Positions 1-64,000 of a stretch of DNA of 64,000 nucleotides are shown here, one piece after another (position 1 is the first letter of the stretch; each line of letters starts with the position of its first letter). The position numbers and the translations under genes were made by a program. The notes under the pieces were generated by a model. It worked only from the letters and a program-made list of their open reading frames with translations, searched no databases and was not told the origin of the DNA. The stretch is from Fimbriimonadaceae bacterium (GTDB lineage Bacteria; Armatimonadota; Fimbriimonadia; Fimbriimonadales; Fimbriimonadaceae): positions 2,326,605-2,390,604 of the forward strand of contig JAHBTE010000001.1 of assembly GCA_019638675.1 (NCBI GenBank). The letters are read 5' to 3'.

Positions 1-938
1 CTGATCGGCTCATCGGTTTCCGCGATCCCAACGGAATCCGCCCGCTGTCACTCGGACAAATCGGCGAAGGTTGGATGCTTGCCAGCGAATCGTGCGCGTT
101 TGAACCAGTAGCCGCGCATTTTGTTCGCGATATTGAACCAGGCGAAGTCGTCGTTATTGACAGCAATGGCATGCACTCGTTTCAAGCGATCGAATCTACG
201 AAAGGCAATATGTGTCTGTTCGAATTCATCTATTTTGCCCGGCCCGATAGTGTGATGTACGGCACTTCTCTTTACCAAGCCCGCCAGCGCATGGGCATGA
301 AGCTCGCACAAGAATTTCCCGTTGAAGCCGACTTGGTTGTTCCGGTTCCGGATAGCGGCATCCCCGCCGCAATTGGATACGCGATTGAAAGCGGAATTCC
401 GTTTGGTGAAGGCATGGTTAAAAGCCGCTACATCCATCGCACGTTTATCCAACCAGACCAACGAATGAGAGAACTCGGGGTTCGGATGAAACTCTCGCCT
501 TTGCGCCAGAACATTGAAGGCAAGCGGCTCGTGCTGGTGGACGATTCTATCGTGCGGGGCACTACAACCGACCAAATCGTGCGGATGCTGATGGAAAACG
601 GCGCGCGTGAAGTTCATGTGCGCATCACCGCTCCGCCGATCATGCACCCTTGCTTCTATGGAATTGATATGGCGAGCCGTGGGCAACTCATCGCGGCTAA
701 TAAATCTATCGAAGAAATCCGTCAACACCTCGGCGCAACTTCGCTCGGATATCTCAGCGTGAATGGGGCGATGAACGCAGTAGGCGAAGGCGAGCGGCGG
801 TTCTGTAACGCCTGCTTTACGGGCGACTATCCGATTCCGGTTTCGTTTGATCAAGATAAAGATGCGATGATCGAAGCGCAGGCGGTCGGTGAAATGGCTA
901 CAGTCAGTGCTGGTCAGATGCTTCTGGATGTCGAGTAA
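1..938 (+). CDS. purF: amidophosphoribosyltransferase, C-terminal part (5' end outside window)
   Basis: This is the glutamine-PRPP amidotransferase that makes phosphoribosylamine, the first step of purine synthesis. The reading frame is open from base 3, and about 311 residues are visible. The segment begins inside the N-terminal glutaminase domain (FRDPNGIRPLSLG). It continues through the phosphoribosyltransferase domain with the PRPP-binding motif VLVDDSIVRGTT at about 531-569. The catalytic N-terminal Cys lies upstream of the window. The C-terminal CFTGDYPIPV is typical of the family. No terminator is obvious before the repeat that follows. The assignment is secure. Confidence 0.96.
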   Translation, partial: DRLIGFRDPNGIRPLSLGQIGEGWMLASESCAFEPVAAHFVRDIEPGEVVVIDSNGMHSFQAIESTKGNMCLFEFIYFARPDSVMYGTSLYQARQRMGMKLAQEFPVEADLVVPVPDSGIPAAIGYAIESGIPFGEGMVKSRYIHRTFIQPDQRMRELGVRMKLSPLRQNIEGKRLVLVDDSIVRGTTTDQIVRMLMENGAREVHVRITAPPIMHPCFYGIDMASRGQLIAANKSIEEIRQHLGATSLGYLSVNGAMNAVGEGERRFCNACFTGDYPIPVSFDQDKDAMIEAQAVGEMATVSAGQMLLDVE

Positions 939-1000
939 AACTCAATTTCTGGATGATACTAATCTTTACTAGTGCTACGGCATCACTTTGGAACTGAGTT

Positions 1001-1086
1001 CTCCTCCCGAGTTTGGGAGGAGATTAAGAGGAGGGTTGCAATTTGAGAATCACCCCCGCCCTAACCCTCCCCAAGCTTGGGGAGGG
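1001..1086. repeat. dispersed palindromic repeat, copy A
   Basis: Two palindromes bracket about 40 bp. An imperfect one (CTCCTCCC...GGGAGGAG) lies at 1001-1022. A perfect 22-bp one centred on AAGCTT lies at 1065-1086. Between them are AGATTAAGAGGAGGGTTG and CCCTAACC. The same layout recurs at 30570-30656. It is intergenic and has no coding potential. It resembles REP/MITE-like bacterial intergenic repeats. Confidence 0.8.
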
Positions 1087-1124
1087 AAACTCAGAAACAC
1101 ATTATTCTCAGTGCCTGAATCGAT

Positions 1125-1319
1125 TCAATCGGTCTTGTTCTTCCGTCGCCGGGTTATCTCTAGGATGGTTAAAACCAAAACCGGAACTCCTAACCCCACG
1201 AATATAGATATCTCCCAGAAATGCCCGATAAGAAATCCAACATACATAGACATATACGACCATACGCAAAATCCCCCCAGAACAATAACCCGAATCCAAC
1301 TAAATTTAGTTTTCTTCAT
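1125..1319 (-). CDS. small two-TM membrane protein
   Basis: This is a 64-residue ORF with a Lys-rich start (MKKTKFSW), two hydrophobic stretches (about residues 8-28 and 34-55) and a basic tail (RRRKNKTD). That is a normal positive-inside two-span topology. The upstream GAGTAAAT gives only a weak ribosome site. It lies alone between the repeat and an oxidoreductase gene. The family is not recognised. It is called because the composition looks like a real membrane protein and not like random translation. Confidence 0.5.
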   Translation of the reverse strand: MKKTKFSWIRVIVLGGFCVWSYMSMYVGFLIGHFWEISIFVGLGVPVLVLTILEITRRRKNKTD

Positions 1320-1380
1320 ATTTACTCAAAAATAATGTTGCTGGCATGTTCAAAGCTGAGACACGCCAGCAATACGAATC

Positions 1381-2457
1381 CTAGTAGCTTAAGTCAATCT
1401 TCTCTTCAACGCCAGTATCTGTACTTTTATACAAAGCATCGAAAATCGCGTTGAGGATCAGACCATGCTCGCCCGGAACTTTGGATTTGCCGCCTTCTTG
1501 AATAGTAGCAACAAACTCCTGAACTTCCTTGACGTGGGATGATTTGATATCGGGGATGTTCACCGGGCGCTCGTTGAATACCTGGCGATCCCGCTCGCTG
1601 AAAATCACGATTGGATCGTTGCTGAACCCTGGGCAAACTTCTGCGCCAGATTTGGTTCCCATGAGCGTGGTTTTAAAGAACTCCTGCTCGATGTTCGCCA
1701 TAAAGCTGGATTCCAGCGTTACGACCTGACCATCCTCGAACCGGATGAAACCAACCGCCATGTCTTCGACCGTAAACTTGTCGCGGTCGAAATCACCCAT
1801 AAAGTTGGTGAGGTTCGGGTTCTTACCCAAGATGTCCCAGGTTTTGCCACTTGCGCTCACCGGTTTTGGATAACCCATAAGGAACAAAGTGAAGTCCAGA
1901 ATGTGCACACCTATATCAATGAGCGGACCGCCGCCTTGCTTTTCTTTGTTAGTGAATACACCCCAACCAGGAACGCCGCGTCGGCGTAGAGCTTGCGCGC
2001 GGCCGTAATAAACGTCGCCCATGTGGCCTTTATCAATATATTCCTTCATGAACAAACCAGGGCCGCAGAACCGGTACTGCAAACCAACTTGCAGAATCTT
2101 GCCGGAATCTTTCGCGGCTCGGCACATGGCTTTGCTTTGATCTGCGTTCATCGAAAGTGGCTTTTCACACAAGACGTGTTTGCCCGCTTTCAGGGCATCT
2201 ACGGTCATTTGCATGTGCTCAAGGTTTGGCGTGGCAACACTGACAGCGTCAATTTCTGGGTCGTTGAGCAAATCTCGATAGTCTGCAGTCAAATTTGAAA
2301 TCGAATACTTGGTTCCGACTTCCTTCAAAACATCTGGCTTGATATCGCACAGCCATTTAATTTCACATTCATCGGGAATTGAAAGGTATCCCGGAATGTG
2401 GGCATGGTTTGCAATCATCCCCGCCCCAATCACACCAACTTTCAGCTTCTTAGCCAT
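1381..2457 (-). CDS. Gfo/Idh/MocA family oxidoreductase
   Basis: This is a 358-residue NAD(P)-dependent sugar or cyclitol dehydrogenase-type protein. The N-terminal Rossmann motif is GVIGAGMIANHAHIPGY. The family motif CEKPLS lies near residue 98 and supplies the Lys expected in the active site. GGGPLIDIGVHILD near residue 175 holds the usual catalytic-region His. The length is normal. The substrate cannot be told from sequence. A second family member lies at 12736-13731. It is transcribed towards purF, and divergently from the DUF853 gene with a 77-bp gap. Confidence 0.92.
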   Translation of the reverse strand: MAKKLKVGVIGAGMIANHAHIPGYLSIPDECEIKWLCDIKPDVLKEVGTKYSISNLTADYRDLLNDPEIDAVSVATPNLEHMQMTVDALKAGKHVLCEKPLSMNADQSKAMCRAAKDSGKILQVGLQYRFCGPGLFMKEYIDKGHMGDVYYGRAQALRRRGVPGWGVFTNKEKQGGGPLIDIGVHILDFTLFLMGYPKPVSASGKTWDILGKNPNLTNFMGDFDRDKFTVEDMAVGFIRFEDGQVVTLESSFMANIEQEFFKTTLMGTKSGAEVCPGFSNDPIVIFSERDRQVFNERPVNIPDIKSSHVKEVQEFVATIQEGGKSKVPGEHGLILNAIFDALYKSTDTGVEEKIDLSY

Positions 2458-2534
2458 CGCTTTTCATCTTACCAATTACAAAACCGGTCCCGGCCCTGCG
2501 GTAACCTAGTTGAGCATCAATTTGGAAAATAAAA

Positions 2535-4058
2535 ATGGCTGACCCAATCTTTGTCGGAAAATCTGATCAACCAGTGCACTTGCTCCCGCAACTGGCCAAC
2601 CGTCACGGAATGATTGCCGGAGCAACTGGAACCGGGAAAACTGTCACCCTCCAAATTCTTGCCGAACAGTTTTCACGCATGGGGACACCCGTTTTTATGG
2701 CCGATGTGAAGGGCGACCTCAGCGGAATGGCGATAGCGGGCGGCGGAAACCCAAAGCTTGAGGAACGCGCCCAAGTCATTGATCTTGGCACCCTAGAATA
2801 CAAAGCCTGCCCTGTGATTTTTTGGGATGTATTTGGTGAGCAAGGTCACCGACTGCGGGCGACTATTTCTGAAATGGGGCCACTATTGCTTTCGCGATTA
2901 CTCGGCCTGAACGACACGCAAGAAGGCGTTCTCAATATTGCGTTCAAAATCGCCGACGACCAAGGCCTGCTGTTACTTGACCTCAAAGACCTCAAGGCGA
3001 TGCTCAACTTTGTTGCTGACAACGCGAAAGATATTCAGTCGGAATATGGTCAAGTGAGCAGTGCTTCAGTTGGAGCAATTCAGCGCGGGTTACTTGTTCT
3101 TGAACAACAAGGAGCTGCAGAATTCTTTGGTGAGCCAGCATTGGAACTCAGCGACCTTATGCGGACGACTCACGACGGTCAGGGCTTTATTAATATTCTT
3201 GCCAGCGATAAGTTGATGCAAAGCCCGGCCCTGTATTCCACTTTCCTGCTTTGGCTACTCAGCGAACTGTTTGAAGAACTCCCCGAAGTCGGCGATCTGG
3301 AGAAACCAAAGCTCGTTTTCTTCTTCGACGAAGCGCATTTGCTGTTCAATGATGCACCCAAGGCGCTGGTTGACAAAGTTGAGCAAGTGGTTCGTTTGAT
3401 TCGTTCCAAAGGCGTTGGAGTTTTCTTTGTCAGCCAAAACCCGCTCGACATCCCAGATACAGTTCTTGGTCAACTTGGAAACCGGTTCCAACATGCCTTG
3501 CGGGCATTCACTCCCCGCGACCAAAAGGCAGTACGATCTGCGGCTGAAACCTTCCGCCAAAATCCTGCGTTCAAAACTGAAGAAATCATCACCCAACTCG
3601 GGGTCGGTGAAGCACTCGTCAGCACGTTAGAAGGCAAAGGAACGCCGATTATCGTTCAAAAAACCTTGATCCGTCCACCAAGCAGTCGCCTTGGGCCGGC
3701 AACTCCCGATGAGCGCGCCAAAATCATGGCGAATTCTCCGGTTGGCATGACTTACAACAAAGAGATCGACCGCGAATCTGCTTACGAAATCCTTACTAAA
3801 CGCGCGGAACTTGCCGCCGCTGAAGCCGCCAAGGCTGAAGAAGCCGCAGCGAAAGCAAAAGCCGATGCCGCTGCCGCAAAAGAAGCAGAACGAGCGAACC
3901 GAGTCACCAGCCGCGCGAGATCAACGCGCGAAACTCCGGTCGAAGCGATGCTCAAATCCACAATGCGTTCCGCCGGTACTCAAATCGGGCGGGAGCTCAG
4001 TAAAAACAGCGGGAAAATCCTGCGCGGATTACTGGGCGGAATCTTTAAAGGACGTTAG
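2535..4058 (+). CDS. HerA-like ATPase, DUF853 family
   Basis: This is a 507-residue P-loop ATPase. Walker A is [12 protein letters not shown] (about residues 29-40). Walker B is [13 protein letters not shown] (about 259-271). The sequence [20 protein letters not shown] is characteristic of the DUF853 (YjgR) family. The C-terminus has an Ala/Lys/Glu-rich helix of about 45 residues, probably coiled coil, and a basic tail. The family's role is not well established; HerA relatives move DNA. The stop overlaps the stop of the convergent DUF151 gene by 4 bp. It appears to be monocistronic. Confidence 0.92.
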
Positions 4059-4552
4059 TGACCGTGCTGCTCTAAGATGCCTTCCGCCACAAAAATGGGG
4101 GCATCTACGCGTACAGCAAGCGCAATCGCGTCACTTGGACGAGCGTCAATCACCATATCTTCGTTCCCCGTATCCAGCAGAATCTTTGCGTAATAAGTGC
4201 TTCCCAAAAAGTCGTCGATATCGATTCGTTTGACTTCTCCGCCGAGCCGTTCGATCACTTTCTTGAGAAGGTCGTGCGTCATCGGGCGATCTGGCTGATG
4301 GTTGCCGATATGCGAGCTGATGGCGGTTGCCTCAAAGCCACCGATCACGATTGGGAGCTTGCGAGAGCCATCGCTCAGCAACACGAATCGCTGGATGGAA
4401 TCTTGAGCTTGGGCCGCAAAAACCGCCTCGACGCGAACCTCTACCGGGTTCCCGTAATCGATCTCATCATCCACGGGCGTGGGCTCTTCGTAAGGGAAAA
4501 ACGCCGGTGGCTGATCCAGATCTTCGGGTTCTTCTCGCGGCTCGTCCGGCAT
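4055..4552 (-). CDS. bifunctional nuclease family protein (DUF151)
   Basis: This 165-residue protein has the DUF151/BFN core: [22 protein letters not shown], then [26 protein letters not shown], then [20 protein letters not shown]. An acidic N-terminal extension of about 35 residues ([14 protein letters not shown]) precedes it. Plant members have in vitro nuclease activity, but the bacterial role is unclear. It lies 16 bp downstream of the carB half-gene on the same strand, so the two are probably co-transcribed. Confidence 0.9.
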
Positions 4553-4568
4553 AATTTAAGGTTACCAG

Positions 4569-6245
4569 CTAAGCTAAAGTCTTCGCCGTACCCTGGACGT
4601 GTTCAGTGATGGTTTTGCAAGTTGCCCGACCAGAATCTTCAAATACGTCTAATACCTTTGCGAGCGCAACCGCCGTATCAATGCTCGTCACACAAGCCAC
4701 ACCCGTTTCGATGCAAGCCCGTCGAATCCTTGCCGAATCGCTCCCTGCGATCTGCCCTGGGCCAGGAGTGTTGATCATCAGGCTCACTTCGCCAGCCAGA
4801 ATCCGATCCAGAAGATTGGGCGACCCTTGCTGAATCTTGTTGAGCTTTTCGCACGGGATTCCCGCATTGTTGAGCGCATCGCAGGTTCCACCCGTGGCTC
4901 CCATCGCATAACCCCGTTCCATCAGCCGCCGACCAATTTCAATTGCCGCTGGCTTATCGCTATCAGTAACGGTAATGATCACTTGCCCTTTGGGTTTAAA
5001 TGTGATGCCACTACCGATCATCGCCTTGTAAAGAGCGGCTTCGTAGGTTTCATCAATGCCCAGCATTTCGCCGGTGGATTTCATTTCTGGGCCAAGGCTT
5101 GGTTCGACTAGAGCCAGTTTTTGGAAACTGAATACCGGAGCTTTCACCGCATACAACCGCGCTGGAGTGACCCCCGCCCGGACTTGCTCAATAGTTCGGA
5201 TTGAGCCATCCGCCCTTGGTGCGGCAGTATCGGTTTTGACGATGTGCCCGTCGGTAGAACCCAATTCCCAAAGGCCGCTTGCATAGCCGAGTTCGGCAAG
5301 AGTTTGCCCCATCATGCACCGGGTTGCGAGCTGAACCATCGGAACGCCTGTGACCTTGCTCAAGTACGGCACGGTTCGGCTGGCTCGAGGGTTGACTTCC
5401 AAAACGTAGGCTTCTCCATCAACGAGAACAAACTGAATATTCATCATGCCGCGAACCCCAAGCTCGCGGGCGATGAGGCAAGCCGATTCAACCATGCGGG
5501 CTTGTAGTTCGGAATCAATCGCTACTGGCGGGAACACTGCCATCGAATCGCCGCTATGAATTCCCGCACGCTCGATATGTTCCATGATTCCCGGAACCAG
5601 GGTGTCAACTCCGTCGCTGATCACGTCTACTTCGGCTTCTTGACCAAAGAAGTACTTATCAACCAAAACCGGCTGACCTGGGTTCGCATCTTCTGCTTCT
5701 TGGTAAAAACTGCGCAGTTGGTCGGCATCGTGGACGATCTCCATTCCGCGTCCCCCGAGCACAAAACTTGGGCGAATCAAAACCGGATATTTGATTTCTT
5801 CCGCGACGATCAGAGCTTGGTCGAGACTGGTTACCGCACGTCCGGGCGGTTTTGGAATGCCGAGCCGATCCAAAAGTTTTTCGAACTGATCTCGATCTTC
5901 AGCGGCGGCGATGGCTTCTGGCTGAGTTCCCAGTATCGGAACCCCTTCCGCCGCGAGTGCTTCTGCTAAGTTAATCGCGGTCTGCCCGCCGAACTGCACC
6001 ACCACGCCTTTCGCTTGTTCGTGGTCGAATACATCTAAAACTTCGTCGAGTGCGACTGGTTCAAAATAGAGTCCATCGGCGGTGTCAAAGTCGGTGCTGA
6101 CGGTTTCAGGATTGTTGTTCACAATCGCGGCTTTGTAGCCCATTTCCTGCAGAGTCCACACGCAATGCACGCAGGAGTAGTCAAATTCTATGCCCTGTCC
6201 GATTCGGATTGGCCCTGATCCCAGTACGACAACGCGTTCGCTCAC
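4569..6245 (-). CDS. carB: carbamoyl-phosphate synthase large chain, C-terminal half only
   Basis: This 558-residue protein corresponds to the second half of the usual ~1070-residue CarB. It starts at the second ATP-grasp unit (VVVLGSGPIRIGQGIEFDYS). FGGQTAINLAEAL, VLIRPSFVLGGRGMEI and EVNPRASRTVPY follow. The C-terminal regulatory MGS-like domain runs from about residue 425 (VIITVTDSDKPAAIEIG). The start is GTG, with an in-frame TAA 12-14 bases upstream, so the N-terminal half is not fused here. Between ATP-grasp and MGS there are roughly 22 extra residues (around GHIVKTDTAAPRADGSIR) compared with E. coli. Split CarB is known in Aquifex and some methanogens. The partner half is not in this window. 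Confidence 0.93.
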   Translation of the reverse strand: MSERVVVLGSGPIRIGQGIEFDYSCVHCVWTLQEMGYKAAIVNNNPETVSTDFDTADGLYFEPVALDEVLDVFDHEQAKGVVVQFGGQTAINLAEALAAEGVPILGTQPEAIAAAEDRDQFEKLLDRLGIPKPPGRAVTSLDQALIVAEEIKYPVLIRPSFVLGGRGMEIVHDADQLRSFYQEAEDANPGQPVLVDKYFFGQEAEVDVISDGVDTLVPGIMEHIERAGIHSGDSMAVFPPVAIDSELQARMVESACLIARELGVRGMMNIQFVLVDGEAYVLEVNPRASRTVPYLSKVTGVPMVQLATRCMMGQTLAELGYASGLWELGSTDGHIVKTDTAAPRADGSIRTIEQVRAGVTPARLYAVKAPVFSFQKLALVEPSLGPEMKSTGEMLGIDETYEAALYKAMIGSGITFKPKGQVIITVTDSDKPAAIEIGRRLMERGYAMGATGGTCDALNNAGIPCEKLNKIQQGSPNLLDRILAGEVSLMINTPGPGQIAGSDSARIRRACIETGVACVTSIDTAVALAKVLDVFEDSGRATCKTITEHVQGTAKTLA

Positions 6246-6274
6246 TAAAAGTATGTTTTACCTGCCCAGCTCCC

Positions 6275-7132
6275 CTATCCACTGACATTAGACTGATGAA
6301 CTTTTTGTTCGACATGATGGAGTCCCCCGTATACTACGAGAGCGGCAAGTGAGAGTAGTGCGCTCAACGGGAATGCACTGCCAATACCAAATGGTGCGAT
6401 TCCTGCAAGGAACAAACAGGCTCCGATGACCGCAACTAGCATTGATTTTCCTCCAAGCGTAAACAGAACGGCAATGACTAACTGACAAAGGGCAATAACC
6501 AGTACAACTGGGGTTGCGTACAACTTGAACGGCCCGGTTATGATTTCCCGGTAAATCGGAACAATGACAAATTCAGCAAAATCTTGGTACACCGCTGGCT
6601 GATTCAGCGCGAGACTTGCGTTGAGAATTGCCGCCGCAAAGAAAATCACGGCTAATAGCCTTCGCGTTATGTTGGGCTTAGTCTCCGCTAATGTGAGGCA
6701 AACAACACCGATAGATTGGCAAACTAGGAACGGGATGATGTGTTCCTGCCGCCAGCCCCTGAATGCCAATGGCATCGCTGTAACGGTGATTATTGGGATA
6801 AGAATCCAAATCCGACCATTGAAAGTATTGTAATCAGCAAATATTTTGCTCCACGGATTCTTGAACAAGTAATGCCCAGCAAGAAACTCGAAAGCTAGGG
6901 TCATCACAAGCCAGATTATTCCAGCTAGCCAAGCCTCAGAAAGTGACCGTACTCCTATCCATGAATGCGTAAGGCAAGCTACGACAAAAATTATCGTGGC
7001 AAGAACTAGAGTACTGATAACATGACCAGTTCTTTCGCCCAATTTTGGGCGAACAACCGCCTCCCGAAACAATCCGTTTATCACTGCAAAAACGCTCAGC
7101 AGTAACCAAACTAAGAGTGCTTTTGGAATCAC
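6275..7132 (-). CDS. integral membrane protein, possible two-part fusion
   Basis: This 285-residue protein is hydrophobic throughout, with about eight predicted spans. Residues 1-125 look like a short stand-alone family of about 145 residues, with the pattern NGLFREAVV..H.IST and AWLAGIIWLVMTLAFEFLAGHY..W..I..DYN..NGRIW. That resemblance is from memory. The remaining ~160 residues add further membrane segments of unknown kind. The start is GTG with a poly-T stretch and no clear Shine-Dalgarno site, so the exact start is uncertain. It lies 29 bp upstream of the carB half-gene, where the missing CarB half would be expected. Confidence 0.75.
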   Translation of the reverse strand: MIPKALLVWLLLSVFAVINGLFREAVVRPKLGERTGHVISTLVLATIIFVVACLTHSWIGVRSLSEAWLAGIIWLVMTLAFEFLAGHYLFKNPWSKIFADYNTFNGRIWILIPIITVTAMPLAFRGWRQEHIIPFLVCQSIGVVCLTLAETKPNITRRLLAVIFFAAAILNASLALNQPAVYQDFAEFVIVPIYREIITGPFKLYATPVVLVIALCQLVIAVLFTLGGKSMLVAVIGACLFLAGIAPFGIGSAFPLSALLSLAALVVYGGLHHVEQKVHQSNVSG

Positions 7133-7194
7133 AAAAAAATTATGATGTAGGTATTAGCATAACAAACCTTGAAACTTTCGTGAAGATTGGCTAG

Positions 7195-7710
7195 TTAAAC
7201 CCCGACCACTATTCCATGCAGAACAACCTGCCCGGCATCAGCTTCCACAGTCTCTAGCCGAACATCTATCGGCAGGTCGCCCGCATCAAAAATCGGATTG
7301 ATCTTCGCAAGCTGGCCTTCCACCAGATTCTTGGCTCCGCCGCCCATGACATCCACTTGTTTCAGCCGCACCATCAACCGCTTGCCATCTTCGATTTCCA
7401 GAGTGCAGACCGCCTTTACGGGAATAGTGACCACGATTTGCGCCTTGGCTTCCACATAAATTAGCCCGCCGCTGATAGAAACTTGGAAATCTTTGAGTCC
7501 GCCCGGAGCTTGTTTGGTGAGCAAGTTTGCAATAGCCTGCTCGGTGACCACCGCTTTTGCTGTGCCTGGTTGCTTGAGATAAAGCGCAAACGGATTGAGG
7601 TCGGCGGCAGATTCGCCTCCATAAACCTCAAAACTCTCCACCACTAAACCAAATTCCAGTTCGATCCGCCCAAACTTCGCTTCTAGCGAACCAACCCGCA
7701 AACTCTTCAC
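7195..7710 (-). CDS. DUF2993/LmeA-like protein
   Basis: This 171-residue protein has alternating beta-rich segments. The pattern VTEQAIANLLTKQ, then FQVSISGGLIYVEAK and LEIEDGKRLMVRLKQVDVMG resembles the DUF2993 (LmeA) group of tubular lipid-binding proteins. There is no signal peptide or membrane anchor, unlike mycobacterial LmeA, so it is probably cytoplasmic or peripheral. It lies head-to-head with the TSUP transporter gene. The family call is moderate; no lipid ligand can be inferred. Confidence 0.6.
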   Translation of the reverse strand: MKSLRVGSLEAKFGRIELEFGLVVESFEVYGGESAADLNPFALYLKQPGTAKAVVTEQAIANLLTKQAPGGLKDFQVSISGGLIYVEAKAQIVVTIPVKAVCTLEIEDGKRLMVRLKQVDVMGGGAKNLVEGQLAKINPIFDAGDLPIDVRLETVEADAGQVVLHGIVVGV

Positions 7711-7772
7711 AGTTGTAATCTACCTGTCAACGTGCAAGCTGGTTTCAATTGGTGGGCTGGTACGCTTTGCGC

Positions 7773-8135
7773 ATGGCCACTGTGTTGATCAGCTTAGTTG
7801 TGGGGGTTGTTGCGGGCGTGCTCTCCGGACTCTTTGGAATCGGCGGCGGAATCGTGATTGTTCCGGCCCTGATTCTGTTTTTGGGGTTCACGCAACATAA
7901 GGCGCAAGGCACATCGCTGGCCGCGCTGTTGCTTCCGGTTGGCGCGCTCGGAGCCTGGAAATACTATCAAGAAAAAAACGTGGACATCTCATCGGCTATC
8001 CCTATTGCGCTCGGGTTGCTGGCGGGGGCTTTGGCGGGAGCGAACATCGCGTCTTCGCTTGATCCCGTGACGATGCGAAAAGTGTTCAGCGTGTTTCTAG
8101 TCGCGATTGCGATTTATTTGTGGACGAAGAAGTAA
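7773..8135 (+). CDS. TSUP-family (TauE/SafE) permease, half-size
   Basis: The protein is 120 residues from ATG 7773; a TTG at 7749 would add eight residues. GVLSGLFGIGGGIVIVPALILFLG is interrupted by typical family Gly motifs, and AQGTSLAALLLPVGALGAWKYY follows. About four transmembrane segments are present, half of the usual eight, so it would be expected to act as a homodimer. TSUP proteins move sulfite, sulfonates or related anions; the substrate here is unknown. It ends 4 bp before the promoter of the ArsR gene. Confidence 0.85.
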   Translation: MATVLISLVVGVVAGVLSGLFGIGGGIVIVPALILFLGFTQHKAQGTSLAALLLPVGALGAWKYYQEKNVDISSAIPIALGLLAGALAGANIASSLDPVTMRKVFSVFLVAIAIYLWTKK

Positions 8136-8138
8136 CTC

Positions 8139-8167
8139 TTGCATTCAGCAAAGATAATTGGTATTAT
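8139..8167 (+). promoter_or_regulatory. sigma-70-type promoter of the ArsR/SRPBCC operon
   Basis: TTGCAT (8139-8144), a 17-bp spacer and TATTAT (8162-8167) lie 20 bp before the ArsR start codon. The -10 box lies inside the left arm of the palindrome at 8163-8188. A bound repressor would therefore cover the -10 box, the transcription start and the start codon. Confidence 0.6.
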
Positions 8168-8188
8168 TCACCCAGTTGGGTGAATAAT
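8163..8188. promoter_or_regulatory. perfect palindromic operator overlapping the ArsR start codon
   Basis: Two perfect 12-bp arms, ATTATTCACCCA and TGGGTGAATAAT, are separated by GT. The right arm includes the first two bases of the ATG at 8187. ArsR-family repressors bind such 12-2-12 type inverted repeats in their own promoters. Autoregulation by the downstream ArsR protein is the natural reading. Confidence 0.75.
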
Positions 8189-8516
8189 GACCGTAACCCT
8201 GGATAACACGCTTTTTGCTCTTGCCGACCCGGTACGAAGAGAAATTCTCTCGCAACTCACTCGGCATCCGGCGAGGGTAACTGACATTGCAAAGCCGTTC
8301 AACATTTCGCTGAACAGCGTCAGCAAGCACATTAAAGTTCTTGAGCGAGCCGGTTTGGTCACCCGCAAATTAAAAGGGCGCGAACACATCCTCAGCGTGA
8401 ACCCTGCCCCACTTTTTGATGCAACCGAATGGATGCAATCTCAAACCCAGATCTGGCAAGCCCGACTCTCCACCCTTGAAAAAATCCTCGACGAAGAAAC
8501 AAAGAACAATGGATAA
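8187..8516 (+). CDS. ArsR-family winged-helix transcriptional repressor
   Basis: This 109-residue protein has the ArsR pattern LFALADPVRREILSQLTRHPARVTDIAKPFNISLNSVSKHIKVLERAGLV, in short: an ADPVRREIL N-terminal helix, an HTH, then a wing with KLKGREHIL. No Cys-based metal site is present. This matches the subgroup paired with SRPBCC (AHSA1) genes, such as the SdpR-like group. It overlaps the downstream SRPBCC gene by 8 bp, indicating translational coupling. It is probably autoregulated through the palindrome that covers its start codon. A related cassette with different gene order lies at 35959-37160. Confidence 0.92.
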   Translation: MTVTLDNTLFALADPVRREILSQLTRHPARVTDIAKPFNISLNSVSKHIKVLERAGLVTRKLKGREHILSVNPAPLFDATEWMQSQTQIWQARLSTLEKILDEETKNNG

Positions 8517-8952
8517 ACCCACCGCAACATTGCAAGTCACGCATCAATACAACCACCCACCCCAAGCGGTTTATGACGCCTTTTTGAATCAAAAATACGC
8601 CCACAAATGGTTCTTTGCTACCGAAACCGGGGAGATGGTGGTCTGCGAGATTGACGCCACAGTTGGTGGAAAATTCACCATGACCGACCGCCGCGACGGC
8701 GAAGATGTTGCCCATGTCGGCACATTTTTAGAACTCGACCCACCCAACCGTATCGTGTTCACGCTTCAAGTTCCGAAGTATTCCCAAGAGATGAATCGCT
8801 TAGAAATCGACATCCGGCCAACAGATTCGGGCAGTGAACTCACGCTTACCCACACCTACGCCGCAGAATATGAAGAACACAGCGAACAATACAGAGCGGG
8901 TTGGAATATGATTCTGGACAACTTCCGAACGTGGGCCTTCCCGGCTGATTAG
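8509..8952 (+). CDS. SRPBCC/AHSA1-domain protein
   Basis: This 147-residue protein has a START-like hydrophobic pocket fold. It has an N-terminal strand ATLQVTHQYNHPPQAVYDAF, a W in AHKWFFA, and the C-terminal helix GWNMILDNFRTW typical of AHSA1-like proteins. The ATG at 8509, inside the end of the ArsR gene, is chosen because homology begins there and the 8-bp overlap fits coupling. The ligand is unknown. ArsR-SRPBCC pairs are widespread, and the SRPBCC protein is often thought to sense or alter the repressor's effector. Confidence 0.9.
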   Translation: MDKPTATLQVTHQYNHPPQAVYDAFLNQKYAHKWFFATETGEMVVCEIDATVGGKFTMTDRRDGEDVAHVGTFLELDPPNRIVFTLQVPKYSQEMNRLEIDIRPTDSGSELTLTHTYAAEYEEHSEQYRAGWNMILDNFRTWAFPAD

Positions 8953-8988
8953 CAAACCCTCATTGGGTTGAGTTCGTCTGTTCTAACA

Positions 8989-9531
8989 ATGATCGCCGCT
9001 ACCCTTGCAATGGTTTTGCTTGCGCCGCCGCCAACTATCAAATTGGTTGACGGTGAGTCGTTCGCACTCACCGGACGCAAGGCAACCGTGGTGGTGTTTA
9101 TGAGCCACGACTGCCCGATCGCCAACGATTCGCAACCTGCGCTTAAAAATATTTACGAAAAATACAAGTCTAAAAATGTGGGATTTGTTGGCGTTTACAT
9201 TGATCCTAAAGTTTCACTAGAAACGGTAAAGAAACACAAAGCGGATTTCGGCTTTTCCTATAGTCAAGCTATTGATTCCAAACACACGGTGGTCAAACTC
9301 CTCGGTGCAAAAGTGACGCCGGAGGCATTTGTCCTGAATTCACGTGGTGAGGTTCAGTATCGAGGCCGGATCAACAACGCTTATTCTGATTTGGGAGTTA
9401 GGCGAACCAAAATCACCGAGAACAATTTGGATGATGCGGTCAGCGCGGTTCTTGCTGGCAAAAAGCCGAACCCTTCGCGCACAAAATCGCATGGGTGCTT
9501 GATTCCATCACTCGCCGATTTTGGTGGCTAG
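8989..9531 (+). CDS. redoxin-domain (AhpC/TSA-like) exported protein
   Basis: This is about 180 residues from ATG 8989; a TTG at 8968 is possible. A short hydrophobic N-terminus suggests export. The thioredoxin-fold core has VVVFMSHDCPIANDSQPAL with one Cys, then FVGVYIDP and VTPEAFVLNSRGEVQYRGRIN. A second Cys lies near the C-terminus in TKSHGCLIP. The single-Cys DCPIAN motif is common in periplasmic redoxins fused to or beside cytochromes in Planctomycetes-like genomes. No partner is nearby. The substrate is unknown. Confidence 0.82.
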   Translation: MIAATLAMVLLAPPPTIKLVDGESFALTGRKATVVVFMSHDCPIANDSQPALKNIYEKYKSKNVGFVGVYIDPKVSLETVKKHKADFGFSYSQAIDSKHTVVKLLGAKVTPEAFVLNSRGEVQYRGRINNAYSDLGVRRTKITENNLDDAVSAVLAGKKPNPSRTKSHGCLIPSLADFGG

Positions 9532-9602
9532 TGCTATAAGCGTGATTGGGCCGGGTCACAAGCGAAAGAATTGCACTGCCGGGTATAGTCTACTCCACTC
9601 CC

Positions 9603-9678
9603 GGGCGCTTAGCTCAGTTGGTAGAGCGCCTCGTTTACACCGAGGATGTCGGGGGTTCGAGTCCCTCAGCGCCCACCA
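9603..9678 (+). tRNA. tRNA-Val (anticodon UAC)
   Basis: This is a 76-nt cloverleaf. The acceptor stem is GGGCGCT/AGCGCCC. The D arm contains AGCTCAGTTGGTAGAGC. The anticodon stem CCTCG/CGAGG encloses loop TTTACAC, anticodon TAC. The T arm contains GGTTCGAGTCCC. The CCA end is encoded at 9676-9678. Confidence 0.97.
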
Positions 9679-9766
9679 AATTATTTTCTGGAATTTTTTC
9701 TTCCATGCGGCAGTAAAGTTAAACTACTGAAATGTCTGTCTGTACTAACAACTGCCGGAGGTTCGC

Positions 9767-10654
9767 GTGTTCGCTCTCGTCCTAACCGCACTTTGCTCGT
9801 TCACGGCGCAAACCCCTGATCTTTCCAAACTCGATGGAGAGTGGATTTATGTGGAAGACATGACTGAAGGTCGGACATTAGAACAGCTTGGGCCACCGAT
9901 GAGCGGCAAATTTTCAATGAGTACGGAACCCGGAGCCGTCATTTTGGTAAGCGGCCACGGATCGGGAAATACCAACGTACGAGTTGCATTAGACGGTTCT
10001 CATACGCAAGTACCAGGAGCCACTGAAGGTACCTACGCGCGATACTCCGGTGGCTGGAAAGAGGGCACGTTCACTTACAATACGGACTTCGTTCGTGCTG
10101 CTGGCAAAGAGCCTGAAGGTTTGATCAAAAAAGAGATGAGCGTCACGGATAAAGGGCTGGTCGTACGCGTTAAACTTGAATCCATAAATTACGAGGCAGT
10201 CGGCCTTTATCGCCATCCTCAAGATATCGAGATGCCAACTCCGGCCAAGGCCACGATCAACGATTTGCAGTGGCTAGCGGGCAACTGGGCGGGTACGAGA
10301 GGCACGGGCGGCAGTATTGCCATGGAAGAACGGTGGAGCCCTCCAAAAGGGGGATCGATGCTAGCGGTTTCACGAACCTTTTCCCGTGACCGGCTATCTG
10401 CGTTCGAATATCTGCGCATTCTTGAACGGAATGGAGGGCTGGTTTATATTGCTCAACCCAATGGCGCGGCACCAACTGAGTTCATCCTGAGCGAGTTGGG
10501 TGAAAATCGCGCGGTATTCGATAACCCGCGTCACGATTACCCGAAGCGCATTGTGTACGAGTTATCTCCCGACGGTTCACTAACTGCAACGATTGGCTTT
10601 ATGAAAGGCGGCACACCAAGGCGATACGAATACAAGCGTGAAAGCACTCATTAG
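9767..10654 (+). CDS. secreted protein with C-terminal DUF6265 domain
   Basis: This is 295 residues from a GTG start, with a short signal peptide (FALVLTALCSFTAQ). The N-terminal ~150 residues form a beta-rich domain of unknown type beginning LSKLDGEWIY. The C-terminal half matches DUF6265: LQWLAGNWAGTRG, EERWSPPKGGSMLAVSRT, FEYLRIL, LVYIAQPNG and FDNPRHDYPKRIVY. The domain is lipocalin-like and has no defined function. It stands alone after tRNA-Val and 15 bp before the AlkD gene, with which it may be co-transcribed. Confidence 0.82.
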   Translation: MFALVLTALCSFTAQTPDLSKLDGEWIYVEDMTEGRTLEQLGPPMSGKFSMSTEPGAVILVSGHGSGNTNVRVALDGSHTQVPGATEGTYARYSGGWKEGTFTYNTDFVRAAGKEPEGLIKKEMSVTDKGLVVRVKLESINYEAVGLYRHPQDIEMPTPAKATINDLQWLAGNWAGTRGTGGSIAMEERWSPPKGGSMLAVSRTFSRDRLSAFEYLRILERNGGLVYIAQPNGAAPTEFILSELGENRAVFDNPRHDYPKRIVYELSPDGSLTATIGFMKGGTPRRYEYKRESTH

Positions 10655-10669
10655 GATAAAATCTGCGGC

Positions 10670-11335
10670 ATGACTCTGACTGAAGCAATGTCCCGGCTCG
10701 AAGCCCTTGGCAACGAAAAAATGCGGGCGATGAACACGAAAAACGGGGCGGGAGACAACCAGTTCGGCGTCAAAATGGGCGATATTAGAACCATTGCTAA
10801 AGAGATCAAAATTGACCATGATCTTGCAATGGAACTATGGGAAACCGGAAACGTAGATGCACGCTTCCTGGCCCTGCTCATCATGCAGCCGAAGCAACTC
10901 TCTTCGGATCAGCTCGAAGCATTAGTGAAGTCCAACGACTTTGCCCATATCGCCGATTGGCTCTCTTCTTACGTGATCAAGGCACATCCTGAAAAGGAAA
11001 CACTTCGCCAAAAATGGATGCAGTCCGATCACCCCATGCTCTCACGGGCTGGGTGGAGTTTGACAACCGAGCGTATCAACAAAAATCCTGAAGGTCTGGA
11101 CATTGCCGGGTTGCTCGATAGAATTGATCGAGAGCTAGGCGCGAAACCTTACACCGAGCAATGGGCGATGAATTTCAGCCTGATTGATATAGGAATCCAC
11201 TTCCCTGAACACCGGGAGCGAGCAATCTCTATCGGCGAGAAACATGGATATTGCCGCGACTATCCGACTTCAAAAGGATGCGTGTCCCCATTTGCACCGA
11301 TTGCGATTCGTGAATTAGCAAGTCGTCAAAAATAA
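10670..11335 (+). CDS. DNA alkylation repair protein, AlkD-like HEAT-repeat glycosylase
   Basis: This 221-residue all-helical protein is of AlkD-family length. Characteristic segments are QFGVKMGDIRTIAKEI, then ELWETGNVDARFLALLI, then DFAHIADWLSSYVI and the C-terminal DYPTSKGCVSPFAPIAI. AlkD relatives remove bulky or cationic alkylated bases by capturing distorted DNA; specific activity here is inference. It converges on the globin gene with 2 bp between stops. Confidence 0.87.
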   Translation: MTLTEAMSRLEALGNEKMRAMNTKNGAGDNQFGVKMGDIRTIAKEIKIDHDLAMELWETGNVDARFLALLIMQPKQLSSDQLEALVKSNDFAHIADWLSSYVIKAHPEKETLRQKWMQSDHPMLSRAGWSLTTERINKNPEGLDIAGLLDRIDRELGAKPYTEQWAMNFSLIDIGIHFPEHRERAISIGEKHGYCRDYPTSKGCVSPFAPIAIRELASRQK

Positions 11336-11337
11336 GC

Positions 11338-11754
11338 CTACTCTTCAGCCTTCATGAGTTCGGAAATCCGGCTGAGCAGTTGCTTCCAAAGGTCAAGCAG
11401 GTCATCGGATTCCCACTGCGGGAGGTATTCCTTGAGTGTTTCAAGCAACGCTTCTTCCACCCAGTCGTAATGCTCAGGTCGGGCACCGTATTCCACGTGT
11501 CTCTTTTTGAGCGCGCCGAGATCGTTGACAACAAGGTGCGCTTGATCCAAGGATTCAATGAGAACAGTAAACATATCCATCAGCTTTTGGTACTGCGACT
11601 TCATATCCTCGCCGAACAGACCACGAGTCTCTGGATGAGCGCTAAACAGACGGGCGTAGAACTTCTCTGCGAATTCTTGCGAATTCGGTATCAGCACAAA
11701 GTACGAAAACCTCAAGCGTTCGACTTGCGCAGCTGAAAATGGTGGCAAAGTCAT
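11338..11754 (-). CDS. single-domain globin
   Basis: This 138-residue protein has the globin pattern. VERLRFSYFVLIPNSQEFAEKFYARLF begins with the A/B helices. Phe and the distal region lie in HPETRGLFGEDM. The proximal His is in LKKRHVEYGARPEHYDWVEEALL. The terminal G/H helices are ESDDLLDLWKQLLSRI. It lacks the flavodomain of flavohaemoglobins, so it is a single-domain haemoglobin probably handling O2 or NO. It is monocistronic. Confidence 0.9.
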   Translation of the reverse strand: MTLPPFSAAQVERLRFSYFVLIPNSQEFAEKFYARLFSAHPETRGLFGEDMKSQYQKLMDMFTVLIESLDQAHLVVNDLGALKKRHVEYGARPEHYDWVEEALLETLKEYLPQWESDDLLDLWKQLLSRISELMKAEE

Positions 11755-11889
11755 TGATAGCCTTTAAAGGCAGTCTAAGCTCAAAGTTCCTTCTAAGTGA
11801 CCGATTGCGTCGAATTTAGCAACATAATCTTTCTATTGCTGGCTCTTTCTTTATAACTTCTTCATTGGGGCCGTTCATATAATTTTTTC

Positions 11890-12684
11890 ATGAGAAGTTT
11901 CACACGCCTCTTTCTTCTTTCTGCTCTTGCGGTTAGCGCTTTCATTTCTGGTTGCGGTGGTTCCAGCGGAACAAGTGCCGAAGTTTTGATCGTCCTCAAT
12001 ACAAGCGGTACGTCGTTCAGCCTTTTGCCAATGGACACCAAGGTATTGGGCTCCGCTACTGTGATCACCGGCCTCCAAGGTGGCGAAACTATTGAAGCCA
12101 TTGATGTCCGCCCACTAGACGGCTCGCTCTACGGAATGAGCAACCTTAAGCAGTTGTATCGAATCAACATGAGCACAGGTGCGGCTACGGCTCTTGGTAC
12201 TCCATTCGTTCTTACCGGAGTGGTTATGGATATTGATTTCAACCCAACTGTAGATAGAATCCGCTTGACAACCACGGACGGGGAAAATATCCGCATTAAC
12301 CCAGATACTGGGCTACTTGCAGCAACAGACACAGCATTTGCTTATGCGGTGGGCGACATAAACTTTGGCAACACTTTGAACGTTGCCGGCGCGGCATATT
12401 CAAACAATGTTGCAGGTGCGGCTACCACCACCTTCTACGGCTTAGAAGCATCACAAGATACTTTGGTTCTTTCGTCTTCCCCAAATGGTGGTCAACTCAC
12501 AACGGTTGCCAGTTCCTCCCCCAGCGGATTCCAAGGAGACATCGGATTCGATATTTCTGGACGAACAGGCATTGCCTATGTGCTGAACAGCTCTACCGAC
12601 ATCAAAACGATCAATCTGTCAACGGGCGTGATGACAGATGTCATTTCAGTCGGCGCAGCCAACGATATTGCGGTCAAGCAGTAA
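11890..12684 (+). CDS. DUF4394 lipoprotein
   Basis: This 264-residue protein has a lipoprotein signal peptide (LFLLSALAVSAFISGCGG; lipobox SGC). The DUF4394 body is visible as ITGLQGGETIEAIDVRPLDGSLYG, then LYRINMSTGAATALG, then DIDFNPTVDRIRLTTTDGEN and IRINPDTGLL. The fold is probably a beta-propeller-like or repeat structure, and it should sit at the outer membrane or periplasm. Function is unknown. A good terminator follows directly. Confidence 0.88.
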   Translation: MRSFTRLFLLSALAVSAFISGCGGSSGTSAEVLIVLNTSGTSFSLLPMDTKVLGSATVITGLQGGETIEAIDVRPLDGSLYGMSNLKQLYRINMSTGAATALGTPFVLTGVVMDIDFNPTVDRIRLTTTDGENIRINPDTGLLAATDTAFAYAVGDINFGNTLNVAGAAYSNNVAGAATTTFYGLEASQDTLVLSSSPNGGQLTTVASSSPSGFQGDIGFDISGRTGIAYVLNSSTDIKTINLSTGVMTDVISVGAANDIAVKQ

Positions 12685-12705
12685 CCAGTTCAGAAACGAT
12701 CAATT

Positions 12706-12737
12706 GGGAGCTAGCCTCAAGGTTAGCTCTCCTTTTT
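12706..12737 (+). terminator. rho-independent terminator after the DUF4394 gene
   Basis: Stem GAGCTAGCC / GGTTAGCTC has a TCAA loop, with flanking GG/CC pairs, followed by TTTTT. It ends at the stop codon of the convergent oxidoreductase gene. Confidence 0.8.
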
Positions 12738-13731
12738 ATGCCGTGACCAGTAAAGAACGAGGATCAACCGCACGGCCTTCTACCGCACTTTGAATCGCGG
12801 CTTCGGCGATCGCGACCGCCGCCATTCCGTCGGCTCCGCTAATTGGCATGGGTTCCCCAACCCGCACGGATTCCACAACTTGCGAAAGGTGCTTATAGTA
12901 AGGGTCACCTTGATTGTCCATAAAACTTCCAGCAGTGGAGCCTGAATCTAAGTGAGTTCTTACAGAAGGCGCATGACGAGAATCAAATTCAATCACGCCT
13001 TCGGAACCCGATACTTCCAATACCGCTCGGAATCCGCTTGGATCCATCCACGTGGTTTCAACGTGGGCGATCACGCCGCATTCAAAAGTCAGGGTTGTTA
13101 GCGCGTAATCTCCTTCAAATTTAGCCCCCTCCACTGTGTTGCCAAGCCGAACAGACTTCGCGTAAACCTGGGTGCATTCGCCGAACGTCCAGCGGAGCCA
13201 GTCGAAGTCGTGGATTGCCAAATCCAAGATCACTCCACCAGATTGTTCGGCATCGCGGAACCAACCTTCGCTCCCCATGGGAGCGCGACCACCTCGGCGC
13301 ATCCTAACGCCAGCGGCGGTTCCAACTTTGCCCTGCCGAACAAGGTTATGGACTAGCTCAAATTCTGGAAAGAATCGAACAACGTGGCCAACCCCGAGTT
13401 GGGCCCCGGTTCTGGTAGCGGCATCAATCATTTTCTGACACTCGCTGAGTCGGCGGGCCATTGGCTTTTCGACTAGAGTTGGCAAGCCGTATTCCAACGA
13501 CTGAATCACAAATTCGAGGTGTAGCGGGGTCGGCAAACAGATATCAATGTAGTCTGCATGAGCAAGCAGATGTTCAAAGCTTTCGGCTTTTTCTGCTCCG
13601 TGGTGTTTGCAAAACGCGCCGAGCTTATCTGCATCGCGATCCCAGGCCGAAACTATCACGCCTTCCATATTCGCGTAGTGGCGGGCGTGAACGTTGCCCA
13701 TTCCCCCCGTGCCGATAATCCCAACTTTCAT
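12736..13731 (-). CDS. Gfo/Idh/MocA family oxidoreductase
   Basis: This 331-residue dehydrogenase-type protein has an N-terminal Rossmann motif GIIGTGGMGNVHARHY. The family motif VEKPMA lies near residue 90. GGVILDLAIHDFDWLRW near residue 168 carries the Asp/His pair of the active-site region. It belongs to a different subgroup from the enzyme at 1381-2457. It lies 4 bp downstream of the DMT transporter gene on the same strand, so the two form a likely operon in which the transporter may move the enzyme's substrate. That link is inference. Confidence 0.9.
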   Translation of the reverse strand: MKVGIIGTGGMGNVHARHYANMEGVIVSAWDRDADKLGAFCKHHGAEKAESFEHLLAHADYIDICLPTPLHLEFVIQSLEYGLPTLVEKPMARRLSECQKMIDAATRTGAQLGVGHVVRFFPEFELVHNLVRQGKVGTAAGVRMRRGGRAPMGSEGWFRDAEQSGGVILDLAIHDFDWLRWTFGECTQVYAKSVRLGNTVEGAKFEGDYALTTLTFECGVIAHVETTWMDPSGFRAVLEVSGSEGVIEFDSRHAPSVRTHLDSGSTAGSFMDNQGDPYYKHLSQVVESVRVGEPMPISGADGMAAVAIAEAAIQSAVEGRAVDPRSLLVTA

Positions 13732-13735
13732 ATCT

Positions 13736-14659
13736 TCATCCTATCCCATCGGGCAACTGTTCTGCCAAGCCTTCGGGCTGAACCTTTCGCGACTGCGCTA
13801 ACCACACACCAAGCAACACCACCGCGATGCCAATACTTTGCCATACGTTGAGCGATTCGCCCCTGAACGCCCAAGCCGTAAATGCAGCCACAATTGGCAC
13901 AAAAAATCCGATCCGCGATGCGCTCGATGAACCAACTTCTCGAACCGCGATGTAGTAAGCGCAAAACGCGCCGGCCCCCGCAACAATGGTGAGGTAAGCC
14001 AATCCCGACCAGCCCACCCAGCTAATTTGGGAATAGTCGAAGTTCAGCACTGCCATTCCCCCATAAGGGAGCAAAATCAGCGCGGCCCCGGCATACGTTC
14101 CTAGATAAACGCCCATTGCGGGGCGATCTTTCAGAATCGGCTTCATCAACACTACACTGACCGCCCAGACAATCGCCGAACCTAAAACCAGCATCACGCC
14201 TTCTGGAGTCCAGTGTTTTGCCCCTGTCCCGAACAAAATAACCGCCGCAACCCCGAGGTACGAAATCAAGCCACCGACATACAGTTGCCAGCGGGCGCGT
14301 TCTTCCCCATTCAAAGTAGCAAACAAACTCACCCACAAAGGCGCGGTTGCCAAGCAGATCGCCCCTTGCGCTGCGCCGACTCTTTGCATTCCCTCCAAAA
14401 ACAGAACCATGTAAAGGCCGGTGCTCAGAAACCCGACCCACCAGAACCGCCAACGCAGTTCCCGAGGAACCTGGAACGTTTGTTTTGCCAGTTTGGCGAA
14501 CCCCCACATGAACGGAATCATTGCGATATAGCGCAAAACCATTAGCACCTGCACGGGCCATTCGCTGAGTGAATATTTAATGATAATGAAGTTAAAACCC
14601 CAGGCGAGCACCACAAAAACAATTGCCGGATGCGGGAGCCACTTGGGCCGGGTAGTCAC
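13736..14659 (-). CDS. DMT-superfamily (EamA) transporter
   Basis: This 307-residue protein has ten hydrophobic segments and two EamA repeats. The first starts HPAIVFVVLAWGFNFIIIK, and the second lies around GVMLVLGSAIVWAVSVVLMKP. EamA proteins export amino acids or other metabolites; the substrate is unknown. It is the first gene of a two-gene operon with the oxidoreductase. A half-size relative is found at 42632-43045. Confidence 0.9.
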   Translation of the reverse strand: MTTRPKWLPHPAIVFVVLAWGFNFIIIKYSLSEWPVQVLMVLRYIAMIPFMWGFAKLAKQTFQVPRELRWRFWWVGFLSTGLYMVLFLEGMQRVGAAQGAICLATAPLWVSLFATLNGEERARWQLYVGGLISYLGVAAVILFGTGAKHWTPEGVMLVLGSAIVWAVSVVLMKPILKDRPAMGVYLGTYAGAALILLPYGGMAVLNFDYSQISWVGWSGLAYLTIVAGAGAFCAYYIAVREVGSSSASRIGFFVPIVAAFTAWAFRGESLNVWQSIGIAVVLLGVWLAQSRKVQPEGLAEQLPDGIG

Positions 14660-14743
14660 TATTTAGTCTAGCAACCTGGCACCCCATCAGACCCAGGACA
14701 AATTTTGGGAATCCGTGGTTCGCACTCACAATATCGTTCTAAT

Positions 14744-15481
14744 ATGGCCGTCATCCCACAAGAGATGATCACAACGATTGGACGTGCTTTCCTGCGCGGT
14801 CAATTGTGGCTGTCTGAGCAAGGGATTCCCCACGCGGAAACCGTGGACGTTGCCCTTGCGGCAGAAACCTATCGCTATTTTTGGAAACCTAAACCCGTTA
14901 AAACACTTTTACTTATCCCGAGAGAACGAATTACTTTGCCGAGCGAACTTGGCACGGTTGTCAAGTCTGGATTTTTGAAGGTTGGCGAGCACACTTCCCC
15001 GAATTCGTTCTTACGGACTCCTTACTGCCTTGGGGCTGGCGAACCAGAACTCGTTCCCGGCTTGGAGAGTTCGGATGAAGAACGAAATTCGCCGATTTGG
15101 CACGTGTTGGCAGATTTGGTTCAGCGGGATTATTCGGTGAACCAGCAGTTTCTTCTCCGTATCGAACAAAAAGCGCGAATTCTTCACGAACTGCACCGCC
15201 TTGGCATCTGGATCACTCACCCTTCGCTCCACGCCGAACAAAATGACCGCCCGCTCTTAGAAGCCTGGTGGCACGGCCCAGGGCGCGAGGTTCATGTGAG
15301 TGCGGGTCAACCGCTGGTTGTGGCTCTGGGTCGCGCACTCTACGACGATCTGAGCGCAGTGGGCGTTCCCGTCGCCGACTACCTCTACCACCCGCAGGGC
15401 ATGACTTCGGATGAGCAATCTTCGCATCAGGCGAAAACGGTGGAGACGATTCTGCGGTTTTCCGCTCGGACGATTGGGTGA
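14744..15481 (+). CDS. conserved protein of unknown function
   Basis: This is 245 residues from ATG 14744; a TTG at 14705 is possible but adds unlikely sequence. Ordered motifs are VKTLLLIPRERITLP, FLRTPYCLGAGEPEL, HRLGIWITHPSLHA, PLVVALGRALYDDL and YLYHPQG. The alternating strand-helix pattern and terminal HPQG are faintly like the uracil-DNA glycosylase fold, but the catalytic motifs are not evident, so no function is assigned. It is soluble and monocistronic. Confidence 0.7.
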   Translation: MAVIPQEMITTIGRAFLRGQLWLSEQGIPHAETVDVALAAETYRYFWKPKPVKTLLLIPRERITLPSELGTVVKSGFLKVGEHTSPNSFLRTPYCLGAGEPELVPGLESSDEERNSPIWHVLADLVQRDYSVNQQFLLRIEQKARILHELHRLGIWITHPSLHAEQNDRPLLEAWWHGPGREVHVSAGQPLVVALGRALYDDLSAVGVPVADYLYHPQGMTSDEQSSHQAKTVETILRFSARTIG

Positions 15482-15493
15482 AAACGCTCTAAG

Positions 15494-15859
15494 TTACTTG
15501 AGTTTGACATCGTAGCCAGGGCCCTCACCAATTCCGTAAATAACTTGCCCTGATACACGGACTAATTTTTCGTTAGAGTTAAATTGCAAATAAGTCAGAC
15601 GATTCGGTTTGAGCGACTCCAGAAAACCATCGCGCCCGATTGTTATAGAAACTTCACCCGATGAGTGAGGTGATTCGGAAAACGCTACACTGTGTCCAAC
15701 CAACAGCGTTGTTACTTCCTGTTTCGACATGCCTTTTCTCAGAAGACTCGTTACAGAAACAACCTTCACCGTTTGTGTTGGCTGAGTGAAAAGCACGAAA
15801 GAAGCAATAGTTACAAAGAATAAAAAGATGAGTAGCGGGACGATTACTCTTTTCTTCAT
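15494..15859 (-). CDS. small membrane-anchored protein with BamE/SmpA-like motif
   Basis: This is 121 residues from ATG 15859, which overlaps the stop of the upstream gene by 4 bp. The N-terminus (KKRVIVPLLIFLFFVTIASFVLF) is a signal anchor. The segment LLRKGMSKQEVTTLLVG is the GMs..eV...lG helix seen in BamE/SmpA-like periplasmic domains. The rest is beta-rich. It is the last gene of the unknown cluster at 15.5-17.6 kb. Function is unknown. Confidence 0.68.
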   Translation of the reverse strand: MKKRVIVPLLIFLFFVTIASFVLFTQPTQTVKVVSVTSLLRKGMSKQEVTTLLVGHSVAFSESPHSSGEVSITIGRDGFLESLKPNRLTYLQFNSNEKLVRVSGQVIYGIGEGPGYDVKLK

Positions 15860-16455
15860 TTCATCACTGCTGACCAAATCGTGAACGCGATGCCGGCTGC
15901 AAGTAACGTTAGTGCCGGTATCCACTGTCTACGAATTCGTTGCCGAGTCGCCTCAAGATGCTCCTGCAAACGACTCGATTCATCTCTCATTCCCTGCAGT
16001 ACCTCTAGTTTTTGTTCCCTATCGAGATCAGAATAATTATTCGGCAACGCGTAGTTAGTTGTGAACGCTTCAGGTTCGCGCGGTTGCTCGAGCGTATTTA
16101 ATTCGTGCCTGAACATCCAGTTGAGGACAACTGCTCCAACTAGCCACTTCATCGCAAGGAGCATGTGAGCAGGTTTGCTCAAAATAATCCCCGACGAAAA
16201 AAAACCTAGGGCCGCGCCAGTAGATAGTCCGGCAATGCTCATTGAAAGCGCTATGGTGAAATCATATTTCTTTCTAAATAATTGGATGGCGAGTCCAATA
16301 GCTACCAATACACCCAGCCCAATTAAAAAATAGGATGTCTTTGGAGATCTGGCTGGTGGCCATGCTAGTACGGCGAACACGCCAAGAATCAGGCTGAATA
16401 TCCATCCTACATAAAGGGCTCGCTTCACTAGCAACATTTTAGCAATCTGATTCAT
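15856..16455 (-). CDS. membrane protein of unknown function
   Basis: This 199-residue protein has about four N-terminal membrane spans (residues 10-115). A soluble helical, charged segment follows (DLDREQKLEVLQGMRDESSR, about 138-170) that is probably coiled coil, then a final span near the C-terminus (WIPALTLLAAGIAFTIW). No family is recognised. It is coupled by a 4-bp overlap to the BamE-like small protein and lies 24 bp downstream of a secreted-protein gene. Confidence 0.65.
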   Translation of the reverse strand: MNQIAKMLLVKRALYVGWIFSLILGVFAVLAWPPARSPKTSYFLIGLGVLVAIGLAIQLFRKKYDFTIALSMSIAGLSTGAALGFFSSGIILSKPAHMLLAMKWLVGAVVLNWMFRHELNTLEQPREPEAFTTNYALPNNYSDLDREQKLEVLQGMRDESSRLQEHLEATRQRIRRQWIPALTLLAAGIAFTIWSAVMK

Positions 16456-16479
16456 ATCTCAGTGCATACATACAGCACA

Positions 16480-16974
16480 TCACAGATATTTATTCGGGAA
16501 TTTTCTCAACGGATACTTTTTTGAATTCAAAACAAACATATCTCGCGAATCTGGCATCGGCCCCATACGCACTGGAGATCCAGTCAAAACAATATTTTCT
16601 TTTTCTTCAAATACTTTAACCCATCCTTGATCCTCGGAAGGAACGTCGTAAAACAAACCACAGAAATATATTAACAAATCCGATGTAGTTCCGCCTAAGA
16701 ACCTTTCTTGTCCGTTGGGGTCTATGAAGTTAATCTCCGTCATCCATAACAAGATGTCGCCTTTAGTGCAATTGGTCTGCGAAGATTTTACTGTCTTAAT
16801 AATCTTCTTAAGATTCTCGGTAGATGTTCTTGGGTTAACGTCGTATTTTGCATATTCGGCAAGTGCACTCATACAGAGCTCAGTTCTGTCATTTGCCGCC
16901 TGCATGGTGGTCACGCTGCACACTCCAAATACCAATCCACATAAGAGGATTGAAACAGCAACGGTAATTTTCAT
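16480..16974 (-). CDS. secreted protein of unknown family, tandem paralogue 1
   Basis: This 164-residue protein has a signal peptide (ITVAVSILLCGLVFGVCS). The mature part shares an extended match with its neighbour at 17149-17616. Shared features are a CxxALAEYxxYD motif, PRTSTENLxKII, NCxxGDIxLWMT, a central aromatic DVP/DIP segment, WVKV, and the ending YPLRxFPxxxL or similar. Two conserved Cys residues may form a disulfide. Function is unknown. Confidence 0.7.
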   Translation of the reverse strand: MKITVAVSILLCGLVFGVCSVTTMQAANDRTELCMSALAEYAKYDVNPRTSTENLKKIIKTVKSSQTNCTKGDILLWMTEINFIDPNGQERFLGGTTSDLLIYFCGLFYDVPSEDQGWVKVFEEKENIVLTGSPVRMGPMPDSRDMFVLNSKKYPLRKFPNKYL

Positions 16975-17148
16975 TTTCCCAACCTAAAGAATCAAGAGCA
17001 TTTTCTCATGTCCGCACGAAAACAGATGGCAAGCCTCCTGATCCTCAATATTATAATATCCCCTTTTCCGTTTTCGTATCCCGAGCTGTCTGACTCAAGT
17101 TATACGCTGCAACTTATCCCATTGAGATCTGCAAGATTTCAAGAACTG

Positions 17149-17616
17149 CTAATCTGGGAAATGCCTAAGCGGATAGGTTGAAAACAATACAAACAAGTCG
17201 CGCGGATCGCCAAAAGCTCCTTCACGTTCATCCTGCGCCGTTAGCACGATTTTTCCGTTTTCTTCGATCACCTTGACCCAACTGGGATTTTCCTCCGGGA
17301 TATCATAATAGAACCAGTTAAAAAACTCTAGTTGATCTTCTTTACTACTTTCAACCGGCTTCATTTTGGTTTTAGTCATCCAGAGCACAATATCTCCTTG
17401 GCTACAATTAACTTGAGCAGATTGCACAGACGAAATGATTTTGTTCAAGTTTTCCGTTGAAGTTCGCGGGCCAATATCGTAGGTTGAGTATTCGGCCAAC
17501 GCTGCTTCGCACATTTGAGTTTTGTTTAACGCAGCCTGAACCTGACCAGTGCCAATCGCTACTACAGCTAATATGCCGACAACAACAGCAATCGCAATGC
17601 CTACTTTCCTAACCAT
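17149..17616 (-). CDS. secreted protein of unknown family, tandem paralogue 2
   Basis: This 155-residue protein has a signal peptide (VGIAIAVVVGILAVVAIG) cleaved near VQAALN. It is a paralogue of the protein encoded next downstream, with the same Cys pair and the motifs CEAALAEYSTYD, GPRTSTENLNKIIS, NCSQGDIVLWMT and DPRDLFVL. A 174-bp gap separates the copies, and I see no further feature in it. The family is not recognised. Duplication suggests diverged rather than redundant roles. Confidence 0.7.
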   Translation of the reverse strand: MVRKVGIAIAVVVGILAVVAIGTGQVQAALNKTQMCEAALAEYSTYDIGPRTSTENLNKIISSVQSAQVNCSQGDIVLWMTKTKMKPVESSKEDQLEFFNWFYYDIPEENPSWVKVIEENGKIVLTAQDEREGAFGDPRDLFVLFSTYPLRHFPD

Positions 17617-17735
17617 TTAATCTCCTTAAGCGGCTTACTCTGCCGTTTACAGTATATGCCTCAATATTCAATATTGCCGAGTTATTCTTTCATCCCGAAC
17701 CCAATTCCCCCTAAAAAGTAAACTTCCCCTGCCCC

Positions 17736-19625
17736 GTGATTCTATCCGTAGCCAACTTGCGTAAGCTTTTCGGTGTCGACATCATTCTCGACTCCGTGAC
17801 TTTTCGTATCGAAAAGCGTGAAAAGGTAGCGCTCGTCGGAAGGAACGGCACGGGAAAAACGACTCTCCTCAAGCTCATCACCCAACAACTCGAACCAGAT
17901 GGCGGGTCGGTGAACCTTCAACGCGGAGCTAAGGTCGGTTACCTGCGCCAAGAACATCCAGTCACCGCCGGGCTAACGGTGCTGCAAGAAGCGCAATCCG
18001 GCTTAGAACACCTGCTGGAAATCAAAACCCGGCTGGATGAACTCACCAAGATTCTGGAGAACAACCCAACCGACGATGACCTCGCGGAGTTTGCCCTGCT
18101 CCACGAACACTTTAACGACAGCGAGGGGTATTCGGCCGAGCGCGATGTGATTACAGTTTTGAACCGCATGGGGTTTGAAGAAGCCGATTTCGAGCGAATC
18201 ACCGATTCCCTCTCCGGCGGCGAACGCACCCGCCTTGCCCTTGCCCGGTTACTGCTAGAAGAACCCGATCTGCTCATCCTTGACGAGCCCACCAACCACT
18301 TGGATTTGCAAGCTACGGAATGGCTGGAATCGTGGATTAAGCAGTACCACGGGGCGATTTTGCTGGTCAGCCACGACCGTTCGTTTTTGGAAAACACGGC
18401 GACGAAGTTCATCGAACTCCGCAACGGCACGGTTTCGATTTACGAAGGCGACTTTCATAAGTATCTCAAACTGCGCGAGGAAGATGAAGCCCGCCAGGCT
18501 GATATCGCGGCTAAGCAGGCTCAGCAGATCGCCAAGCTAGATGAATTTGTCCGGCGGTTTATGAACAGCCAGCGCACGGCTCAGGCTCGTGGTCGGCAAA
18601 AGCATATGCACCGTCTGCAGGAACAGCAAATCCAAGCCCCGACTAAGGATGCTTCTATGAAGGTTGGGTTTGGCAAAGTCACCCGCTCGGGCGATGTCGT
18701 TATCAAAACCGAAAAGCTCTCAGTCGGATTCCCCGATGAAACACTGTTTAAGGGCTTAGATTGGGAAGTCCGCTATGGGGAACGTTGGGGGATCGTCGGT
18801 GAAAACGGAGCAGGCAAATCCACGCTCATCAAAACGATTTTGGGCCGGCACAAGTCGGTTGATGGTTCAGCAAAGCTTGGCTCACGGGTAGAACTCGGCT
18901 ACTTCTCGCAAGATGTCGCCGACCTAGATTTGGAAGATTCACCGCTTGACCACATGGTTTTTGAAATGGGAATGGACGCCGGGCCAGCGCGGAATCTGCT
19001 CGGAAGATTTTTGTTCAGCGGGGACGACGTTTTCCGCCCCATTCGTTCGCTCAGCGGGGGCGAAAAGAACAAGCTGGTTCTCGCTTCCCTCACCCAGATC
19101 AACCCGAACCTGCTCGTGCTTGACGAACCCACCAATCACTTGGACATGGATTCCCGCGCGGCTTTGGCGGAAGTTCTTAACGAATACAAAGGCACGTTAG
19201 TTCTGATTTCGCATGACCGCTGGTTGCTGAGCCAGGTAACGAACCGAATCCTGGACGTGCGCCGATCTGGCCCAAAAGAATATCTTGGCGGCTACACCGA
19301 ATACCGCCGAGGTACTTCCAGCGCGGCTAGTAAAGGCGGAAGCACGCAAGTAATTGAGCGTATCGAACCAACCCTTTCGCCGCGTGAGCTCAGCAAAGAG
19401 ATCGCTCGGATGCGCCAAGTCGTCGAGGATTCTGAGAATGCAGTCGCCAAAGCCGAAGCTGAAATTTCCCGGATTGAGAATATCCTCGCCGATCCAGCCG
19501 AGGGTGAGGATATCCGCAAGCTCACAGAAGAGTATCAAACCGCGCAGAAAACTTTATCCGAGGCAATGACCAAGTGGGAAGAAGATGCTCTTTTCTACGA
19601 AGGGCTTCAGCTTCAGCAGGGTTAG
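17736..19625 (+). CDS. ABC-F family ATPase
   Basis: This 629-residue protein has two ABC domains and no membrane segments, starting at GTG. The first domain has Walker A GRNGTGKTTLL, signature LSGGERTRLALARLL and Walker B LLILDEPTNHLDL. The second has GENGAGKSTLIK, LSGGEKNKLVLAS and LLVLDEPTNHLDM. An interdomain linker of about 80 residues and a C-terminal coiled coil (about 545-629) resemble Uup/YdiF-type members. ABC-F proteins act on the ribosome, resolving stalls or protecting from drugs. The exact subfamily is uncertain. The end overlaps the convergent phosphoesterase gene by 4 bp. Confidence 0.93.
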   Translation: MILSVANLRKLFGVDIILDSVTFRIEKREKVALVGRNGTGKTTLLKLITQQLEPDGGSVNLQRGAKVGYLRQEHPVTAGLTVLQEAQSGLEHLLEIKTRLDELTKILENNPTDDDLAEFALLHEHFNDSEGYSAERDVITVLNRMGFEEADFERITDSLSGGERTRLALARLLLEEPDLLILDEPTNHLDLQATEWLESWIKQYHGAILLVSHDRSFLENTATKFIELRNGTVSIYEGDFHKYLKLREEDEARQADIAAKQAQQIAKLDEFVRRFMNSQRTAQARGRQKHMHRLQEQQIQAPTKDASMKVGFGKVTRSGDVVIKTEKLSVGFPDETLFKGLDWEVRYGERWGIVGENGAGKSTLIKTILGRHKSVDGSAKLGSRVELGYFSQDVADLDLEDSPLDHMVFEMGMDAGPARNLLGRFLFSGDDVFRPIRSLSGGEKNKLVLASLTQINPNLLVLDEPTNHLDMDSRAALAEVLNEYKGTLVLISHDRWLLSQVTNRILDVRRSGPKEYLGGYTEYRRGTSSAASKGGSTQVIERIEPTLSPRELSKEIARMRQVVEDSENAVAKAEAEISRIENILADPAEGEDIRKLTEEYQTAQKTLSEAMTKWEEDALFYEGLQLQQG

Positions 19626-20560
19626 GGCCTTGGCTTCCAAGGGTATTCAATATATTCGTTTATAAAACTACCGTCATCAAACAACTCAACTATCCCGTAG
19701 CCGTTAGAAAATTCTTGGTATTTGCCACCCCACCAGCCGCCACTCACCGCCCCGTTACAGAAGTAGTTCACGCCGAGATATTCCACCTTGTCAACCAGAT
19801 GAATATGCCCACTGATCGACACCTTGACGTTCGGATGCTTTTGGAACAGATCCTTGATGCGACGGAAATCAATATGCATCCAAGCCCCAGGTACCTGCCA
19901 CTCTCCACTCTTTTCGTTGTCTCCATCAAGGAATGCACAGGCGCAGAACAGAGGAATGTGGCTAAGAACCAATACCGGCATCGTTTTCGGAGTTGAATTC
20001 AATTCACTAGTCAGCCATTCAAATTGCTGATCATCAAACCTCGCCGTGTATCCATTCCCGGTGGGCTTGCGGTGAGTGGAATCGAGAACGATGAACTTCC
20101 AACCCGCTTGAATAAACGAGTAGTACGGTTTGGCGAGTTCAAGGCGGTCTTGAGCGTATTGCTTGCCAAAATACGGGTCGTTTTCGTATTTCGCAATGTT
20201 GTTCCAACCCCAAACATCGTGATTGCCGAGCGCGTAATGAACGGGCACCGAAATATTCGCCTTGACAACGGATGTGAAAATATCAAACTGGGTTTTCGCC
20301 CGGGCCATGTCCGAACCCAAAACGTCCATCACCATGTCGCCGCCTATCATAATCATGTCCGGTGATTTGCGCTGAACTGCTTCTAGAGCTTTTTCAAATC
20401 CTTGTTGGGCGCCACGCTCAGGCTGAACGTGCATATCCGTCATGTGAGCAATCCGCACAACTCGCTTGGGGCCACGGTTGGTTTGCAATCCGCCCGGTAG
20501 GGCGAGACCAGTTAACCCGGCTGCGCCCATCATCATCAATTCTCTTCGATCCACTCGCAT
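19622..20560 (-). CDS. exported metallophosphoesterase (calcineurin-like)
   Basis: This is 312 residues from ATG 20560, chosen because GGAG lies 6 nt upstream and the protein then begins with an RR-type signal (MRVDRRELMMMGAAGLTGLAL). Metal-binding motifs are HMTDMHVQ, GGDMVMD, YALGNHDVWG, VLSHIPLF and SGHIHLVD, the complete set for a dinuclear site. The substrate is unknown; export by Tat is inferred from the twin Arg. A second exported phosphoesterase with a propeller domain lies at 59694-61748. Confidence 0.88.
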   Translation of the reverse strand: MRVDRRELMMMGAAGLTGLALPGGLQTNRGPKRVVRIAHMTDMHVQPERGAQQGFEKALEAVQRKSPDMIMIGGDMVMDVLGSDMARAKTQFDIFTSVVKANISVPVHYALGNHDVWGWNNIAKYENDPYFGKQYAQDRLELAKPYYSFIQAGWKFIVLDSTHRKPTGNGYTARFDDQQFEWLTSELNSTPKTMPVLVLSHIPLFCACAFLDGDNEKSGEWQVPGAWMHIDFRRIKDLFQKHPNVKVSISGHIHLVDKVEYLGVNYFCNGAVSGGWWGGKYQEFSNGYGIVELFDDGSFINEYIEYPWKPRP

Positions 20561-20624
20561 AAGCTCCAAATTACCAAGCATCGCTCGGGGTTAACCGGAA
20601 GACAATCTGGCAATTAACTCCGCC

Positions 20625-23063
20625 TTAATCCTTGGTCAGCCTCGCCTGTAATGCCGAGTAACCATCCAGTTCAAAATGCTCAATCCTCAGGTTATGCCGA
20701 CCACCCAATTTAAGCTTAATGACATCTGATTTTGGAGCGTGCCAAGTCCAATCTTCAAATATCACCTTGCCATCAAGCAATACTCGAACCCCGTCATCGC
20801 TGGTGAGCGAAAGAGTGTAGTCGCCCGGTTCTACGGTAAATCTTGTTTCCGCTAGTGTGGCGAAGTGGTTGGTATTCACTCCCGGCGCAGGTGATCCGCC
20901 CCAAGCTCCTTCTAGGGCGTTCATGCGTTGATTTACCACAGGTTCGGTATCAAACATCTTGCGAAACTCTTCAGGCTTTTCGCGAGGATCAATTCTGGCG
21001 AAGTCGTAGTTCCACCACGAGACGTTCCAGTTCAGGCCAACTTCGTCGTGGGTGTAACCGAACTCAACAGGTTTTCCAGCAGGAGTTTTGATTCCGCGAT
21101 AATCGGTAGTTTCTTCGCCAACGTATTCCAGTGAAACCCTAAACTGACCATTGCTCCGAACAAGAATATGGTCGCCCATATTCCCTCTCAGTTTTGATAC
21201 AGCATCGGGCACGAATGGGGGAGTTGTAGGAATTTTCATCCGCCATTCGGGGAGCATTTTCGTAATTTTTCCGCCCTCAAGTTCAGTGATGCGCCATCCG
21301 CCAGATTTCGGGCCAACGACCTTGAAAACGTAATACTTGCCTCCGCTGGGGGAGTCGTACCAATCTTCTAACCAGAGAACAGGCGATTTGTAATCCACCG
21401 GCCCCCATTGGTCGACCAAAATTGTTGATCGCCCGCGACTTACTTTGGCGCCAAGGAACGGCATAATTCCCTCTTCCAGAGGGGACACGTAATAGGGTTT
21501 TGCGGCTGCATCTCTGCGCTCCCGAGGCGTGTGATCTTCAACTTTTTTGTCGTTCACGGAAACAAGTTGCCACGGCTTAAAGTCGATTTCCGAAATCTCA
21601 GCTTGGAACCTCGCAAGCTCATCACCTGCTCGCCGAACCAAACCCCTCGTTTCCATGTAAATCGTAGGCGGGGCCGAAAGCGGATCAATCGTCACTCTGC
21701 CAGGCTGAGTGATATCCATCGGCCAATTCATTTGATTCTTGGCATCGTCAGGAGAGACAAAGTAATTCTCGCCTTGCGTTGAAACGGATTCGACCCCCTC
21801 GAACTTGCCAAACATTGACTTCACATCGTTAGCAAAGTTTCCCGTCAAGCTCACGCCCTTGGTTTTGCTGATTTCGAAAACTACGCCAGGGATTTTTTCA
21901 AACCAGTTGTGAGCAATTACAAAATCTCGGCTCTTGGTGTCACGAGCTTTTGCATACGCCCAATCTGGGTCGGCACCACGCTCAAAAAGATTCAGTGCCA
22001 CAGTGTCGAGCCGAAATGTGTTTCCGATAATTTTGTTGTTTTGGCCGTGTTCAATGGCAAACGCTTCGCCATTCATACCAAAGGCATTTCCTGCATAGAC
22101 CGTTTCGTAGCTGTAACCGCCCCAAACTCCGTGCCAGTTTTCTAGCACCAAATTATTGGCGAACACGTTGCGGCTGAACGTCGTTTCGATTCCGTTTGTC
22201 GGGGCGTGGCTAAAATCGTTGCCGTAAAACACATTGTCGTTACAGCCACCTTGACCAGTATCCATTGTGCTCTGTCCGGCCCACAGGAACAAGCCATCTC
22301 CTCCATGCGTGACCGAGTTGTAGGCCACCACGTTGTTGCTGGATTGCTCGTACATTAGAATCCCAGCAGAATCTTGGCCGCGGTTGTAAAAACGATGCGA
22401 ATACCCCCGCACGCAGTAATCAATGCTGTTGTGCATGACTCGGTTATGCGAACTCCGGTACATGCCCACGCCAATTGCACTCAGGTAACTAAAGTTGTTG
22501 TTCCAAACTGTGCCGCCGCTACAACGAGTCATCATCAAACCGCATTGGCCTCCAATCGCTTCGACTCCTCGTACTTCAAACCCCTCAAGATTCTTTAAAT
22601 AAACTGCCGCACCAAATCGAAGCCACTGATCTTGCTCGTTGTCATGGAAACTCATCCAGTCGCTGGTGTCTTCGCGAAGTCGGCCGCTTTTGAGTTTCTG
22701 CTTCCAGTTGTAGCTGGCATCGCAGTTCAGCAATTTGAGCCCATCGGCATCGTCGGCATAGATCCCAACTTTATATCCATGAACGTTCAGTCCCTTGATC
22801 GTTATGTTTTTGCCCTGGACAACTAATCCGAACCCTTTGCGTTGGTCTGGCTCGACGGTAGCTGGAGTCCCTCGAAGCGTCGTTCCCGTGAAATCAATTG
22901 TTAGACCGTCACCTCGCACAACAACTGCGGCTTGATCGGGAGAATCACCGCCAGGCATGACGATTTCTTTTAAGTCAACTCGACCAGATTTCGTGATGAT
23001 TTTCTGATCAATTACTCCAGCACTCATACCCGTCATCAAAGCTACCCAACATCCAAGCATCAT
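20625..23063 (-). CDS. right-handed beta-helix protein with C-terminal PA14 domain
   Basis: This 812-residue exported protein has a hydrophobic start. Residues about 25-440 are parallel beta-helix rungs rich in N/D and G: DGLTIDFTGTTLRG, NITIKGLNVHG, SHNRVMHNSIDYCVRG, SSNNVVAYNSVTHGGDG and DNVFYGNDF. A linking region (about 440-700) is of unknown fold. The final ~95 residues form a PA14 domain (GDYTLSLTSDDGVRVLLDGKVIF). This layout suits polysaccharide or glycan binding or cleavage at the cell surface. Catalytic residues are not identified. Confidence 0.85.
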   Translation of the reverse strand: MMLGCWVALMTGMSAGVIDQKIITKSGRVDLKEIVMPGGDSPDQAAVVVRGDGLTIDFTGTTLRGTPATVEPDQRKGFGLVVQGKNITIKGLNVHGYKVGIYADDADGLKLLNCDASYNWKQKLKSGRLREDTSDWMSFHDNEQDQWLRFGAAVYLKNLEGFEVRGVEAIGGQCGLMMTRCSGGTVWNNNFSYLSAIGVGMYRSSHNRVMHNSIDYCVRGYSHRFYNRGQDSAGILMYEQSSNNVVAYNSVTHGGDGLFLWAGQSTMDTGQGGCNDNVFYGNDFSHAPTNGIETTFSRNVFANNLVLENWHGVWGGYSYETVYAGNAFGMNGEAFAIEHGQNNKIIGNTFRLDTVALNLFERGADPDWAYAKARDTKSRDFVIAHNWFEKIPGVVFEISKTKGVSLTGNFANDVKSMFGKFEGVESVSTQGENYFVSPDDAKNQMNWPMDITQPGRVTIDPLSAPPTIYMETRGLVRRAGDELARFQAEISEIDFKPWQLVSVNDKKVEDHTPRERRDAAAKPYYVSPLEEGIMPFLGAKVSRGRSTILVDQWGPVDYKSPVLWLEDWYDSPSGGKYYVFKVVGPKSGGWRITELEGGKITKMLPEWRMKIPTTPPFVPDAVSKLRGNMGDHILVRSNGQFRVSLEYVGEETTDYRGIKTPAGKPVEFGYTHDEVGLNWNVSWWNYDFARIDPREKPEEFRKMFDTEPVVNQRMNALEGAWGGSPAPGVNTNHFATLAETRFTVEPGDYTLSLTSDDGVRVLLDGKVIFEDWTWHAPKSDVIKLKLGGRHNLRIEHFELDGYSALQARLTKD

Positions 23064-23111
23064 CGCGTCTCCATTCTGCCGGATAGACGCCTTTGTTCAG
23101 CCCAGAATTAC

Positions 23112-23137
23112 AAAAAAAGCACCCCAAACGGGGTGCT
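23112..23137 (-). terminator. rho-independent terminator of the ECF sigma gene
   Basis: On the minus strand, stem AGCACCCC/GGGGTGCT with a 4-nt loop is followed by seven T. It lies 20 bp beyond the sigma stop codon and separates that gene from the beta-helix gene. Confidence 0.88.
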
Positions 23138-23157
23138 AAAAGAATTCATGACTGAAC

Positions 23158-23781
23158 TTATGCTACGGAACTAGCGACCAAGCCGCCGTCCAGGTCTTTG
23201 CGCAAGAGCGCTCTGGCCCGGAACAACCAGCTTTTGACTGTTCCTTCTGGCTTGCCCAAGATTTCTGCGATCTCGTTGACATCCAGATGCTTGTAGTGTC
23301 GAAGAAGGATGATTTCACGATACTTTCCGGGCAATCGAGTGATTGCTTGGCGGAGCGTTTCTGAAACGGCTGCTTCCTCTAATTCGTTGGCCACGTTGCA
23401 AGATTCATCCTGCAGTGCGTGTTCGTAAACCTCAATGTTGTCGGAACGATTCCGTCGTCCTCGAATGATATCTACGCAGCAGTTACTGCATATTCTCATC
23501 AACCAGGGCAACATAGGTCGTCCCGATTGGAAGTTGCCAATTGCCCGACACGCTTTGAGAAACGTATCTTGTACGGCATCTTGTGCATCTTCCGAATCGC
23601 GCAAAATTCGGCTTGCCTGGGCTAAGATCGCTGGTCGGTGCATTTCCACCAACAGCTCAAAAGCCACTTGCTCTCCGGCTTGCGCACGAGCGATAAGATG
23701 TTCCTCCCATTCAGGGATTCTTTTTAGGGTTGTGTTCTTGCGGTCCACAACCTCACTGTATAAACATTTCTGGAAAAACAA
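23158..23781 (-). CDS. ECF-type RNA polymerase sigma factor
   Basis: This 207-residue sigma-70-family protein has region 2 in residues about 45-110 (AGEQVAFELLVEMHRP, then DSEDAQDAVQDTFLKACRAI). Region 4 is in about 135-190 (RLPGKYREIILLRHYKHLDVNEIAEILGKPEGTVKSWLFRARALL). A GTG near residue 12 is an alternative start. No anti-sigma gene adjoins it. The gene is transcribed alone and ends at a strong terminator. It is divergent from the unknown gene at 23842. Confidence 0.93.
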   Translation of the reverse strand: MFFQKCLYSEVVDRKNTTLKRIPEWEEHLIARAQAGEQVAFELLVEMHRPAILAQASRILRDSEDAQDAVQDTFLKACRAIGNFQSGRPMLPWLMRICSNCCVDIIRGRRNRSDNIEVYEHALQDESCNVANELEEAAVSETLRQAITRLPGKYREIILLRHYKHLDVNEIAEILGKPEGTVKSWLFRARALLRKDLDGGLVASSVA

Positions 23782-23841
23782 AACAAATAGGTCCTTAACA
23801 GGCCTTTGTCCACCCCTAAAGAAATAGGACCGTTTCGACCG

Positions 23842-24735
23842 ATGATTCTATTCATGTGGATACGGAGGCTCCCGTATATTTGCGCGGCATTAACTCCCGC
23901 TTTCCTGCTTATAGTTCTTGCAATCAACGGACGCTTCTTCGTTTCGCCTTGGACTACGCCAGAATACGGCCCACAGGTTTCTAAAGATATTGCAGCTTAC
24001 GCGCCAGTGGTTCGATACTCATACTTGTACTCTGAATCTATCGCCCACCTGCAAGAGCCTTATGTATCGGAGCTAAGTGACAAATGGCTCACTTTGCACC
24101 GTTCCGGCAAGCTCCTGACCATTGACCCAATTACTGCGACTGATGACGGATCTAGCGGAGTCAGGCAAGAAATTGAGTTAAGTCGCCGCATGATTATGGC
24201 AAGCCTCATTAGAATTGCAGATAAGAATATTCGCGCTGAGAAATTTGATACTGCTTGCAATTATCTTAAAGATGCCCTAGAAATAGCAAACATAGCAAAG
24301 TACAACTCTCCGATGTCAATTGCCGGATCGGCTAGCATGCAAAGTGAAGCGATCAAGCGGTATGAGACGATCCAGTTGAGAGTGAGCTTGGCAAATCAGA
24401 AAGATTTTGACAATGCGATCTTACTAATGGATGTTTCCCCAGAAAGAGTTAAGCAGTTTGCGGCTCGGTTCGGAGCCCTTTCTCAGGTCAACGCTACATT
24501 TGAGGAAACTCAATTGCCTTCGGCAAATGAAATGAGAACCCTGATCAGTAATGATCGGGCTATGGCTGATGCTGAGTTTGCTTCCCCGGAGAGTAACTTA
24601 TTTATGCAAACTCTCCGGGTTGCCTACGACTTGGAAGTCAAACTTGATCAACTTAAAAGCCGGTATCGAATGACTGCAACTAAGAACCAGTCGAAGTCAG
24701 GATCGATACTCCATCCGTCCGCAAACTCAGGCTAA
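23842..24735 (+). CDS. membrane-anchored protein of unknown function
   Basis: This is 297 residues from ATG 23842; TTG 23806 and ATG 23854 are alternatives. One N-terminal membrane segment (YICAALTPAFLLIVLAI) is followed by a mostly helical soluble domain with TPR-like character (IRAEKFDTACNYLKDALEIAN). No family is recognised. The 3' end overlaps the convergent anti-sigma gene by 56 bp, an unusually long tail-to-tail overlap. It is divergent from the ECF sigma gene and could share its regulation. Confidence 0.65.
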   Translation: MILFMWIRRLPYICAALTPAFLLIVLAINGRFFVSPWTTPEYGPQVSKDIAAYAPVVRYSYLYSESIAHLQEPYVSELSDKWLTLHRSGKLLTIDPITATDDGSSGVRQEIELSRRMIMASLIRIADKNIRAEKFDTACNYLKDALEIANIAKYNSPMSIAGSASMQSEAIKRYETIQLRVSLANQKDFDNAILLMDVSPERVKQFAARFGALSQVNATFEETQLPSANEMRTLISNDRAMADAEFASPESNLFMQTLRVAYDLEVKLDQLKSRYRMTATKNQSKSGSILHPSANSG

Positions 24736-25546
24736 GTCTAGAAGCGGCAAGTTTAGTGCTTCGAACATTGTAGTCATCGGTTGATTCGAAATCCCAAGCA
24801 ACTTGTTGTTCTGGATCAGGAACCCGAATCAAGATTGGGGTTCGGAATGTGGACGCAATTGCCTTGGCACAGTCAACAATTGAACCTTCGCCTTTTAAGA
24901 GCGACTCACTTCGTGTTCCTGGATGAACCATTAGCAACTTCGATTCACCTTTCGCGTTGATCACTTCAAGTGCAACCGTGTCAGGAGATTTCGTATTGAT
25001 TTCCGTTTCAAAGGTTGTCCCCTTTAAAGAAACCTCTTCGATAACCTCAGTAGAACCGTAAGCACGAATTTGGAATTCTGAGCCAGAGTTGGCTTCCAAG
25101 TTCATAACTAGCTTTCCGTCTTTAGCGACTACGTCTACCTTTTCGGTCACGTTAGTTGAAGGGCTTGGAATCCCCCAACCAGCTTCGACCTTGTTTCCGC
25201 CTGAACCATTATTCGTGATGCTTAATCCACCAGCGACAATAGCTACTAATGCAAGTGCACCGACAAAGGCTAGTTTCCAATTACCAAAAAGTCCTGGCTT
25301 CGCTGTTTGTTTTTCTTGCCAAGATTCGTGGTCTAAGCGAGCCATGATCTTGTCGTGGAGGTCATGAGGGGCTGGAACTTCTTCTGCGGGTTCCTCCAAC
25401 ATCTTCATGATTTCTACAAATTCTTCATATTCGGCTTTGAGCGCAGGGTCGGTCGTAAGTGACCGTTCGAAGGCTTCTTTTATTCCGCCTCCCAACTCGC
25501 CTTCATAATAGGCGCTGAAGAAATCCCGTGCTTTATTTATGTTCAT
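24680..25546 (-). CDS. putative anti-sigma factor, transmembrane
   Basis: This 288-residue protein has an N-terminal ~75-residue helical domain of anti-sigma type (FFSAYYEGELGGGIKEAFERSL, then LKAEYEEFVEIMKML). A membrane span lies at about residues 90-110 (WKLAFVGALALVAIVAGGLSI). A periplasmic beta-rich domain follows. The HxxxCxxC zinc motif of ZAS proteins is missing. Position supports the role: it lies 45 bp downstream of the sigma gene at 25592-26179 and is co-directional with it. The inducing signal is unknown. Confidence 0.78.
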   Translation of the reverse strand: MNINKARDFFSAYYEGELGGGIKEAFERSLTTDPALKAEYEEFVEIMKMLEEPAEEVPAPHDLHDKIMARLDHESWQEKQTAKPGLFGNWKLAFVGALALVAIVAGGLSITNNGSGGNKVEAGWGIPSPSTNVTEKVDVVAKDGKLVMNLEANSGSEFQIRAYGSTEVIEEVSLKGTTFETEINTKSPDTVALEVINAKGESKLLMVHPGTRSESLLKGEGSIVDCAKAIASTFRTPILIRVPDPEQQVAWDFESTDDYNVRSTKLAASRLSLSLRTDGVSILTSTGS

Positions 25547-25591
25547 TTCAACCTAACTCCTTGGTCGTTTTGCTTTGTTGTTTTGTACGAC

Positions 25592-26179
25592 TCAGCCCAA
25601 TGAGAAAAGTTCCGAGTTCTGTTGCAAAATGTCCCGAAGGGCCACCCTCGCGCGGTTTAACCGGCTCTTGACGGTTCCAATTGGTAGGTCAAGAGTCTCC
25701 GCGATGTCTTCGTAACTGAGCGATTCCACGTGATACATCACGAGCATCGCTTTTTGATAATCCGGCATTTGGGCCAAGGCTTCTTGCACAAGTTTTTCTC
25801 GTTCATTTCGCTCGTGGATTTCTACTGGCCCGTCACTCGTGTCTTCAAACTGACGCTCGTACTCAACTGATCCAACCGTTACCGATTGATCTAAGCTCAC
25901 ATTCTTGGCTTCTTTATCGCGTTTTCGGCGATCTAAGTAGCAGTTCGTGACAATGCGATAGAGCCATGTTCCAAACGCGGCTTGACCTTTGAAGTTTTTC
26001 AGGGCCGAATTAACACGTACAAATGCATCTGCCACAACGTCGGCGGCTAAATCGGGATTCCGTGTCAATCGGTAGGCATACTGATAGGCACGATTCTCAT
26101 ATTTGGAAATGAGATCGTTTAGCGCAGAGCGATCTCCGGCCTGCGCGCGTTCTATCAGGATCAAGTCTTGTTGGGACAT
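25592..26179 (-). CDS. ECF-type RNA polymerase sigma factor
   Basis: This 195-residue protein has region 2 (RSALNDLISKYENRAYQYAYRL, DLAADVVADAFVRV, FGTWLYRIVTNCYLDRRKR). Region 4 follows (QMPDYQKAMLVMYHVESLSYEDIAETLDLPIGTVKSRLNRARV, described here in two parts: the linker helix and the HTH). Its ATG shares one base with the TAA of the DUF4446 gene, so translation is coupled. It forms an operon DUF4446-sigma-anti-sigma. Confidence 0.95.
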   Translation of the reverse strand: MSQQDLILIERAQAGDRSALNDLISKYENRAYQYAYRLTRNPDLAADVVADAFVRVNSALKNFKGQAAFGTWLYRIVTNCYLDRRKRDKEAKNVSLDQSVTVGSVEYERQFEDTSDGPVEIHERNEREKLVQEALAQMPDYQKAMLVMYHVESLSYEDIAETLDLPIGTVKSRLNRARVALRDILQQNSELFSLG

Positions 26180-26697
26180 TACAGACCGATTTTTGGTCGA
26201 GATCGACCAGCTACCGCTTCTTCGATAGCTTGTTCTTCCTCAGTTGTTAGGTTTGTATCGGATCGACCACCACGCAGCAGTTTGCCAAACACGCGGCAAT
26301 CCATTCGACCAACTTGGCTGGTCACCACTGCTCCATCACCTTCTTCATCAAACACCGCCATCGAAAAACTTTGGCCTCCTCCAACATCGTTGAAGGCATC
26401 ATAGCGTACCAGCCCGACGTACCGTTTGCTAGATTTGAGTTTGGCCTCCGCAGTATTAAGACGTTCCTTCACCTGGTGAATTTCTTCATCAACGGAACTG
26501 GAGTGCCGTAACTGCTGCTGTAGTATCTGTTCAAGGTTGCCTACCGATAGTCCTTCTGAGAGGCGATCCCACAATTCGCTGAGAGCACGAAATTTTGCGG
26601 AAAGTTTGATATGAAGCACAACTAATGTCAAAAATCCAACTAGAAGAGAGATGACAAGGACGGGAATCAGTAAAGGGACTGAGTTCAAAAACTCCAT
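26179..26697 (-). CDS. DUF4446 family protein
   Basis: This 172-residue protein has an N-terminal membrane span (LLIPVLVISLLVGFLTLVVL) and a coiled-coil segment (about residues 45-95). The conserved DUF4446 core is RYVGLVRYDAFNDVGGGQSFSMAVFDEEGDG, visible as VRYDAFNDVGGGQSFS plus ALFD-like strands. The C-terminus is acidic and then basic (LTTEEEQAIEEAV). The family is usually found near parB or cell-envelope genes and has no proven function. Here it leads a sigma/anti-sigma operon. Confidence 0.9.
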   Translation of the reverse strand: MEFLNSVPLLIPVLVISLLVGFLTLVVLHIKLSAKFRALSELWDRLSEGLSVGNLEQILQQQLRHSSSVDEEIHQVKERLNTAEAKLKSSKRYVGLVRYDAFNDVGGGQSFSMAVFDEEGDGAVVTSQVGRMDCRVFGKLLRGGRSDTNLTTEEEQAIEEAVAGRSRPKIGL

Positions 26698-26769
26698 GGT
26701 GATCTGAGGTTTGGCCTTTTTTTGACCGATGTGAAGTATAACCCCGTAAAGGTAACGTCATTACAGCGT

Positions 26770-27270
26770 ATGGCACTTCCCCGAGCCAAATCTAGCAAGA
26801 AAAAGAAGATTGCAGTCAGAGGATTCACTGCCTTCCTCTTCTGTGTGCTCGCCTTTGTATTCTTTTTCAGTATGAACTTCTCGACCGTGGAGGTTCGTGG
26901 CCCTTCAATGGAACCAACCTTTAACACGGGTGACCATGTTCTTGTTTCTAAGGCTTACTGGCTAGTTGGAGACATCAAGCAAAACGACATCGTAGTTGTC
27001 CGTAGTCGCGAAGTTGGTGGCGAGTATTACATCAAACGTGTTTACAAGACGGGCGGCGAAACGGTTGACTTCTTTAACATGCCAGCAAACTGGAGCATCA
27101 CAAACGGCGAGTTTGTAGTGCCAGATCGGCAGTACTACGTTCTTGGCGACAATAGGCCAGTGAGCGAGGATAGTCGCACGTGGGGCCCTGTCGAACTGAA
27201 AGAAGTGATCGGCAAAGTAATCGTGATCAAGTTTGGCTTTATGGAAGCCAAAGCCGCAGTCAAAGAGTAA
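26770..27270 (+). CDS. lepB: signal peptidase I
   Basis: This type I signal peptidase cleaves signal peptides at the membrane. It is 166 residues from ATG 26770; an upstream TTG at 26722 would add 16. A basic N-terminus (RAKSSKKKKIAVRG) precedes one span (FTAFLFCVLAFVFFFSM). The catalytic Ser is in RGPSMEPTF and the catalytic Lys in YYIKRVYKTGGE. The late motif GDNRPVSEDSRTWGPV is present. It is short, like Gram-positive-type enzymes with a single anchor. It may process the many exported proteins encoded here. Confidence 0.93.
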   Translation: MALPRAKSSKKKKIAVRGFTAFLFCVLAFVFFFSMNFSTVEVRGPSMEPTFNTGDHVLVSKAYWLVGDIKQNDIVVVRSREVGGEYYIKRVYKTGGETVDFFNMPANWSITNGEFVVPDRQYYVLGDNRPVSEDSRTWGPVELKEVIGKVIVIKFGFMEAKAAVKE

Positions 27271-27314
27271 CGTATTTGGCCGTTTTCCCAAGAGTGTCTT
27301 CAGCAAGCGTTGAA

Positions 27315-27740
27315 ATGCAATTTTTTGCAAATCATCTGCCCAGCCATGAAAAGCCAACGTATTCGCTTGTTATCCCCTTTACAGGGAGCGAAATTGTGCT
27401 TTGCCACATCAATGGCAGAGGCTGGTGCATTCCTTCCGGCAAAATCGAACCTGACGAATCACCAGAACAAGCCGCCATGCGGGAAGCAAGCGAGGAAGCC
27501 TTCATCTCGCTGGAATCACTTACTTTCTTAGGTTATTTCATACTCTCAGCGCAGAGCACAACGAAATACGCAATGCTCTTTTCAGCGACCGTTGCTACTG
27601 TTTATCCGATGCAGCCTAGCAATGAAGTTAGTGATAGGCGATTTTCCCAAATTGACGAGTTACCAGCGATCTATTACGACTGGAACCCTTTGATGGCAGC
27701 AGTTTTTGATTACGCGCTAAAAAATCATTCGTCTGATTAA
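27315..27740 (+). CDS. Nudix hydrolase-family protein
   Basis: This is 141 residues from ATG 27315. The Nudix box is visible as GKIEPDESPEQAAMREASEEAFI and fits GX5EX7REUXEEXGU except for Phe in place of the last Gly. The metal-binding RE and EE are intact. WCIPSGKIE is the usual entry to the box. The substrate is unknown. It lies 44 bp after the signal peptidase gene and 35 bp before the GH-like gene. Confidence 0.85.
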   Translation: MQFFANHLPSHEKPTYSLVIPFTGSEIVLCHINGRGWCIPSGKIEPDESPEQAAMREASEEAFISLESLTFLGYFILSAQSTTKYAMLFSATVATVYPMQPSNEVSDRRFSQIDELPAIYYDWNPLMAAVFDYALKNHSSD

Positions 27741-27775
27741 TAACCCCGGGCTGATTCCCGAGTAAATTGACGCTT

Positions 27776-29239
27776 ATGCTTGCCGCGATGCTTGGGCTTT
27801 TGCCTACTAACCTTCAACCAGTAACCCAACCAACAATTGAGCGCGAATTCCGCGCAGTATGGGTTGCTACCGTAGATAATATCGACTACCCCTCCAAGCC
27901 AGGGCTTCCGGTTTCCCAAATGAAGTCCGAGATGATTGCGATTCTCAACAAGTGCAAGTCGTTGAACCTCAACGCAGTTATCTTCCAAGTCAGGCCATCC
28001 GCGGACGCTCTTTACGCAAGCAAATATGAACCGTGGTCGTGGTATCTCACGGCAAGCCAAGGCAAGGCTCCCGAAGGAGGGTTTGATCCTCTCACTTTTG
28101 CAATTGAAGAATCACACAAACGTGGTATGGAACTTCATGTGTGGTGTAATCCCTACCGCGCCAACCATCCAGCGCAGAAAGGGCCACTGCACTCATCGCA
28201 CCTAGCGAACGCTAATCCCGGAATTGTCAAAAAGTACGGCACTTACCTGTGGATGGATCCAAGCGAAAAAGCAGTTCAAGACCGTTCGTTTAACGTGTTT
28301 ATGGATTTGGTTAGCCGATACGACATTGACGGCATCCACATCGACGACTATTTCTATCCTTATCCGGTCACAGAAAACAACGTCAAAGTTGACTTCCCCG
28401 ATTCAGAATCCTACGCCCGCTATCAACGCGCAGGTGGCAAAATGTCGCGCGGGGATTGGCGCCGTAACAGCGTCGATGTGTTTATCAAACGCGTTCACGA
28501 CGGAATCAAGGAGCGTAAACCCTGGGTGAACTTTGGAATCTCGCCTTTCGGCATCTATCGGCCCGGCGTGCCGGAAACAATTAAAGCCGGAATTGACCAA
28601 TACGACGAACTTTACGCCGATGCGCTTAAGTGGTACCAAGAGGGTTGGTGCGATTACTTCACGCCGCAACTCTATTGGCCTATTGCCCAGACCCCACAAA
28701 GCTTCCCTGTGCTACTCGATTGGTGGGCGAGCATGAACCGTAAAAACGTCCACCTTTGGCCAGGTCAGTTCACAAGCCGCACCGATCCGAAAGGCGGAAA
28801 CTGGAAGGCTACAGAAGTCACAGATCAAATCAATTTAGTTCGGAAACAGAAAGGTTCCACAGGCACCGTTCACTTCAGTATGAAGGCACTCATGAACAAC
28901 TGGAACGGAATTTCCGATGAACTCAAACGCTCTTACGCCAAACCTGCATTGGTTCCCGCTTCTCCTTGGAACAAAGTTCCCGCGCCTGGAAAGCTGAGCC
29001 TGATCATGGATAAGAAAATGCCTCCTGGGCTTCACGTTTCAGTGCCAAAGCCAGATGCTGTCCAATGGTTTGTTTTCCAAGATACAAAAGGCACGGTGAT
29101 CAATATGCGAGAGAGCACAACGGTACAAACCGTTCGGGATGCGAACAGTACGATCTTTGTCAGCGTCATGGATCGCTCCGGGAAGCTGAGCCCGGCCGAA
29201 ACCGTTAAGGGTTATCGGTTATCGCAAGCGGGATCCTAA
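27776..29239 (+). CDS. glycosyl hydrolase-like protein, GHL10 (DUF187) family
   Basis: This is about 487 residues from ATG 27776, with a short hydrophobic start. The TIM-barrel GHL10 domain (about residues 22-340) shows FRAVWVATVDNIDYPS, then LNAVIFQVRPSADALY, then RGMELHVWCNPYRAN, VSRYDIDGIHIDDYFYPYP and WVNFGISPFGIYRP. Such proteins (YngK-like) are thought to cut cell-wall or other glycans. Asp residues in DGIHIDDYF are likely catalytic-site positions. The C-terminus is a beta-sandwich-like domain. The stop lies 35 bp inside the convergent kinase gene. Confidence 0.9.
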   Translation: MLAAMLGLLPTNLQPVTQPTIEREFRAVWVATVDNIDYPSKPGLPVSQMKSEMIAILNKCKSLNLNAVIFQVRPSADALYASKYEPWSWYLTASQGKAPEGGFDPLTFAIEESHKRGMELHVWCNPYRANHPAQKGPLHSSHLANANPGIVKKYGTYLWMDPSEKAVQDRSFNVFMDLVSRYDIDGIHIDDYFYPYPVTENNVKVDFPDSESYARYQRAGGKMSRGDWRRNSVDVFIKRVHDGIKERKPWVNFGISPFGIYRPGVPETIKAGIDQYDELYADALKWYQEGWCDYFTPQLYWPIAQTPQSFPVLLDWWASMNRKNVHLWPGQFTSRTDPKGGNWKATEVTDQINLVRKQKGSTGTVHFSMKALMNNWNGISDELKRSYAKPALVPASPWNKVPAPGKLSLIMDKKMPPGLHVSVPKPDAVQWFVFQDTKGTVINMRESTTVQTVRDANSTIFVSVMDRSGKLSPAETVKGYRLSQAGS

Positions 29240-30446
29240 CCGTAAATGTCGTCCCTCGGTTCAGTTCACTCTGAACCGAGACCGACCCTCCGTGCAATTC
29301 GGCAAGGTGGCGGACAATTGCGAGGCCGAGCCCAGTTCCCCCACTTGCCCGAGAACGGCCTTTATCCACTCGATAAAACCGTTCGAAAATACGAGGTAAA
29401 TGTTCGCTGGCAATGCCGATTCCCGTATCAGTAACCGCCAGAACTGCATCGTTTTGTTCTGTGGACATTAATACGGAAACCGAACCTTCTGCTGTGTAGT
29501 TTAAGGCATTGTCCACCAAGTTGAAGACGATCTGCGTGAGTTGGGTTTCATTTGCCTGAACGACATATACACCCTCTTTTTTGAAGCTCAGCTTCAATCC
29601 CTTTTCGCGGGCTTTCGATTCAAGCTGAGTCACAACGCTTGCCGCAACTTCATCGAAATCGCATTCCGTTTTGCTGACGGTTCCGCCTTCGGCGATTGAA
29701 AGAGTAAGCAAATCGTCAGTAATCCGGGTCAGGCGGTCAACTTCGCGGATGATCTTGCCCAAGTAACGAGACTGGAGATCAGCATCGTCTGCACTTTCTT
29801 CCAGCGTCTCCGCCATTGCCCTAATCGTCGTCATGGGCGTCCGCAGCTCGTGGCTGACGTTCGCAACAAAGTCTCGCCGTACCGTCTCTAATCGGCGCAG
29901 GTCGGTTACATCGTGGAGCGAAAGAAACACTCGCTCATGCCCGTAGCCTTCATGCCAAACGCGTGCTTGGAACACCCGTTCCGTCGGATGCCTCAGAGTG
30001 ATTTCGTGAGAAACCGCGTCCCCCGAAGACTTCACCGATTCCACTAGTTCCGATAGTTCGCTGGAGAGTGTCGCGGCCTTCAGGTTTTCGCCTTTCGGCT
30101 GGTTTAACCGCAAGAGCTGCTGGGCTTGGCGGTTAGCGTAAAGAATCCGCTGATCGCGGTCGAGCAAAAAGATCAAAGAGTCCAGTCCGTCGGCCAGGTC
30201 ATCTAAGGCGTCGCGGTGGCGGGCGACTTCGCTTTCTAACTGAAGCCGCTCGCGTTCTAAGCCGCCGAGTTCGTCTTTAGATGCGCTGAGTTGCCGCGCG
30301 GTTTGAATCCAGCCCACTAACCCGGCAAAACCGAACAGAGCCAACGAAAAAAGAGCGAGCGATTTTGCTTCTGGCACGAGCAAGCCAACGGCTCCGGCCA
30401 AAATGGCGAGCCCACCAAAAACCGGGGCGAATTTCAACCAATCCAA
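29205..30446 (-). CDS. PhoR-like sensor histidine kinase
   Basis: This is 413 residues from TTG. There are two membrane segments within residues 8-55, then a short coiled coil and a PAS domain (about 80-170; LDRDQRILYANRQAQQLL). The HisKA domain has the phospho-acceptor in NVSHELRTPMTTIRAMAETL, near residue 198. The HATPase has N box LVDNALNYT, DTGIGI and GGTGLGLAIV. Almost no sensor loop lies between the spans, so input is probably cytoplasmic or membrane-borne. No response regulator is in this window, so it is an orphan here. Confidence 0.94.
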   Translation of the reverse strand: MDWLKFAPVFGGLAILAGAVGLLVPEAKSLALFSLALFGFAGLVGWIQTARQLSASKDELGGLERERLQLESEVARHRDALDDLADGLDSLIFLLDRDQRILYANRQAQQLLRLNQPKGENLKAATLSSELSELVESVKSSGDAVSHEITLRHPTERVFQARVWHEGYGHERVFLSLHDVTDLRRLETVRRDFVANVSHELRTPMTTIRAMAETLEESADDADLQSRYLGKIIREVDRLTRITDDLLTLSIAEGGTVSKTECDFDEVAASVVTQLESKAREKGLKLSFKKEGVYVVQANETQLTQIVFNLVDNALNYTAEGSVSVLMSTEQNDAVLAVTDTGIGIASEHLPRIFERFYRVDKGRSRASGGTGLGLAIVRHLAELHGGSVSVQSELNRGTTFTVRIPLAITDNP

Positions 30447-30510
30447 AACTGACTCTTAATAGGCGTGATACCCGAGTGAATGCGATTCTTAATGGGGCAC
30501 GGTTTGGAAT

Positions 30511-30656
30511 CTCCTCCCCAAGCTTGGGGAGGGAACTAAATTAGTAGAGTGAGCTTTTGCAAACGAGTTCTCCTCCCAAGTTTGGGAGGAGATAAAGAGG
30601 TGGGTTGTATTGCTTTGGTTCAACCCCTCCCTAACCCTCCCCAAGCTTGGGGAGGG
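30511..30656. repeat. dispersed palindromic repeat, copy B (three palindromes)
   Basis: A palindrome centred on AAGCTT lies at 30511-30533. An imperfect one with AAGTTT at the centre lies at 30570-30591, and another perfect AAGCTT one at 30635-30656. The stretch 30570-30656 matches copy A in order: GGGAGGAGATAAAGAGG, GGGTTG, then CAACCCCTCCCTAACC. The inner GGGTTG/CAACCC could pair as well. It fills most of the 343-bp gap between the kinase and PII genes. Confidence 0.82.
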
Positions 30657-30708
30657 AGTCCGAATCTCTCCTTGCAAACTCAATCAAGGCAAATGGTTCT
30701 GCTCAAAT

Positions 30709-30759
30709 TCCCGCCCCGAAGATCGGGGAGGGTGGTCGCGGAGCGACCGGGAGGGGTTG
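30709..30759. repeat. second palindromic repeat type, copy 1
   Basis: A palindrome-like CCGCCCCGAAGATCGGGGAGGG is followed by TGG, a hairpin GGTCGCGGAGCGACC and GGGAGGGGTTG. The same order (palindrome, TG, short GC hairpin, GG.GGGGTTG) recurs at 57928-57977. It ends 31 bp before the PII gene. Confidence 0.65.
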
Positions 30760-30789
30760 ACACACCGCCACGCAAAGTAAACTGCGCCA

Positions 30790-31131
30790 ATGAAGCGAGT
30801 GCAAGCCTATATCCGCATGAACCGTCTGGAACAGGTGAAGGATGCGCTCGCCGAACGAGGCATTCTCGGCCTTTCGGTGCTCGAAACCCGCGGATTCGGG
30901 CGTCAGCAGGGCCAGACTGCCGATTTTCGGGGTTCCACTTACGCGCTCAACCTCGTCCCCAAAATCAAGCTCGACATCGTGATTTTGGACGACCAACTCG
31001 ACGACTGCCTGGAAGCGATCATTTCCGCCGCCCAAACCGGGGAGCTAGGAGACGGCAAGATTTTTGTCAGCGAGATCGAAGATGCGGTTCGTATTCGCAC
31101 CGGTGAACGCGGAAACGAGGCACTAACCTAA
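30790..31131 (+). CDS. glnB: PII-family nitrogen regulatory protein
   Basis: This 113-residue protein matches GlnB/GlnK along its length. The N-terminal MKRVQAYIRMNRLEQVKDAL precedes T-loop FGRQQGQTADFRGSTYALNL, which keeps the Tyr that is uridylylated in enteric PII (GSTYAL); the neighbouring Tyr46 position is Phe. The B-loop is TGELGDGKIFV and the C-loop RIRTGERG. It senses 2-oxoglutarate and ATP/ADP. No amtB or glnA adjoins it. GlnB versus GlnK cannot be separated here. Confidence 0.93.
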   Translation: MKRVQAYIRMNRLEQVKDALAERGILGLSVLETRGFGRQQGQTADFRGSTYALNLVPKIKLDIVILDDQLDDCLEAIISAAQTGELGDGKIFVSEIEDAVRIRTGERGNEALT

Positions 31132-31143
31132 GGTCAACAAAAA

Positions 31144-31161
31144 AGACGCCAACTGGCGTCT
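31144..31161 (+). terminator. hairpin after the PII gene
   Basis: Stem AGACGCC/GGCGTCT with loop AACT lies 12 bp after the stop codon. The following T content is weak on the plus strand (CAAATTCTATTT). The run of A before it would give T on the minus strand, so it may serve both directions. Confidence 0.6.
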
Positions 31162-31172
31162 CAAATTCTATT

Positions 31173-31181
31173 TGGGTGCGG
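31173..31181. other. possible attachment-site remnant (att)
   Basis: TGGGTGCGG here is identical to the nine bases that end tRNA-fMet (34264-34272 on the plus strand). A GATC follows shortly in both. It would mark the far edge of a 3.1-kb element inserted at that tRNA. The match is short, so this is a suggestion only. Confidence 0.3.
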
Positions 31182-31313
31182 AGAGATCATCTATTCCGAA
31201 CTATCGCCACATCTTGTTGGAGGTTCATATTCCTTGGTTCGGTGACGAACGGCGTTTGAAGGGCCATCGCAGCAACCGAATCCGAAACTCTGATCTATAA
31301 ATACGACGCTAAC

Positions 31314-32186
31314 TCAATCTTCGTAAATGTCTGCTGCCAGGCTTAACGCGGCAAGAATCTGATGCCCTATTCTTTTGCAGATTTCGTTTAGCGATCCAAC
31401 TGTGAGCCTATTCTTTTTTTCGAAGGCCCGCCAGCGGCGCAATGCCAATTCGTCACTCCAAAACTCCTCTGTAAGGCCGATTGGAAGTGATTGGGGCAGT
31501 GGAGTCTTACGTCTCTTAAATGTTCGTGCCAATGCCTCCGCGAGGCTCTGTCCATCAATCTCGCCGCTTTGGAGTAGTAGGTCCAGGTCAAGATAATCCT
31601 TCATGCGGCTGTTCGCAAGGCCCAGTTTGACGATTGCCTCGAATTTTTCAGCAACTACCGTCTCAGGTGTGTAGGCTCCCATCACGCGCGGAACTTCTCC
31701 TGCGAGGAGTCTGGGGACTTCCACCACATTTGGTTCAGGGGTGACGTCGTCACCGAACCCGACGTCAAGTTGTACACGGAGTTTTGCTGATCCAAGTGTC
31801 CCATTGATCAAGCACCGTAGTCCGCCATAGGCGGTTTCGTCACGAATTTTCTCTACCCGTATCGTATCTGGATCGAATTGCACCCCGTCCTCATCAACTT
31901 CTTGTGTGCAGACCGACCGAATAACATCAGCCAGCGTAGCCTCATCAGCATCGATAAATCCGAGGAGATCAATGTCGCTCGTAGGTCGGTGCATCAACCC
32001 GCGCCAAACCAGAAACATCGTTGCCCCCTTAAGGAGGAATTTGTCGGCATATTTCGACGCGGCCAACCTCGCCAAGAATCTCAATCCGACATAGCGTATG
32101 AGCACCTGGTTATAGTCATCGCTCCTGTCCTTTGCAAGATTGAGGAGCCGCTGTCTAACCGATATCGATTTTGCGTCGCGCGTCAC
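31314..32186 (-). CDS. AbiEii/AbiGii-family nucleotidyltransferase toxin
   Basis: This 290-residue protein is the toxin half of a type IV AbiE-like system. The nucleotidyltransferase motif KGATMFLVWRG...SDIDLLGF gives the Gly and Asp-x-Asp metal site. The family-typical TVVAEKFEAIVKLG and NSRMKDYLDLDLLL follow. The start is GTG, overlapping the antitoxin stop by 4 bp (GTGA). AbiEii-type proteins transfer nucleotides to tRNA and cause growth arrest or abortive phage infection. Both genes look intact, unlike the rest of the island. Confidence 0.92.
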   Translation of the reverse strand: MTRDAKSISVRQRLLNLAKDRSDDYNQVLIRYVGLRFLARLAASKYADKFLLKGATMFLVWRGLMHRPTSDIDLLGFIDADEATLADVIRSVCTQEVDEDGVQFDPDTIRVEKIRDETAYGGLRCLINGTLGSAKLRVQLDVGFGDDVTPEPNVVEVPRLLAGEVPRVMGAYTPETVVAEKFEAIVKLGLANSRMKDYLDLDLLLQSGEIDGQSLAEALARTFKRRKTPLPQSLPIGLTEEFWSDELALRRWRAFEKKNRLTVGSLNEICKRIGHQILAALSLAADIYED

Positions 32187-32821
32187 AGCATTGCCTCAAG
32201 ATAGGGCTGGATTAATCGCCGTGATCGGAGCTCGCCCGCCAAATGAAGGAACTTTGAGACGTCGATCTTCTGCGCATTGATTGCCTCACGCAGAGCTTCA
32301 ACGGCTATCTCATGCCCTACGATTCGTCTAAGACGGAAGCAGTCAATGATCGTCTTTTCAAGACTATATACCTTGACTCTAACTCCCTCAAAGATATGCT
32401 CCTCGCGTCCCAGATCAAAATTTGCGCCCGTCATCGTAACAACTCGGATTCGAGTCTGTCGGGTGCTTGGGATGCGCTTTCCGCGAGATATGGCCAGCCA
32501 GACATCCCAAGGCATTTGCGTCCCCACCTCGTGAATACTGAGCGCTGAGAGGAGACAGATAACGCCGTCGGGCACCGCCATTGCAACCTCGACAAGGCTG
32601 TGTCGTTCAGTTGCCTCGAAATCAGGGTGTCGGTAGAGACCTCTGCCAATCTTCTCTAGTCTTCCAAGTTTAGCGAGCTTGTTTAGGTTCTCTGCCGCTA
32701 GTCCAAGCGCACGAACGTCCGCAGGTGTGACCACCCCTTGCCTCTTCGCAAGTTCCAGAATATCTTCCCACGTATGTCGCACAGTTAGATTATGCATACA
32801 TTTACGTGTGCCTGTATGCAT
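32183..32821 (-). CDS. AbiEi-type antitoxin / winged-helix repressor
   Basis: This is 212 residues from ATG 32821, or 204 from ATG 32797. The N-terminal winged-helix AbiEi_4-type domain is ILELAKRQGVVTPADVRALG, then LNKLAKLGRLEKIGRGLYRHP. The C-terminal AbiEi domain has ICLLSALSIHEVGTQ, PWDVWLAIS and KVYSLEKTIIDCFRLR. Known AbiEi proteins neutralise the toxin without complex formation and repress their own promoter by binding inverted repeats. An inverted repeat lies over both possible start codons. Confidence 0.92.
   Translation of the reverse strand: MHTGTRKCMHNLTVRHTWEDILELAKRQGVVTPADVRALGLAAENLNKLAKLGRLEKIGRGLYRHPDFEATERHSLVEVAMAVPDGVICLLSALSIHEVGTQMPWDVWLAISRGKRIPSTRQTRIRVVTMTGANFDLGREEHIFEGVRVKVYSLEKTIIDCFRLRRIVGHEIAVEALREAINAQKIDVSKFLHLAGELRSRRLIQPYLEAML
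32792..32821. promoter_or_regulatory. inverted repeat at the antitoxin start, candidate AbiEi operator
   Basis: Perfect 9-bp arms ATGCATACA (32792-32800) and TGTATGCAT (32813-32821) are 12 bp apart. Each arm contains one of the two in-frame ATG codons. AbiEi is known to autoregulate through inverted repeats at its promoter. Confidence 0.6.
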
Positions 32822-32897
32822 TTTCTAACCGATACTGCCAAAAATCTAAGATCAGATAATTCCCTCTGATTTCCAAAGCTATTGTTCTATGTGAGAT

Positions 32898-33044
32898 GTG
32901 AAAGCCTATCAGGATATCACTAACCGAATCATCCGCTCCATCGAGACCGAAGGCCTACTTCCTTGGAAAAAGCCATGGCGGAGCGAATCTCCAAAAAATC
33001 TTAGGGGAAATGTATATCTTAATAGAGGGCAATACATGGGGTGA
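32898..33044 (+). pseudogene. ArdC-like (DUF1738) antirestriction protein, N-terminal fragment
   Basis: A 48-codon frame from GTG reads KAYQDITNRIIRSIE, then LLPWKKPWRSESPKNLRG, and stops at TGA 33042-33044. This matches the ArdC N-terminal single-strand-DNA-binding domain (YQ..T..II..LE...PW.KPW). The family is normally about 290 residues or longer, and the rest, including the metalloprotease domain, is absent. It is a relic of a plasmid or phage-like element. Confidence 0.7.
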
Positions 33045-33169
33045 TAGACGCTGGGTTATGTACAGGCGAAAAATGGCTCATGGCGAAGCCGAAACTGGCT
33101 CGGAGAGATTTCCATGTAAGTACGAGAAGAACTTCGCTCCGACACCGAGAGCTAGACCTGCTCGATAGT

Positions 33170-33370
33170 TCAGTCAAACTCATCGTCTAGTTCGTCTCCG
33201 CTGGAAAACTCGGGGGACGCCAAGCCAACGTCTCGCTGGATCGGCTTCCCCATGGCTGCTTCAATTCGTGTCGCCAATGAGACCCGTCTCATTTCCAGAA
33301 ATGTCTCGAAATTATCAGAGCGCAGACATGTTGGGGCTCCGATAGTGGTCGCGGCTTTCGATGTTAACAT
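33170..33370 (-). pseudogene. C-terminal remnant of an unidentified gene
   Basis: A 66-residue minus-strand frame ends NFETFLEMRRVSLATRIEAAMG, then SGDELDDEFD. The helix FLEMRRVSLATRIEAAMG is like the tail of DUF262/DUF1524-type proteins, but this is weak. The first ~15 residues look unrelated. The likely break lies near 33370, next to the recombinase fragment. It has no credible start signal. Confidence 0.4.
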
Positions 33371-33403
33371 CCAAAAGCGAACGCTCGCAGAAGTTAGACA
33401 GTT

Positions 33404-34263
33404 TTGAACAACTCAACCTCGCGAAATTGGACTACTACGACGGTGAAGCATTTGATCAGCAACCGTGCCTACATAGGAGTCCAGGAGTTTGGAGAGTGGA
33501 TAAACGAGACGGCGTGGGAACCCATCGTGGATCGAGGCGTCTTCCAAAAGGCTCAACAGATTCTTAGGTCACAGGTTCGAGTAGTCCGCTCGCCCCGATC
33601 AGATAACTACGTTTATCTCCTTCGTGAGCTGATTTGGTGCCCTCACTGCGGGTGTCGACACGCACCCTCTGTCGCCAAGGGAGGAGCGGTTCGATATTAC
33701 GAATGCCTCCGTGGCAAGAAGAAACTGTCCAATTGTCCAGTCGCACGAGTCAACTGTGACGCTCTCCATCGAACAATCCTCGCTGAGCTGGCTCGTCATG
33801 CGGAGCATCAAACGGTAATGCATCAGGCCATCGCAGACTCTCATGCCTGGTCGGAGCCCGAGCAAGAGAAGGTTGCTCTCCGAGCCGCGCTGGCCGAACA
33901 GCGACGACAGCTTTCGATCAAGCAATCGAACTTGCTGAAGGCAATCGAGAATGGTCAGGTGATTCAAACCCTGTTGGATCGATTACAAGAGTTGGAGCAA
34001 GAGATCAAGGTGCTCGATACGAAAATCTTGGAAGCCGATGAACTTATCGCCCGTTCAACGGCGAAGAGACCGACGGCACAACAAGTGCGGGCAGCGTGGT
34101 CTTCAGCTCTGAACCTGTGGGAGCAAGCCGAAGACGATCAGAAGCAAACGATTCTGAGAGGACTTGTCCATCGCGTTGAAATGCGCGAAAAATCTAAAAC
34201 AGTCGTTCAGATCTCTCATTTTTTTTGTTTCCGAAGGCGAATGGTTCGGAACAACGGAGAATA

Positions 34264-34285
<22 letters not shown>
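33404..34285 (+). pseudogene. large serine recombinase, catalytic domain missing
   Basis: This is about 293 codons from a TTG, with an in-frame TAG shortly upstream. The recombinase domain remnant is RNWTTTTVKHLISNRAYIG, then VFQKAQQIL. A zinc beta-ribbon with CPHCGC and later Cys (YYECLRGKKKLSNCPV) follows, then a coiled coil (about residues 160-225). The N-terminal resolvase domain with the catalytic Ser, about 150 residues or more, is gone, so it cannot recombine DNA. The frame runs 22 bases into the tRNA-fMet 3' end. It was probably the integrase of the element. Confidence 0.82.
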
Positions 34286-34340
<55 letters not shown>

Positions 34341-34399
34341 CAAGAATTATAGGCGTTAATCGACGCTTAATGCGCGGTGGTCCCAGGCGAACGGCAAGC

Positions 34400-35383
34400 C
34401 TAACGCGGATAGCCGTCCGGATTTGCCTGCATCCAGTTCCAGGCGTGCTGCACGCACACCTTGACATCATCGAACTTAGGCTCCCAGCCCAAAACCTGAC
34501 GCGCCTTAGCGGAATCGGCGATCAGCCTTGCCGGATCACCCGCCCGCCGGGGGCCGTAACCCACGGGGAAATCGTGCCCGACAACTTCTTTCGCCGCCGA
34601 AATCACTTCTTTCACGCTAAAACCGTTTCCACTGCCGAGATTAAACTGGTTCGACTCGCCCCCGTTTTCCAAATAGCGGATGGCGAGCAAATGGGCATCG
34701 GCGATGTCGCTCACATGAACGTAATCGCGGATGCACGTGCCATCGGGAGTTTCGTAGTCGGTGCCGAATACCGTGATTTCCGGAGCTCTGCCCGCCGCGG
34801 CCAGCAAAACACGGGGGATGAGGTGGGTTTCTGGCCGGTGATCTTCCCCTAGTTCGCCCACTGGGTCGGCTCCACAAGCATTGAAGTACCGCAGACAAAC
34901 GCTCCTCATTCCGTAAGCATCGCTGTAGTTTTCCAGTAGGCGTTCTACGGCTAGCTTAGTTTCGCCGTACGGATTCGTTGGCTTTTTTGTGTGACATTCG
35001 GGAATCGGAATAACAGTAGGTTCTCCATATACTGCAGCAGTAGAACTGAATACGAACTGCTCAATCTTGTGAACTCGGCATTCCTCTAAGAGATTCCAAA
35101 CTGCGTTTACATTGTTCTGCCAATACTCAGCTGGCTTTTTTACGCTCTCACCAACTTCAGTGTATGCAGCGAAATGCATTACAAGGCTTAGTGGGTACTG
35201 ATCTAACACTCGGGAAATATCAGCACGAATACGGAGGTCGCCCTGCTCAAATATCGAATTTTTTACCGAAGGCAAATTCCCTCTTTCTAAGTTATCAAAA
35301 ACTACATGATCAATGCCTTCTGCCCTCAGAAGTTTGATCATGTGCGACCCTATGTATCCTGCCCCCCCGCATACTAAAATCAT
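34400..35383 (-). CDS. galE: UDP-glucose 4-epimerase
   Basis: This 327-residue enzyme interconverts UDP-glucose and UDP-galactose. The start ATG 35383 is chosen because the NAD motif LVCGGAGYIGSHM follows at once and the ATG overlaps the upstream stop by 4 bp. SSTAAVYGEP supplies the catalytic Ser/Thr region and NPYGETK the Tyr-x3-Lys pair. RYFNACGAD and GTCIRDYVHVSDIADAH are GalE hallmarks. It is downstream of a GNAT gene in the same transcription unit. It provides sugar nucleotides for LPS or exopolysaccharide. Confidence 0.96.
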   Translation of the reverse strand: MILVCGGAGYIGSHMIKLLRAEGIDHVVFDNLERGNLPSVKNSIFEQGDLRIRADISRVLDQYPLSLVMHFAAYTEVGESVKKPAEYWQNNVNAVWNLLEECRVHKIEQFVFSSTAAVYGEPTVIPIPECHTKKPTNPYGETKLAVERLLENYSDAYGMRSVCLRYFNACGADPVGELGEDHRPETHLIPRVLLAAAGRAPEITVFGTDYETPDGTCIRDYVHVSDIADAHLLAIRYLENGGESNQFNLGSGNGFSVKEVISAAKEVVGHDFPVGYGPRRAGDPARLIADSAKARQVLGWEPKFDDVKVCVQHAWNWMQANPDGYPR

Positions 35384-35877
35384 GAGTTTCCAGTTCCATT
35401 TTCGGACTGTCTTGGCGTGATTTCTAGGCGAAACCACGCCTTGCCTTCCCCTTCTCCCCAAAAATCTGGCATAACGGCTTTGAGTTCAAAGCCTAACTTA
35501 GTGTAGACCGCAACGTTTCGTTCGCTGGCGGCACCTGTGTAGAGCCAGATGATCCGCTCGCCAGCGACCTTGACTTTGTTTACCGCCCAATCCATAAGCA
35601 AGCGGGAATAACCCTTCCCCTGAAACTCGGGAAGAACGGCGAGATCAATCACTTGGCACTGCTCTAGTTCGCGGACGCCGAGGTTCTCATCGATGTAGAT
35701 GCCGATGAATCCAACTGCTTGGTCACCTTGACGAATCACTGCGTATTCTGTGCCCTTTGTTTCCTCTATTCGAATCAGCTTTTCAATCGCTGACTGGTCG
35801 CATCCAGTGGAAAGCAGAAAAAGCGGCATGAGATCTCGCAAATCACCTTTGAATTGCTCGACCGCAACGCCGCTCAT
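35380..35877 (-). CDS. GNAT-family N-acetyltransferase
   Basis: This 165-residue protein has the acetyl-CoA-binding segment VIDLAVLPEFQGKGYSRLLMDWAV, of which the motif A core is Q/RxxGxG/S (QGKGYS). Strand 5 and the following region RIIWLYTGAASERNVAVYTKLGFEL are also typical. The substrate is unknown. Its stop is coupled to galE by a 4-bp overlap, which hints at but does not prove a sugar-related role. Confidence 0.88.
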   Translation of the reverse strand: MSGVAVEQFKGDLRDLMPLFLLSTGCDQSAIEKLIRIEETKGTEYAVIRQGDQAVGFIGIYIDENLGVRELEQCQVIDLAVLPEFQGKGYSRLLMDWAVNKVKVAGERIIWLYTGAASERNVAVYTKLGFELKAVMPDFWGEGEGKAWFRLEITPRQSENGTGNS

Positions 35878-35934
35878 ACCGTCATGCTACCAAATTCTAT
35901 GATTTTCTCTGCCCTCTTGACAATCTGATCTATA

Positions 35935-35956
35935 TATGCAACACTATCGTTGCATA
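35935..35956. promoter_or_regulatory. inverted repeat in the promoter of the SRPBCC/ArsR operon
   Basis: Perfect arms TATGCAAC (35935-35942) and GTTGCATA (35949-35956) are separated by 6 bp and end 2 bp before the ATG at 35959. A consensus TTGACA lies at 35917-35922, so the repeat covers the -10/start region. It is a candidate operator for the ArsR protein encoded third in the operon. Confidence 0.65.
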
Positions 35957-35958
35957 AC

Positions 35959-36396
35959 ATGAAAACAAATGTCATCGAACGCGAATTAATTCTTCCCGCA
36001 CCGATTGAAACGGTTTGGGAAAAGTCATTTGGGTCTGGCGATGCTCTCGCCGCTTGGTTCCCCGAAAAAGTAGAAGGCGATTACCAGCCAGGAGGAATCT
36101 TCTACTTAATTTGGGGAGAGCACCGATGCCAATGCCGCCTGACTGAAATGAACCCAGTCACTTCCCTTGCCTACCAATGGCACCCTGGCGAAGCCTTTAA
36201 CTTAGATGCCCACCCAGAAGAAGAACTGACTACCGTGCGATTCACTCTCACGCCTCATGATGGCGGCACCATGGTTAAAATGGTGGAGTCTGGTTTTGCT
36301 AATATTCCCGATCCTCGTCATGCACATGCTCTTAAAGAAAACAGCGGTGGATGGGACGAAGAGCTCGCAAAACTTCCCAAGCAATACGAGGCCTAA
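35959..36396 (+). CDS. SRPBCC/AHSA1-domain protein, tandem copy 1
   Basis: This is 145 residues from ATG 35959. It has the START-like fold pattern: ERELILPAPIETVWEKSFGS, ALAAWFPEKVEGDYQPGG, TVRFTLTPHDGGTMVKMVESGF and a terminal helix GGWDEELAKL. It is paralogous to the next gene (shared LPA.....VW.KSFGS, T..TF.L.PH..GT....VESGF.NIP.PR). The genes abut, with stop at 36396 and start at 36397. The ligand is unknown. Confidence 0.9.
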   Translation: MKTNVIERELILPAPIETVWEKSFGSGDALAAWFPEKVEGDYQPGGIFYLIWGEHRCQCRLTEMNPVTSLAYQWHPGEAFNLDAHPEEELTTVRFTLTPHDGGTMVKMVESGFANIPDPRHAHALKENSGGWDEELAKLPKQYEA

Positions 36397-36846
36397 ATGC
36401 AAGATTCCATAACTCGCGAAATCATCCTTCCCGCTGACCCGCAAACCGTGTGGGATAAGTCGTTTGGATCTCTCGAAGTGGTGGTCTCTTGGTTGTTAGC
36501 CACTTGGATGCAGACGACCATTAAAGGTTCTTTTGAAGTCGGCAGTGTCGTCACATTTGAGTCCGGGAACGTCGTAGCCCAAGCGCAGATTGTTGAAATC
36601 GATGCGCCCCACAAATTAGTTTGGAAAGGTCAAACAGGCGGCGCGTATATGCTCACGGACTTTCCGGAATCGGAAATGACCACCGCTACGTTTACGCTAG
36701 AGCCTCATCCCGAGGGCACAAAAATAACGGTTGTTGAATCCGGATTCAGCAACATTCCCGAGCCTCGTTATTCAGATGCATTCAAAGGCAATGAACAAGG
36801 TTGGGATATTGTCTTGCCAGAAATGGCTTCTGCTTACCAATCATGA
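36397..36846 (+). CDS. SRPBCC/AHSA1-domain protein, tandem copy 2
   Basis: This 149-residue protein has the same layout as the preceding gene: TREIILPADPQTVWDKSFGS, IVEIDAPHKLVW, TATFTLEPHPEGTKITVVESGF and C-terminal GWDIVLPEM. It probably arose by local duplication. Its stop overlaps the ArsR start by 4 bp (ATGA). The set SRPBCC-SRPBCC-ArsR is the reverse order of the cassette at 8187-8952. Confidence 0.9.
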   Translation: MQDSITREIILPADPQTVWDKSFGSLEVVVSWLLATWMQTTIKGSFEVGSVVTFESGNVVAQAQIVEIDAPHKLVWKGQTGGAYMLTDFPESEMTTATFTLEPHPEGTKITVVESGFSNIPEPRYSDAFKGNEQGWDIVLPEMASAYQS

Positions 36847-37160
36847 GCATGACAAACGTATCTGATGAAGTCTTTGCCGCATTGGCTGACCCTGTGCGGC
36901 GAGAGATTCTGGTGCGGCTATCCCGTGGCGGCCCGCAAACCACGGGAGCCTTGACAAGCCGGATGGGCATGACTCGTCAAGGCGCATCTCGTCATCTTGC
37001 TACTTTGGAATCCTGCGGACTCATCACCAGCCGCCGGCATGGGCGAGTGATTCTAAGAGAACTAAATCCTGCGCCGCTTCGTGGCACTGAGGCTTGGATA
37101 CAATCGCTGGCTAATCAATGGGATGAAAGGCTTGAGCGTTTGAAACGCCAATATGAGTAG
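36843..37160 (+). CDS. ArsR-family winged-helix transcriptional repressor
   Basis: This is 105 residues from ATG 36843. The N-terminal helix is DEVFAALADPVRREILVRLS; the HTH is LTSRMGMTRQGASRHLATLE; the wing is LITSRRHGRVILRELN. The tail APLRGTEAWIQSLANQWDERL parallels the ArsR at 8187 (APLFDATEWMQSQTQIWQARL), so the two belong to the same subgroup. No metal-binding Cys set is present. It is probably an autorepressor acting at 35935-35956. Confidence 0.92.
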   Translation: MSMTNVSDEVFAALADPVRREILVRLSRGGPQTTGALTSRMGMTRQGASRHLATLESCGLITSRRHGRVILRELNPAPLRGTEAWIQSLANQWDERLERLKRQYE

Positions 37161-37327
37161 TTGCACCGCCAGGTGAAAATACTAGCTTCCCGAAATTTCT
37201 GCTTCCATTAACCCTTGCTGCATTGAACTCACAGACGAATTCTGCTAGTCTTTGTTACGGTGTCGTAATCGATTTGCGGCGACTGATTGTCTGGTTTATG
37301 CCTGACAAACTTGAGAGGATTTGCGTA

Positions 37328-38167
37328 GTGAAAAAGACTTTAATCGTAGTATTGGCGTTTGGAATTGTTGCCCAAAGCCAAGCCATTGTTCGGCGGCATG
37401 ACGTTGCTGATTCCAATTATCTAGCCCTTGGCAACGTGGGTGCATCTGCAAGCGTTGGACTCGTTTTCAACTCATTCGTTTCGGGCAGTGCTACATACAT
37501 CGGGTTTGGAAATGGATCGCACTGGGCGCTCAGTGCTGGACACGTCCTAGATTTTGGCGGAATGAACACATTTCGGATTAACAACACCAACTTTAGTGTA
37601 AATGGAAGTTTCCGTCCTTCGGATTACAATTCGGGGACGCTGCGTTCGGATATCGCCTTGCTTAGACTAACAACTAACCCAGGGGTAAATGCAGTTGGCA
37701 TGTCCATGCGATCCGACATTACTGGAATGACCTCGATGTTCGCCGGGTACGGGTTAAGCGGTGTTGGAAACAATACAAACCTAATCAGTGATAACCAAAG
37801 GCGCGCGGCTAATAACACCATTGATACTTTCCAAAGTTTTGGTACAAACCAAAACTTCTGGAAAACAACATTCCAAAACCCATCACAGTCTGGAGTTCTC
37901 CCGCTAGAAGGCACTACCGCATCCGGTGACTCAGGCGGCGGTTTCTTCTTCCAAGAAGGTAACACTTGGCTTCTTGCCGGTGTTACTTCATGGGGTACCG
38001 ATAACAACTCCCAATATGGTGATCAAGCGTTCTTTACTACGCTTCACACCAACATGGATTGGATCACCCAAACTTCTGGAATCCAAGCAGTTCCTGAGCC
38101 AACGACTATGGTTCTTTCAGGACTTGCCCTTGCATGGGTTGCTCGGCGACGACGCAACTCAGCCTAA
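37328..38167 (+). CDS. trypsin-like serine protease with PEP-CTERM anchor
   Basis: This is 279 residues from GTG 37328, preceded by GAGAGG. The signal peptide is KKTLIVVLAFGIVAQSQA. The S1 catalytic triad is visible: His in WALSAGHVL, Asp in RSDIALLRL, Ser in ASGDSGGGFF. The C-terminus is a PEP-CTERM sorting signal: VPEPTTMVLSGLALAWVARRRR. PEP-CTERM proteins are processed by exosortase and shown at the surface; no exosortase is in this window. A terminator follows. Confidence 0.93.
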   Translation: MKKTLIVVLAFGIVAQSQAIVRRHDVADSNYLALGNVGASASVGLVFNSFVSGSATYIGFGNGSHWALSAGHVLDFGGMNTFRINNTNFSVNGSFRPSDYNSGTLRSDIALLRLTTNPGVNAVGMSMRSDITGMTSMFAGYGLSGVGNNTNLISDNQRRAANNTIDTFQSFGTNQNFWKTTFQNPSQSGVLPLEGTTASGDSGGGFFFQEGNTWLLAGVTSWGTDNNSQYGDQAFFTTLHTNMDWITQTSGIQAVPEPTTMVLSGLALAWVARRRRNSA

Positions 38168-38180
38168 ATTCACCTTTAAA

Positions 38181-38210
38181 TTGGCCCGGAATATCCGGGC
38201 CAATTTTTTT
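38181..38210 (+). terminator. rho-independent terminator of the protease gene
   Basis: Stem TTGGCCCGG/CCGGGCCAA with loop AATAT is followed by seven T. Confidence 0.93.
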
Positions 38211-38265
38211 GTATCCGCCTTTAAGTCCCAGAATTCACTAACGAACTGGGTAAGTTAGCTATCAG

Positions 38266-38331
38266 ATGTTCTCGATTCACGCGATCCATCATCATCACGC
38301 TACCAATTGGCAGCGGTGTTTGAGCGTGTAA
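38266..38331 (+). CDS. hisL: his operon leader peptide
   Basis: This 21-codon frame from ATG 38266 to TAA 38329-38331 begins MFSIHAIHHHHATN. Five of its first eleven residues are His, with four consecutive His codons at 38287-38298. It lies between the terminator of the previous gene and a strong hairpin-plus-T6 upstream of hisI. This is the classic layout of transcription attenuation by a stalled ribosome, as in enteric hisL. The Shine-Dalgarno site is weak. It is called by composition and context, not by homology. Confidence 0.85.
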   Translation: MFSIHAIHHHHATNWQRCLSV

Positions 38332-38350
38332 GAATCTAGAACAGAATCAA

Positions 38351-38388
38351 AAGCGAGCCCACCGTATTCACGGTGGGCTCGCTTTTTT
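38351..38388 (+). terminator. his operon attenuator hairpin
   Basis: Perfect 15-bp stem AAGCGAGCCCACCGT/ACGGTGGGCTCGCTT with loop ATTC, then TTTTTT, lies 20 bp after the leader-peptide stop and 16 bp before hisI. Upstream, CACGCT (38296-38301) can pair with AGCGTG (38323-38328) as a pause hairpin. CGGTG (38314-38318) can instead pair with CACCG (38360-38364) as a partial antiterminator. The alternative pairings are my inference; the terminator is plain. Confidence 0.88.
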
Positions 38389-38403
38389 ATTCGAGAGCTT
38401 GAA

Positions 38404-38784
38404 ATGAAAATTGACTTTGAAAAATCTGGAGGTTTGGTTCCCGCCATTGTCCAAGATGCGACCACTGGTCGTGTTTTGATGGTGGCAATGATGAATCAAA
38501 CTGCATGGGAGATGACGGTTGAGACGAAGAAAGCAACTTTCTTCAGTCGCAGCCGCAAAAAGTTGTGGATTAAAGGCGAGCAAAGCGGGCACACGTTGGA
38601 GGTAGTTGCCTTGCAAACCGATTGCGACCAAGACGCCATTTTGGTAATGGTTAATCCCACCGTTCCGGGCGTATGCCACGAGGGATACGAGAGTTGCTTC
38701 TTCCGAACGCTTGAAAACGGCGAATGGCTAATCACTGAAGAAAAAGTGTACGACGAGCAAGCGGCTTACGAGGTGAAATCTTGA
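38404..38784 (+). CDS. hisI: phosphoribosyl-AMP cyclohydrolase
   Basis: This 126-residue enzyme opens the adenine ring of PR-AMP, step 3 of histidine synthesis. Conserved features are [15 protein letters not shown], then [20 protein letters not shown] and the metal-binding [12 protein letters not shown] with [13 protein letters not shown]. The length is that of a stand-alone cyclohydrolase; the HisE pyrophosphohydrolase domain is not fused. It is first in the operon behind the attenuator and overlaps hisG by 4 bp. Confidence 0.95.
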
Positions 38785-39650
38785 AACTTAGACTCGGCAT
38801 CCCGAAAGGCAGTTTGGAGACTGCCACCGTAGAACTCTTCCGCCGGGCGGGATGGGCAATTTCTGTCAGTAGTCGTTCGTACTTCCCTACAATTGATGAT
38901 CCTGAAATCGAATGCATGCTCATCCGGGCTCAAGAGATGGCGCGGTACATTGATCAAGGAATTTTGGATGCCGGCCTGACGGGGATGGACTGGATTGCGG
39001 AATCAAACACAGATGTACTTCCCGTCGCCGATTTGGTGTACGCGCGGCAGAGCTTTGGCAAAGTCCGCTGGGTTTTGGCCGTTCCTGAAGATTCTCCGAT
39101 TCAGTCAGTCAAGGATTTGGAAGGCAAAGTCATCGCGACCGAATTGGTCGGGGCAACCCAAAACTATCTTGCTCGAAACGGCGTGACGGCTAAGGTCGAA
39201 TTCAGTTGGGGCGCAACAGAAGTTAAGCCGCCGATTCTCGCCGATGCAATTGTGGAAGTTACCGAGACTGGTTCTTCCTTGCGGGCAAACAAGCTTCGGA
39301 TTGTAGAAACCGTTTTGGAATCGAACACTCAACTTATCGCAAATAAGTCAGCTTGGGAAGACCCATGGAAGCAACAGAAGCTTCAAGACATGAAGCTATT
39401 GCTGGAAGGGGCAATCGCCGCAGTCGGATGTGTGGGATTGATGCTCAACGTGGCTTCTGGCAATTTGCCAGAGGTTCTTGAAGTTTTGCCTGCATTGAAT
39501 AGTCCAACAATTTCACCGCTCGCCGATGGAACTTGGGCGGCAATCAACACGGTCTTGCCCGAATCCAGCGTAAGAGCAATCATCCCAAAACTCAAACAAG
39601 CAGGTGCTACCGGAATCGTTGAATACCCGCTCAACAAGATCGTGGTTTAA
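38781..39650 (+). CDS. hisG: ATP phosphoribosyltransferase, long form
   Basis: This 289-residue enzyme is the first step of histidine synthesis (ATP + PRPP). The catalytic part shows [41 protein letters not shown] and [15 protein letters not shown]. The length and the C-terminal ~75 residues (an ACT-like regulatory domain with GCVGLMLNV and [11 protein letters not shown]) mark the long, HisZ-independent form, which is feedback-inhibited by histidine. It thus adds an enzyme-level control to the leader's transcription control. Confidence 0.95.
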
Positions 39651-39653
39651 GCA

Positions 39654-40238
39654 ATGGTAGCAATTGTTGATTACGGTTCGGGAAATCTTCACTCGGTGAA
39701 AAATGCGCTTCGGTATCTCGGTATTGACTACCAAGTGACCTCGCTCGAAAAGGAGATTGAACAAGCCGAGCGCGTACTTCTACCCGGAGTTGGCAACTTT
39801 GGGCAGATGATCAAAGCCATTGATGATCTCAAGTTGCGAGACTGCTTACACAAGGCCGCAACGGATGGGCGACCCTTTCTAGGAATATGCCTCGGCATGC
39901 AAGCGATGTTTGAATCAAGCGCAGAAGCACCTGAACTACCTGGCCTTGGGATACTTCCGGGCACAGTTAAGAAATTCGAACTTGACCTCGCAGTTCCGCA
40001 CATGGGTTGGAACGAAGTCATTCCGACAGACGCATTAGTTCCTGTTGCTTGGTACACGTTTGCAAACTCTTACTACGTGCCTGTACAAGAAGCGACAATC
40101 GCAACCTGCCACTACGGAATTCCTTTTTCCGCCGCAATCAGAGCTGGCAATGCGATCGGCGTACAGTTTCATCCTGAAAAATCCGGCACCGCAGGATTAC
40201 AGTTCCTCAAGCAATTTTGTGAGATGTCATCATGCTAG
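39654..40238 (+). CDS. hisH: imidazole glycerol phosphate synthase, glutamine amidotransferase subunit
   Basis: This 194-residue class I glutaminase feeds ammonia to His[22 protein letters not shown] begins the domain. The nucleophile Cys is in [12 protein letters not shown]. The His-Glu pair is in [15 protein letters not shown] is also conserved. The gene lies 3 bp after hisG and overlaps hisF by 7 bp, consistent with the HisH-HisF heterodimer being made in equal amounts. Confidence 0.95.
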
Positions 40239-40993
40239 CCAAGCGAATCATTCCCTGCCTTGATATTGACAACGGTCGAGTCGTAAAAGGTGTGAACTTT
40301 GTCAATCTACGCGACGCTGGCGACCCGGTGGAACTTGCCAAACGATACAACGATGAAGGTGCCGATGAGATCGCACTACTCGATATCAGCGCGACTCACG
40401 AGGGCCGAGAAACGATGGTCGAAGTCGTTGCGAAAATTGCTGAGCAAGTATTCGTCCCTCTCACAGTGGGTGGCGGAATTTCCACTGTCAATCAAGCTAA
40501 ACAACTTCTTTATTCTGGGGCAGATAAAGTTGCAGTGAACAGTGCGGCTGTTCGGAATCCACTTCTTATTCGCGAACTGGCCGATCATTTTGGCTCTCAA
40601 GCCGTCGTGCTCGCGGTAGATGCAAGGCGAAAAGCATCTGCTTGGGAAGTCACGGTCAACGGGGGCCGAATCGCAACCGACTTAAACGCCATTGAGTGGA
40701 TCGAGCGAGGCGTTGCGCTCGGCGCAGGAGAAATACTGCTCACTTCCATGGATGCCGATGGAGTCAAAACCGGGTTTGATCTGCCATTGAATCAAGCGGC
40801 TTTAGATGCAGTCGGCGTTCCGATCATCGCTTCTGGGGGAGCGGGGACTAAGGAACACTTCTGTGTCCTGTTCCAACAAACAAACTGCCACGCCGCCCTT
40901 GCCGCATCGGTTTTTCACTTCGGATCAATTGAAATATCCGATCTGAAATGCTACTTGGAAGTCAACGACATACCGGTCAGGAAAACACCATGA
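40232..40993 (+). CDS. hisF: imidazole glycerol phosphate synthase, cyclase subunit
   Basis: This 253-residue (beta/alpha)8 barrel has both catalytic Asp residues: [19 protein letters not shown] and [15 protein letters not shown]. Phosphate-binding loops VGGGI and SGGAGT are present. It uses ammonia from HisH to make IGP and AICAR; the latter feeds purine synthesis downstream of PurC. It overlaps hisA by 4 bp. Confidence 0.96.
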
Positions 40994-41685
40994 TCATCCC
41001 GTGTATTGATCTGATGGGCGGCAAAGTTGTCCAGCTAGTTCAAGGCAAAACCCCAGCACTAGAACTCGACTCAGTAGACGATGCACTTCGCCTGTTTCAA
41101 GCGTTTTCGCTCATCAACGTCATTGATCTTGATGCGGCAATGAGTCAAGGCAATAACGACGCGCTTGTTGAGGAAATCGTGAAGAACAAGCGCGCTCGGG
41201 TTGGCGGTGGAGTGCGGTCTGTTGAACGGGCCACGCAACTCATTGATTTAGGAGCGGAGCAAATCATTGTGGGAACCCGTGCTTTCTCACAAGATGGCGT
41301 AGATCACGACTTCCTCAATTCACTCAGCAACAAAATTGGAACAGAGCGAGTGATCATCGCCATTGATAGCCTTGCCGGTCAGGTTGCAATTAGAGGGTGG
41401 CGAGAGAGTATTCGAATGAGTCCAGCCGAGGCAGTTCGTATATTAGAGCCTTACTGCGGCGGGTTCCTTTGCACTTTTGTGGACAACGAAGGCACTATGC
41501 AAGGCACCGACCTCAAACTCTTCCATTCGCTAAGGCAAGCAACCGACAAAACTCTGATCGCCGCTGGCGGGATTGCGAGCCTTGATGAGGTACGCGAGTT
41601 AGTGCAAGCAGATATTCAGGTTGCGCTTGGCATGGCAATTTACACTGGGCGACTGAAATTGGATCACCTTCTTGAATTCGCCTAA
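40990..41685 (+). CDS. hisA: phosphoribosylformimino-AICAR ribotide isomerase
   Basis: This is 231 residues from ATG 40990, in the ATGA overlap with hisF. The barrel is homologous to HisF, with catalytic Asp in [16 protein letters not shown] and an acidic partner in the barrel's second half. Phosphate loops are VGGGVRS and AAGGIAS. It is the last his gene in this operon. hisB, hisC, hisD and hisE are not present in this window, so the pathway is split over several loci. Confidence 0.94.
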
Positions 41686-41732
41686 AGATTCAGGCCATTC
41701 GTGTGCGGTTCGGTACAATCCAGACCGCACTC

Positions 41733-41818
41733 GGGCGAGTGGCGGAATTGGTAGACGCACTGGGTTTAGGTTCCAGCGGTTAATAGCTGTGAGAGTTCGA
41801 GTCTCTCCTCGCCCACCA
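41733..41818 (+). tRNA. tRNA-Leu (anticodon UAG)
   Basis: This is an 86-nt class II tRNA. The acceptor stem is GGGCGAG/CTCGCCC. The anticodon stem CTGGG/TCCAG encloses loop TTTAGGT, anticodon TAG. A long variable arm (around CGGTTAATAGCTGTG) is present. The T arm is GAGTTCGAGTCTC. The CCA end is encoded at 41816-41818. Confidence 0.96.
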
Positions 41819-41859
41819 ATTATTCTATACTAGGCATGAGCGAAGAGGTGAAATAGAAC

Positions 41860-42570
41860 GTGCTAGATCAGCTCCCACTTTCAAGCTTTTGGTTCTCATT
41901 TTTGACTTTTTTTCTCCCTTGGCTGGTACTGACAGTTGGGTTTGTTTTCGTAGTCCATTATGTAAATAAATCTCTTTCAAGGAAGCAAGGCAAGGTAAGT
42001 AAAGAAGTGCATAGATCGGTAGAGCAAGCAATTCATCAAATAATACCAAGCACTATTTGGCTACCTATCTATGTCAAGGTAAAGGATAGCTCAGAGATTG
42101 TAGTTAGATGGAACTCACATTTCTTGCTAGTATCAACAGCGGCTGTGTCCGACCTCAATAATGAAGAACTTGCGTTTCTCGTTAAAAGTGAGCGAAGGCA
42201 CTTGAAACTGTTTCAAAAAAAATATATGCCAGCATTAATGGCATTCATTTTTGTTCCGCTATATTCGATGATATTCGTCTCTACATCAACAAGAATTTCT
42301 TTTTTGCCTTTCATTCTCCCGGTTTGGATGTGGATTACCGCCGCTGCAGTTATTCCACTTACACACTGGGCCAGACAACATTCTGACAAGTGGCGCAAGC
42401 TCGCGGACGAGCAAACGGTCGCCGAAATTCCCCATCCCCAAGTTGCATCAACGGCAGTAGAAAAGTCCATTCGATCAGCCGTTGCGGATTCAGCCCAGAC
42501 CCCCTACCAGCTTTCAATGAAACGACTTGAAGCAGTCGAAAACGCTATTCGCTTAAGAGAAACTACTTAG
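41860..42570 (+). CDS. M48/M56-like membrane protein lacking an intact HExxH
   Basis: This is 236 residues from GTG. One membrane span (FLTFFLPWLVLTVGFVFVV) comes first, then a region like the pro-helix of M48 peptidases (VSTAAVSDLNNEELAFLVKSERRHLKLFQKK, in short LNNEEL followed by SERRH). In active enzymes this position reads HExxH; here the first His is Ser. Two further spans follow (about residues 125-170). It is probably a catalytically dead relative, or a different protein of similar layout. The C-terminal tail is helical. Confidence 0.55.
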   Translation: MLDQLPLSSFWFSFLTFFLPWLVLTVGFVFVVHYVNKSLSRKQGKVSKEVHRSVEQAIHQIIPSTIWLPIYVKVKDSSEIVVRWNSHFLLVSTAAVSDLNNEELAFLVKSERRHLKLFQKKYMPALMAFIFVPLYSMIFVSTSTRISFLPFILPVWMWITAAAVIPLTHWARQHSDKWRKLADEQTVAEIPHPQVASTAVEKSIRSAVADSAQTPYQLSMKRLEAVENAIRLRETT

Positions 42571-42631
42571 GTAGCCAGATCTTATTTGATCGTAATAAAT
42601 TCGATTCGATCTCTAGTTGCATACTGTAAAG

Positions 42632-43045
42632 ATGGATTTTCGAATTTGGGCAATTCTGTCGGCAATCTTTGCTGGCATCACCGCGGTGCTTGCAAAAAAG
42701 GGAGTGGATGGTGTTCCGGCGAACCTTGCTCTTATGGTTCGGGTTGCATTTGTACTTGCCTTTAGCATAGTGCTCGCCTTGAGCGCTCGCGAAGCCGATT
42801 TCACGAATCTCACCAAACAGAACTGGTTGTTCCTTGGCCTGAGTGCCGTCGCAACCTTCCTATCGTGGCTCTGCTATTTCCGAGCTTTGCAGGGCGGGCC
42901 AGTTGCTCAAGTAGCGCCGATTGACAAGCTGAGTTTTGTCATCGCGGTTGTGCTCGGATTTATATTCTTGAAAGAGAAAGTAGAGCCGAAGGTTTTGGGT
43001 GGATGTGCGCTTATTGTTGCCGGGGTAATCATTACTTTGAAATGA
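42632..43045 (+). CDS. half-size EamA-type membrane transporter
   Basis: This is 137 residues from ATG 42632 (TTG 42617 is possible). Four to five spans make up one EamA repeat: ILSAIFAGITAVLAKKGV, WLFLGLSAVATFLSWLCYFRAL and the typical end FIFLKEKVEPKVLGGCALIVAGV. Such half-size DMT proteins work as dimers. The substrate is unknown. It ends 1 bp before the stop of the convergent methyltransferase gene. Confidence 0.87.
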   Translation: MDFRIWAILSAIFAGITAVLAKKGVDGVPANLALMVRVAFVLAFSIVLALSAREADFTNLTKQNWLFLGLSAVATFLSWLCYFRALQGGPVAQVAPIDKLSFVIAVVLGFIFLKEKVEPKVLGGCALIVAGVIITLK

Positions 43046-43046
43046 G

Positions 43047-43805
43047 TTAAGGCTTGATCATCAACCCCTGCCCCGTCGGCAAACTTAAAATCTGAACGCC
43101 CACCGCCACCGCGCATTGATCCATTGCCGCTTTTTGCGATTCGTATCCCCGATAGGCGTAGTCGTCCAACAAAACTACTCCACCGGGCACGATCTTGGGC
43201 CAGAAATACTCAAACGCGGCAACCTCCGGCGGAGCGCAGTTCATGTCCAAATGCAAGTACGCAACTTGGTCACAGGTGACTTCCGCCAAAGTTTCGGGGA
43301 TCGCTCCAACGACAATCTGTACGTTCTTCCATTCACTGAAGTTTTGCCGAACAATATCTACTCCGCCCACGTAGAACTCGCCCTCATTCCGCTCCAAGAT
43401 TCCGCTGGCCTTCTCTTCGTCGCTAATAAATCGCGGGTCAATCCCGGCGAAGGTGTCCAGTAACCAAAATGTCTTGTCGAGTTCATCCCAGTTCAAGTCG
43501 TGCATGATTGCCGAGCTTAAAAACCCGCGGTTGACCCCACACTCAATAAAATCTCCTGGCAATTTGGCGGCAACAGATGCGGCCCACAACCCCACATGAA
43601 CGCGCCAGTGCCAAGTGTAATCCTTTTCGCTTGCCTGCATTCCCCGTGCGTAGGCAGATTGAAAACGCGGGAGATCCATGAAGTCGTGGTTGTGGATCGA
43701 ACGCAAGCCATCTTGATCGTAAACGTTATCTGGGCCTGGCTGAATGAGTTCCACCCGATAGCCTTGTGATTCCAGCAATTTGCGAACAACGCCTTTCAAA
43801 CCCAT
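43047..43805 (-). CDS. TylF/MycF-family O-methyltransferase-like protein
   Basis: This 252-residue protein has a SAM-binding region around GDFIECGVNRGFLSSAIM, then WLLDTFAGIDP. The metal/substrate acidic positions are in YLHLDMNCAPPEVAAFEYFWPKIVPGG, with VLLDDYAYRGYESQK following, typical of TylF-type macrocin methyltransferases. In non-producers such genes usually act on surface sugars. No sugar-pathway genes adjoin it. It is monocistronic. Confidence 0.88.
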   Translation of the reverse strand: MGLKGVVRKLLESQGYRVELIQPGPDNVYDQDGLRSIHNHDFMDLPRFQSAYARGMQASEKDYTWHWRVHVGLWAASVAAKLPGDFIECGVNRGFLSSAIMHDLNWDELDKTFWLLDTFAGIDPRFISDEEKASGILERNEGEFYVGGVDIVRQNFSEWKNVQIVVGAIPETLAEVTCDQVAYLHLDMNCAPPEVAAFEYFWPKIVPGGVVLLDDYAYRGYESQKAAMDQCAVAVGVQILSLPTGQGLMIKP

Positions 43806-43877
43806 TTCGTTAGTATTGCTTTGAAAAGAATAGTTTGGTCAAGGAAAATCTAATTTGTGCCAGGTAACCTGCTGGTC

Positions 43878-46800
43878 ATGCTGACGACACTGGTCACAGC
43901 CCTTCTGCTTGCGCAGCCTGCCCAACCCGCACCCCAGCGGCCCAGAGATATTTGGGTGTTCCGCTCGGTGCTCGACCAAAATGCACGGATGCTCACCGCC
44001 GCCCTGAGCAACGACCTGTGGGTGGCGTACGACACCAAAACCTGTTCGCTTTACAAAGCATGGACAGGCGGGGTGAAATTTGATGGCGCCGTTTACACGA
44101 CCGTTCACGGGCCACAACCAACCAGCATCGGTGAGCCTTATCTACTTAACCGGGCTAGAGATACTTGGAGCTTTGGCGCAACCGAAGTCAAACCTCGCTA
44201 CCTTGGTTACAAAATTGTCAACAAGCAGTTGCAATTCCGATTTGAACTGACAGCTGAAGACAAACAAAAAGTCCAAATCACAGAAGTCCCCGAGTACGTT
44301 CCGTCAGCATCAGGAACCGTCACCCTTCAGCGCACTTTTACCGTTTCCGGATTGAAGGGATCGCAAAACCTACGCCTAACCCTATTCCAGGCAAACAACG
44401 CAAGGTTGGTTTCCAGTGGAACCACCGTCACCCCTTCCAATACTGGAATCGTCCCACCTGGCGATCCAAATGTTCCAACCCATGCATTCATGGTCAAAAA
44501 CGGAACATCCAAGCTCACACTTTCCTTCCCTAAATCTGGAACTCCTGGTGGGGTTCATCAAGATGAAGATGGCGACCCAAAACCTGCACCTGCTCCACAG
44601 CAAGATGTCAGCAAAGAGCGCGAGCCTGGCCTTTCAATGCGGCTGTATTACATCGGCATTGACATGAACAAAATCCCGCAGTTGATCTCCGGGCAAACGC
44701 CAAACTACAGCGTCATCATCCCCCAGGTCAAGTTGGGCAACGATTCGTTTGACGAATACGAAGACAACTTTTTGCTTCATGTGACCGGATTCATCACCGC
44801 ACCAGAGGCTGGTTCTTATGAATTCGAGCTTTCCAGCGACGATGGTTCGCGCCTGATGATCGGCGACAACCTGATCGTAGATCACGACGGTCTCCACGGC
44901 AAAACAGCGAAGACTGGCCGCGCAGAAATGGTGAAAGGCGAAAACCGCATCTTTATTGAGATGTTTGAAAACTATGCAGACGCCGCCTTGGAACTTCGCT
45001 GGAAGAAACCCGGCGATAAGGAATTCACGCTTGTTCCAGCAAGTGCACTTTCTACTCCCGCTGGCGAAGTGAGAGTCACTGCCCCTGGCAAAAAGCGAGT
45101 TATCGGTATCGATAACTTCCGACCCGGCGACCGACGTCCGCTTGAAGATGTTCACCCTAGCTACAACCTGACCACTGTTAGACCAGAGTCATTCAAACCC
45201 CGCGTTGGCGGAATCGGGTTCCTCCCGAACGGTGACATGCTCGTCTGCACATGGGATCCAGATGGAGCCGTCTACCAGCTTTCGGGTTGGACCGGCCCAC
45301 GCGAGCAAATCAAGGTTAAACGAATCGCCGCCGGGTTGGCGGAGCCACTTGGTTTGAAAGTCGTTAAAGGGCGAATTTATGTTCTCCAAAAGCAAGAACT
45401 TTCTGAGCTAATTGACAACGATAAAGATGGACTTATTGATGAGTACCGTTGCGTTGCAAATGGTTGGGGCGTCACCGCTAACTTCCACGAATTCTGCTTT
45501 GGTTTGGAATACAAAGACGGCAAATTCTACGGAAATCTTGCCACCGCGATCAATCCAGGCGGGAGTTCAACCCAGCCGCAAAATCCTGATCGAGGCCGAA
45601 CCCTGGAGATTGACGAAAAAACTGGTGAGTACCACTTTATTCTTGCTGGTCTGCGAACTCCTAACGGGATTGGATTTGGTGCACTTGGAAAGCTCTACAT
45701 CAGCGATAACCAAGGTGACTGGCTTCCTAGTAGCAAAATCATGCTGGTGAAAGAAGGTGCCTTCTACGGAAACCGCTCAGTGGAACCAGTAGCAAAAGCA
45801 ACAACTCCGGAAGATCCACCAGTTGTCTGGCTTCCTCAAAACGAAATCGGTAACTCGCCTAGCCAAATCGCCGCACTCAACGACGGCGTCTACAAAGGTC
45901 AGATGGTGCACGGCGACGTGACCCACGGCGGCCTCAAGCGAGTTTTCGTGGAAGAAGTCGATGGCGTGCTTCAGGGCACTGTATTCCGCATGACTCAAGG
46001 CATTGAAGCCGGAGTTAACCGAGTGGTGCTCGCTCCTGATGGAAGCTTCGTGTTAGGTGGGATCGGTTCTAGCGGGAACTGGGGTCAAACTGGCAAAGTC
46101 AGCTACGGCTTACAGCGACTGGTCTTCAACAAAAAGTCCACCTTCGAAATGCTAAGTGCAAGCCCTCGCAAGAATGGCGTTGTTGTTCGATTCACCGAAC
46201 CGCTTGACCCGATGGTCGGCAATGTTCCGGCTTACTTTGAAGTTCAGCAATGGCGCTATGTGCCAACCAAAGAGTACGGCGGGCCAAAAATTGACGAAGA
46301 AAATCTGGCCGTGAAGTCGGTTACCGTCAGTAAAGACCGCAAGTCAGTCTTTCTTGAACTTGCTGGTCTGAAGGAAGGCCACGTCGCTTACATTCGAGTT
46401 CACCCAAGCCTTCAATCGGTTGACCACGAATTTGCATGGTCTACCGAAGCCTGGATGACGATCAATAAAATCCCGAACTCAATGGGAGCAGTTGTCAAGC
46501 AAGTTCCGCCTGCCACCGAGCCAGCAAAACCAACCATGCTCACTAATAACATGAGCAACTTCACTGGTTGGAATAACAAGCCAGTTCCGGCGGGATGGAA
46601 ACTGCAAGGCGGAATCCTTTCCTTCACTCCTGGCGTGGGCGGTGGCGACTTGAAAACCGTCAAAACCTATTCCAACTTCGAGATGACTTGGGAATGGAAG
46701 ATCGGTCCCGGCGGCAATAGCGGTGTGATTTATCTCAGCGAAGATAAAGGCAGCGGCTATCCTTGGGAAACTGGCCCGGAATATCAGATTCTAGACAACT

Positions 46801-47120
46801 CCAAGCACGCTGACGGCCTCAATCCGCTGACTTCTGCCGCTTCCCTCTATGCGGTCTATCCGATTGACTTCGATTACACCCGCCCGGTCGGGGAATGGAA
46901 CGTCAGCCGCTTGGTGGTGAAAGATGGCAAAGTAGAGCATTGGCTCAACCATAAGCTCATTGTTTCTGCTGACCTGAACAGCAAAGACTTTGCCGAGAAA
47001 GTGATGGCGAGCAAGTTCAAAGATATGCCAGGGTACGGAAAGGTGAAACGCGGACACATCGTGTTCCAAGATCACGGCGATCCGGTCAGTTATCGCAAGA
47101 TCGTAATAACAGGTAACTGA
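43878..47120 (+). CDS. secreted multidomain protein: PA14, sugar-dehydrogenase-like propeller, DUF1080
   Basis: This is 1080 residues from ATG 43878 (GTG 43857 is possible), with a signal peptide. Numbering from GTG, a conserved N-terminal domain lies at about 30-250 (WVFRSVLDQNARMLTAAL, then VYTTVHGP). PA14 follows at about 255-398 (GSYEFELSSDDGSRLMIGD). A beta-propeller like glucose/sorbosone dehydrogenases spans about 440-755 (GGIGFLPNGDMLVCTWDPDG, GLRTPNGIGFG). A C-terminal DUF1080 (3-keto-disaccharide hydrolase) domain lies at about 895-1086 (YSNFEMTWEWKIGPGGNSGV, then GPEYQILDN). It is likely to bind and process oligosaccharides outside the cell. Confidence 0.88.
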   Translation: MLTTLVTALLLAQPAQPAPQRPRDIWVFRSVLDQNARMLTAALSNDLWVAYDTKTCSLYKAWTGGVKFDGAVYTTVHGPQPTSIGEPYLLNRARDTWSFGATEVKPRYLGYKIVNKQLQFRFELTAEDKQKVQITEVPEYVPSASGTVTLQRTFTVSGLKGSQNLRLTLFQANNARLVSSGTTVTPSNTGIVPPGDPNVPTHAFMVKNGTSKLTLSFPKSGTPGGVHQDEDGDPKPAPAPQQDVSKEREPGLSMRLYYIGIDMNKIPQLISGQTPNYSVIIPQVKLGNDSFDEYEDNFLLHVTGFITAPEAGSYEFELSSDDGSRLMIGDNLIVDHDGLHGKTAKTGRAEMVKGENRIFIEMFENYADAALELRWKKPGDKEFTLVPASALSTPAGEVRVTAPGKKRVIGIDNFRPGDRRPLEDVHPSYNLTTVRPESFKPRVGGIGFLPNGDMLVCTWDPDGAVYQLSGWTGPREQIKVKRIAAGLAEPLGLKVVKGRIYVLQKQELSELIDNDKDGLIDEYRCVANGWGVTANFHEFCFGLEYKDGKFYGNLATAINPGGSSTQPQNPDRGRTLEIDEKTGEYHFILAGLRTPNGIGFGALGKLYISDNQGDWLPSSKIMLVKEGAFYGNRSVEPVAKATTPEDPPVVWLPQNEIGNSPSQIAALNDGVYKGQMVHGDVTHGGLKRVFVEEVDGVLQGTVFRMTQGIEAGVNRVVLAPDGSFVLGGIGSSGNWGQTGKVSYGLQRLVFNKKSTFEMLSASPRKNGVVVRFTEPLDPMVGNVPAYFEVQQWRYVPTKEYGGPKIDEENLAVKSVTVSKDRKSVFLELAGLKEGHVAYIRVHPSLQSVDHEFAWSTEAWMTINKIPNSMGAVVKQVPPATEPAKPTMLTNNMSNFTGWNNKPVPAGWKLQGGILSFTPGVGGGDLKTVKTYSNFEMTWEWKIGPGGNSGVIYLSEDKGSGYPWETGPEYQILDNSKHADGLNPLTSAASLYAVYPIDFDYTRPVGEWNVSRLVVKDGKVEHWLNHKLIVSADLNSKDFAEKVMASKFKDMPGYGKVKRGHIVFQDHGDPVSYRKIVITGN

Positions 47121-47602
47121 TGCCAGAAAATGCCGAGCCTGAATTTGAGTCATCTGAATTCAGGCTCGGCATAAATACATATCACGACGATTATCCGACG
47201 TGTCGCCAAACTTACGTATCTCTTTGCTTTCGCGGCAATGCCGACCCTAACTCAATTACGCAATCTTTGTGTATTGAGCCAGTGAGATCAAGTGCACCTG
47301 GAGATTTATCCCTTACTGGCCAAATACGTATGGACAGTAATTGGGTTTTTAGTTCAGAAGGACTCGTAGACTCCAGGGATACTCTTCACCACCTCGACTG
47401 GCTACTCCAAAATCTTAACGGAAAAGATGATGCAATCAATAAGTTGCAGGATGAGGGATGGAAGGCATGCATTTGGGTTTTCTGGGACTCGAAATCAGGA
47501 CACGGTGGGCCAACTCTGACTCCCTACACCATGAAGCGTTTAGCGGAACTTAGCCTTGTCTTATATTTTGACAACTACTATTCTTCTGATAATGAAGAAT
47601 AG
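47120..47602 (+). CDS. DUF4279 family protein
   Basis: This 160-residue protein has QTYVSLCFRGNADPNSITQSL, then WVFSSEGLVDSRDTLHHLDWLLQNL and a terminal LAELSLVLYFDNYY, matching DUF4279. Members occur alone and as immunity-like proteins beside polymorphic toxins. No toxin is visible here. Its ATG shares one base with the stop of the PA14/DUF1080 gene (TGATG), so the two are translationally coupled although one product is secreted and the other cytoplasmic. Confidence 0.8.
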   Translation: MPENAEPEFESSEFRLGINTYHDDYPTCRQTYVSLCFRGNADPNSITQSLCIEPVRSSAPGDLSLTGQIRMDSNWVFSSEGLVDSRDTLHHLDWLLQNLNGKDDAINKLQDEGWKACIWVFWDSKSGHGGPTLTPYTMKRLAELSLVLYFDNYYSSDNEE

Positions 47603-48265
47603 TCACTCCAAATCAAAAAACTGATCTGCCGGAGTCAGGCCAGTGTAAAACTGACCGAGCCTCAGCCGCTTGGAATGACCATCCGCCCAGAATACAGTTG
47701 CGCCCTGAGCAAACGTTAGATCGGGCCGACCCCAACAATCCGTATCCATCGCGCTCGGTGGCAGCAAATGCTTGCCATCATCGCCGCACCAACTTCCTTG
47801 AATACTGGATTTAGCCGAACTCAAAACAACCGTTTCCGCCGGCGAACCCACCGCCGTTGCCGAAACCGCCCGATGCGTGAATACGTTGCTGAAATCAGTC
47901 AGGATTGTGGTCAGATACAGTTCGTTGTATCCAAAATGGCTGGTGAGTTCGCCGGTTGTATCTTTATCCGCCACCGCCGAACCAGGGCATAGCCAAATCT
48001 GCTTGTTTTTGACGTACGGGTCAACGATATCGAGCCAGAGCACAAACGCAGTGCTTGTCGGATAAGCCGCCAGAGGATAAGTGTCGTCGTAATCGTTTTG
48101 GTAAAGAATCATTGCCAATCCAAGGTTCCGCTGATTGCTGAGGCACTGGGTTGCCTTGGCCGCGCCTTTGGCTTGGGCAAAAACTGGGAACAAAATCGCG
48201 GCAAGAATCGCAATGATCGCAATCACAACCAGCAGTTCAATCAAGGTAAAGGCTCGTTTACTCAT
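47603..48265 (-). CDS. type II secretion-like pseudopilin with H-X9-DG type C-terminus
   Basis: This is 220 residues from ATG 48265; ATG 48271 adds two. The prepilin peptidase site and methylation helix is RAFTLIELLVVIAIIAILAA. The mature part is like DUF1559/H-X9-DG proteins: CLSNQRNLGLAMILYQNDYDD and the end FWADGHSKRL. These pseudopilins are abundant in Planctomycetota and Armatimonadota. The start lies inside the end of waaA (8-14 bp overlap), so it is co-translated with it. Confidence 0.9.
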   Translation of the reverse strand: MSKRAFTLIELLVVIAIIAILAAILFPVFAQAKGAAKATQCLSNQRNLGLAMILYQNDYDDTYPLAAYPTSTAFVLWLDIVDPYVKNKQIWLCPGSAVADKDTTGELTSHFGYNELYLTTILTDFSNVFTHRAVSATAVGSPAETVVLSSAKSSIQGSWCGDDGKHLLPPSAMDTDCWGRPDLTFAQGATVFWADGHSKRLRLGQFYTGLTPADQFFDLE

Positions 48266-49517
48266 CTCCATTCAATCCATCAACAATTCGCTGAGCGTAC
48301 CGCTTGCTCGCACCCAAGTTCTGAGCCACTAACTCTTTAGCCGCTTGCCCCATTGATTCCGCGACTACCGAGTCACCGAGAATCGCGACCAACTCCGCCG
48401 CCAAAGACTCCGCCGAATCTGCAACGTGCGAAGCACCCGCCCGCAAAGCCAAATCCGCAGAATCTCGGAAATTGTTCATATTGGGGCCGTGAATCACTGG
48501 CTTGCCATGGGCCAGGGCTTGAATTAGATTCTGCCCGCCGAGTTTATCGAACCCGCCGCCAATCACCACTACATCGGCAACCGAATAGACCTTGCTAAGT
48601 TCGCCGTAGGTGTCGAGAATCAAATACTTCCCGGTTTCGCCTTTCGATCTGAGAGCAACCGAGCCGAATGTTCGCTTGACTCGATCTGCCAAGCCGGAAA
48701 CTGTTTCCAAATGCCGGGGGGCATGAATCGCTTGCACATTCGCAAGCCGCTCATCAGAAAGGGCTTTGACGACCAACTCCTCTTCAAATTCCCCACGAGT
48801 AGAACCAATCACGACAACTGGGCGATCTAGATCAATTCCAAGCAACTTGCGCCATTCGTTAGGGTCGGCGTCCACTCCTTCCAGGGCTTGGTCGAACTTA
48901 CAGTTACCGAAAACTTCCGTTTTCTGCGCTCCCAATGCAGTCATCCGCTCGGCATCAACCGGAGATTGCACAAGAACTTCATCCACTTGAGCCAAAAGCG
49001 GCTTGTAAAAGAATTTGAGTTTGCTGGAACGCGGAAAAGATCGGTCGCTTACCCGCCCGTTAATGACCATGGTTTTGGCTTCCACCACCTTAGCCGCCCA
49101 GAAGAAGTTAAACCACAGCTCCGTTTCCATTACCGCAACAACTTTTGGCTTTACTTTCACCATCGCGCCAAGGCAAAACCGGGGAACATCAATCGGAAAA
49201 TAAACCAGATGATCGTACAGACCTTCGGCTTGCTTTTCGGCAGTGGAATGTCCGCTAGATGTCGTGACACTCAGTACGATTTCTGAGTCAGGGGCCAATG
49301 CGCGAATTTCGCGCAGAATTGGCAGAGCTGCAACGACCTCGCCCACGCTCACCGCATGAAACCAAATCCGGTCGCTTCCCTTCCGCATCTGCATCCGGTA
49401 TTCGCCCGACCTCTGCTTCCAATCAACTTTTTCTGCTCGTTTGTTCGCGCGCCAAAGCATCCACGGCACCCAAAACGGAGCCGTGATCGTGAGCAAAAAG
49501 TTGTAAATCCAGAACAT
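48258..49517 (-). CDS. waaA: 3-deoxy-D-manno-octulosonic acid (Kdo) transferase
   Basis: This 419-residue GT30-type enzyme adds Kdo to lipid A. An N-terminal membrane anchor is followed by WFHAVSVGEVVAALPILREI. The catalytic-region Glu is in VAVMETELWFNFFWA. The donor-domain segments VVIGSTRGEFEEELV, HAPRHLETV, VVIGGGFDKLGGQNLIQAL are typical. It implies a lipopolysaccharide outer membrane. Its ATG shares one base with the purC stop. It forms a chain purC-waaA-pseudopilin. Confidence 0.95.
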   Translation of the reverse strand: MFWIYNFLLTITAPFWVPWMLWRANKRAEKVDWKQRSGEYRMQMRKGSDRIWFHAVSVGEVVAALPILREIRALAPDSEIVLSVTTSSGHSTAEKQAEGLYDHLVYFPIDVPRFCLGAMVKVKPKVVAVMETELWFNFFWAAKVVEAKTMVINGRVSDRSFPRSSKLKFFYKPLLAQVDEVLVQSPVDAERMTALGAQKTEVFGNCKFDQALEGVDADPNEWRKLLGIDLDRPVVVIGSTRGEFEEELVVKALSDERLANVQAIHAPRHLETVSGLADRVKRTFGSVALRSKGETGKYLILDTYGELSKVYSVADVVVIGGGFDKLGGQNLIQALAHGKPVIHGPNMNNFRDSADLALRAGASHVADSAESLAAELVAILGDSVVAESMGQAAKELVAQNLGASKRYAQRIVDGLNGDE

Positions 49518-50404
49518 TAGCTCGTAAATTGCCGACCAGTAATCCGCTCAAACGCTTCAACGTATTTAGCCCGCGTGTTCATCACAACTTCGCTTGGGAG
49601 TTCTGGGCCAGGCGGAGTTTTATCCCAGTTCAAAGTTTCCAAATAATCGCGAACGTACTGCTTATCAAAGCTCGGCTGAGGGCCGCCCGGCGCGTAAAGT
49701 GATGCTTCCCAATAACGGCTGGAATCCGGCGATAACGCCTCGTCAATCCAAATCACGCCATTTTCGGTGAGTCCAAATTCAAATTTAGTGTCGGCTAGGA
49801 TCAATCCTGCTTTTGCCGCAAGAATTGCGGCTTGTTTGTAAAGCATCAGCGTCCAATCGCGAACTTGCTCAGCGACTTCGCGCCCCACCATATCGCATGC
49901 TCTGGCAAACGAAATGTTTTCGTCATGGCCTTCTTCAGCCTTTGTCGCAGGTGTGAAAATTGGCTCCGGCAGTTTTGAGCCGTCCACTAACCCAGTCGGC
50001 AATCCGAGATCATGAACGCTTGCATCACGGACATATTCTTTATAAAGCGATCCACAAATGTATCCGCGAGCCACGCACTCAATCGTCAGCGGCTGAGCTT
50101 TACGGGAAATCATGCACCGACCGTGCAATTCTGGATTATTTTCACCTACCAATCTTGCCACTTCTGCGTCATCAATAGAAATCATGTGGTGCGGCACTTG
50201 ATCAGCAAATTTCTCAAACCAAAATGCACTCATCTGGTTCAAAATTCGCCCTTTATCCGGTATTCCGTTCGCCATGATTACATCAAAAGCACTGATGCGA
50301 TCGGTAGTCACAATTAGCAACTGTGAACCAAGATCATAGACCTCACGCACTTTCCCCGTTCGGGGTTTGCCGAGTTGAGCGAGATGCGTGGAAGTGAGGG
50401 CCAT
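49517..50404 (-). CDS. purC: phosphoribosylaminoimidazole-succinocarboxamide synthase
   Basis: This 295-residue enzyme makes SAICAR from CAIR and aspartate in purine synthesis. It shows GKVREVYDLGSQLLIVTTDRISAFDV, GRCMISRKAQPLTIECVARGYI, GHDENISF, ILADTKFEFG and DEALSPDSSRYW (each a known PurC motif). It belongs to the longer SAICAR synthase form of about 300 residues. It overlaps waaA by one base. purF lies at the other end of the window, so the pathway genes are scattered. Confidence 0.96.
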   Translation of the reverse strand: MALTSTHLAQLGKPRTGKVREVYDLGSQLLIVTTDRISAFDVIMANGIPDKGRILNQMSAFWFEKFADQVPHHMISIDDAEVARLVGENNPELHGRCMISRKAQPLTIECVARGYICGSLYKEYVRDASVHDLGLPTGLVDGSKLPEPIFTPATKAEEGHDENISFARACDMVGREVAEQVRDWTLMLYKQAAILAAKAGLILADTKFEFGLTENGVIWIDEALSPDSSRYWEASLYAPGGPQPSFDKQYVRDYLETLNWDKTPPGPELPSEVVMNTRAKYVEAFERITGRQFTS

Positions 50405-50440
50405 TGCAAGCCCTAGAATATCCTTAATTTCCAGCCAAGA

Positions 50441-50935
50441 CTAGATATTCCGACGAGCAAAACGATCTTCGTACGCCCGAATCTTGTTTTCGATTTCCGT
50501 TTCGTGCCGTTCAGCGTATCGCAATGCCGCTCGGAGTTCGCCTTCTGTGAGGGCCGCGTAGGCTTCCTTCAAAGCCGTTAATGAACCCAATCGTCGGTAT
50601 TCACGCACGATTTCCCAAACAAAGATTCTGCTTCCAACCAGGCTAGCAACTCCATTTTCGTCGCTTTCAATCATGATCGCGTTTTCGTCGTTGCCAGTAT
50701 CAGATCGGTAAATTTCTAGTCGCACTGCTAGGCTTGATACGTCAGTTGCCAAACAAACCGCGCATTCCGATGTTTCTAAATCGCCATGTTCCACCGCCAT
50801 TAAGCAGAGTTCCTCGTAAAGTCCAGGGTGGAACTCGCGCAGGTGGGTTACAACTTCGTCAAATGCTCCCGGCTTGATTTTAGAAAGCCGTCGAAGCTGA
50901 GGCAACAACCAGTGTTCGCCTTCAAAATGTGTCAT
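50441..50935 (-). CDS. protein with C-terminal DUF433-like domain
   Basis: This is 164 residues from ATG 50935 (preceded by GGAAA); ATG 50956 is possible. The C-terminal ~60 residues fit DUF433: VGSRIFVWEIVREYRRLGSL, then AYAALTEGELRAALRYAERH. DUF433 is a small HTH-like domain often in toxin-antitoxin pairs. The N-terminal ~95 residues (HWLLPQLRRLSKIKPGAFDEVV, LEIYRSD) are of unknown kind. No toxin gene adjoins it. Function is unknown. Confidence 0.7.
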   Translation of the reverse strand: MTHFEGEHWLLPQLRRLSKIKPGAFDEVVTHLREFHPGLYEELCLMAVEHGDLETSECAVCLATDVSSLAVRLEIYRSDTGNDENAIMIESDENGVASLVGSRIFVWEIVREYRRLGSLTALKEAYAALTEGELRAALRYAERHETEIENKIRAYEDRFARRNI

Positions 50936-51057
50936 GTATTTCCATCCTTGGCCCAAACTGATCCATCTTTAGATCATCGAACATCATTGTTCTTGGCTCT
51001 AGGGGCCGCCATGGAGTTAGACGCAACCAGGTTACAAAAGGACGCACCCTAACAAAA

Positions 51058-51936
51058 TCATAACAAGTTATGTGTGTTCAGGAAGCGATCAAGGGCTTCT
51101 CTAAACTGAGCCGGATGATTGAGCCGCCCTGCTCCGTGAGTTGAACCTTCGAACCAAACTGCCTCTACTGGCCCTTTTACAGATGCTTTCAAAGCTTCAC
51201 CGGATTTCACCGGCACAATGGGATCATCTGTACCAAAGTAAAGCAGAACCGGTACGTTGCTATCAAGAACGGAAAGCGCATCATCTACTTTGATTGTTTC
51301 CGGTCGGAATCCCAGCATCCACGGTCCGATCCAATTCGTCGGCTTCATCCACTTCGCCGCCGATTCTCCCGCCAGAAACAGCCACCAAGCGTCGGAAGCC
51401 TCGCGCATATTACGGAAAGGCGCATCTAAAATTACGGCGTCGGGTTTGACTTGCTCTGCCGCAAGAGCACAAGCAACCCCGCCCATAGAACTTCCCATCA
51501 GCACAATTTTCGCATCGGGCCACTGCGATCGTGCCCAGTTGCATACGGCGAGAACATCGAGCTTCTCATCTTTACCGAGCGTGACCTTGGCTTTGCCGCT
51601 CCGGCCATGACCGCGGTGATCAAAAAAAACCATAGTTGCACCCTTCGGAACCAAGTGCTGGCAGATCGGAACCCATTCACAGCGGTTCACTAAGTAACCG
51701 TGAGCGCAGATAAAGATCGTCTCGTCGTCACCCCGAGCGACCCAACCATCTATCAGAACGCCATCTTCGGTCCTTACTTGAAACGAATCCTGCCGGAACC
51801 CCATAATTCCCGGGGAAACGAACTGATGAATTCGAATCGGGAAGAGGCTGGCTCTCACCGCGCCGACTTGCACGCCTGCATAAATCAAGAATGCGATGAC
51901 AAACAGAGTTAAAACAACTGCAATTAAAATCTCCAT
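51058..51936 (-). CDS. alpha/beta hydrolase, membrane-anchored
   Basis: This 292-residue protein has an N-terminal membrane segment (ILIAVVLTLFVIAFLIYAGV). The hydrolase domain shows the oxyanion region FICAHGYLVNRCEW, FFDHRGHGRSG, the nucleophile elbow GSSMGG, the Asp in YFGTDDPIVP and the catalytic His in EGSTHGAG. The triad is complete. It resembles BAAT/FrsA-like or YqkD-type lipases/esterases. The substrate is unknown. It is monocistronic and divergent from the ASCH gene. Confidence 0.9.
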   Translation of the reverse strand: MEILIAVVLTLFVIAFLIYAGVQVGAVRASLFPIRIHQFVSPGIMGFRQDSFQVRTEDGVLIDGWVARGDDETIFICAHGYLVNRCEWVPICQHLVPKGATMVFFDHRGHGRSGKAKVTLGKDEKLDVLAVCNWARSQWPDAKIVLMGSSMGGVACALAAEQVKPDAVILDAPFRNMREASDAWWLFLAGESAAKWMKPTNWIGPWMLGFRPETIKVDDALSVLDSNVPVLLYFGTDDPIVPVKSGEALKASVKGPVEAVWFEGSTHGAGRLNHPAQFREALDRFLNTHNLL

Positions 51937-51999
51937 GCTTTCCTTCCCCTCCTGGTATCCGAACTCGCTTCATCCCTGCTACAATCTAAGTTCCACGCC

Positions 52000-52347
52000 A
52001 TGTTCGCATTGAACTTTTACACCGAACTATACGATGAATTGCTGCACGGAGGTCGTAAGACCGTAACTATCCGCCTTGGCGATAAAACGAGCAAATACCA
52101 AGAAGGCATGGTCGTTTGGGTCACCGTTGGCCCGCGATTCGGTCGCCGACAAAAACTATACGCGGCTATTCTCGACCGGGTTGAAGTGAAGCAGATTTCC
52201 GACCTATCACCCCGCGATATTGAGCGTGAAAACCCAGAAATCCGAAGTCAAGATGAAATGATTTCATTCCTATCGCGAGTGTACGATGACTTCATCACGC
52301 CGGCTCACGCCTGCACTGTGATCTACTTTAGCCGCATCGACGAATAA
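52000..52347 (+). CDS. ASCH-domain protein
   Basis: This 115-residue protein has the ASCH beta-barrel pattern: LNFYTELYDELLHGGRKTVTIRLG, then EGMVVWVTVGPRFG, then LYAAILDRVEVKQISDLS and a terminal HACTVIYFSRID. ASCH domains bind RNA; some are acetylcytidine amidohydrolases (YqfB-like), but the catalytic set is not established here. It lies 14 bp before the NAD(P)HX repair gene, in the same direction. Confidence 0.87.
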   Translation: MFALNFYTELYDELLHGGRKTVTIRLGDKTSKYQEGMVVWVTVGPRFGRRQKLYAAILDRVEVKQISDLSPRDIERENPEIRSQDEMISFLSRVYDDFITPAHACTVIYFSRIDE

Positions 52348-52361
52348 CATCGGGCAACGCC

Positions 52362-53885
52362 GTGTGGATCGCCAACCAACTCCAATGTCAAGGAATCGAC
52401 CGCCGGGCTACTGCGGAATTTGGGATTTCGAGCCAAGAACTCATGGAGCGAGCCGGCGAGGCGGTTTACGCGGAAGTCCTGCGAATCAACCCGGAAAAGC
52501 CGTGGTTAGGGATCGTTTGTGGGCGGGGGAACAACGGCGGCGATGGTCTTGTTGTTGCAAGGCATGCGAGCCGTGCTTACAAAGTTCTCTGCATTGTTGC
52601 TGTTCCCGAATTTGAATTAAATGAGAACTGCTCCCACCAGCTCAAACTCGCGCGAGAGGCAGGTATCGAACCTGTTTTTTCAGACCACGCAGATTTCCGA
52701 GAAGCTCTTTCGAATTTAAAATATCAATCAGTCATCGTCGACGTTTTGCTGGGAACAGGCGCGCATGGTTCTGTTCTTGGGCCACAGCGCGATGCTATTA
52801 CAGCAATCAATGAGTCTTCTGCAATCGTGCTGGCTGTAGATGTACCCAGCGGGATCGAAACAGATACCGGGCGTTCGCTTGGTGTGCATGTTATTGCTAA
52901 CAAGACGATTTCTTTCGGACTTCCCAAACCTTGCTTCTTTCAAAGTGATGGGTTAGAGGCTTGTGGTGATTGGGTGATCGCAGACATTGGTTTCCCTAGA
53001 GTCCTTTTGGGTCAACCAACAAAGGCGCAGATGATTGGCTCAGATATCTCTGCACTATTTCCAAGTCGAAGTAAATCCGCGCACAAAGGATCAAACGGGC
53101 ACCTGTTGATCGTCGCAGGGAGCAACCAAATGCCAGGAGCAGCAGTTCTGGCAACTAAAGCCGCCTTGCATTCGGGAATCGGACTCGTCACAATCGCCAG
53201 CACAGAAAAAGTTTGCCAGGCCGTCTCAAACCACTGCCCTGAGGCTTTGCTTTTGCCCCTTCCTGAAAACGAAGGAGTTATTGCTCCGCTTGCCAGCCGC
53301 GTGCTTAGCGAAGCGCAGGCAAAGTTCTCCGCCGCTGTATTCGGGCCGGGATTGACTCAAGGCGAACCGATTCAAGAACTTCTTGCTGAACTTTGGGCGG
53401 GTTGGAAAATTCCAGCAGTGATTGATGCCGATGCGCTCAACATAGTCAGCCAGGGTGTCGCGCTTCCCAAATCTCCGTGCGTGCTCACTCCTCACCCAGG
53501 AGAAATGGCGCGACTACTAGAGATACAAACGAGTGAAGTTCAAGCCAACCGCTTTGAAACCGTCACCAAAGCCGTCAAGAGATTTAATCAGACCGTTCTT
53601 CTCAAAGGCGCATACACGATGATCGGTCACGCAGACGAACCAATCAATGTGAATCCAACCGGAAACCCTGGCATGGCAACTGGCGGAATGGGCGATGTGC
53701 TCAGTGGCGTGATCGGCACTTTGCTAGCCCAGGGCTTAGAACCGAACGATGCGGCAATACTCGGAGCCTACTGGCATGGGTTGGCTGGCGACCTTTGCGC
53801 TCAAGAAATTGGCAAAGTTGGCTTCACCGCCAGCGAAGTCGCAAGCTATTTACCACGGGCACGGGCTAAAATTATTCCATCGTGA
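52362..53885 (+). CDS. nnr: bifunctional NAD(P)H-hydrate epimerase / ADP-dependent dehydratase
   Basis: This 507-residue two-domain repair enzyme starts at GTG. The N-terminal YjeF epimerase domain (about 1-215) shows SSQELMERAGEAVYAEV, CGRGNNGGDGLVVARHA and AVDVPSGIETDTG. The C-terminal ribokinase-like dehydratase domain (about 230-500) shows KGSNGHLLIVAGSNQMPGAAV, DADALNI, LTPHPGEMARL and TGNPGMATGGMGDVLSGV. It repairs damaged NADH/NADPH. It overlaps the first FHA gene by 4 bp and may head that operon. Confidence 0.95.
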   Translation: MWIANQLQCQGIDRRATAEFGISSQELMERAGEAVYAEVLRINPEKPWLGIVCGRGNNGGDGLVVARHASRAYKVLCIVAVPEFELNENCSHQLKLAREAGIEPVFSDHADFREALSNLKYQSVIVDVLLGTGAHGSVLGPQRDAITAINESSAIVLAVDVPSGIETDTGRSLGVHVIANKTISFGLPKPCFFQSDGLEACGDWVIADIGFPRVLLGQPTKAQMIGSDISALFPSRSKSAHKGSNGHLLIVAGSNQMPGAAVLATKAALHSGIGLVTIASTEKVCQAVSNHCPEALLLPLPENEGVIAPLASRVLSEAQAKFSAAVFGPGLTQGEPIQELLAELWAGWKIPAVIDADALNIVSQGVALPKSPCVLTPHPGEMARLLEIQTSEVQANRFETVTKAVKRFNQTVLLKGAYTMIGHADEPINVNPTGNPGMATGGMGDVLSGVIGTLLAQGLEPNDAAILGAYWHGLAGDLCAQEIGKVGFTASEVASYLPRARAKIIPS

Positions 53886-55075
53886 AATTACTGGGTTGTT
53901 TACTGCTACTGATCACCACTTTTGCCATCAGCTTGGCTCAAACATCGCCCTATCATATGTTTCTAATATCCGCCCCTGCCAAGGGTAACTATGCGTACGT
54001 GATGCAAAAAGCATCGGAAAGCCGCGAACCTATCAAGATGGATTCCGACAAAGCCGAGGTCATCGTTCCGGAAGATCCCAACGGCGTTTCCGTTTACTTG
54101 ATTAATTTAGATACCAATCGAGCCGCCAAAACCGACATGGCAACCGTGCTCAAAACCGATAAGTGGGCGCCGAAAGCAGAAGCATTCACCCTCATCGCGC
54201 AAATAGATGTGACTATTCAAACTGGGGGTGGAAAGCTCCCGGCCGGCAACCTCAAACTGGAGTCAAAAAACAAGAACGAATCGGTGCTCATCACTGAATC
54301 TTCAAACAATCAAGCTCACTTTAGTTTTTGGCCCGATGCGAGCATCAAATTTACTTTGGATTACGAGCACGAAGGCGAAAAAAAGTCCACTGCAACGACA
54401 GTAGATATTCCAAAAGGACTCTCGCCACACAACGTCACAATCGTTATTCCTGAGCAGTTTGCGCACGCAACTTCACCGACAACGGATCAAAAAGGCGATG
54501 AACGCGACCCACCCAAAGCACCCGAAAACAAGAACCCATTGCAGTCATTTTTCCAACTGTTGGTTGGGCTAGTAGTAGTCGGCGCTCTAGGTTACGGAGC
54601 CTACTGGTACTACAAAAATAACCAGCAAGTAGTAGAAAAACTTGCCAACCAAGCTGGACTCAACCCTCAACAAAATCCTGATCCTACTGGTGCGCTTCCT
54701 CCTGAGCCAGTAAAACGCGAACTTCAGAAAATTGATCTCGGCTCAGGTGCAGAACCAGGCGCCGCTGCACCGGTGGCCGCCGCAACTCCGGCAGTCAAGA
54801 ATCCAAGGCTGGTCACATCCGATGGCGACATCTTCATGATTCAAGAAGGCAACTCCACGGTTGGTCGCGAAGGGGCCGCACTCACTCTCGCGGGAGAACC
54901 CAGCGTCAGCCGCGTCCACGCTACCCTTGAACGATCGGGGGATTCCATCACTCTTTCCGATAACGGAAGCACGAACGGCACTTACTTAAATGGCATCAAG
55001 ATAGATAGCCCCCGCGTCTTAAACCCGGGAGACACAGTTCAGTTCGGGGCCGTTCAATATCGGTATGAGGAATAA
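53882..55075 (+). CDS. membrane protein with extracytoplasmic domain and cytoplasmic FHA domain
   Basis: This 397-residue protein has a signal peptide (LLGCLLLLITTFAISLAQ) and a beta-rich extracytoplasmic region (about 20-200). A single span lies at about 222-240 (LLVGLVVVGALGYGAYW). A Pro/Ala-rich linker leads to an FHA domain (about 305-397) with STVGREGAALTL, PSVSRVHATL and DNGSTNGTYLNG, so phospho-threonine binding residues (GR, S..H, N) are intact. It could carry an outside signal to a phospho-dependent partner. It is the first of three linked genes. Confidence 0.88.
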   Translation: MKLLGCLLLLITTFAISLAQTSPYHMFLISAPAKGNYAYVMQKASESREPIKMDSDKAEVIVPEDPNGVSVYLINLDTNRAAKTDMATVLKTDKWAPKAEAFTLIAQIDVTIQTGGGKLPAGNLKLESKNKNESVLITESSNNQAHFSFWPDASIKFTLDYEHEGEKKSTATTVDIPKGLSPHNVTIVIPEQFAHATSPTTDQKGDERDPPKAPENKNPLQSFFQLLVGLVVVGALGYGAYWYYKNNQQVVEKLANQAGLNPQQNPDPTGALPPEPVKRELQKIDLGSGAEPGAAAPVAAATPAVKNPRLVTSDGDIFMIQEGNSTVGREGAALTLAGEPSVSRVHATLERSGDSITLSDNGSTNGTYLNGIKIDSPRVLNPGDTVQFGAVQYRYEE

Positions 55076-55114
55076 CGCAAAACACCCCACAATTCTAACA
55101 GGAGTGGATGAGTA

Positions 55115-56494
55115 ATGGGAAAGATGCTGGCCCGTGCGTTTTTGTGTGCCCTCGCCGGGTTGGTCGGCTGGATTCTTACTGAACCGTTTCTGCCAAAAAA
55201 TCCTGATAGCGTCGCTTGGCAATCAGCCGAATTCCGCATGGTTTTTGTCACGCTTTTGTTTATCGGTTTAGCTGCTGGATTCCACCAAGGCTATATGAAA
55301 TCTGGCCTTAGGAATATTCTGCTCGGCTCTGCCCTAGGCGCGGTGTTTGGAGTGATCGGTGGCGTTCTTGGTTATCAGATAGGAGGCGGAATAAGTGCCG
55401 GAATCTTCGGCCCTTCGTGGAGCTATACCAACCCGTTCCCCATCATTCCGCGGACAATCACTTTCAGCTTCATTGGCGCGATGCTCGGTGCAGGCGTAGG
55501 GCTTACTCAATTCCGAGCTCGAATCCTCATCGCAGGAGCATTCGGTGGGCTTATCGGAGGAGGGATCGCCGGAATGGTCTTCGACCCAATCGGCAAGTTG
55601 GCTGGCCCGATCATGGCAATTGGAGGAGCAACCGAAGTCGGCGGCGTTGGACGCGCGATCATGTTTCCTCTCATCGGATTCACCGTCGGACTCTTCACCG
55701 CTTGGCTCGAACAAGCAACTCGCCAAGCATGGGTTCGTCTTGTTCTCGGAAGAAACGAGGGCCGCGAGTGGCCCATCGACGCGGCGCAAACCCATATTGG
55801 GCGGGATGAGCGCGCTCAAGTTCCTCTTTTTGGCGATAACAACGTCGCTCCTCTCCATGCAACGATTTCTCGACAAGGCTCACAGTACGTACTTTATGAT
55901 GCAGGAACTCCCATAGGAGTCGGTTATCAAGGTGTGCGAATGATGCAACCGGTCGCTCTGCAACCGGGCGACACGTTCCAAGTTGGATCGCATCAACTTC
56001 AGTTCCTCGTGAAGGGTTCGGCGGCTCGCAAGATCACCGAAGGCCGCGCTCAAGCCGTTCCGATGGGTTACGGTCAGCCGCAAATGCAGCCTGGTCAACC
56101 TGTGCAGACCATGCAGCCAGTCCAACCAATCACTCCGATTCAACAATCAAACCCTACAGTTGCCCAGGCTCCTATTTCTAACCCCACCGTCGCTCAAGCC
56201 GCAGTTAGTGGGTTCGCCGTTGTTGCGATAGATGGCCCGATCACTGGTCAGCGATTTCCGGTTTCGCATGCGATTGAAGTCGGGCGAGAATCCCAAGGTA
56301 TTAACCTATCGTTCGATGCCCAGTCATCGCGGAAACATGCGATACTTTCTCCAGGCCCGCAGGGTGTAATCGTCAAAGATTTAGGCAGTACCAATGGAAC
56401 CCATTTGAACGGTCAACGAATTCCCGAAGCCGTCGCCCCCGTGGGAAGCGTCATAAGAATAGGGGCAACTAGCTTCCGAGTAGAGTCCGCATAA
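55115..56494 (+). CDS. multi-span membrane protein with two FHA domains
   Basis: This 459-residue protein has about six membrane spans in residues 5-195, Gly-rich. FHA-1 (about 215-305) is degenerate: HIGRDERAQVPL and APLHATI are present but the NGT segment is replaced. A Pro/Gln-rich linker (about 315-365) carries NPTVAQA twice. FHA-2 (about 370-459) is canonical: IEVGRESQGINLSF, SSRKHAIL and DLGSTNGTHLNG. It lies 39 bp after the single-FHA gene and 12 bp before the VWA gene. Confidence 0.88.
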   Translation: MGKMLARAFLCALAGLVGWILTEPFLPKNPDSVAWQSAEFRMVFVTLLFIGLAAGFHQGYMKSGLRNILLGSALGAVFGVIGGVLGYQIGGGISAGIFGPSWSYTNPFPIIPRTITFSFIGAMLGAGVGLTQFRARILIAGAFGGLIGGGIAGMVFDPIGKLAGPIMAIGGATEVGGVGRAIMFPLIGFTVGLFTAWLEQATRQAWVRLVLGRNEGREWPIDAAQTHIGRDERAQVPLFGDNNVAPLHATISRQGSQYVLYDAGTPIGVGYQGVRMMQPVALQPGDTFQVGSHQLQFLVKGSAARKITEGRAQAVPMGYGQPQMQPGQPVQTMQPVQPITPIQQSNPTVAQAPISNPTVAQAAVSGFAVVAIDGPITGQRFPVSHAIEVGRESQGINLSFDAQSSRKHAILSPGPQGVIVKDLGSTNGTHLNGQRIPEAVAPVGSVIRIGATSFRVESA

Positions 56495-56506
56495 CCAATT
56501 AACCTC

Positions 56507-57919
56507 ATGAATCCTCAAGACCCGAACCGAACCGTGATGAGCCAGCCACCTGGATCCATCGACCCGAACCGCACGATGATCGGTCAGCCGGGAGACATGG
56601 GACGCACGCAAGCGATGACCTCCCCACCTGTGGCGGGTGACCCGAACCGAACCACTGCTTGGTCGCCGAGTTCCCCTCTGAGTTTTGTCCTCACCCCCAG
56701 CCGCGAAGCCACCATGGCGAACGGCCCCGCCCGTGAACAGTTTCTCCTCGAAATCACTGCACCCAGCGAGCCAGGTCTGAGCGGAATGTCGGTTGCTGGT
56801 GACCGCGCGCCTCTGAACCTCTGTCTTGTTATAGACCGCAGTGGCAGTATGGAAGGCCAGCCGATTGAATACGCCAAACAAGCCTGCAATCAGGTTGTTG
56901 ACCTTCTTTCCCCCAACGATATTCTGAGCATCGTCGTGTTTGATGAAGTTGTCGAGGTTCTCATGCCACCTCAGCGTGTGACCGACAAGCAACTCGTCAA
57001 AAACGGAATCAACCAGCTTCAACCGGGTTATACGACCAACCTCTACGATGGTCTGACTCTTGGCAGTCAGCAACTCGCCCAGATGATCGAATCTGGCCGC
57101 GTTACCCGAATGGTTGTCCTTACCGATGGTGAACCAACCGCTGGAATCAAAGATTTTCAGCCGCTTGTCAACCATGCCGGAGAAATCAAAGATAAAGGCA
57201 TCACCACCACTTACCTTGGGTTCGGCGCAGAATACAACGAAGAACTCCTTGCCGCGATGGCGAAGAAATCTGGCGGGAACTATTACTACATCCCTCAGCC
57301 TCAACTGATCCCAGAAATCTTCCGAACCGAGTTCAACAAGATGGTGAGCACCACCGGGGTTAACCTGCGGTTCGATCTCAAGTTTGCCCGCTGGGTTTCG
57401 CTGAAATCGTGCACTGGCTACACGGGCACTCCAGGGGAGCGAGAAATCTCGGTCAACCTCGCCGATATCGAACGTGGTGCAACCATCCAAGTTGTGGTTG
57501 ATCTGGAATTCGAAAACCATCCGCTCGGTCATTACCGGGTCGGGGCCGGAAAACTTTACTACGATTCAATCACCGGCGGAACCCAAACGGTGGACGTTGA
57601 CCTAGTGATGGAATTCACGGCCGAGCAAGCCAGATTCATGGCGATGCCGAACCCCAAAGTTTCTGCCGCCGCGGAAATCAGTGCCGCCAGCCGGGTCGTC
57701 GAAAAAACGATCATGGGGCTCAAAACCCAGGCGATCACTTCGCAAGCTGCGCTTGCTGACCTCGCCAAAACCCAGGCGTTGCTGGTGAGTCAAGGCAAAT
57801 CCGCCGACGCTCAGGAAGTCACCATGGCGATGCAAGCCATCCAGCGCGGGGATATCGGCGGAGCCGAAAAGACTCTGATGGGAACCATGGTTCACCTGGA
57901 TCAAGGTAAGAGTCAGTAA
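56507..57919 (+). CDS. VWA-domain protein with DPNRT-repeat N-terminus
   Basis: This 470-residue cytoplasmic protein (no signal peptide) starts with about 50 disordered residues containing DPNRT three times (residues 5-9, 19-23, 45-49) plus MGRTQ. The VWA domain (about 95-270) has an intact MIDAS: VIDRSGSMEG, TNLYDGL and VLTDGEPTAG. A beta-sandwich-like domain follows, and the helical C-terminus (about 385-465) is rich in Ala/Lys. The Thr-rich repeats may be phosphorylated and read by the FHA domains encoded upstream (inference). No kinase or phosphatase gene is in the window. Confidence 0.9.
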   Translation: MNPQDPNRTVMSQPPGSIDPNRTMIGQPGDMGRTQAMTSPPVAGDPNRTTAWSPSSPLSFVLTPSREATMANGPAREQFLLEITAPSEPGLSGMSVAGDRAPLNLCLVIDRSGSMEGQPIEYAKQACNQVVDLLSPNDILSIVVFDEVVEVLMPPQRVTDKQLVKNGINQLQPGYTTNLYDGLTLGSQQLAQMIESGRVTRMVVLTDGEPTAGIKDFQPLVNHAGEIKDKGITTTYLGFGAEYNEELLAAMAKKSGGNYYYIPQPQLIPEIFRTEFNKMVSTTGVNLRFDLKFARWVSLKSCTGYTGTPGEREISVNLADIERGATIQVVVDLEFENHPLGHYRVGAGKLYYDSITGGTQTVDVDLVMEFTAEQARFMAMPNPKVSAAAEISAASRVVEKTIMGLKTQAITSQAALADLAKTQALLVSQGKSADAQEVTMAMQAIQRGDIGGAEKTLMGTMVHLDQGKSQ

Positions 57920-57927
57920 CTTTACTT

Positions 57928-57977
57928 CCCTCCCAAGGTTGGGGAGGGTGACCCGAGTATCGGGTCAGGTGGGGTTG
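57928..57977. repeat. second palindromic repeat type, copy 2
   Basis: A near-palindrome CCCTCCCAAGGTTGGGGAGGG is followed by TG, a hairpin GACCCGAGTATCGGGTC and AGGTGGGGTTG. The same order is seen at 30709-30759. It begins 8 bp after the VWA stop codon and might also serve as a transcript end. Confidence 0.65.
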
Positions 57978-58006
57978 CCCATGCTTGCTTTGGGTGGCAC
58001 TGGTCT

Positions 58007-58034
58007 TTGACCAGTGAATCGCCTGTGATATAAT
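58007..58034 (+). promoter_or_regulatory. promoter of ahcY
   Basis: TTGACC (58007-58012), a 16-bp spacer and TATAAT (58029-58034) with an extended TGA before it form a near-consensus sigma-70 promoter. The transcript would begin near 58041, just ahead of the riboswitch. An inverted repeat CACTGGTC/GACCAGTG (57998-58016) overlaps the -35 box. Confidence 0.8.
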
Positions 58035-58043
58035 TGAACTAAC

Positions 58044-58114
58044 GTCGAGGAGCGCTGCGATCGAAAGAGACCAGGCTCGACCACCCCGCCTTGGCGGGAC
58101 AAGAACTGCGCTCG
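58044..58114 (+). ncRNA. S-adenosylhomocysteine (SAH) riboswitch
   Basis: GTCGAGGAGCGCTGCGA, then GACCAGGCTCGAC, a variable GC hairpin (CCCGCCTTGGCGGG) and AACTGCGCTCGC match the known SAH-riboswitch pattern. GTCGAG pairs with CTCGAC, and GAGCGC can pair with GCGCTC to close the pseudoknot. It lies 59 bp before ahcY. Known members turn on SAH hydrolase genes when SAH accumulates. Confidence 0.9.
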
Positions 58115-58172
58115 CAATCAATTCAAGGTTGCGGGCGCATTTTCATTTAAGCCCCAAACCGAGGAAAACAAA

Positions 58173-59585
58173 ATGAGCACCGCCACCCAGAAAACCTCAG
58201 ACTTCCGCATCGCCGATCCGACCCTCGCCGCGTGGGGGCACAAAGAAATCCGGATCGCCGAAACCGAAATGCCCGGACTCATGGCGATCCGTGATGAATT
58301 CGCCGGTGCCAAACCCCTCGCCGGAGCCCGCATCGCCGGTTCGCTCCACATGACCATCCAAACCGCGGTCCTGATCGAAACCCTCATCGCCCTCGGCGCC
58401 GAAGTCCGCTGGGCCAGCTGCAACATCTACTCCACCCAAGACCACGCCGCCGCCGCCATCGCCGACCAAGGCATCCCCGTCTACGCCTTCAAAGGCGAAA
58501 ACCTTGACGAATACTGGGAGTTCACTCACAAAATCATGGAGTGGCACGACGGCGGCACCCCCAACATGATCCTCGACGACGGCGGCGACGCCACCATGCT
58601 CATTTTGCTCGGTTGCAAAGCAGAACAAGACATCTCAGTCCTCGATAACCCCACGAGCGAAGAAGCCGTCTGCCTTTACAACTCCATTAAAAACAAGCTG
58701 AAATCCGACCCGACGTTCTACAGCCGGATCAAAGCCAACATCCAGGGTGTCAGCGAAGAAACCACCACCGGCGTCCACCGCCTCTACGAACTCCAAAAGA
58801 AAGGCGAACTCCCCTTCCCCTGCTTCAACGTCAACGACAGCGTCACCAAAAGCAAGTTCGATAACCTCTACGGCTGCCGCGAATCCCTCGTCGATGGCAT
58901 CAAACGCGCCACCGACGTCATGGTCGCCGGGAAAATCGCCCTCGTCTGCGGGTACGGCGATGTCGGCAAAGGTTCCGCCCAAGCCCTCCGCGCCCTCAGC
59001 GCCCAAGTTTGGGTCACCGAAGTCGACCCCATCTGCGCCCTCCAAGCCGCGATGGAAGGCTACAAAGTCGTGACCATGGATTACGCCGCCGATAAGGCCG
59101 ACATCTTCGTCACCGCCACCGGCAACTACCACGTCATCACCCACGATCATCTTAAGGCGATGAAGAATAACGCCATCGTCTGCAACATCGGCCACTTCGA
59201 CAACGAAATCGATGTCGCTTCGATGGAAGGCTACGAGTGGGAAGAGATCAAACCCCAAGTCGACCACGTAATCTTCCCCGACGGCAAACGCATCATCTTG
59301 CTCGCCAAAGGCCGCCTCATCAACCTCGGCTGCGGCACCGGCCACCCCAGCTACGTGATGTCGTCTTCGTTCGCCAACCAAGTCCTCGCCCAAATCGAGC
59401 TCTGGACCAACAAAGGCGAATACGCCCCCGGCGTGTACGTCCTTCCGAAAGTGCTTGACGAAAAGGTTGCCCGCCTGCAACTCGATAAGCTCGACGCCGA
59501 ACTCACTGTCCTCCGCCCTGAACAAGCCGATTACATCGGTGTCGAAGTCGAAGGGCCTTACAAGCCGGAAACGTACCGGTACTAA
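58173..59585 (+). CDS. ahcY: adenosylhomocysteinase
   Basis: This 470-residue enzyme splits SAH to homocysteine and adenosine. It shows [21 protein letters not shown], then [17 protein letters not shown], the NAD-binding [14 protein letters not shown], and the end [16 protein letters not shown]...YKPETYRY. The length is normal for the bacterial form with an insert. Codon use differs sharply from neighbours: third positions are mostly C. That leaves very long open frames on the opposite strand. It fits high expression or acquisition. Control is by the SAH riboswitch upstream. Confidence 0.97.
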
Positions 59586-59597
59586 GGCTTACCTGGC

Positions 59598-59626
59598 CTG
59601 GTGACGGCAATCCAGGCCGTCGCCAG
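59598..59626 (+). terminator. hairpin after ahcY, possible terminator
   Basis: Stem CTGGTGACGGC/GCCGTCGCCAG (one G-T pair) with a 7-nt loop lies 12 bp after the stop codon. No T run follows, so termination is uncertain. Confidence 0.4.
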
Positions 59627-59693
59627 GTCACACATTGCAAAAAGTATTCGCTATGTAGAGCAGTTTTGTCGCTGACCCCGATAAACTAGCAAC

Positions 59694-61748
59694 GTGCGCA
59701 AACTCACCCGTCGTGAACTGCTTTCTGCCGCTGGCGCGACTGGTGTTGCACTAGCGAGTAAGTCTTTCGCATTTCCTACTGCCCCCGAATCTTTTGAATT
59801 CGTTTACTTCTCAGATACCCATGTCGCGCTTGACCGCAACATCAAAGAAAACGCGGAAATGTTTGCCGCGATCAAAGGTGAATCGACCCCGGCCTTTGCG
59901 ATCAATGGCGGTGATGTGACCGACTACGGCTGGGCGGGCGAATACGATAACTACGAAAAGCTCAAACGTGAATTCGGCATCAAAACCTACGAAAACATGG
60001 GGAACCATGATGTGCGTTGGTCACCACAGGGCGAGAAGATATTCGGTGAACGCCTTGGGCCTGCTTATCAGTGGTTCTTCCACAAGGATGTTTTTTTCGC
60101 GATCCTTGATTCCACAGTTCCACTAAGCCACTGGGGACATTACACCGATACTCAGCTTTCCAAACTTGAGCAGCAACTCCAACAGTTGCCACAAGGCACA
60201 CCTGTGATCGTTGCAACCCACCATTGGGTCGGTCGCGACCAGGTGATGATCGACAATGAGAACACGCTCCGAGAAATCCTCCGCAAATACAATACGAAGC
60301 TAATCCTGACAGGCCATGGCCATTCCGACCTTTTGTGGCAATACGACGGAATGACCTGCACCATGAACAAGGGCCTTTACCAAGGTTCATGGCAAAAAGT
60401 TGAAGTCGATAGAGCACTAGGCGAAATCCGCCTTCTTCGCTACACAAAGGATTCTGGCAAGCTTAAATTGTTGACACGGGTTCCTTTAGAATTCTCGGCC
60501 AGAGAAAACCTTTCTCACCTCCCTCTTGCAACGCTTCTTTCCAATCCAGGGTTCACAGAAATCAAGATCAATGATCTTCCCTGGCAGCACCACGATCCAG
60601 AAGCCAATTTGAATTACAAGTCAGGTTACAACGATATTCAGTTTCGCGGTAATTCAAATTTTGCGACAGCGAACAAATATGTATTTAATGAGCGATTCCC
60701 TGAAACCGCTTACGTAGCATCAGGTCCACCCTCATCATTGGCTTCAAGTGGGCCGGTAATGAGCCATCTTCATGCTATTGAGAACTCCATTTACTACTCA
60801 ACTTTAACTGGTCAAGCGGTAAAAGCTAGCACCAAATTACAGCCTGGGTCGTTCGCTTCTGATATCGAGCGGAGTCAATTAAAAGGCTACATACACTCGG
60901 CTCCAACTGTTCATAACGAATTCATGTTTGTTGGAGACTCAACTGGCGTGCTTGCAGCAATAAAGAACAAATCCACGACATGGCGTGCCCAACTCCCTGG
61001 CCCAATCTACGCGCGACCAATCATCGCCCAAAACACTCTTGTAGTGGGCAATCACGGGGCATTTTTTGGGTTCGACCCAGAAACGGGCAAGCAAGTTTGG
61101 CGCACGCCAATGCCGAAATCAAATACTGCGTTCACCCAGTCTGAACCCTGCACCGATGGAACCCGCGTCTACATCACCTGCTGGGATAGCCACATCTACT
61201 GCCTCGATGCCAAGACAGGCGAAATCGTGTGGCGCAAGCCGTGCCAAGAACGCACTTTCGCCTTCTCCCCCGCCATCGGCTCACCCTGCTTAGATGACGA
61301 CAGTGTTTACTGCGTGGCTAACGGAAACGGGTTATTCCGGTTCAACAAATTCACGGGTGAACAGCATTACGAAGTCGCGGCTCCTGGCGATAAATTTGGT
61401 CATAGTTCACCCGTTCACCACGAAGGCCGCATTTACGCCGGCGGGCTGGGTGATAACGGATCGGTCTGGTGCGTGAATGCCAAAACTGGCGAAATCATCT
61501 GGGAGTGCAAGACTGGATCGGTGATCTACGATAGCAGTCCGACAATAGGGCATGGATTGCTTGCAATCGGAAACGCCGAAGGAATCCTCAATATCATTAG
61601 AATCCGCGATGGAAAATTGCTGACTCAGCATCGTCTGGGTGGACTATTCCTCAGCACACCATTGATCCACAACCGCAAACTGTATGCTGCTACTTTCCGT
61701 GGAATCCTCCACACGTTCGACCTGAGCAAATTAATCGAGCAAGTATAA
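59694..61748 (+). CDS. exported metallophosphoesterase fused to a PQQ-like beta-propeller
   Basis: This is 684 residues from GTG. A Tat-type signal (MRKLTRRELLSAAGATGVAL) comes first. The calcineurin-like domain (about 30-235) has YFSDTHVALD, NGGDVTDYG, MGNHDVRW, ATHHWVG and TGHGHSDLLW, so the metal ligands are present. From about residue 395 a PQQ_2-type propeller follows, with repeats of DxxTGxxxW: FGFDPETGKQVWRTPM, YCLDAKTGEIVWRKP and WCVNAKTGEIIWECK. No PQQ-pathway genes are nearby, so the propeller may be a binding platform. Confidence 0.88.
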   Translation: MRKLTRRELLSAAGATGVALASKSFAFPTAPESFEFVYFSDTHVALDRNIKENAEMFAAIKGESTPAFAINGGDVTDYGWAGEYDNYEKLKREFGIKTYENMGNHDVRWSPQGEKIFGERLGPAYQWFFHKDVFFAILDSTVPLSHWGHYTDTQLSKLEQQLQQLPQGTPVIVATHHWVGRDQVMIDNENTLREILRKYNTKLILTGHGHSDLLWQYDGMTCTMNKGLYQGSWQKVEVDRALGEIRLLRYTKDSGKLKLLTRVPLEFSARENLSHLPLATLLSNPGFTEIKINDLPWQHHDPEANLNYKSGYNDIQFRGNSNFATANKYVFNERFPETAYVASGPPSSLASSGPVMSHLHAIENSIYYSTLTGQAVKASTKLQPGSFASDIERSQLKGYIHSAPTVHNEFMFVGDSTGVLAAIKNKSTTWRAQLPGPIYARPIIAQNTLVVGNHGAFFGFDPETGKQVWRTPMPKSNTAFTQSEPCTDGTRVYITCWDSHIYCLDAKTGEIVWRKPCQERTFAFSPAIGSPCLDDDSVYCVANGNGLFRFNKFTGEQHYEVAAPGDKFGHSSPVHHEGRIYAGGLGDNGSVWCVNAKTGEIIWECKTGSVIYDSSPTIGHGLLAIGNAEGILNIIRIRDGKLLTQHRLGGLFLSTPLIHNRKLYAATFRGILHTFDLSKLIEQV

Positions 61749-61776
61749 AAAGTGGGCTAGCCGAAGCCAGCCCACT
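61747..61776 (-). terminator. terminator of the flagellar gene cluster
   Basis: On the minus strand, stem AGTGGGCTGGC/GCTAGCCCACT with loop TTCG is followed by TTTTTATACTT. It lies 24 bp beyond the flgE stop codon. Confidence 0.88.
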
Positions 61777-61799
61777 CCCAAGAAAAACCTAACCTAGCG

Positions 61800-63053
61800 T
61801 TACCGCTTCATGTTGATCAATTCTTGCAACATTTCATCAACCGTGGTGACAACCCGGGTGTTCGCCTGGAAGCCGCGTTGGGTGATGATGAGTTCGGTGA
61901 ATTCACCACCGATGTCGATGTTGGATTGCTCAAGGAAGCCTGAGTTGATTTGACCACGGCCACCGGTTCGTGGAGCACCCACAACCGGAACCCCAGAGTT
62001 ATCTGTGTTTCGCCAGAGGTTGCTGCCCTGTCGTTCAAGACCGTTCGCGTTCGGGAAGATCGCCAAAGCGATTTGACCAAGTGCTCGGGTTAGGCCGTTC
62101 GTATAAAGCCCAACCACAACCCCGTCTGAGTTAACGGTAAATGAACTCAGCGAACCAGGTTCAAAACCGTTCTGACTGCTTGCCTGAACCTGCATTTCGG
62201 TCGCCAACTGCGAGATTGCTGAGAAGTCGAGATCGATTGGGAACGCAGGTACGCCTGAGCCTACTGGCGGGGTAACCGTGATACTTCCTGGGCTACCAGT
62301 GAGCATCCGACCATTGGAAGGATCGTAAGTTAGGGTTCCAGAACCAGTAACTGTAGTTCCACCAATACCAGATACTGTCCAGTTCCATTCGTTAGCGGTT
62401 GCCGATTCAGTCACGGTGATGGAAAGTTCGTGTGAGCCACCCAACGAGTCGTAGACTCGGACAATGCTCTGGACTGAAGCCAAACCTGGATTATTGAATT
62501 CGCGAGAATCCAAGTTTCCGGCCCAAGTTACATTCGTAGTTTCTTGAACCGCAGTTCGAGCACCGATAGGAATGGTGATAGCCGATCCAGGGCCAATAGG
62601 CGCGTTGGTGTTAATCGTTCCAGTAACCGGGTCAGCGGTCCAGCCCATCAATCGTTCACCTGTCGCACGGTGAACCAAGTCACCAGCCGCATCAAGGTCA
62701 AATGAACCATCTCGGGTGTAAGCAAGACGGTCGCCGTTGCTAACCATGAAGAACCCGTTTCCTTGGATTGCAAAGTCAGTTGGTCGGTTGGTTGCGTTTA
62801 GCGATCCTTGCTCCTGATTGATATCCGTACCAGCAACCAAAACCCCCAGACCATATTGAATTGCGTTCGTTCCACCTAAGGCGTTGCTGGGTCGGCTTGC
62901 ACCGCGGACGGTTTGAGCAAGCATATCTTGGAACGTAACACGGCTACCTTTGTAGGCAGTGGTGTTGATGTTAGCCAAGTTGTTCCCGATAACATTCATG
63001 CGCGTTTGTTGCGCTTTGATGCTGGCGACGCCAGCGAGCATTGCTTGTAGCAT
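61800..63053 (-). CDS. flgE: flagellar hook protein
   Basis: This 417-residue protein forms the hook. The N-terminal flagellar rod-type motif is LQAMLAGVASIKAQQTRMNVIGNNLANINTTAYKGSRV (core NVIGNNLANINTTAYKGSRV). Hook-specific FAIQGNGFFMV and YTRDGSFDLDAAGDL follow. The C-terminal helix is SNIDIGGEFTELIITQRGFQ, then ARVVTT-like NTRVVTTVDEMLQELI. The length is normal. It is the last gene of the visible flagellar run and ends at a terminator. A 141-bp leader with possible RNA structure precedes it. Confidence 0.95.
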   Translation of the reverse strand: MLQAMLAGVASIKAQQTRMNVIGNNLANINTTAYKGSRVTFQDMLAQTVRGASRPSNALGGTNAIQYGLGVLVAGTDINQEQGSLNATNRPTDFAIQGNGFFMVSNGDRLAYTRDGSFDLDAAGDLVHRATGERLMGWTADPVTGTINTNAPIGPGSAITIPIGARTAVQETTNVTWAGNLDSREFNNPGLASVQSIVRVYDSLGGSHELSITVTESATANEWNWTVSGIGGTTVTGSGTLTYDPSNGRMLTGSPGSITVTPPVGSGVPAFPIDLDFSAISQLATEMQVQASSQNGFEPGSLSSFTVNSDGVVVGLYTNGLTRALGQIALAIFPNANGLERQGSNLWRNTDNSGVPVVGAPRTGGRGQINSGFLEQSNIDIGGEFTELIITQRGFQANTRVVTTVDEMLQELINMKR

Positions 63054-63080
63054 AGTGTTTTCCTTTTGTTTCTTTACTTA

Positions 63081-63166
63081 CTATGCTGGGAGGAAGACTC
63101 GCCACTTCTTGGCTTTGTCAAAGTCCCCAACCTTTTACAGTTGAGACCACTTCTCATAGCTCCCAG
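63081..63166 (-). other. possible structured RNA leader of flgE
   Basis: In the transcript, CTGGGAG (from 63166) can pair with CTCCCAG (to 63086) over about 67 nt. Inside lie a hairpin TGAGA-AGTGG-TCTCA and a hairpin GCCA-AGAAG-TGGC. Both carry the octamer AGAAGTGG. CTATG and CATAG, next to the outer arms, could form a competing stem. No known riboswitch family is recognised. Confidence 0.3.
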
Positions 63167-63194
63167 TCTTAATGTCATTGTCGGTACTGTTTTA

Positions 63195-63569
63195 TTAAAC
63201 TATTACCGCCGAATCGATATTTGTGAAGACATTTTCTTTAAGATGTTGTTGATCAACTGCGGTAATAACTGTTCGGTTACGAACACTTACAACCAAAGCG
63301 ACATCATCCACCATCACTAAAGATTCTTTGGCTCCTTTTTGAGCGGCTCTTTCCACCCCTTGCAGAACCCTTTCCCATTTCGCAGCATCGAGTTGAATAT
63401 CCCGACTCTGCAAGCGTGTTTGAGCGTGATTGCTCACCTTCAAACGGTCGGCAAGGATTGTACTGAAGTCCGGCCCAGTACCGGGAGTAGAGACTCCTGG
63501 CTTTGGCGCAGTTACCGGCCTATTCTGTAATAGGTCAGCAACCTTGTTATTCTGTATCGGACTACTCAT
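63195..63569 (-). CDS. flagellar operon protein, TIGR02530 family
   Basis: This 124-residue protein has a variable N-terminus. The family core is SNHAQTRLQSRDIQLDAAKW, then RAAQKGAKESLVMVDDVALV, VSVRNRTVITAV and VFTNIDSAVIV. It is found between flgD and flgE in many flagellar operons, as here. Its role is not settled; it may help hook assembly or length control. It lies 8 bp after flgD. Confidence 0.9.
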   Translation of the reverse strand: MSSPIQNNKVADLLQNRPVTAPKPGVSTPGTGPDFSTILADRLKVSNHAQTRLQSRDIQLDAAKWERVLQGVERAAQKGAKESLVMVDDVALVVSVRNRTVITAVDQQHLKENVFTNIDSAVIV

Positions 63570-63577
63570 AGTGTTCC

Positions 63578-64000
63578 TTAGTAAGCGATTTCTCGCACAT
63601 TACCAATTTCAACTTCCACAATTCCTCCGTTTGCCTCCTTAAGGCCGAGGATTTGCTTTCCGTCTCTCATGGTAATTCGTGTAACTTGTCCAGTAACTAA
63701 GCTGTTAGTACCGCCTGAATTGATATCGGTCATCGGTCTTACTGCGGTTACTGTTCGACCAATCATGGTTGCTCCGTTTAAGACTTCCATGCTGGTTTTC
63801 AGGCCGTCCATCCCCTCGACTTGTCCGAGTTGTGCCATCTGGGCAAAGAAGTCTCGGTCATTCATCGGTTCGAGTGGATTTTGGTTAGCTAACTGCACAG
63901 TCAGGAGTCGCAGGAATGTGTCGAGGTTGAGTTCACTCTTTGGAGTTGCTTGTCCTCCAAAATTAGTGTAGGTGTAAGCCCCGGTTGGATCAATTGCGTT
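63578..64000 (-). CDS. flgD: flagellar hook assembly (capping) protein, 5' end outside window
   Basis: About 140 codons are visible, open to the window edge. FLRLLTVQLANQNPLEPMNDRDFFAQMAQLGQVEGM is the FlgD signature (core QLANQNPLEPMNDRDFFAQM). It is followed by MIGRTVTAVRPMTD and the beta-domain strands GQVTRITMRDGKQIL and the end VEVEIGNVREI. The start codon lies beyond 64000. The protein caps the growing hook made of FlgE. Confidence 0.94.
   Translation of the reverse strand, partial: NAIDPTGAYTYTNFGGQATPKSELNLDTFLRLLTVQLANQNPLEPMNDRDFFAQMAQLGQVEGMDGLKTSMEVLNGATMIGRTVTAVRPMTDINSGGTNSLVTGQVTRITMRDGKQILGLKEANGGIVEVEIGNVREIAY

Follow-up and report, generated by a model that had tools for sequence, protein, structure and literature searches.

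In trpL-type attenuators, the antiterminator strand lies near the stop codon of the leader and is covered by a ribosome that has reached that codon. For histidine, leader peptides were reportedly described in Actinobacteria by Korolev et al. in 2015, a work cited in PMC4833913, and a 2010 study by Lopatovskaya et al. is said to be the most likely source of any earlier prediction of such attenuators. The literature search, which was carried out mostly outside subscription journals, found no his attenuator described for Armatimonadota or Acidobacteriota, in agreement with the initial annotation of the locus, which knew of none in this lineage. The amino acid attenuator motifs in Rfam are considered to be mainly gamma-proteobacterial in origin (PMC3766115). 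In Firmicutes, His attenuators have been predicted from alignments within small groups (the Bacillus cereus group, Peptostreptococcaceae and Erysipelotrichales), and Lutispora has been inferred to have received an attenuated his operon by transfer (PMC9413887). In bacilli, His leader peptides precede hisS and hisZ, and the attenuators predicted in Acidobacteria almost all lacked an assigned function (PMC2965389).

The window (the whole stretch of 64,000 nucleotides of Fimbriimonadaceae DNA analyzed here, from a genome of 2.85 Mb) contains a his operon preceded by a region, 38266-38388, that is very probably a ribosome-mediated transcription attenuator of hisI-G-H-F-A sensing charged tRNA-His, with the unit as a whole probably acquired horizontally (Table 1). 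The leader peptide, MFSIHAIHHHHATNWQRCLSV, has a fifth His at codon 5 in addition to the run of four, ends with TAA at 38329-38331 and is the sole HHHH-containing ORF of 8-60 codons on either strand of the window. Genome-wide, 28 matches to the His4 pattern were detected, four of them in short frames; besides the leader, two of these are the ends of frames that stay open upstream over at least 390 nt and the third (L041) lies antisense to a coding gene, so that no second His leader was found. The hisD and hisB genes are located elsewhere in this genome, and no His-run leader was found upstream of either. A strong Shine-Dalgarno sequence is absent at the leader start, and the stretch that separates the leader from the upstream terminator yielded no sigma-70-like promoter.

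A gap of 17 nt separates the leader stop codon from the terminator stem, or 21 nt if counted to the G+C-rich part of the stem, which is 13 bp long when the A4/T4 flank is excluded; folding of the 165-nt region yields z = -6.7. Two defining elements of an attenuator are present in the window, namely a short leader ORF rich in codons for the product amino acid ahead of the his genes and an intrinsic terminator, here the 17-bp stem with T6, between the leader and the first gene. Much of this organization was recognized in the initial annotation: the 21-codon frame with four consecutive His codons is borne out by reading 38266-38331, the partial his operon does start with hisI and contains no hisD, hisC or hisB between hisG and hisH, and the long-form HisG is confirmed by the HisG_C match. 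The hairpin had been described as a 15-bp stem that follows the leader after 20 bp, with a 4-nt loop and T6; the loop and T6 are correct but the stem and the gap are revised as given above. Similarly, the proposed CACGCT/AGCGTG pause hairpin holds as an exact complement but is not a well-conserved element, given that the closest relative, G003, retains only four of the six pairs.

Table 1. Features of the his attenuator and operon in the window (positions are those of the window)
Feature	Position	Strand	Basis or comment
Terminator of the upstream PEP-CTERM gene, separating that gene from the his operon	38178..38206	+	G003 has the same hairpin with a different sequence
his leader peptide ORF, 21 codons	38266..38331	+	Sequence; homologues in all relatives with the same operon type
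Four consecutive His codons, CAT CAT CAT CAC	38287..38298	+	Sequence; expected ribosome stall site
Possible pause hairpin, CACGCT 38296-38301 / AGCGTG 38323-38328	38296..38328	+	Exact complements in the window; weak
Antiterminator strand GCGGUG, last codons of the leader ORF	38313..38318	+	Pairs with CACCGU 38360-38365
Intrinsic terminator hairpin, 17-bp stem, arms 38349-38365 / 38370-38386, loop ATTC 38366-38369	38349..38386	+	Fold about -32 kcal/mol
U-tract of the terminator, T6	38383..38388	+	Sequence
hisI, phosphoribosyl-AMP cyclohydrolase	38404..38784	+	PF01502, 107 bits
hisG, long-form ATP phosphoribosyltransferase with C-terminal regulatory domain	38781..39650	+	PF01634 and PF08029 (HisG_C, 82.7 bits)
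hisH, glutamine amidotransferase subunit	39654..40238	+	PF00117, operon position
hisF	40232..40993	+	PF00977, 269 bits
hisA	40990..41685	+	PF00977, 164 bits

A search of 113 genomes of the same class identified HisG of the operon type in six, and a seventh genome (G007) has the respective HisI on a contig that ends just after hisI. All seven operon-type Fimbriimonadia (the window genome, G003, G007, G012, G019, G086 and G087) possess a His-run leader and a hairpin in front of hisI. The leader peptides of the relatives are MFLIQAIHHHHATNWQRCLIV in G003, MARFHSAQHHHATNGLRCCRA in G086 (where the T-run is interrupted), ...IHRHHHHSGVKSLRQCGI in G007, MKFSLNALHHHHVNAIHPRRGSRL in G012, MAIRTVHHRHHHHAGLFRRARR in G019 and MRNFSHRHLHHNAHPLRQFGTTE in G087, the last one being identical to the leader of locus L103. 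None of the operon-type Armatimonadota relatives lacks the His run, and the terminator stems of the seven are largely different (e.g., GCGAGCCCACCG, CAGGCTCACCG, GACCCCCCGC, GGCCCGCATCC and GCCGAGCCTGC); a relative retaining the hairpin without the His run, which had been named as a potential counterexample, was not found among the operon-type Armatimonadota. In the comparison of the window with G003, nucleotide identity is 94% in the leader ORF, 100% in the spacer and 94-100% in the stem arms, exceeding the values for hisI (84%) and for the immediately preceding DNA (63%); none of the four loop positions is identical. In the 26 relatives from the same order that carry a scattered, native hisG, no His-run leader with a terminator was detected within 1300 nt upstream of the gene (a loose HGHH frame in one of them, L159, overlaps the hisG start), and native-type hisI genes yielded just two loose His-containing frames, neither with a terminator. 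The nearest named record, L059, is a Fimbriimonadaceae MAG with a HisI 91% identical to that of the window, which places the window in Armatimonadota, a phylum that has received little study.

A scan of 84,980 species genomes identified 80 loci, most of them in Acidobacteriota (Bryobacterales, Solibacteraceae) and the rest in Acidimicrobiaceae, some Myxococcota and Thermodesulfobacteriota, and a few oddly labeled MAGs. Among the latter, the his operons on L081 (1-6592, labeled Arcobacter) and L110 (1-7464, labeled Chthoniobacterales) group with Acidobacteriota, and both are likely to be mis-binned MAG contigs. Of the 79 named loci (the 80 scan loci minus L059), 59 passed a screen that required both a His-rich leader and a terminator; they come from Acidobacteriota, Acidimicrobiaceae and Armatimonadota. 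The full tally of 65 additionally includes five Fimbriimonadaceae and, as the positive control, E. coli hisL. None of the 15 loci outside the high-identity clade passed the joint screen, and the misses within the clade include L077 and L082, which are truncated by a contig end, and L065 and L097, where no terminator was recognized. In most relatives, the hairpin is followed by a U-rich tail. The gene order in the examples inspected is leader-hisI-G-D-C-B-H-F-A, with variants such as hisB between the hisG-proximal genes and hisH in G012 and hisD alone between hisG and hisH in L103. By clustering of HisI and HisG and by gene order, the window operon is of the Acidobacteriota hisIGDCBHFA type with hisD, hisC and hisB missing.

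Taken together, it appears reasonably probable that there is an undescribed family of his attenuators that spans Acidobacteriota, Acidimicrobiaceae and some Armatimonadota and moves between phyla as a ready-made regulated operon, such that the leader tail, the terminator 5' arm and the 3' arm keep re-evolving jointly while the His run stays constant. In the lineage of the window, this operon would have taken the place of the scattered native genes in one genus, with a later loss of hisD, hisC and hisB.

With respect to its origin, the window operon is closest to those of Acidobacteriota and of Acidimicrobiaceae, a group of Actinobacteria, and differs from those of most other Armatimonadota, which the initial annotation did not anticipate. 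The window HisG shares 74-84% identity with its counterparts in operon-type genera elsewhere in the family and about 70-79% with HisG of leader-bearing Acidobacteriota, but only 52-57% with HisG of the native type, which four genomes of the same genus also have. The genus is a mixed one, with the attenuated operon in some genomes and native-type genes in others. In the HisG tree, the window groups with Acidobacteriota and Acidimicrobiaceae (98 SH-aLRT), apart from the 26 native-type relatives (99); the corresponding supports in the HisI+HisG tree are 99 and 100. The alternative, vertical inheritance of the attenuated operon in Armatimonadota followed by its loss or scattering in most members, is compatible with AU tests in which all Armatimonadota were forced into one clade (not rejected, p 0.352 for HisG and 0.115 for HisI+HisG), but it is unlikely in view of the identity values, the separation of the native and operon types into distinct clades and the gene order, L-hisI-G-D-C-B-H-F-A, that is common to Acidobacteriota. 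Thus, the sequence identities, the gene order and the branch support are good evidence of transfer, although, given the AU tests, they do not formally prove it. The operon and its leader were probably acquired between phyla as one unit, and the donor may have been an Acidobacteriota-like organism related to Bryobacterales. Under this scenario of transfer, the attenuated unit with its leader would have reached some Fimbriimonadaceae horizontally and replaced the scattered native hisI and hisG.

Several features of the surrounding DNA are worth recording. In the region 33404-34340, the C-terminal part of an apparent large serine recombinase abuts a tRNA-Met gene (34264-34340, minus strand), which suggests that a mobile element was inserted at this tRNA gene, about 4 kb upstream of the his operon; direct repeats of at least 24 bp that could mark the ends of the element were not detected between 22000 and 43000. 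Two adjacent minus-strand genes at 31314-32821 resemble, by eye, a pair of the AbiEi/AbiEii type (a nucleotidyltransferase-like protein and a winged-helix partner) and might constitute a toxin-antitoxin or phage-defense module. Just 5' of the his operon lies a gene for a trypsin-like protease with a PEP-CTERM sorting signal (37304-38164), with its own terminator at the end. Directly downstream of hisA, there is a tRNA-Leu gene (anticodon TAG, 41733-41818), a possible landing site for a transferred operon.

The leader, the His run, the terminator and their conservation, the antiterminator complementarity across the family and the phylogenetic placement of the operon are all direct results of the computation. 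Ribosome stalling, termination in the cell and a response to histidine at 38266-38388 are inferred, as is the direction of transfer, and the mechanism can be outlined as follows. When His-tRNA is plentiful, the ribosome would pass the four His codons, reach the stop codon and cover GCGGUG, in which case the terminator (38349-38388) would form and transcription would end before hisI. When His-tRNA is scarce, the ribosome would stall on the His codons and leave GCGGUG exposed, so that this strand could pair with CACCGU of the terminator 5' arm and RNA polymerase would read into the operon.

The initial annotation proposed pairing of CGGTG (38314-38318) with CACCG of the terminator arm and suggested covariation analysis in related genomes. 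The sequences are as described, and with an additional G.U pair the helix reaches 6 bp. When compared with dinucleotide shuffles, this pairing yields p = 0.12 in the window's own cluster, which is not significant by itself, and 0.05 in G086, and the window helix is the weakest part of the local case. For the family as a whole, pairing was computed locus by locus between the terminator 5' arm and the segment that begins where the main His run ends and reaches up to that terminator (the main run was used to set the start because stray late His residues blur it). Combined over 30 sequence clusters, 15 of which reach p of 0.05 or less, this complementarity gives a Fisher p of 6e-14, a value that overstates certainty because the clusters are related by descent and are not fully independent. 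The control pairing with the terminator 3' arm, which is of like composition, shows no excess over shuffles (p 0.89). When arms are swapped between loci, each segment fits its own arm better than foreign ones, with the median p of 0.0005 over 60 random choices of representatives, the smallest value attainable with the 2000 permutations performed per choice; hand-picked representatives gave p 0.0001, and the random choice was used instead. The same test on the six Armatimonadota loci alone gives p 0.07, and the window segment fits its own arm no better than foreign arms. Clear cases are L103 (leader CGGCAGUUCGGC, arm GCCGAGCCUGCCG) and Acidimicrobiaceae (leader CGACGGGC, arm GCCCGUCG).

Across the family, the antiterminator segment sits mostly within the last codons of the leader and therefore would be covered by a ribosome at the stop codon and largely free when the ribosome stalls on the His codons. 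In the model, pairing of the terminator 5' arm in the window is 0.59 with the ribosome at the His run and 0.35 with the ribosome at the stop codon (family averages, 0.62 and 0.42, respectively). The family-wide pairing supports ribosome-mediated transcription attenuation with an antiterminator located mostly in the last leader codons. The third element of the attenuator class, a ribosome-dependent antiterminator that excludes the terminator, is accordingly found at the level of the family, with the window alone remaining at the p value given above. Because the window helix is far weaker than the terminator, it could act only kinetically.

Regulation of translation instead of transcription termination, with the leader acting through re-initiation or hiding the ribosome-binding site of hisI, is very unlikely. 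Translational his attenuators are known, and re-initiation can be helped by leader ORFs close to a gene (PMC9413887, PMC4833913), but the window hairpin ends in T6 and most relatives have U-rich tails. The hairpin stops 15 nt short of the hisI ATG, and the leader stop codon is 72 nt away from hisI, farther than the 10-13 nt typical of re-initiation (PMC4833913). It is also very unlikely that the four His codons arose by chance and that the hairpin simply terminates or insulates, with a constant level of read-through and no histidine sensing. This explanation would fit the weak window pairing and the very stable terminator, but hardly agrees with the absence of any 8-60-codon HHHH ORF when the intergenic region was dinucleotide-shuffled 20,000 times, retention of the run in all operon-type relatives despite differing terminator sequences, conservation of the leader region above that of hisI, and the family-wide antiterminator signal. 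The overall reading of the locus as an attenuator is supported by this retention of the His run while the terminators change, together with the antiterminator signal across the family.

If correct, this reading brings phyla without a his attenuator in the literature examined into the range of ribosome-mediated histidine attenuation, and the covariation indicates that a regulatory RNA can stay functional even as its stem sequences are replaced. The operon and its sensor apparently moved jointly between phyla, and the mixed genus allows his genes with and without attenuation to be compared directly.

In its mode of action, the proposed switch resembles enteric hisL and the attenuators predicted in Firmicutes, but the specific match to the enteric hisL design put forward in the initial annotation does not hold. 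A search with RF00514 (His_leader) yields no match in 38150-38500 even at E up to 10 (threshold 49 bits), and none of 18 related loci reaches the gathering score, whereas the E. coli control scores 131.6 bits; as far as that model tells, the window attenuator is not a member of RF00514. A T-box riboswitch was not found in the window at the gathering score or in 38150-38500 at E up to 10. The match to RF00506 (Thr_leader) scores 35.3 bits, below the 55-bit gathering score, and 26.4 bits on the other strand, as for a bare hairpin, and the codons are for His, not Thr; this and other sub-threshold Rfam matches (BSnc120, MicC and others) are attributed to the hairpin.

E. coli hisL also controls a his operon and resembles the window locus in that a leader peptide with a His run is combined with an antiterminator that competes with an intrinsic terminator ahead of the first his gene. 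However, its antiterminator strand lies about 40 nt past the last His codon, outside the leader ORF, whereas in the family described here it is mostly within the last leader codons, and the first gene after the attenuator is hisG in the enteric operon but hisI in the window. The leaders of hisS and hisZ in bacilli (PMC2965389) similarly represent attenuators with a His-codon ORF outside Proteobacteria but differ in the target gene and the phylum. The His attenuators of Firmicutes (PMC9413887), likened here by description, share three to five consecutive His codons and alternative terminator and antiterminator hairpins, and occur in other phyla than the present family. The placement of the antiterminator strand under a ribosome at the stop codon is the same, on general knowledge, as in trpL-type attenuators, with Trp codons there and His codons here.
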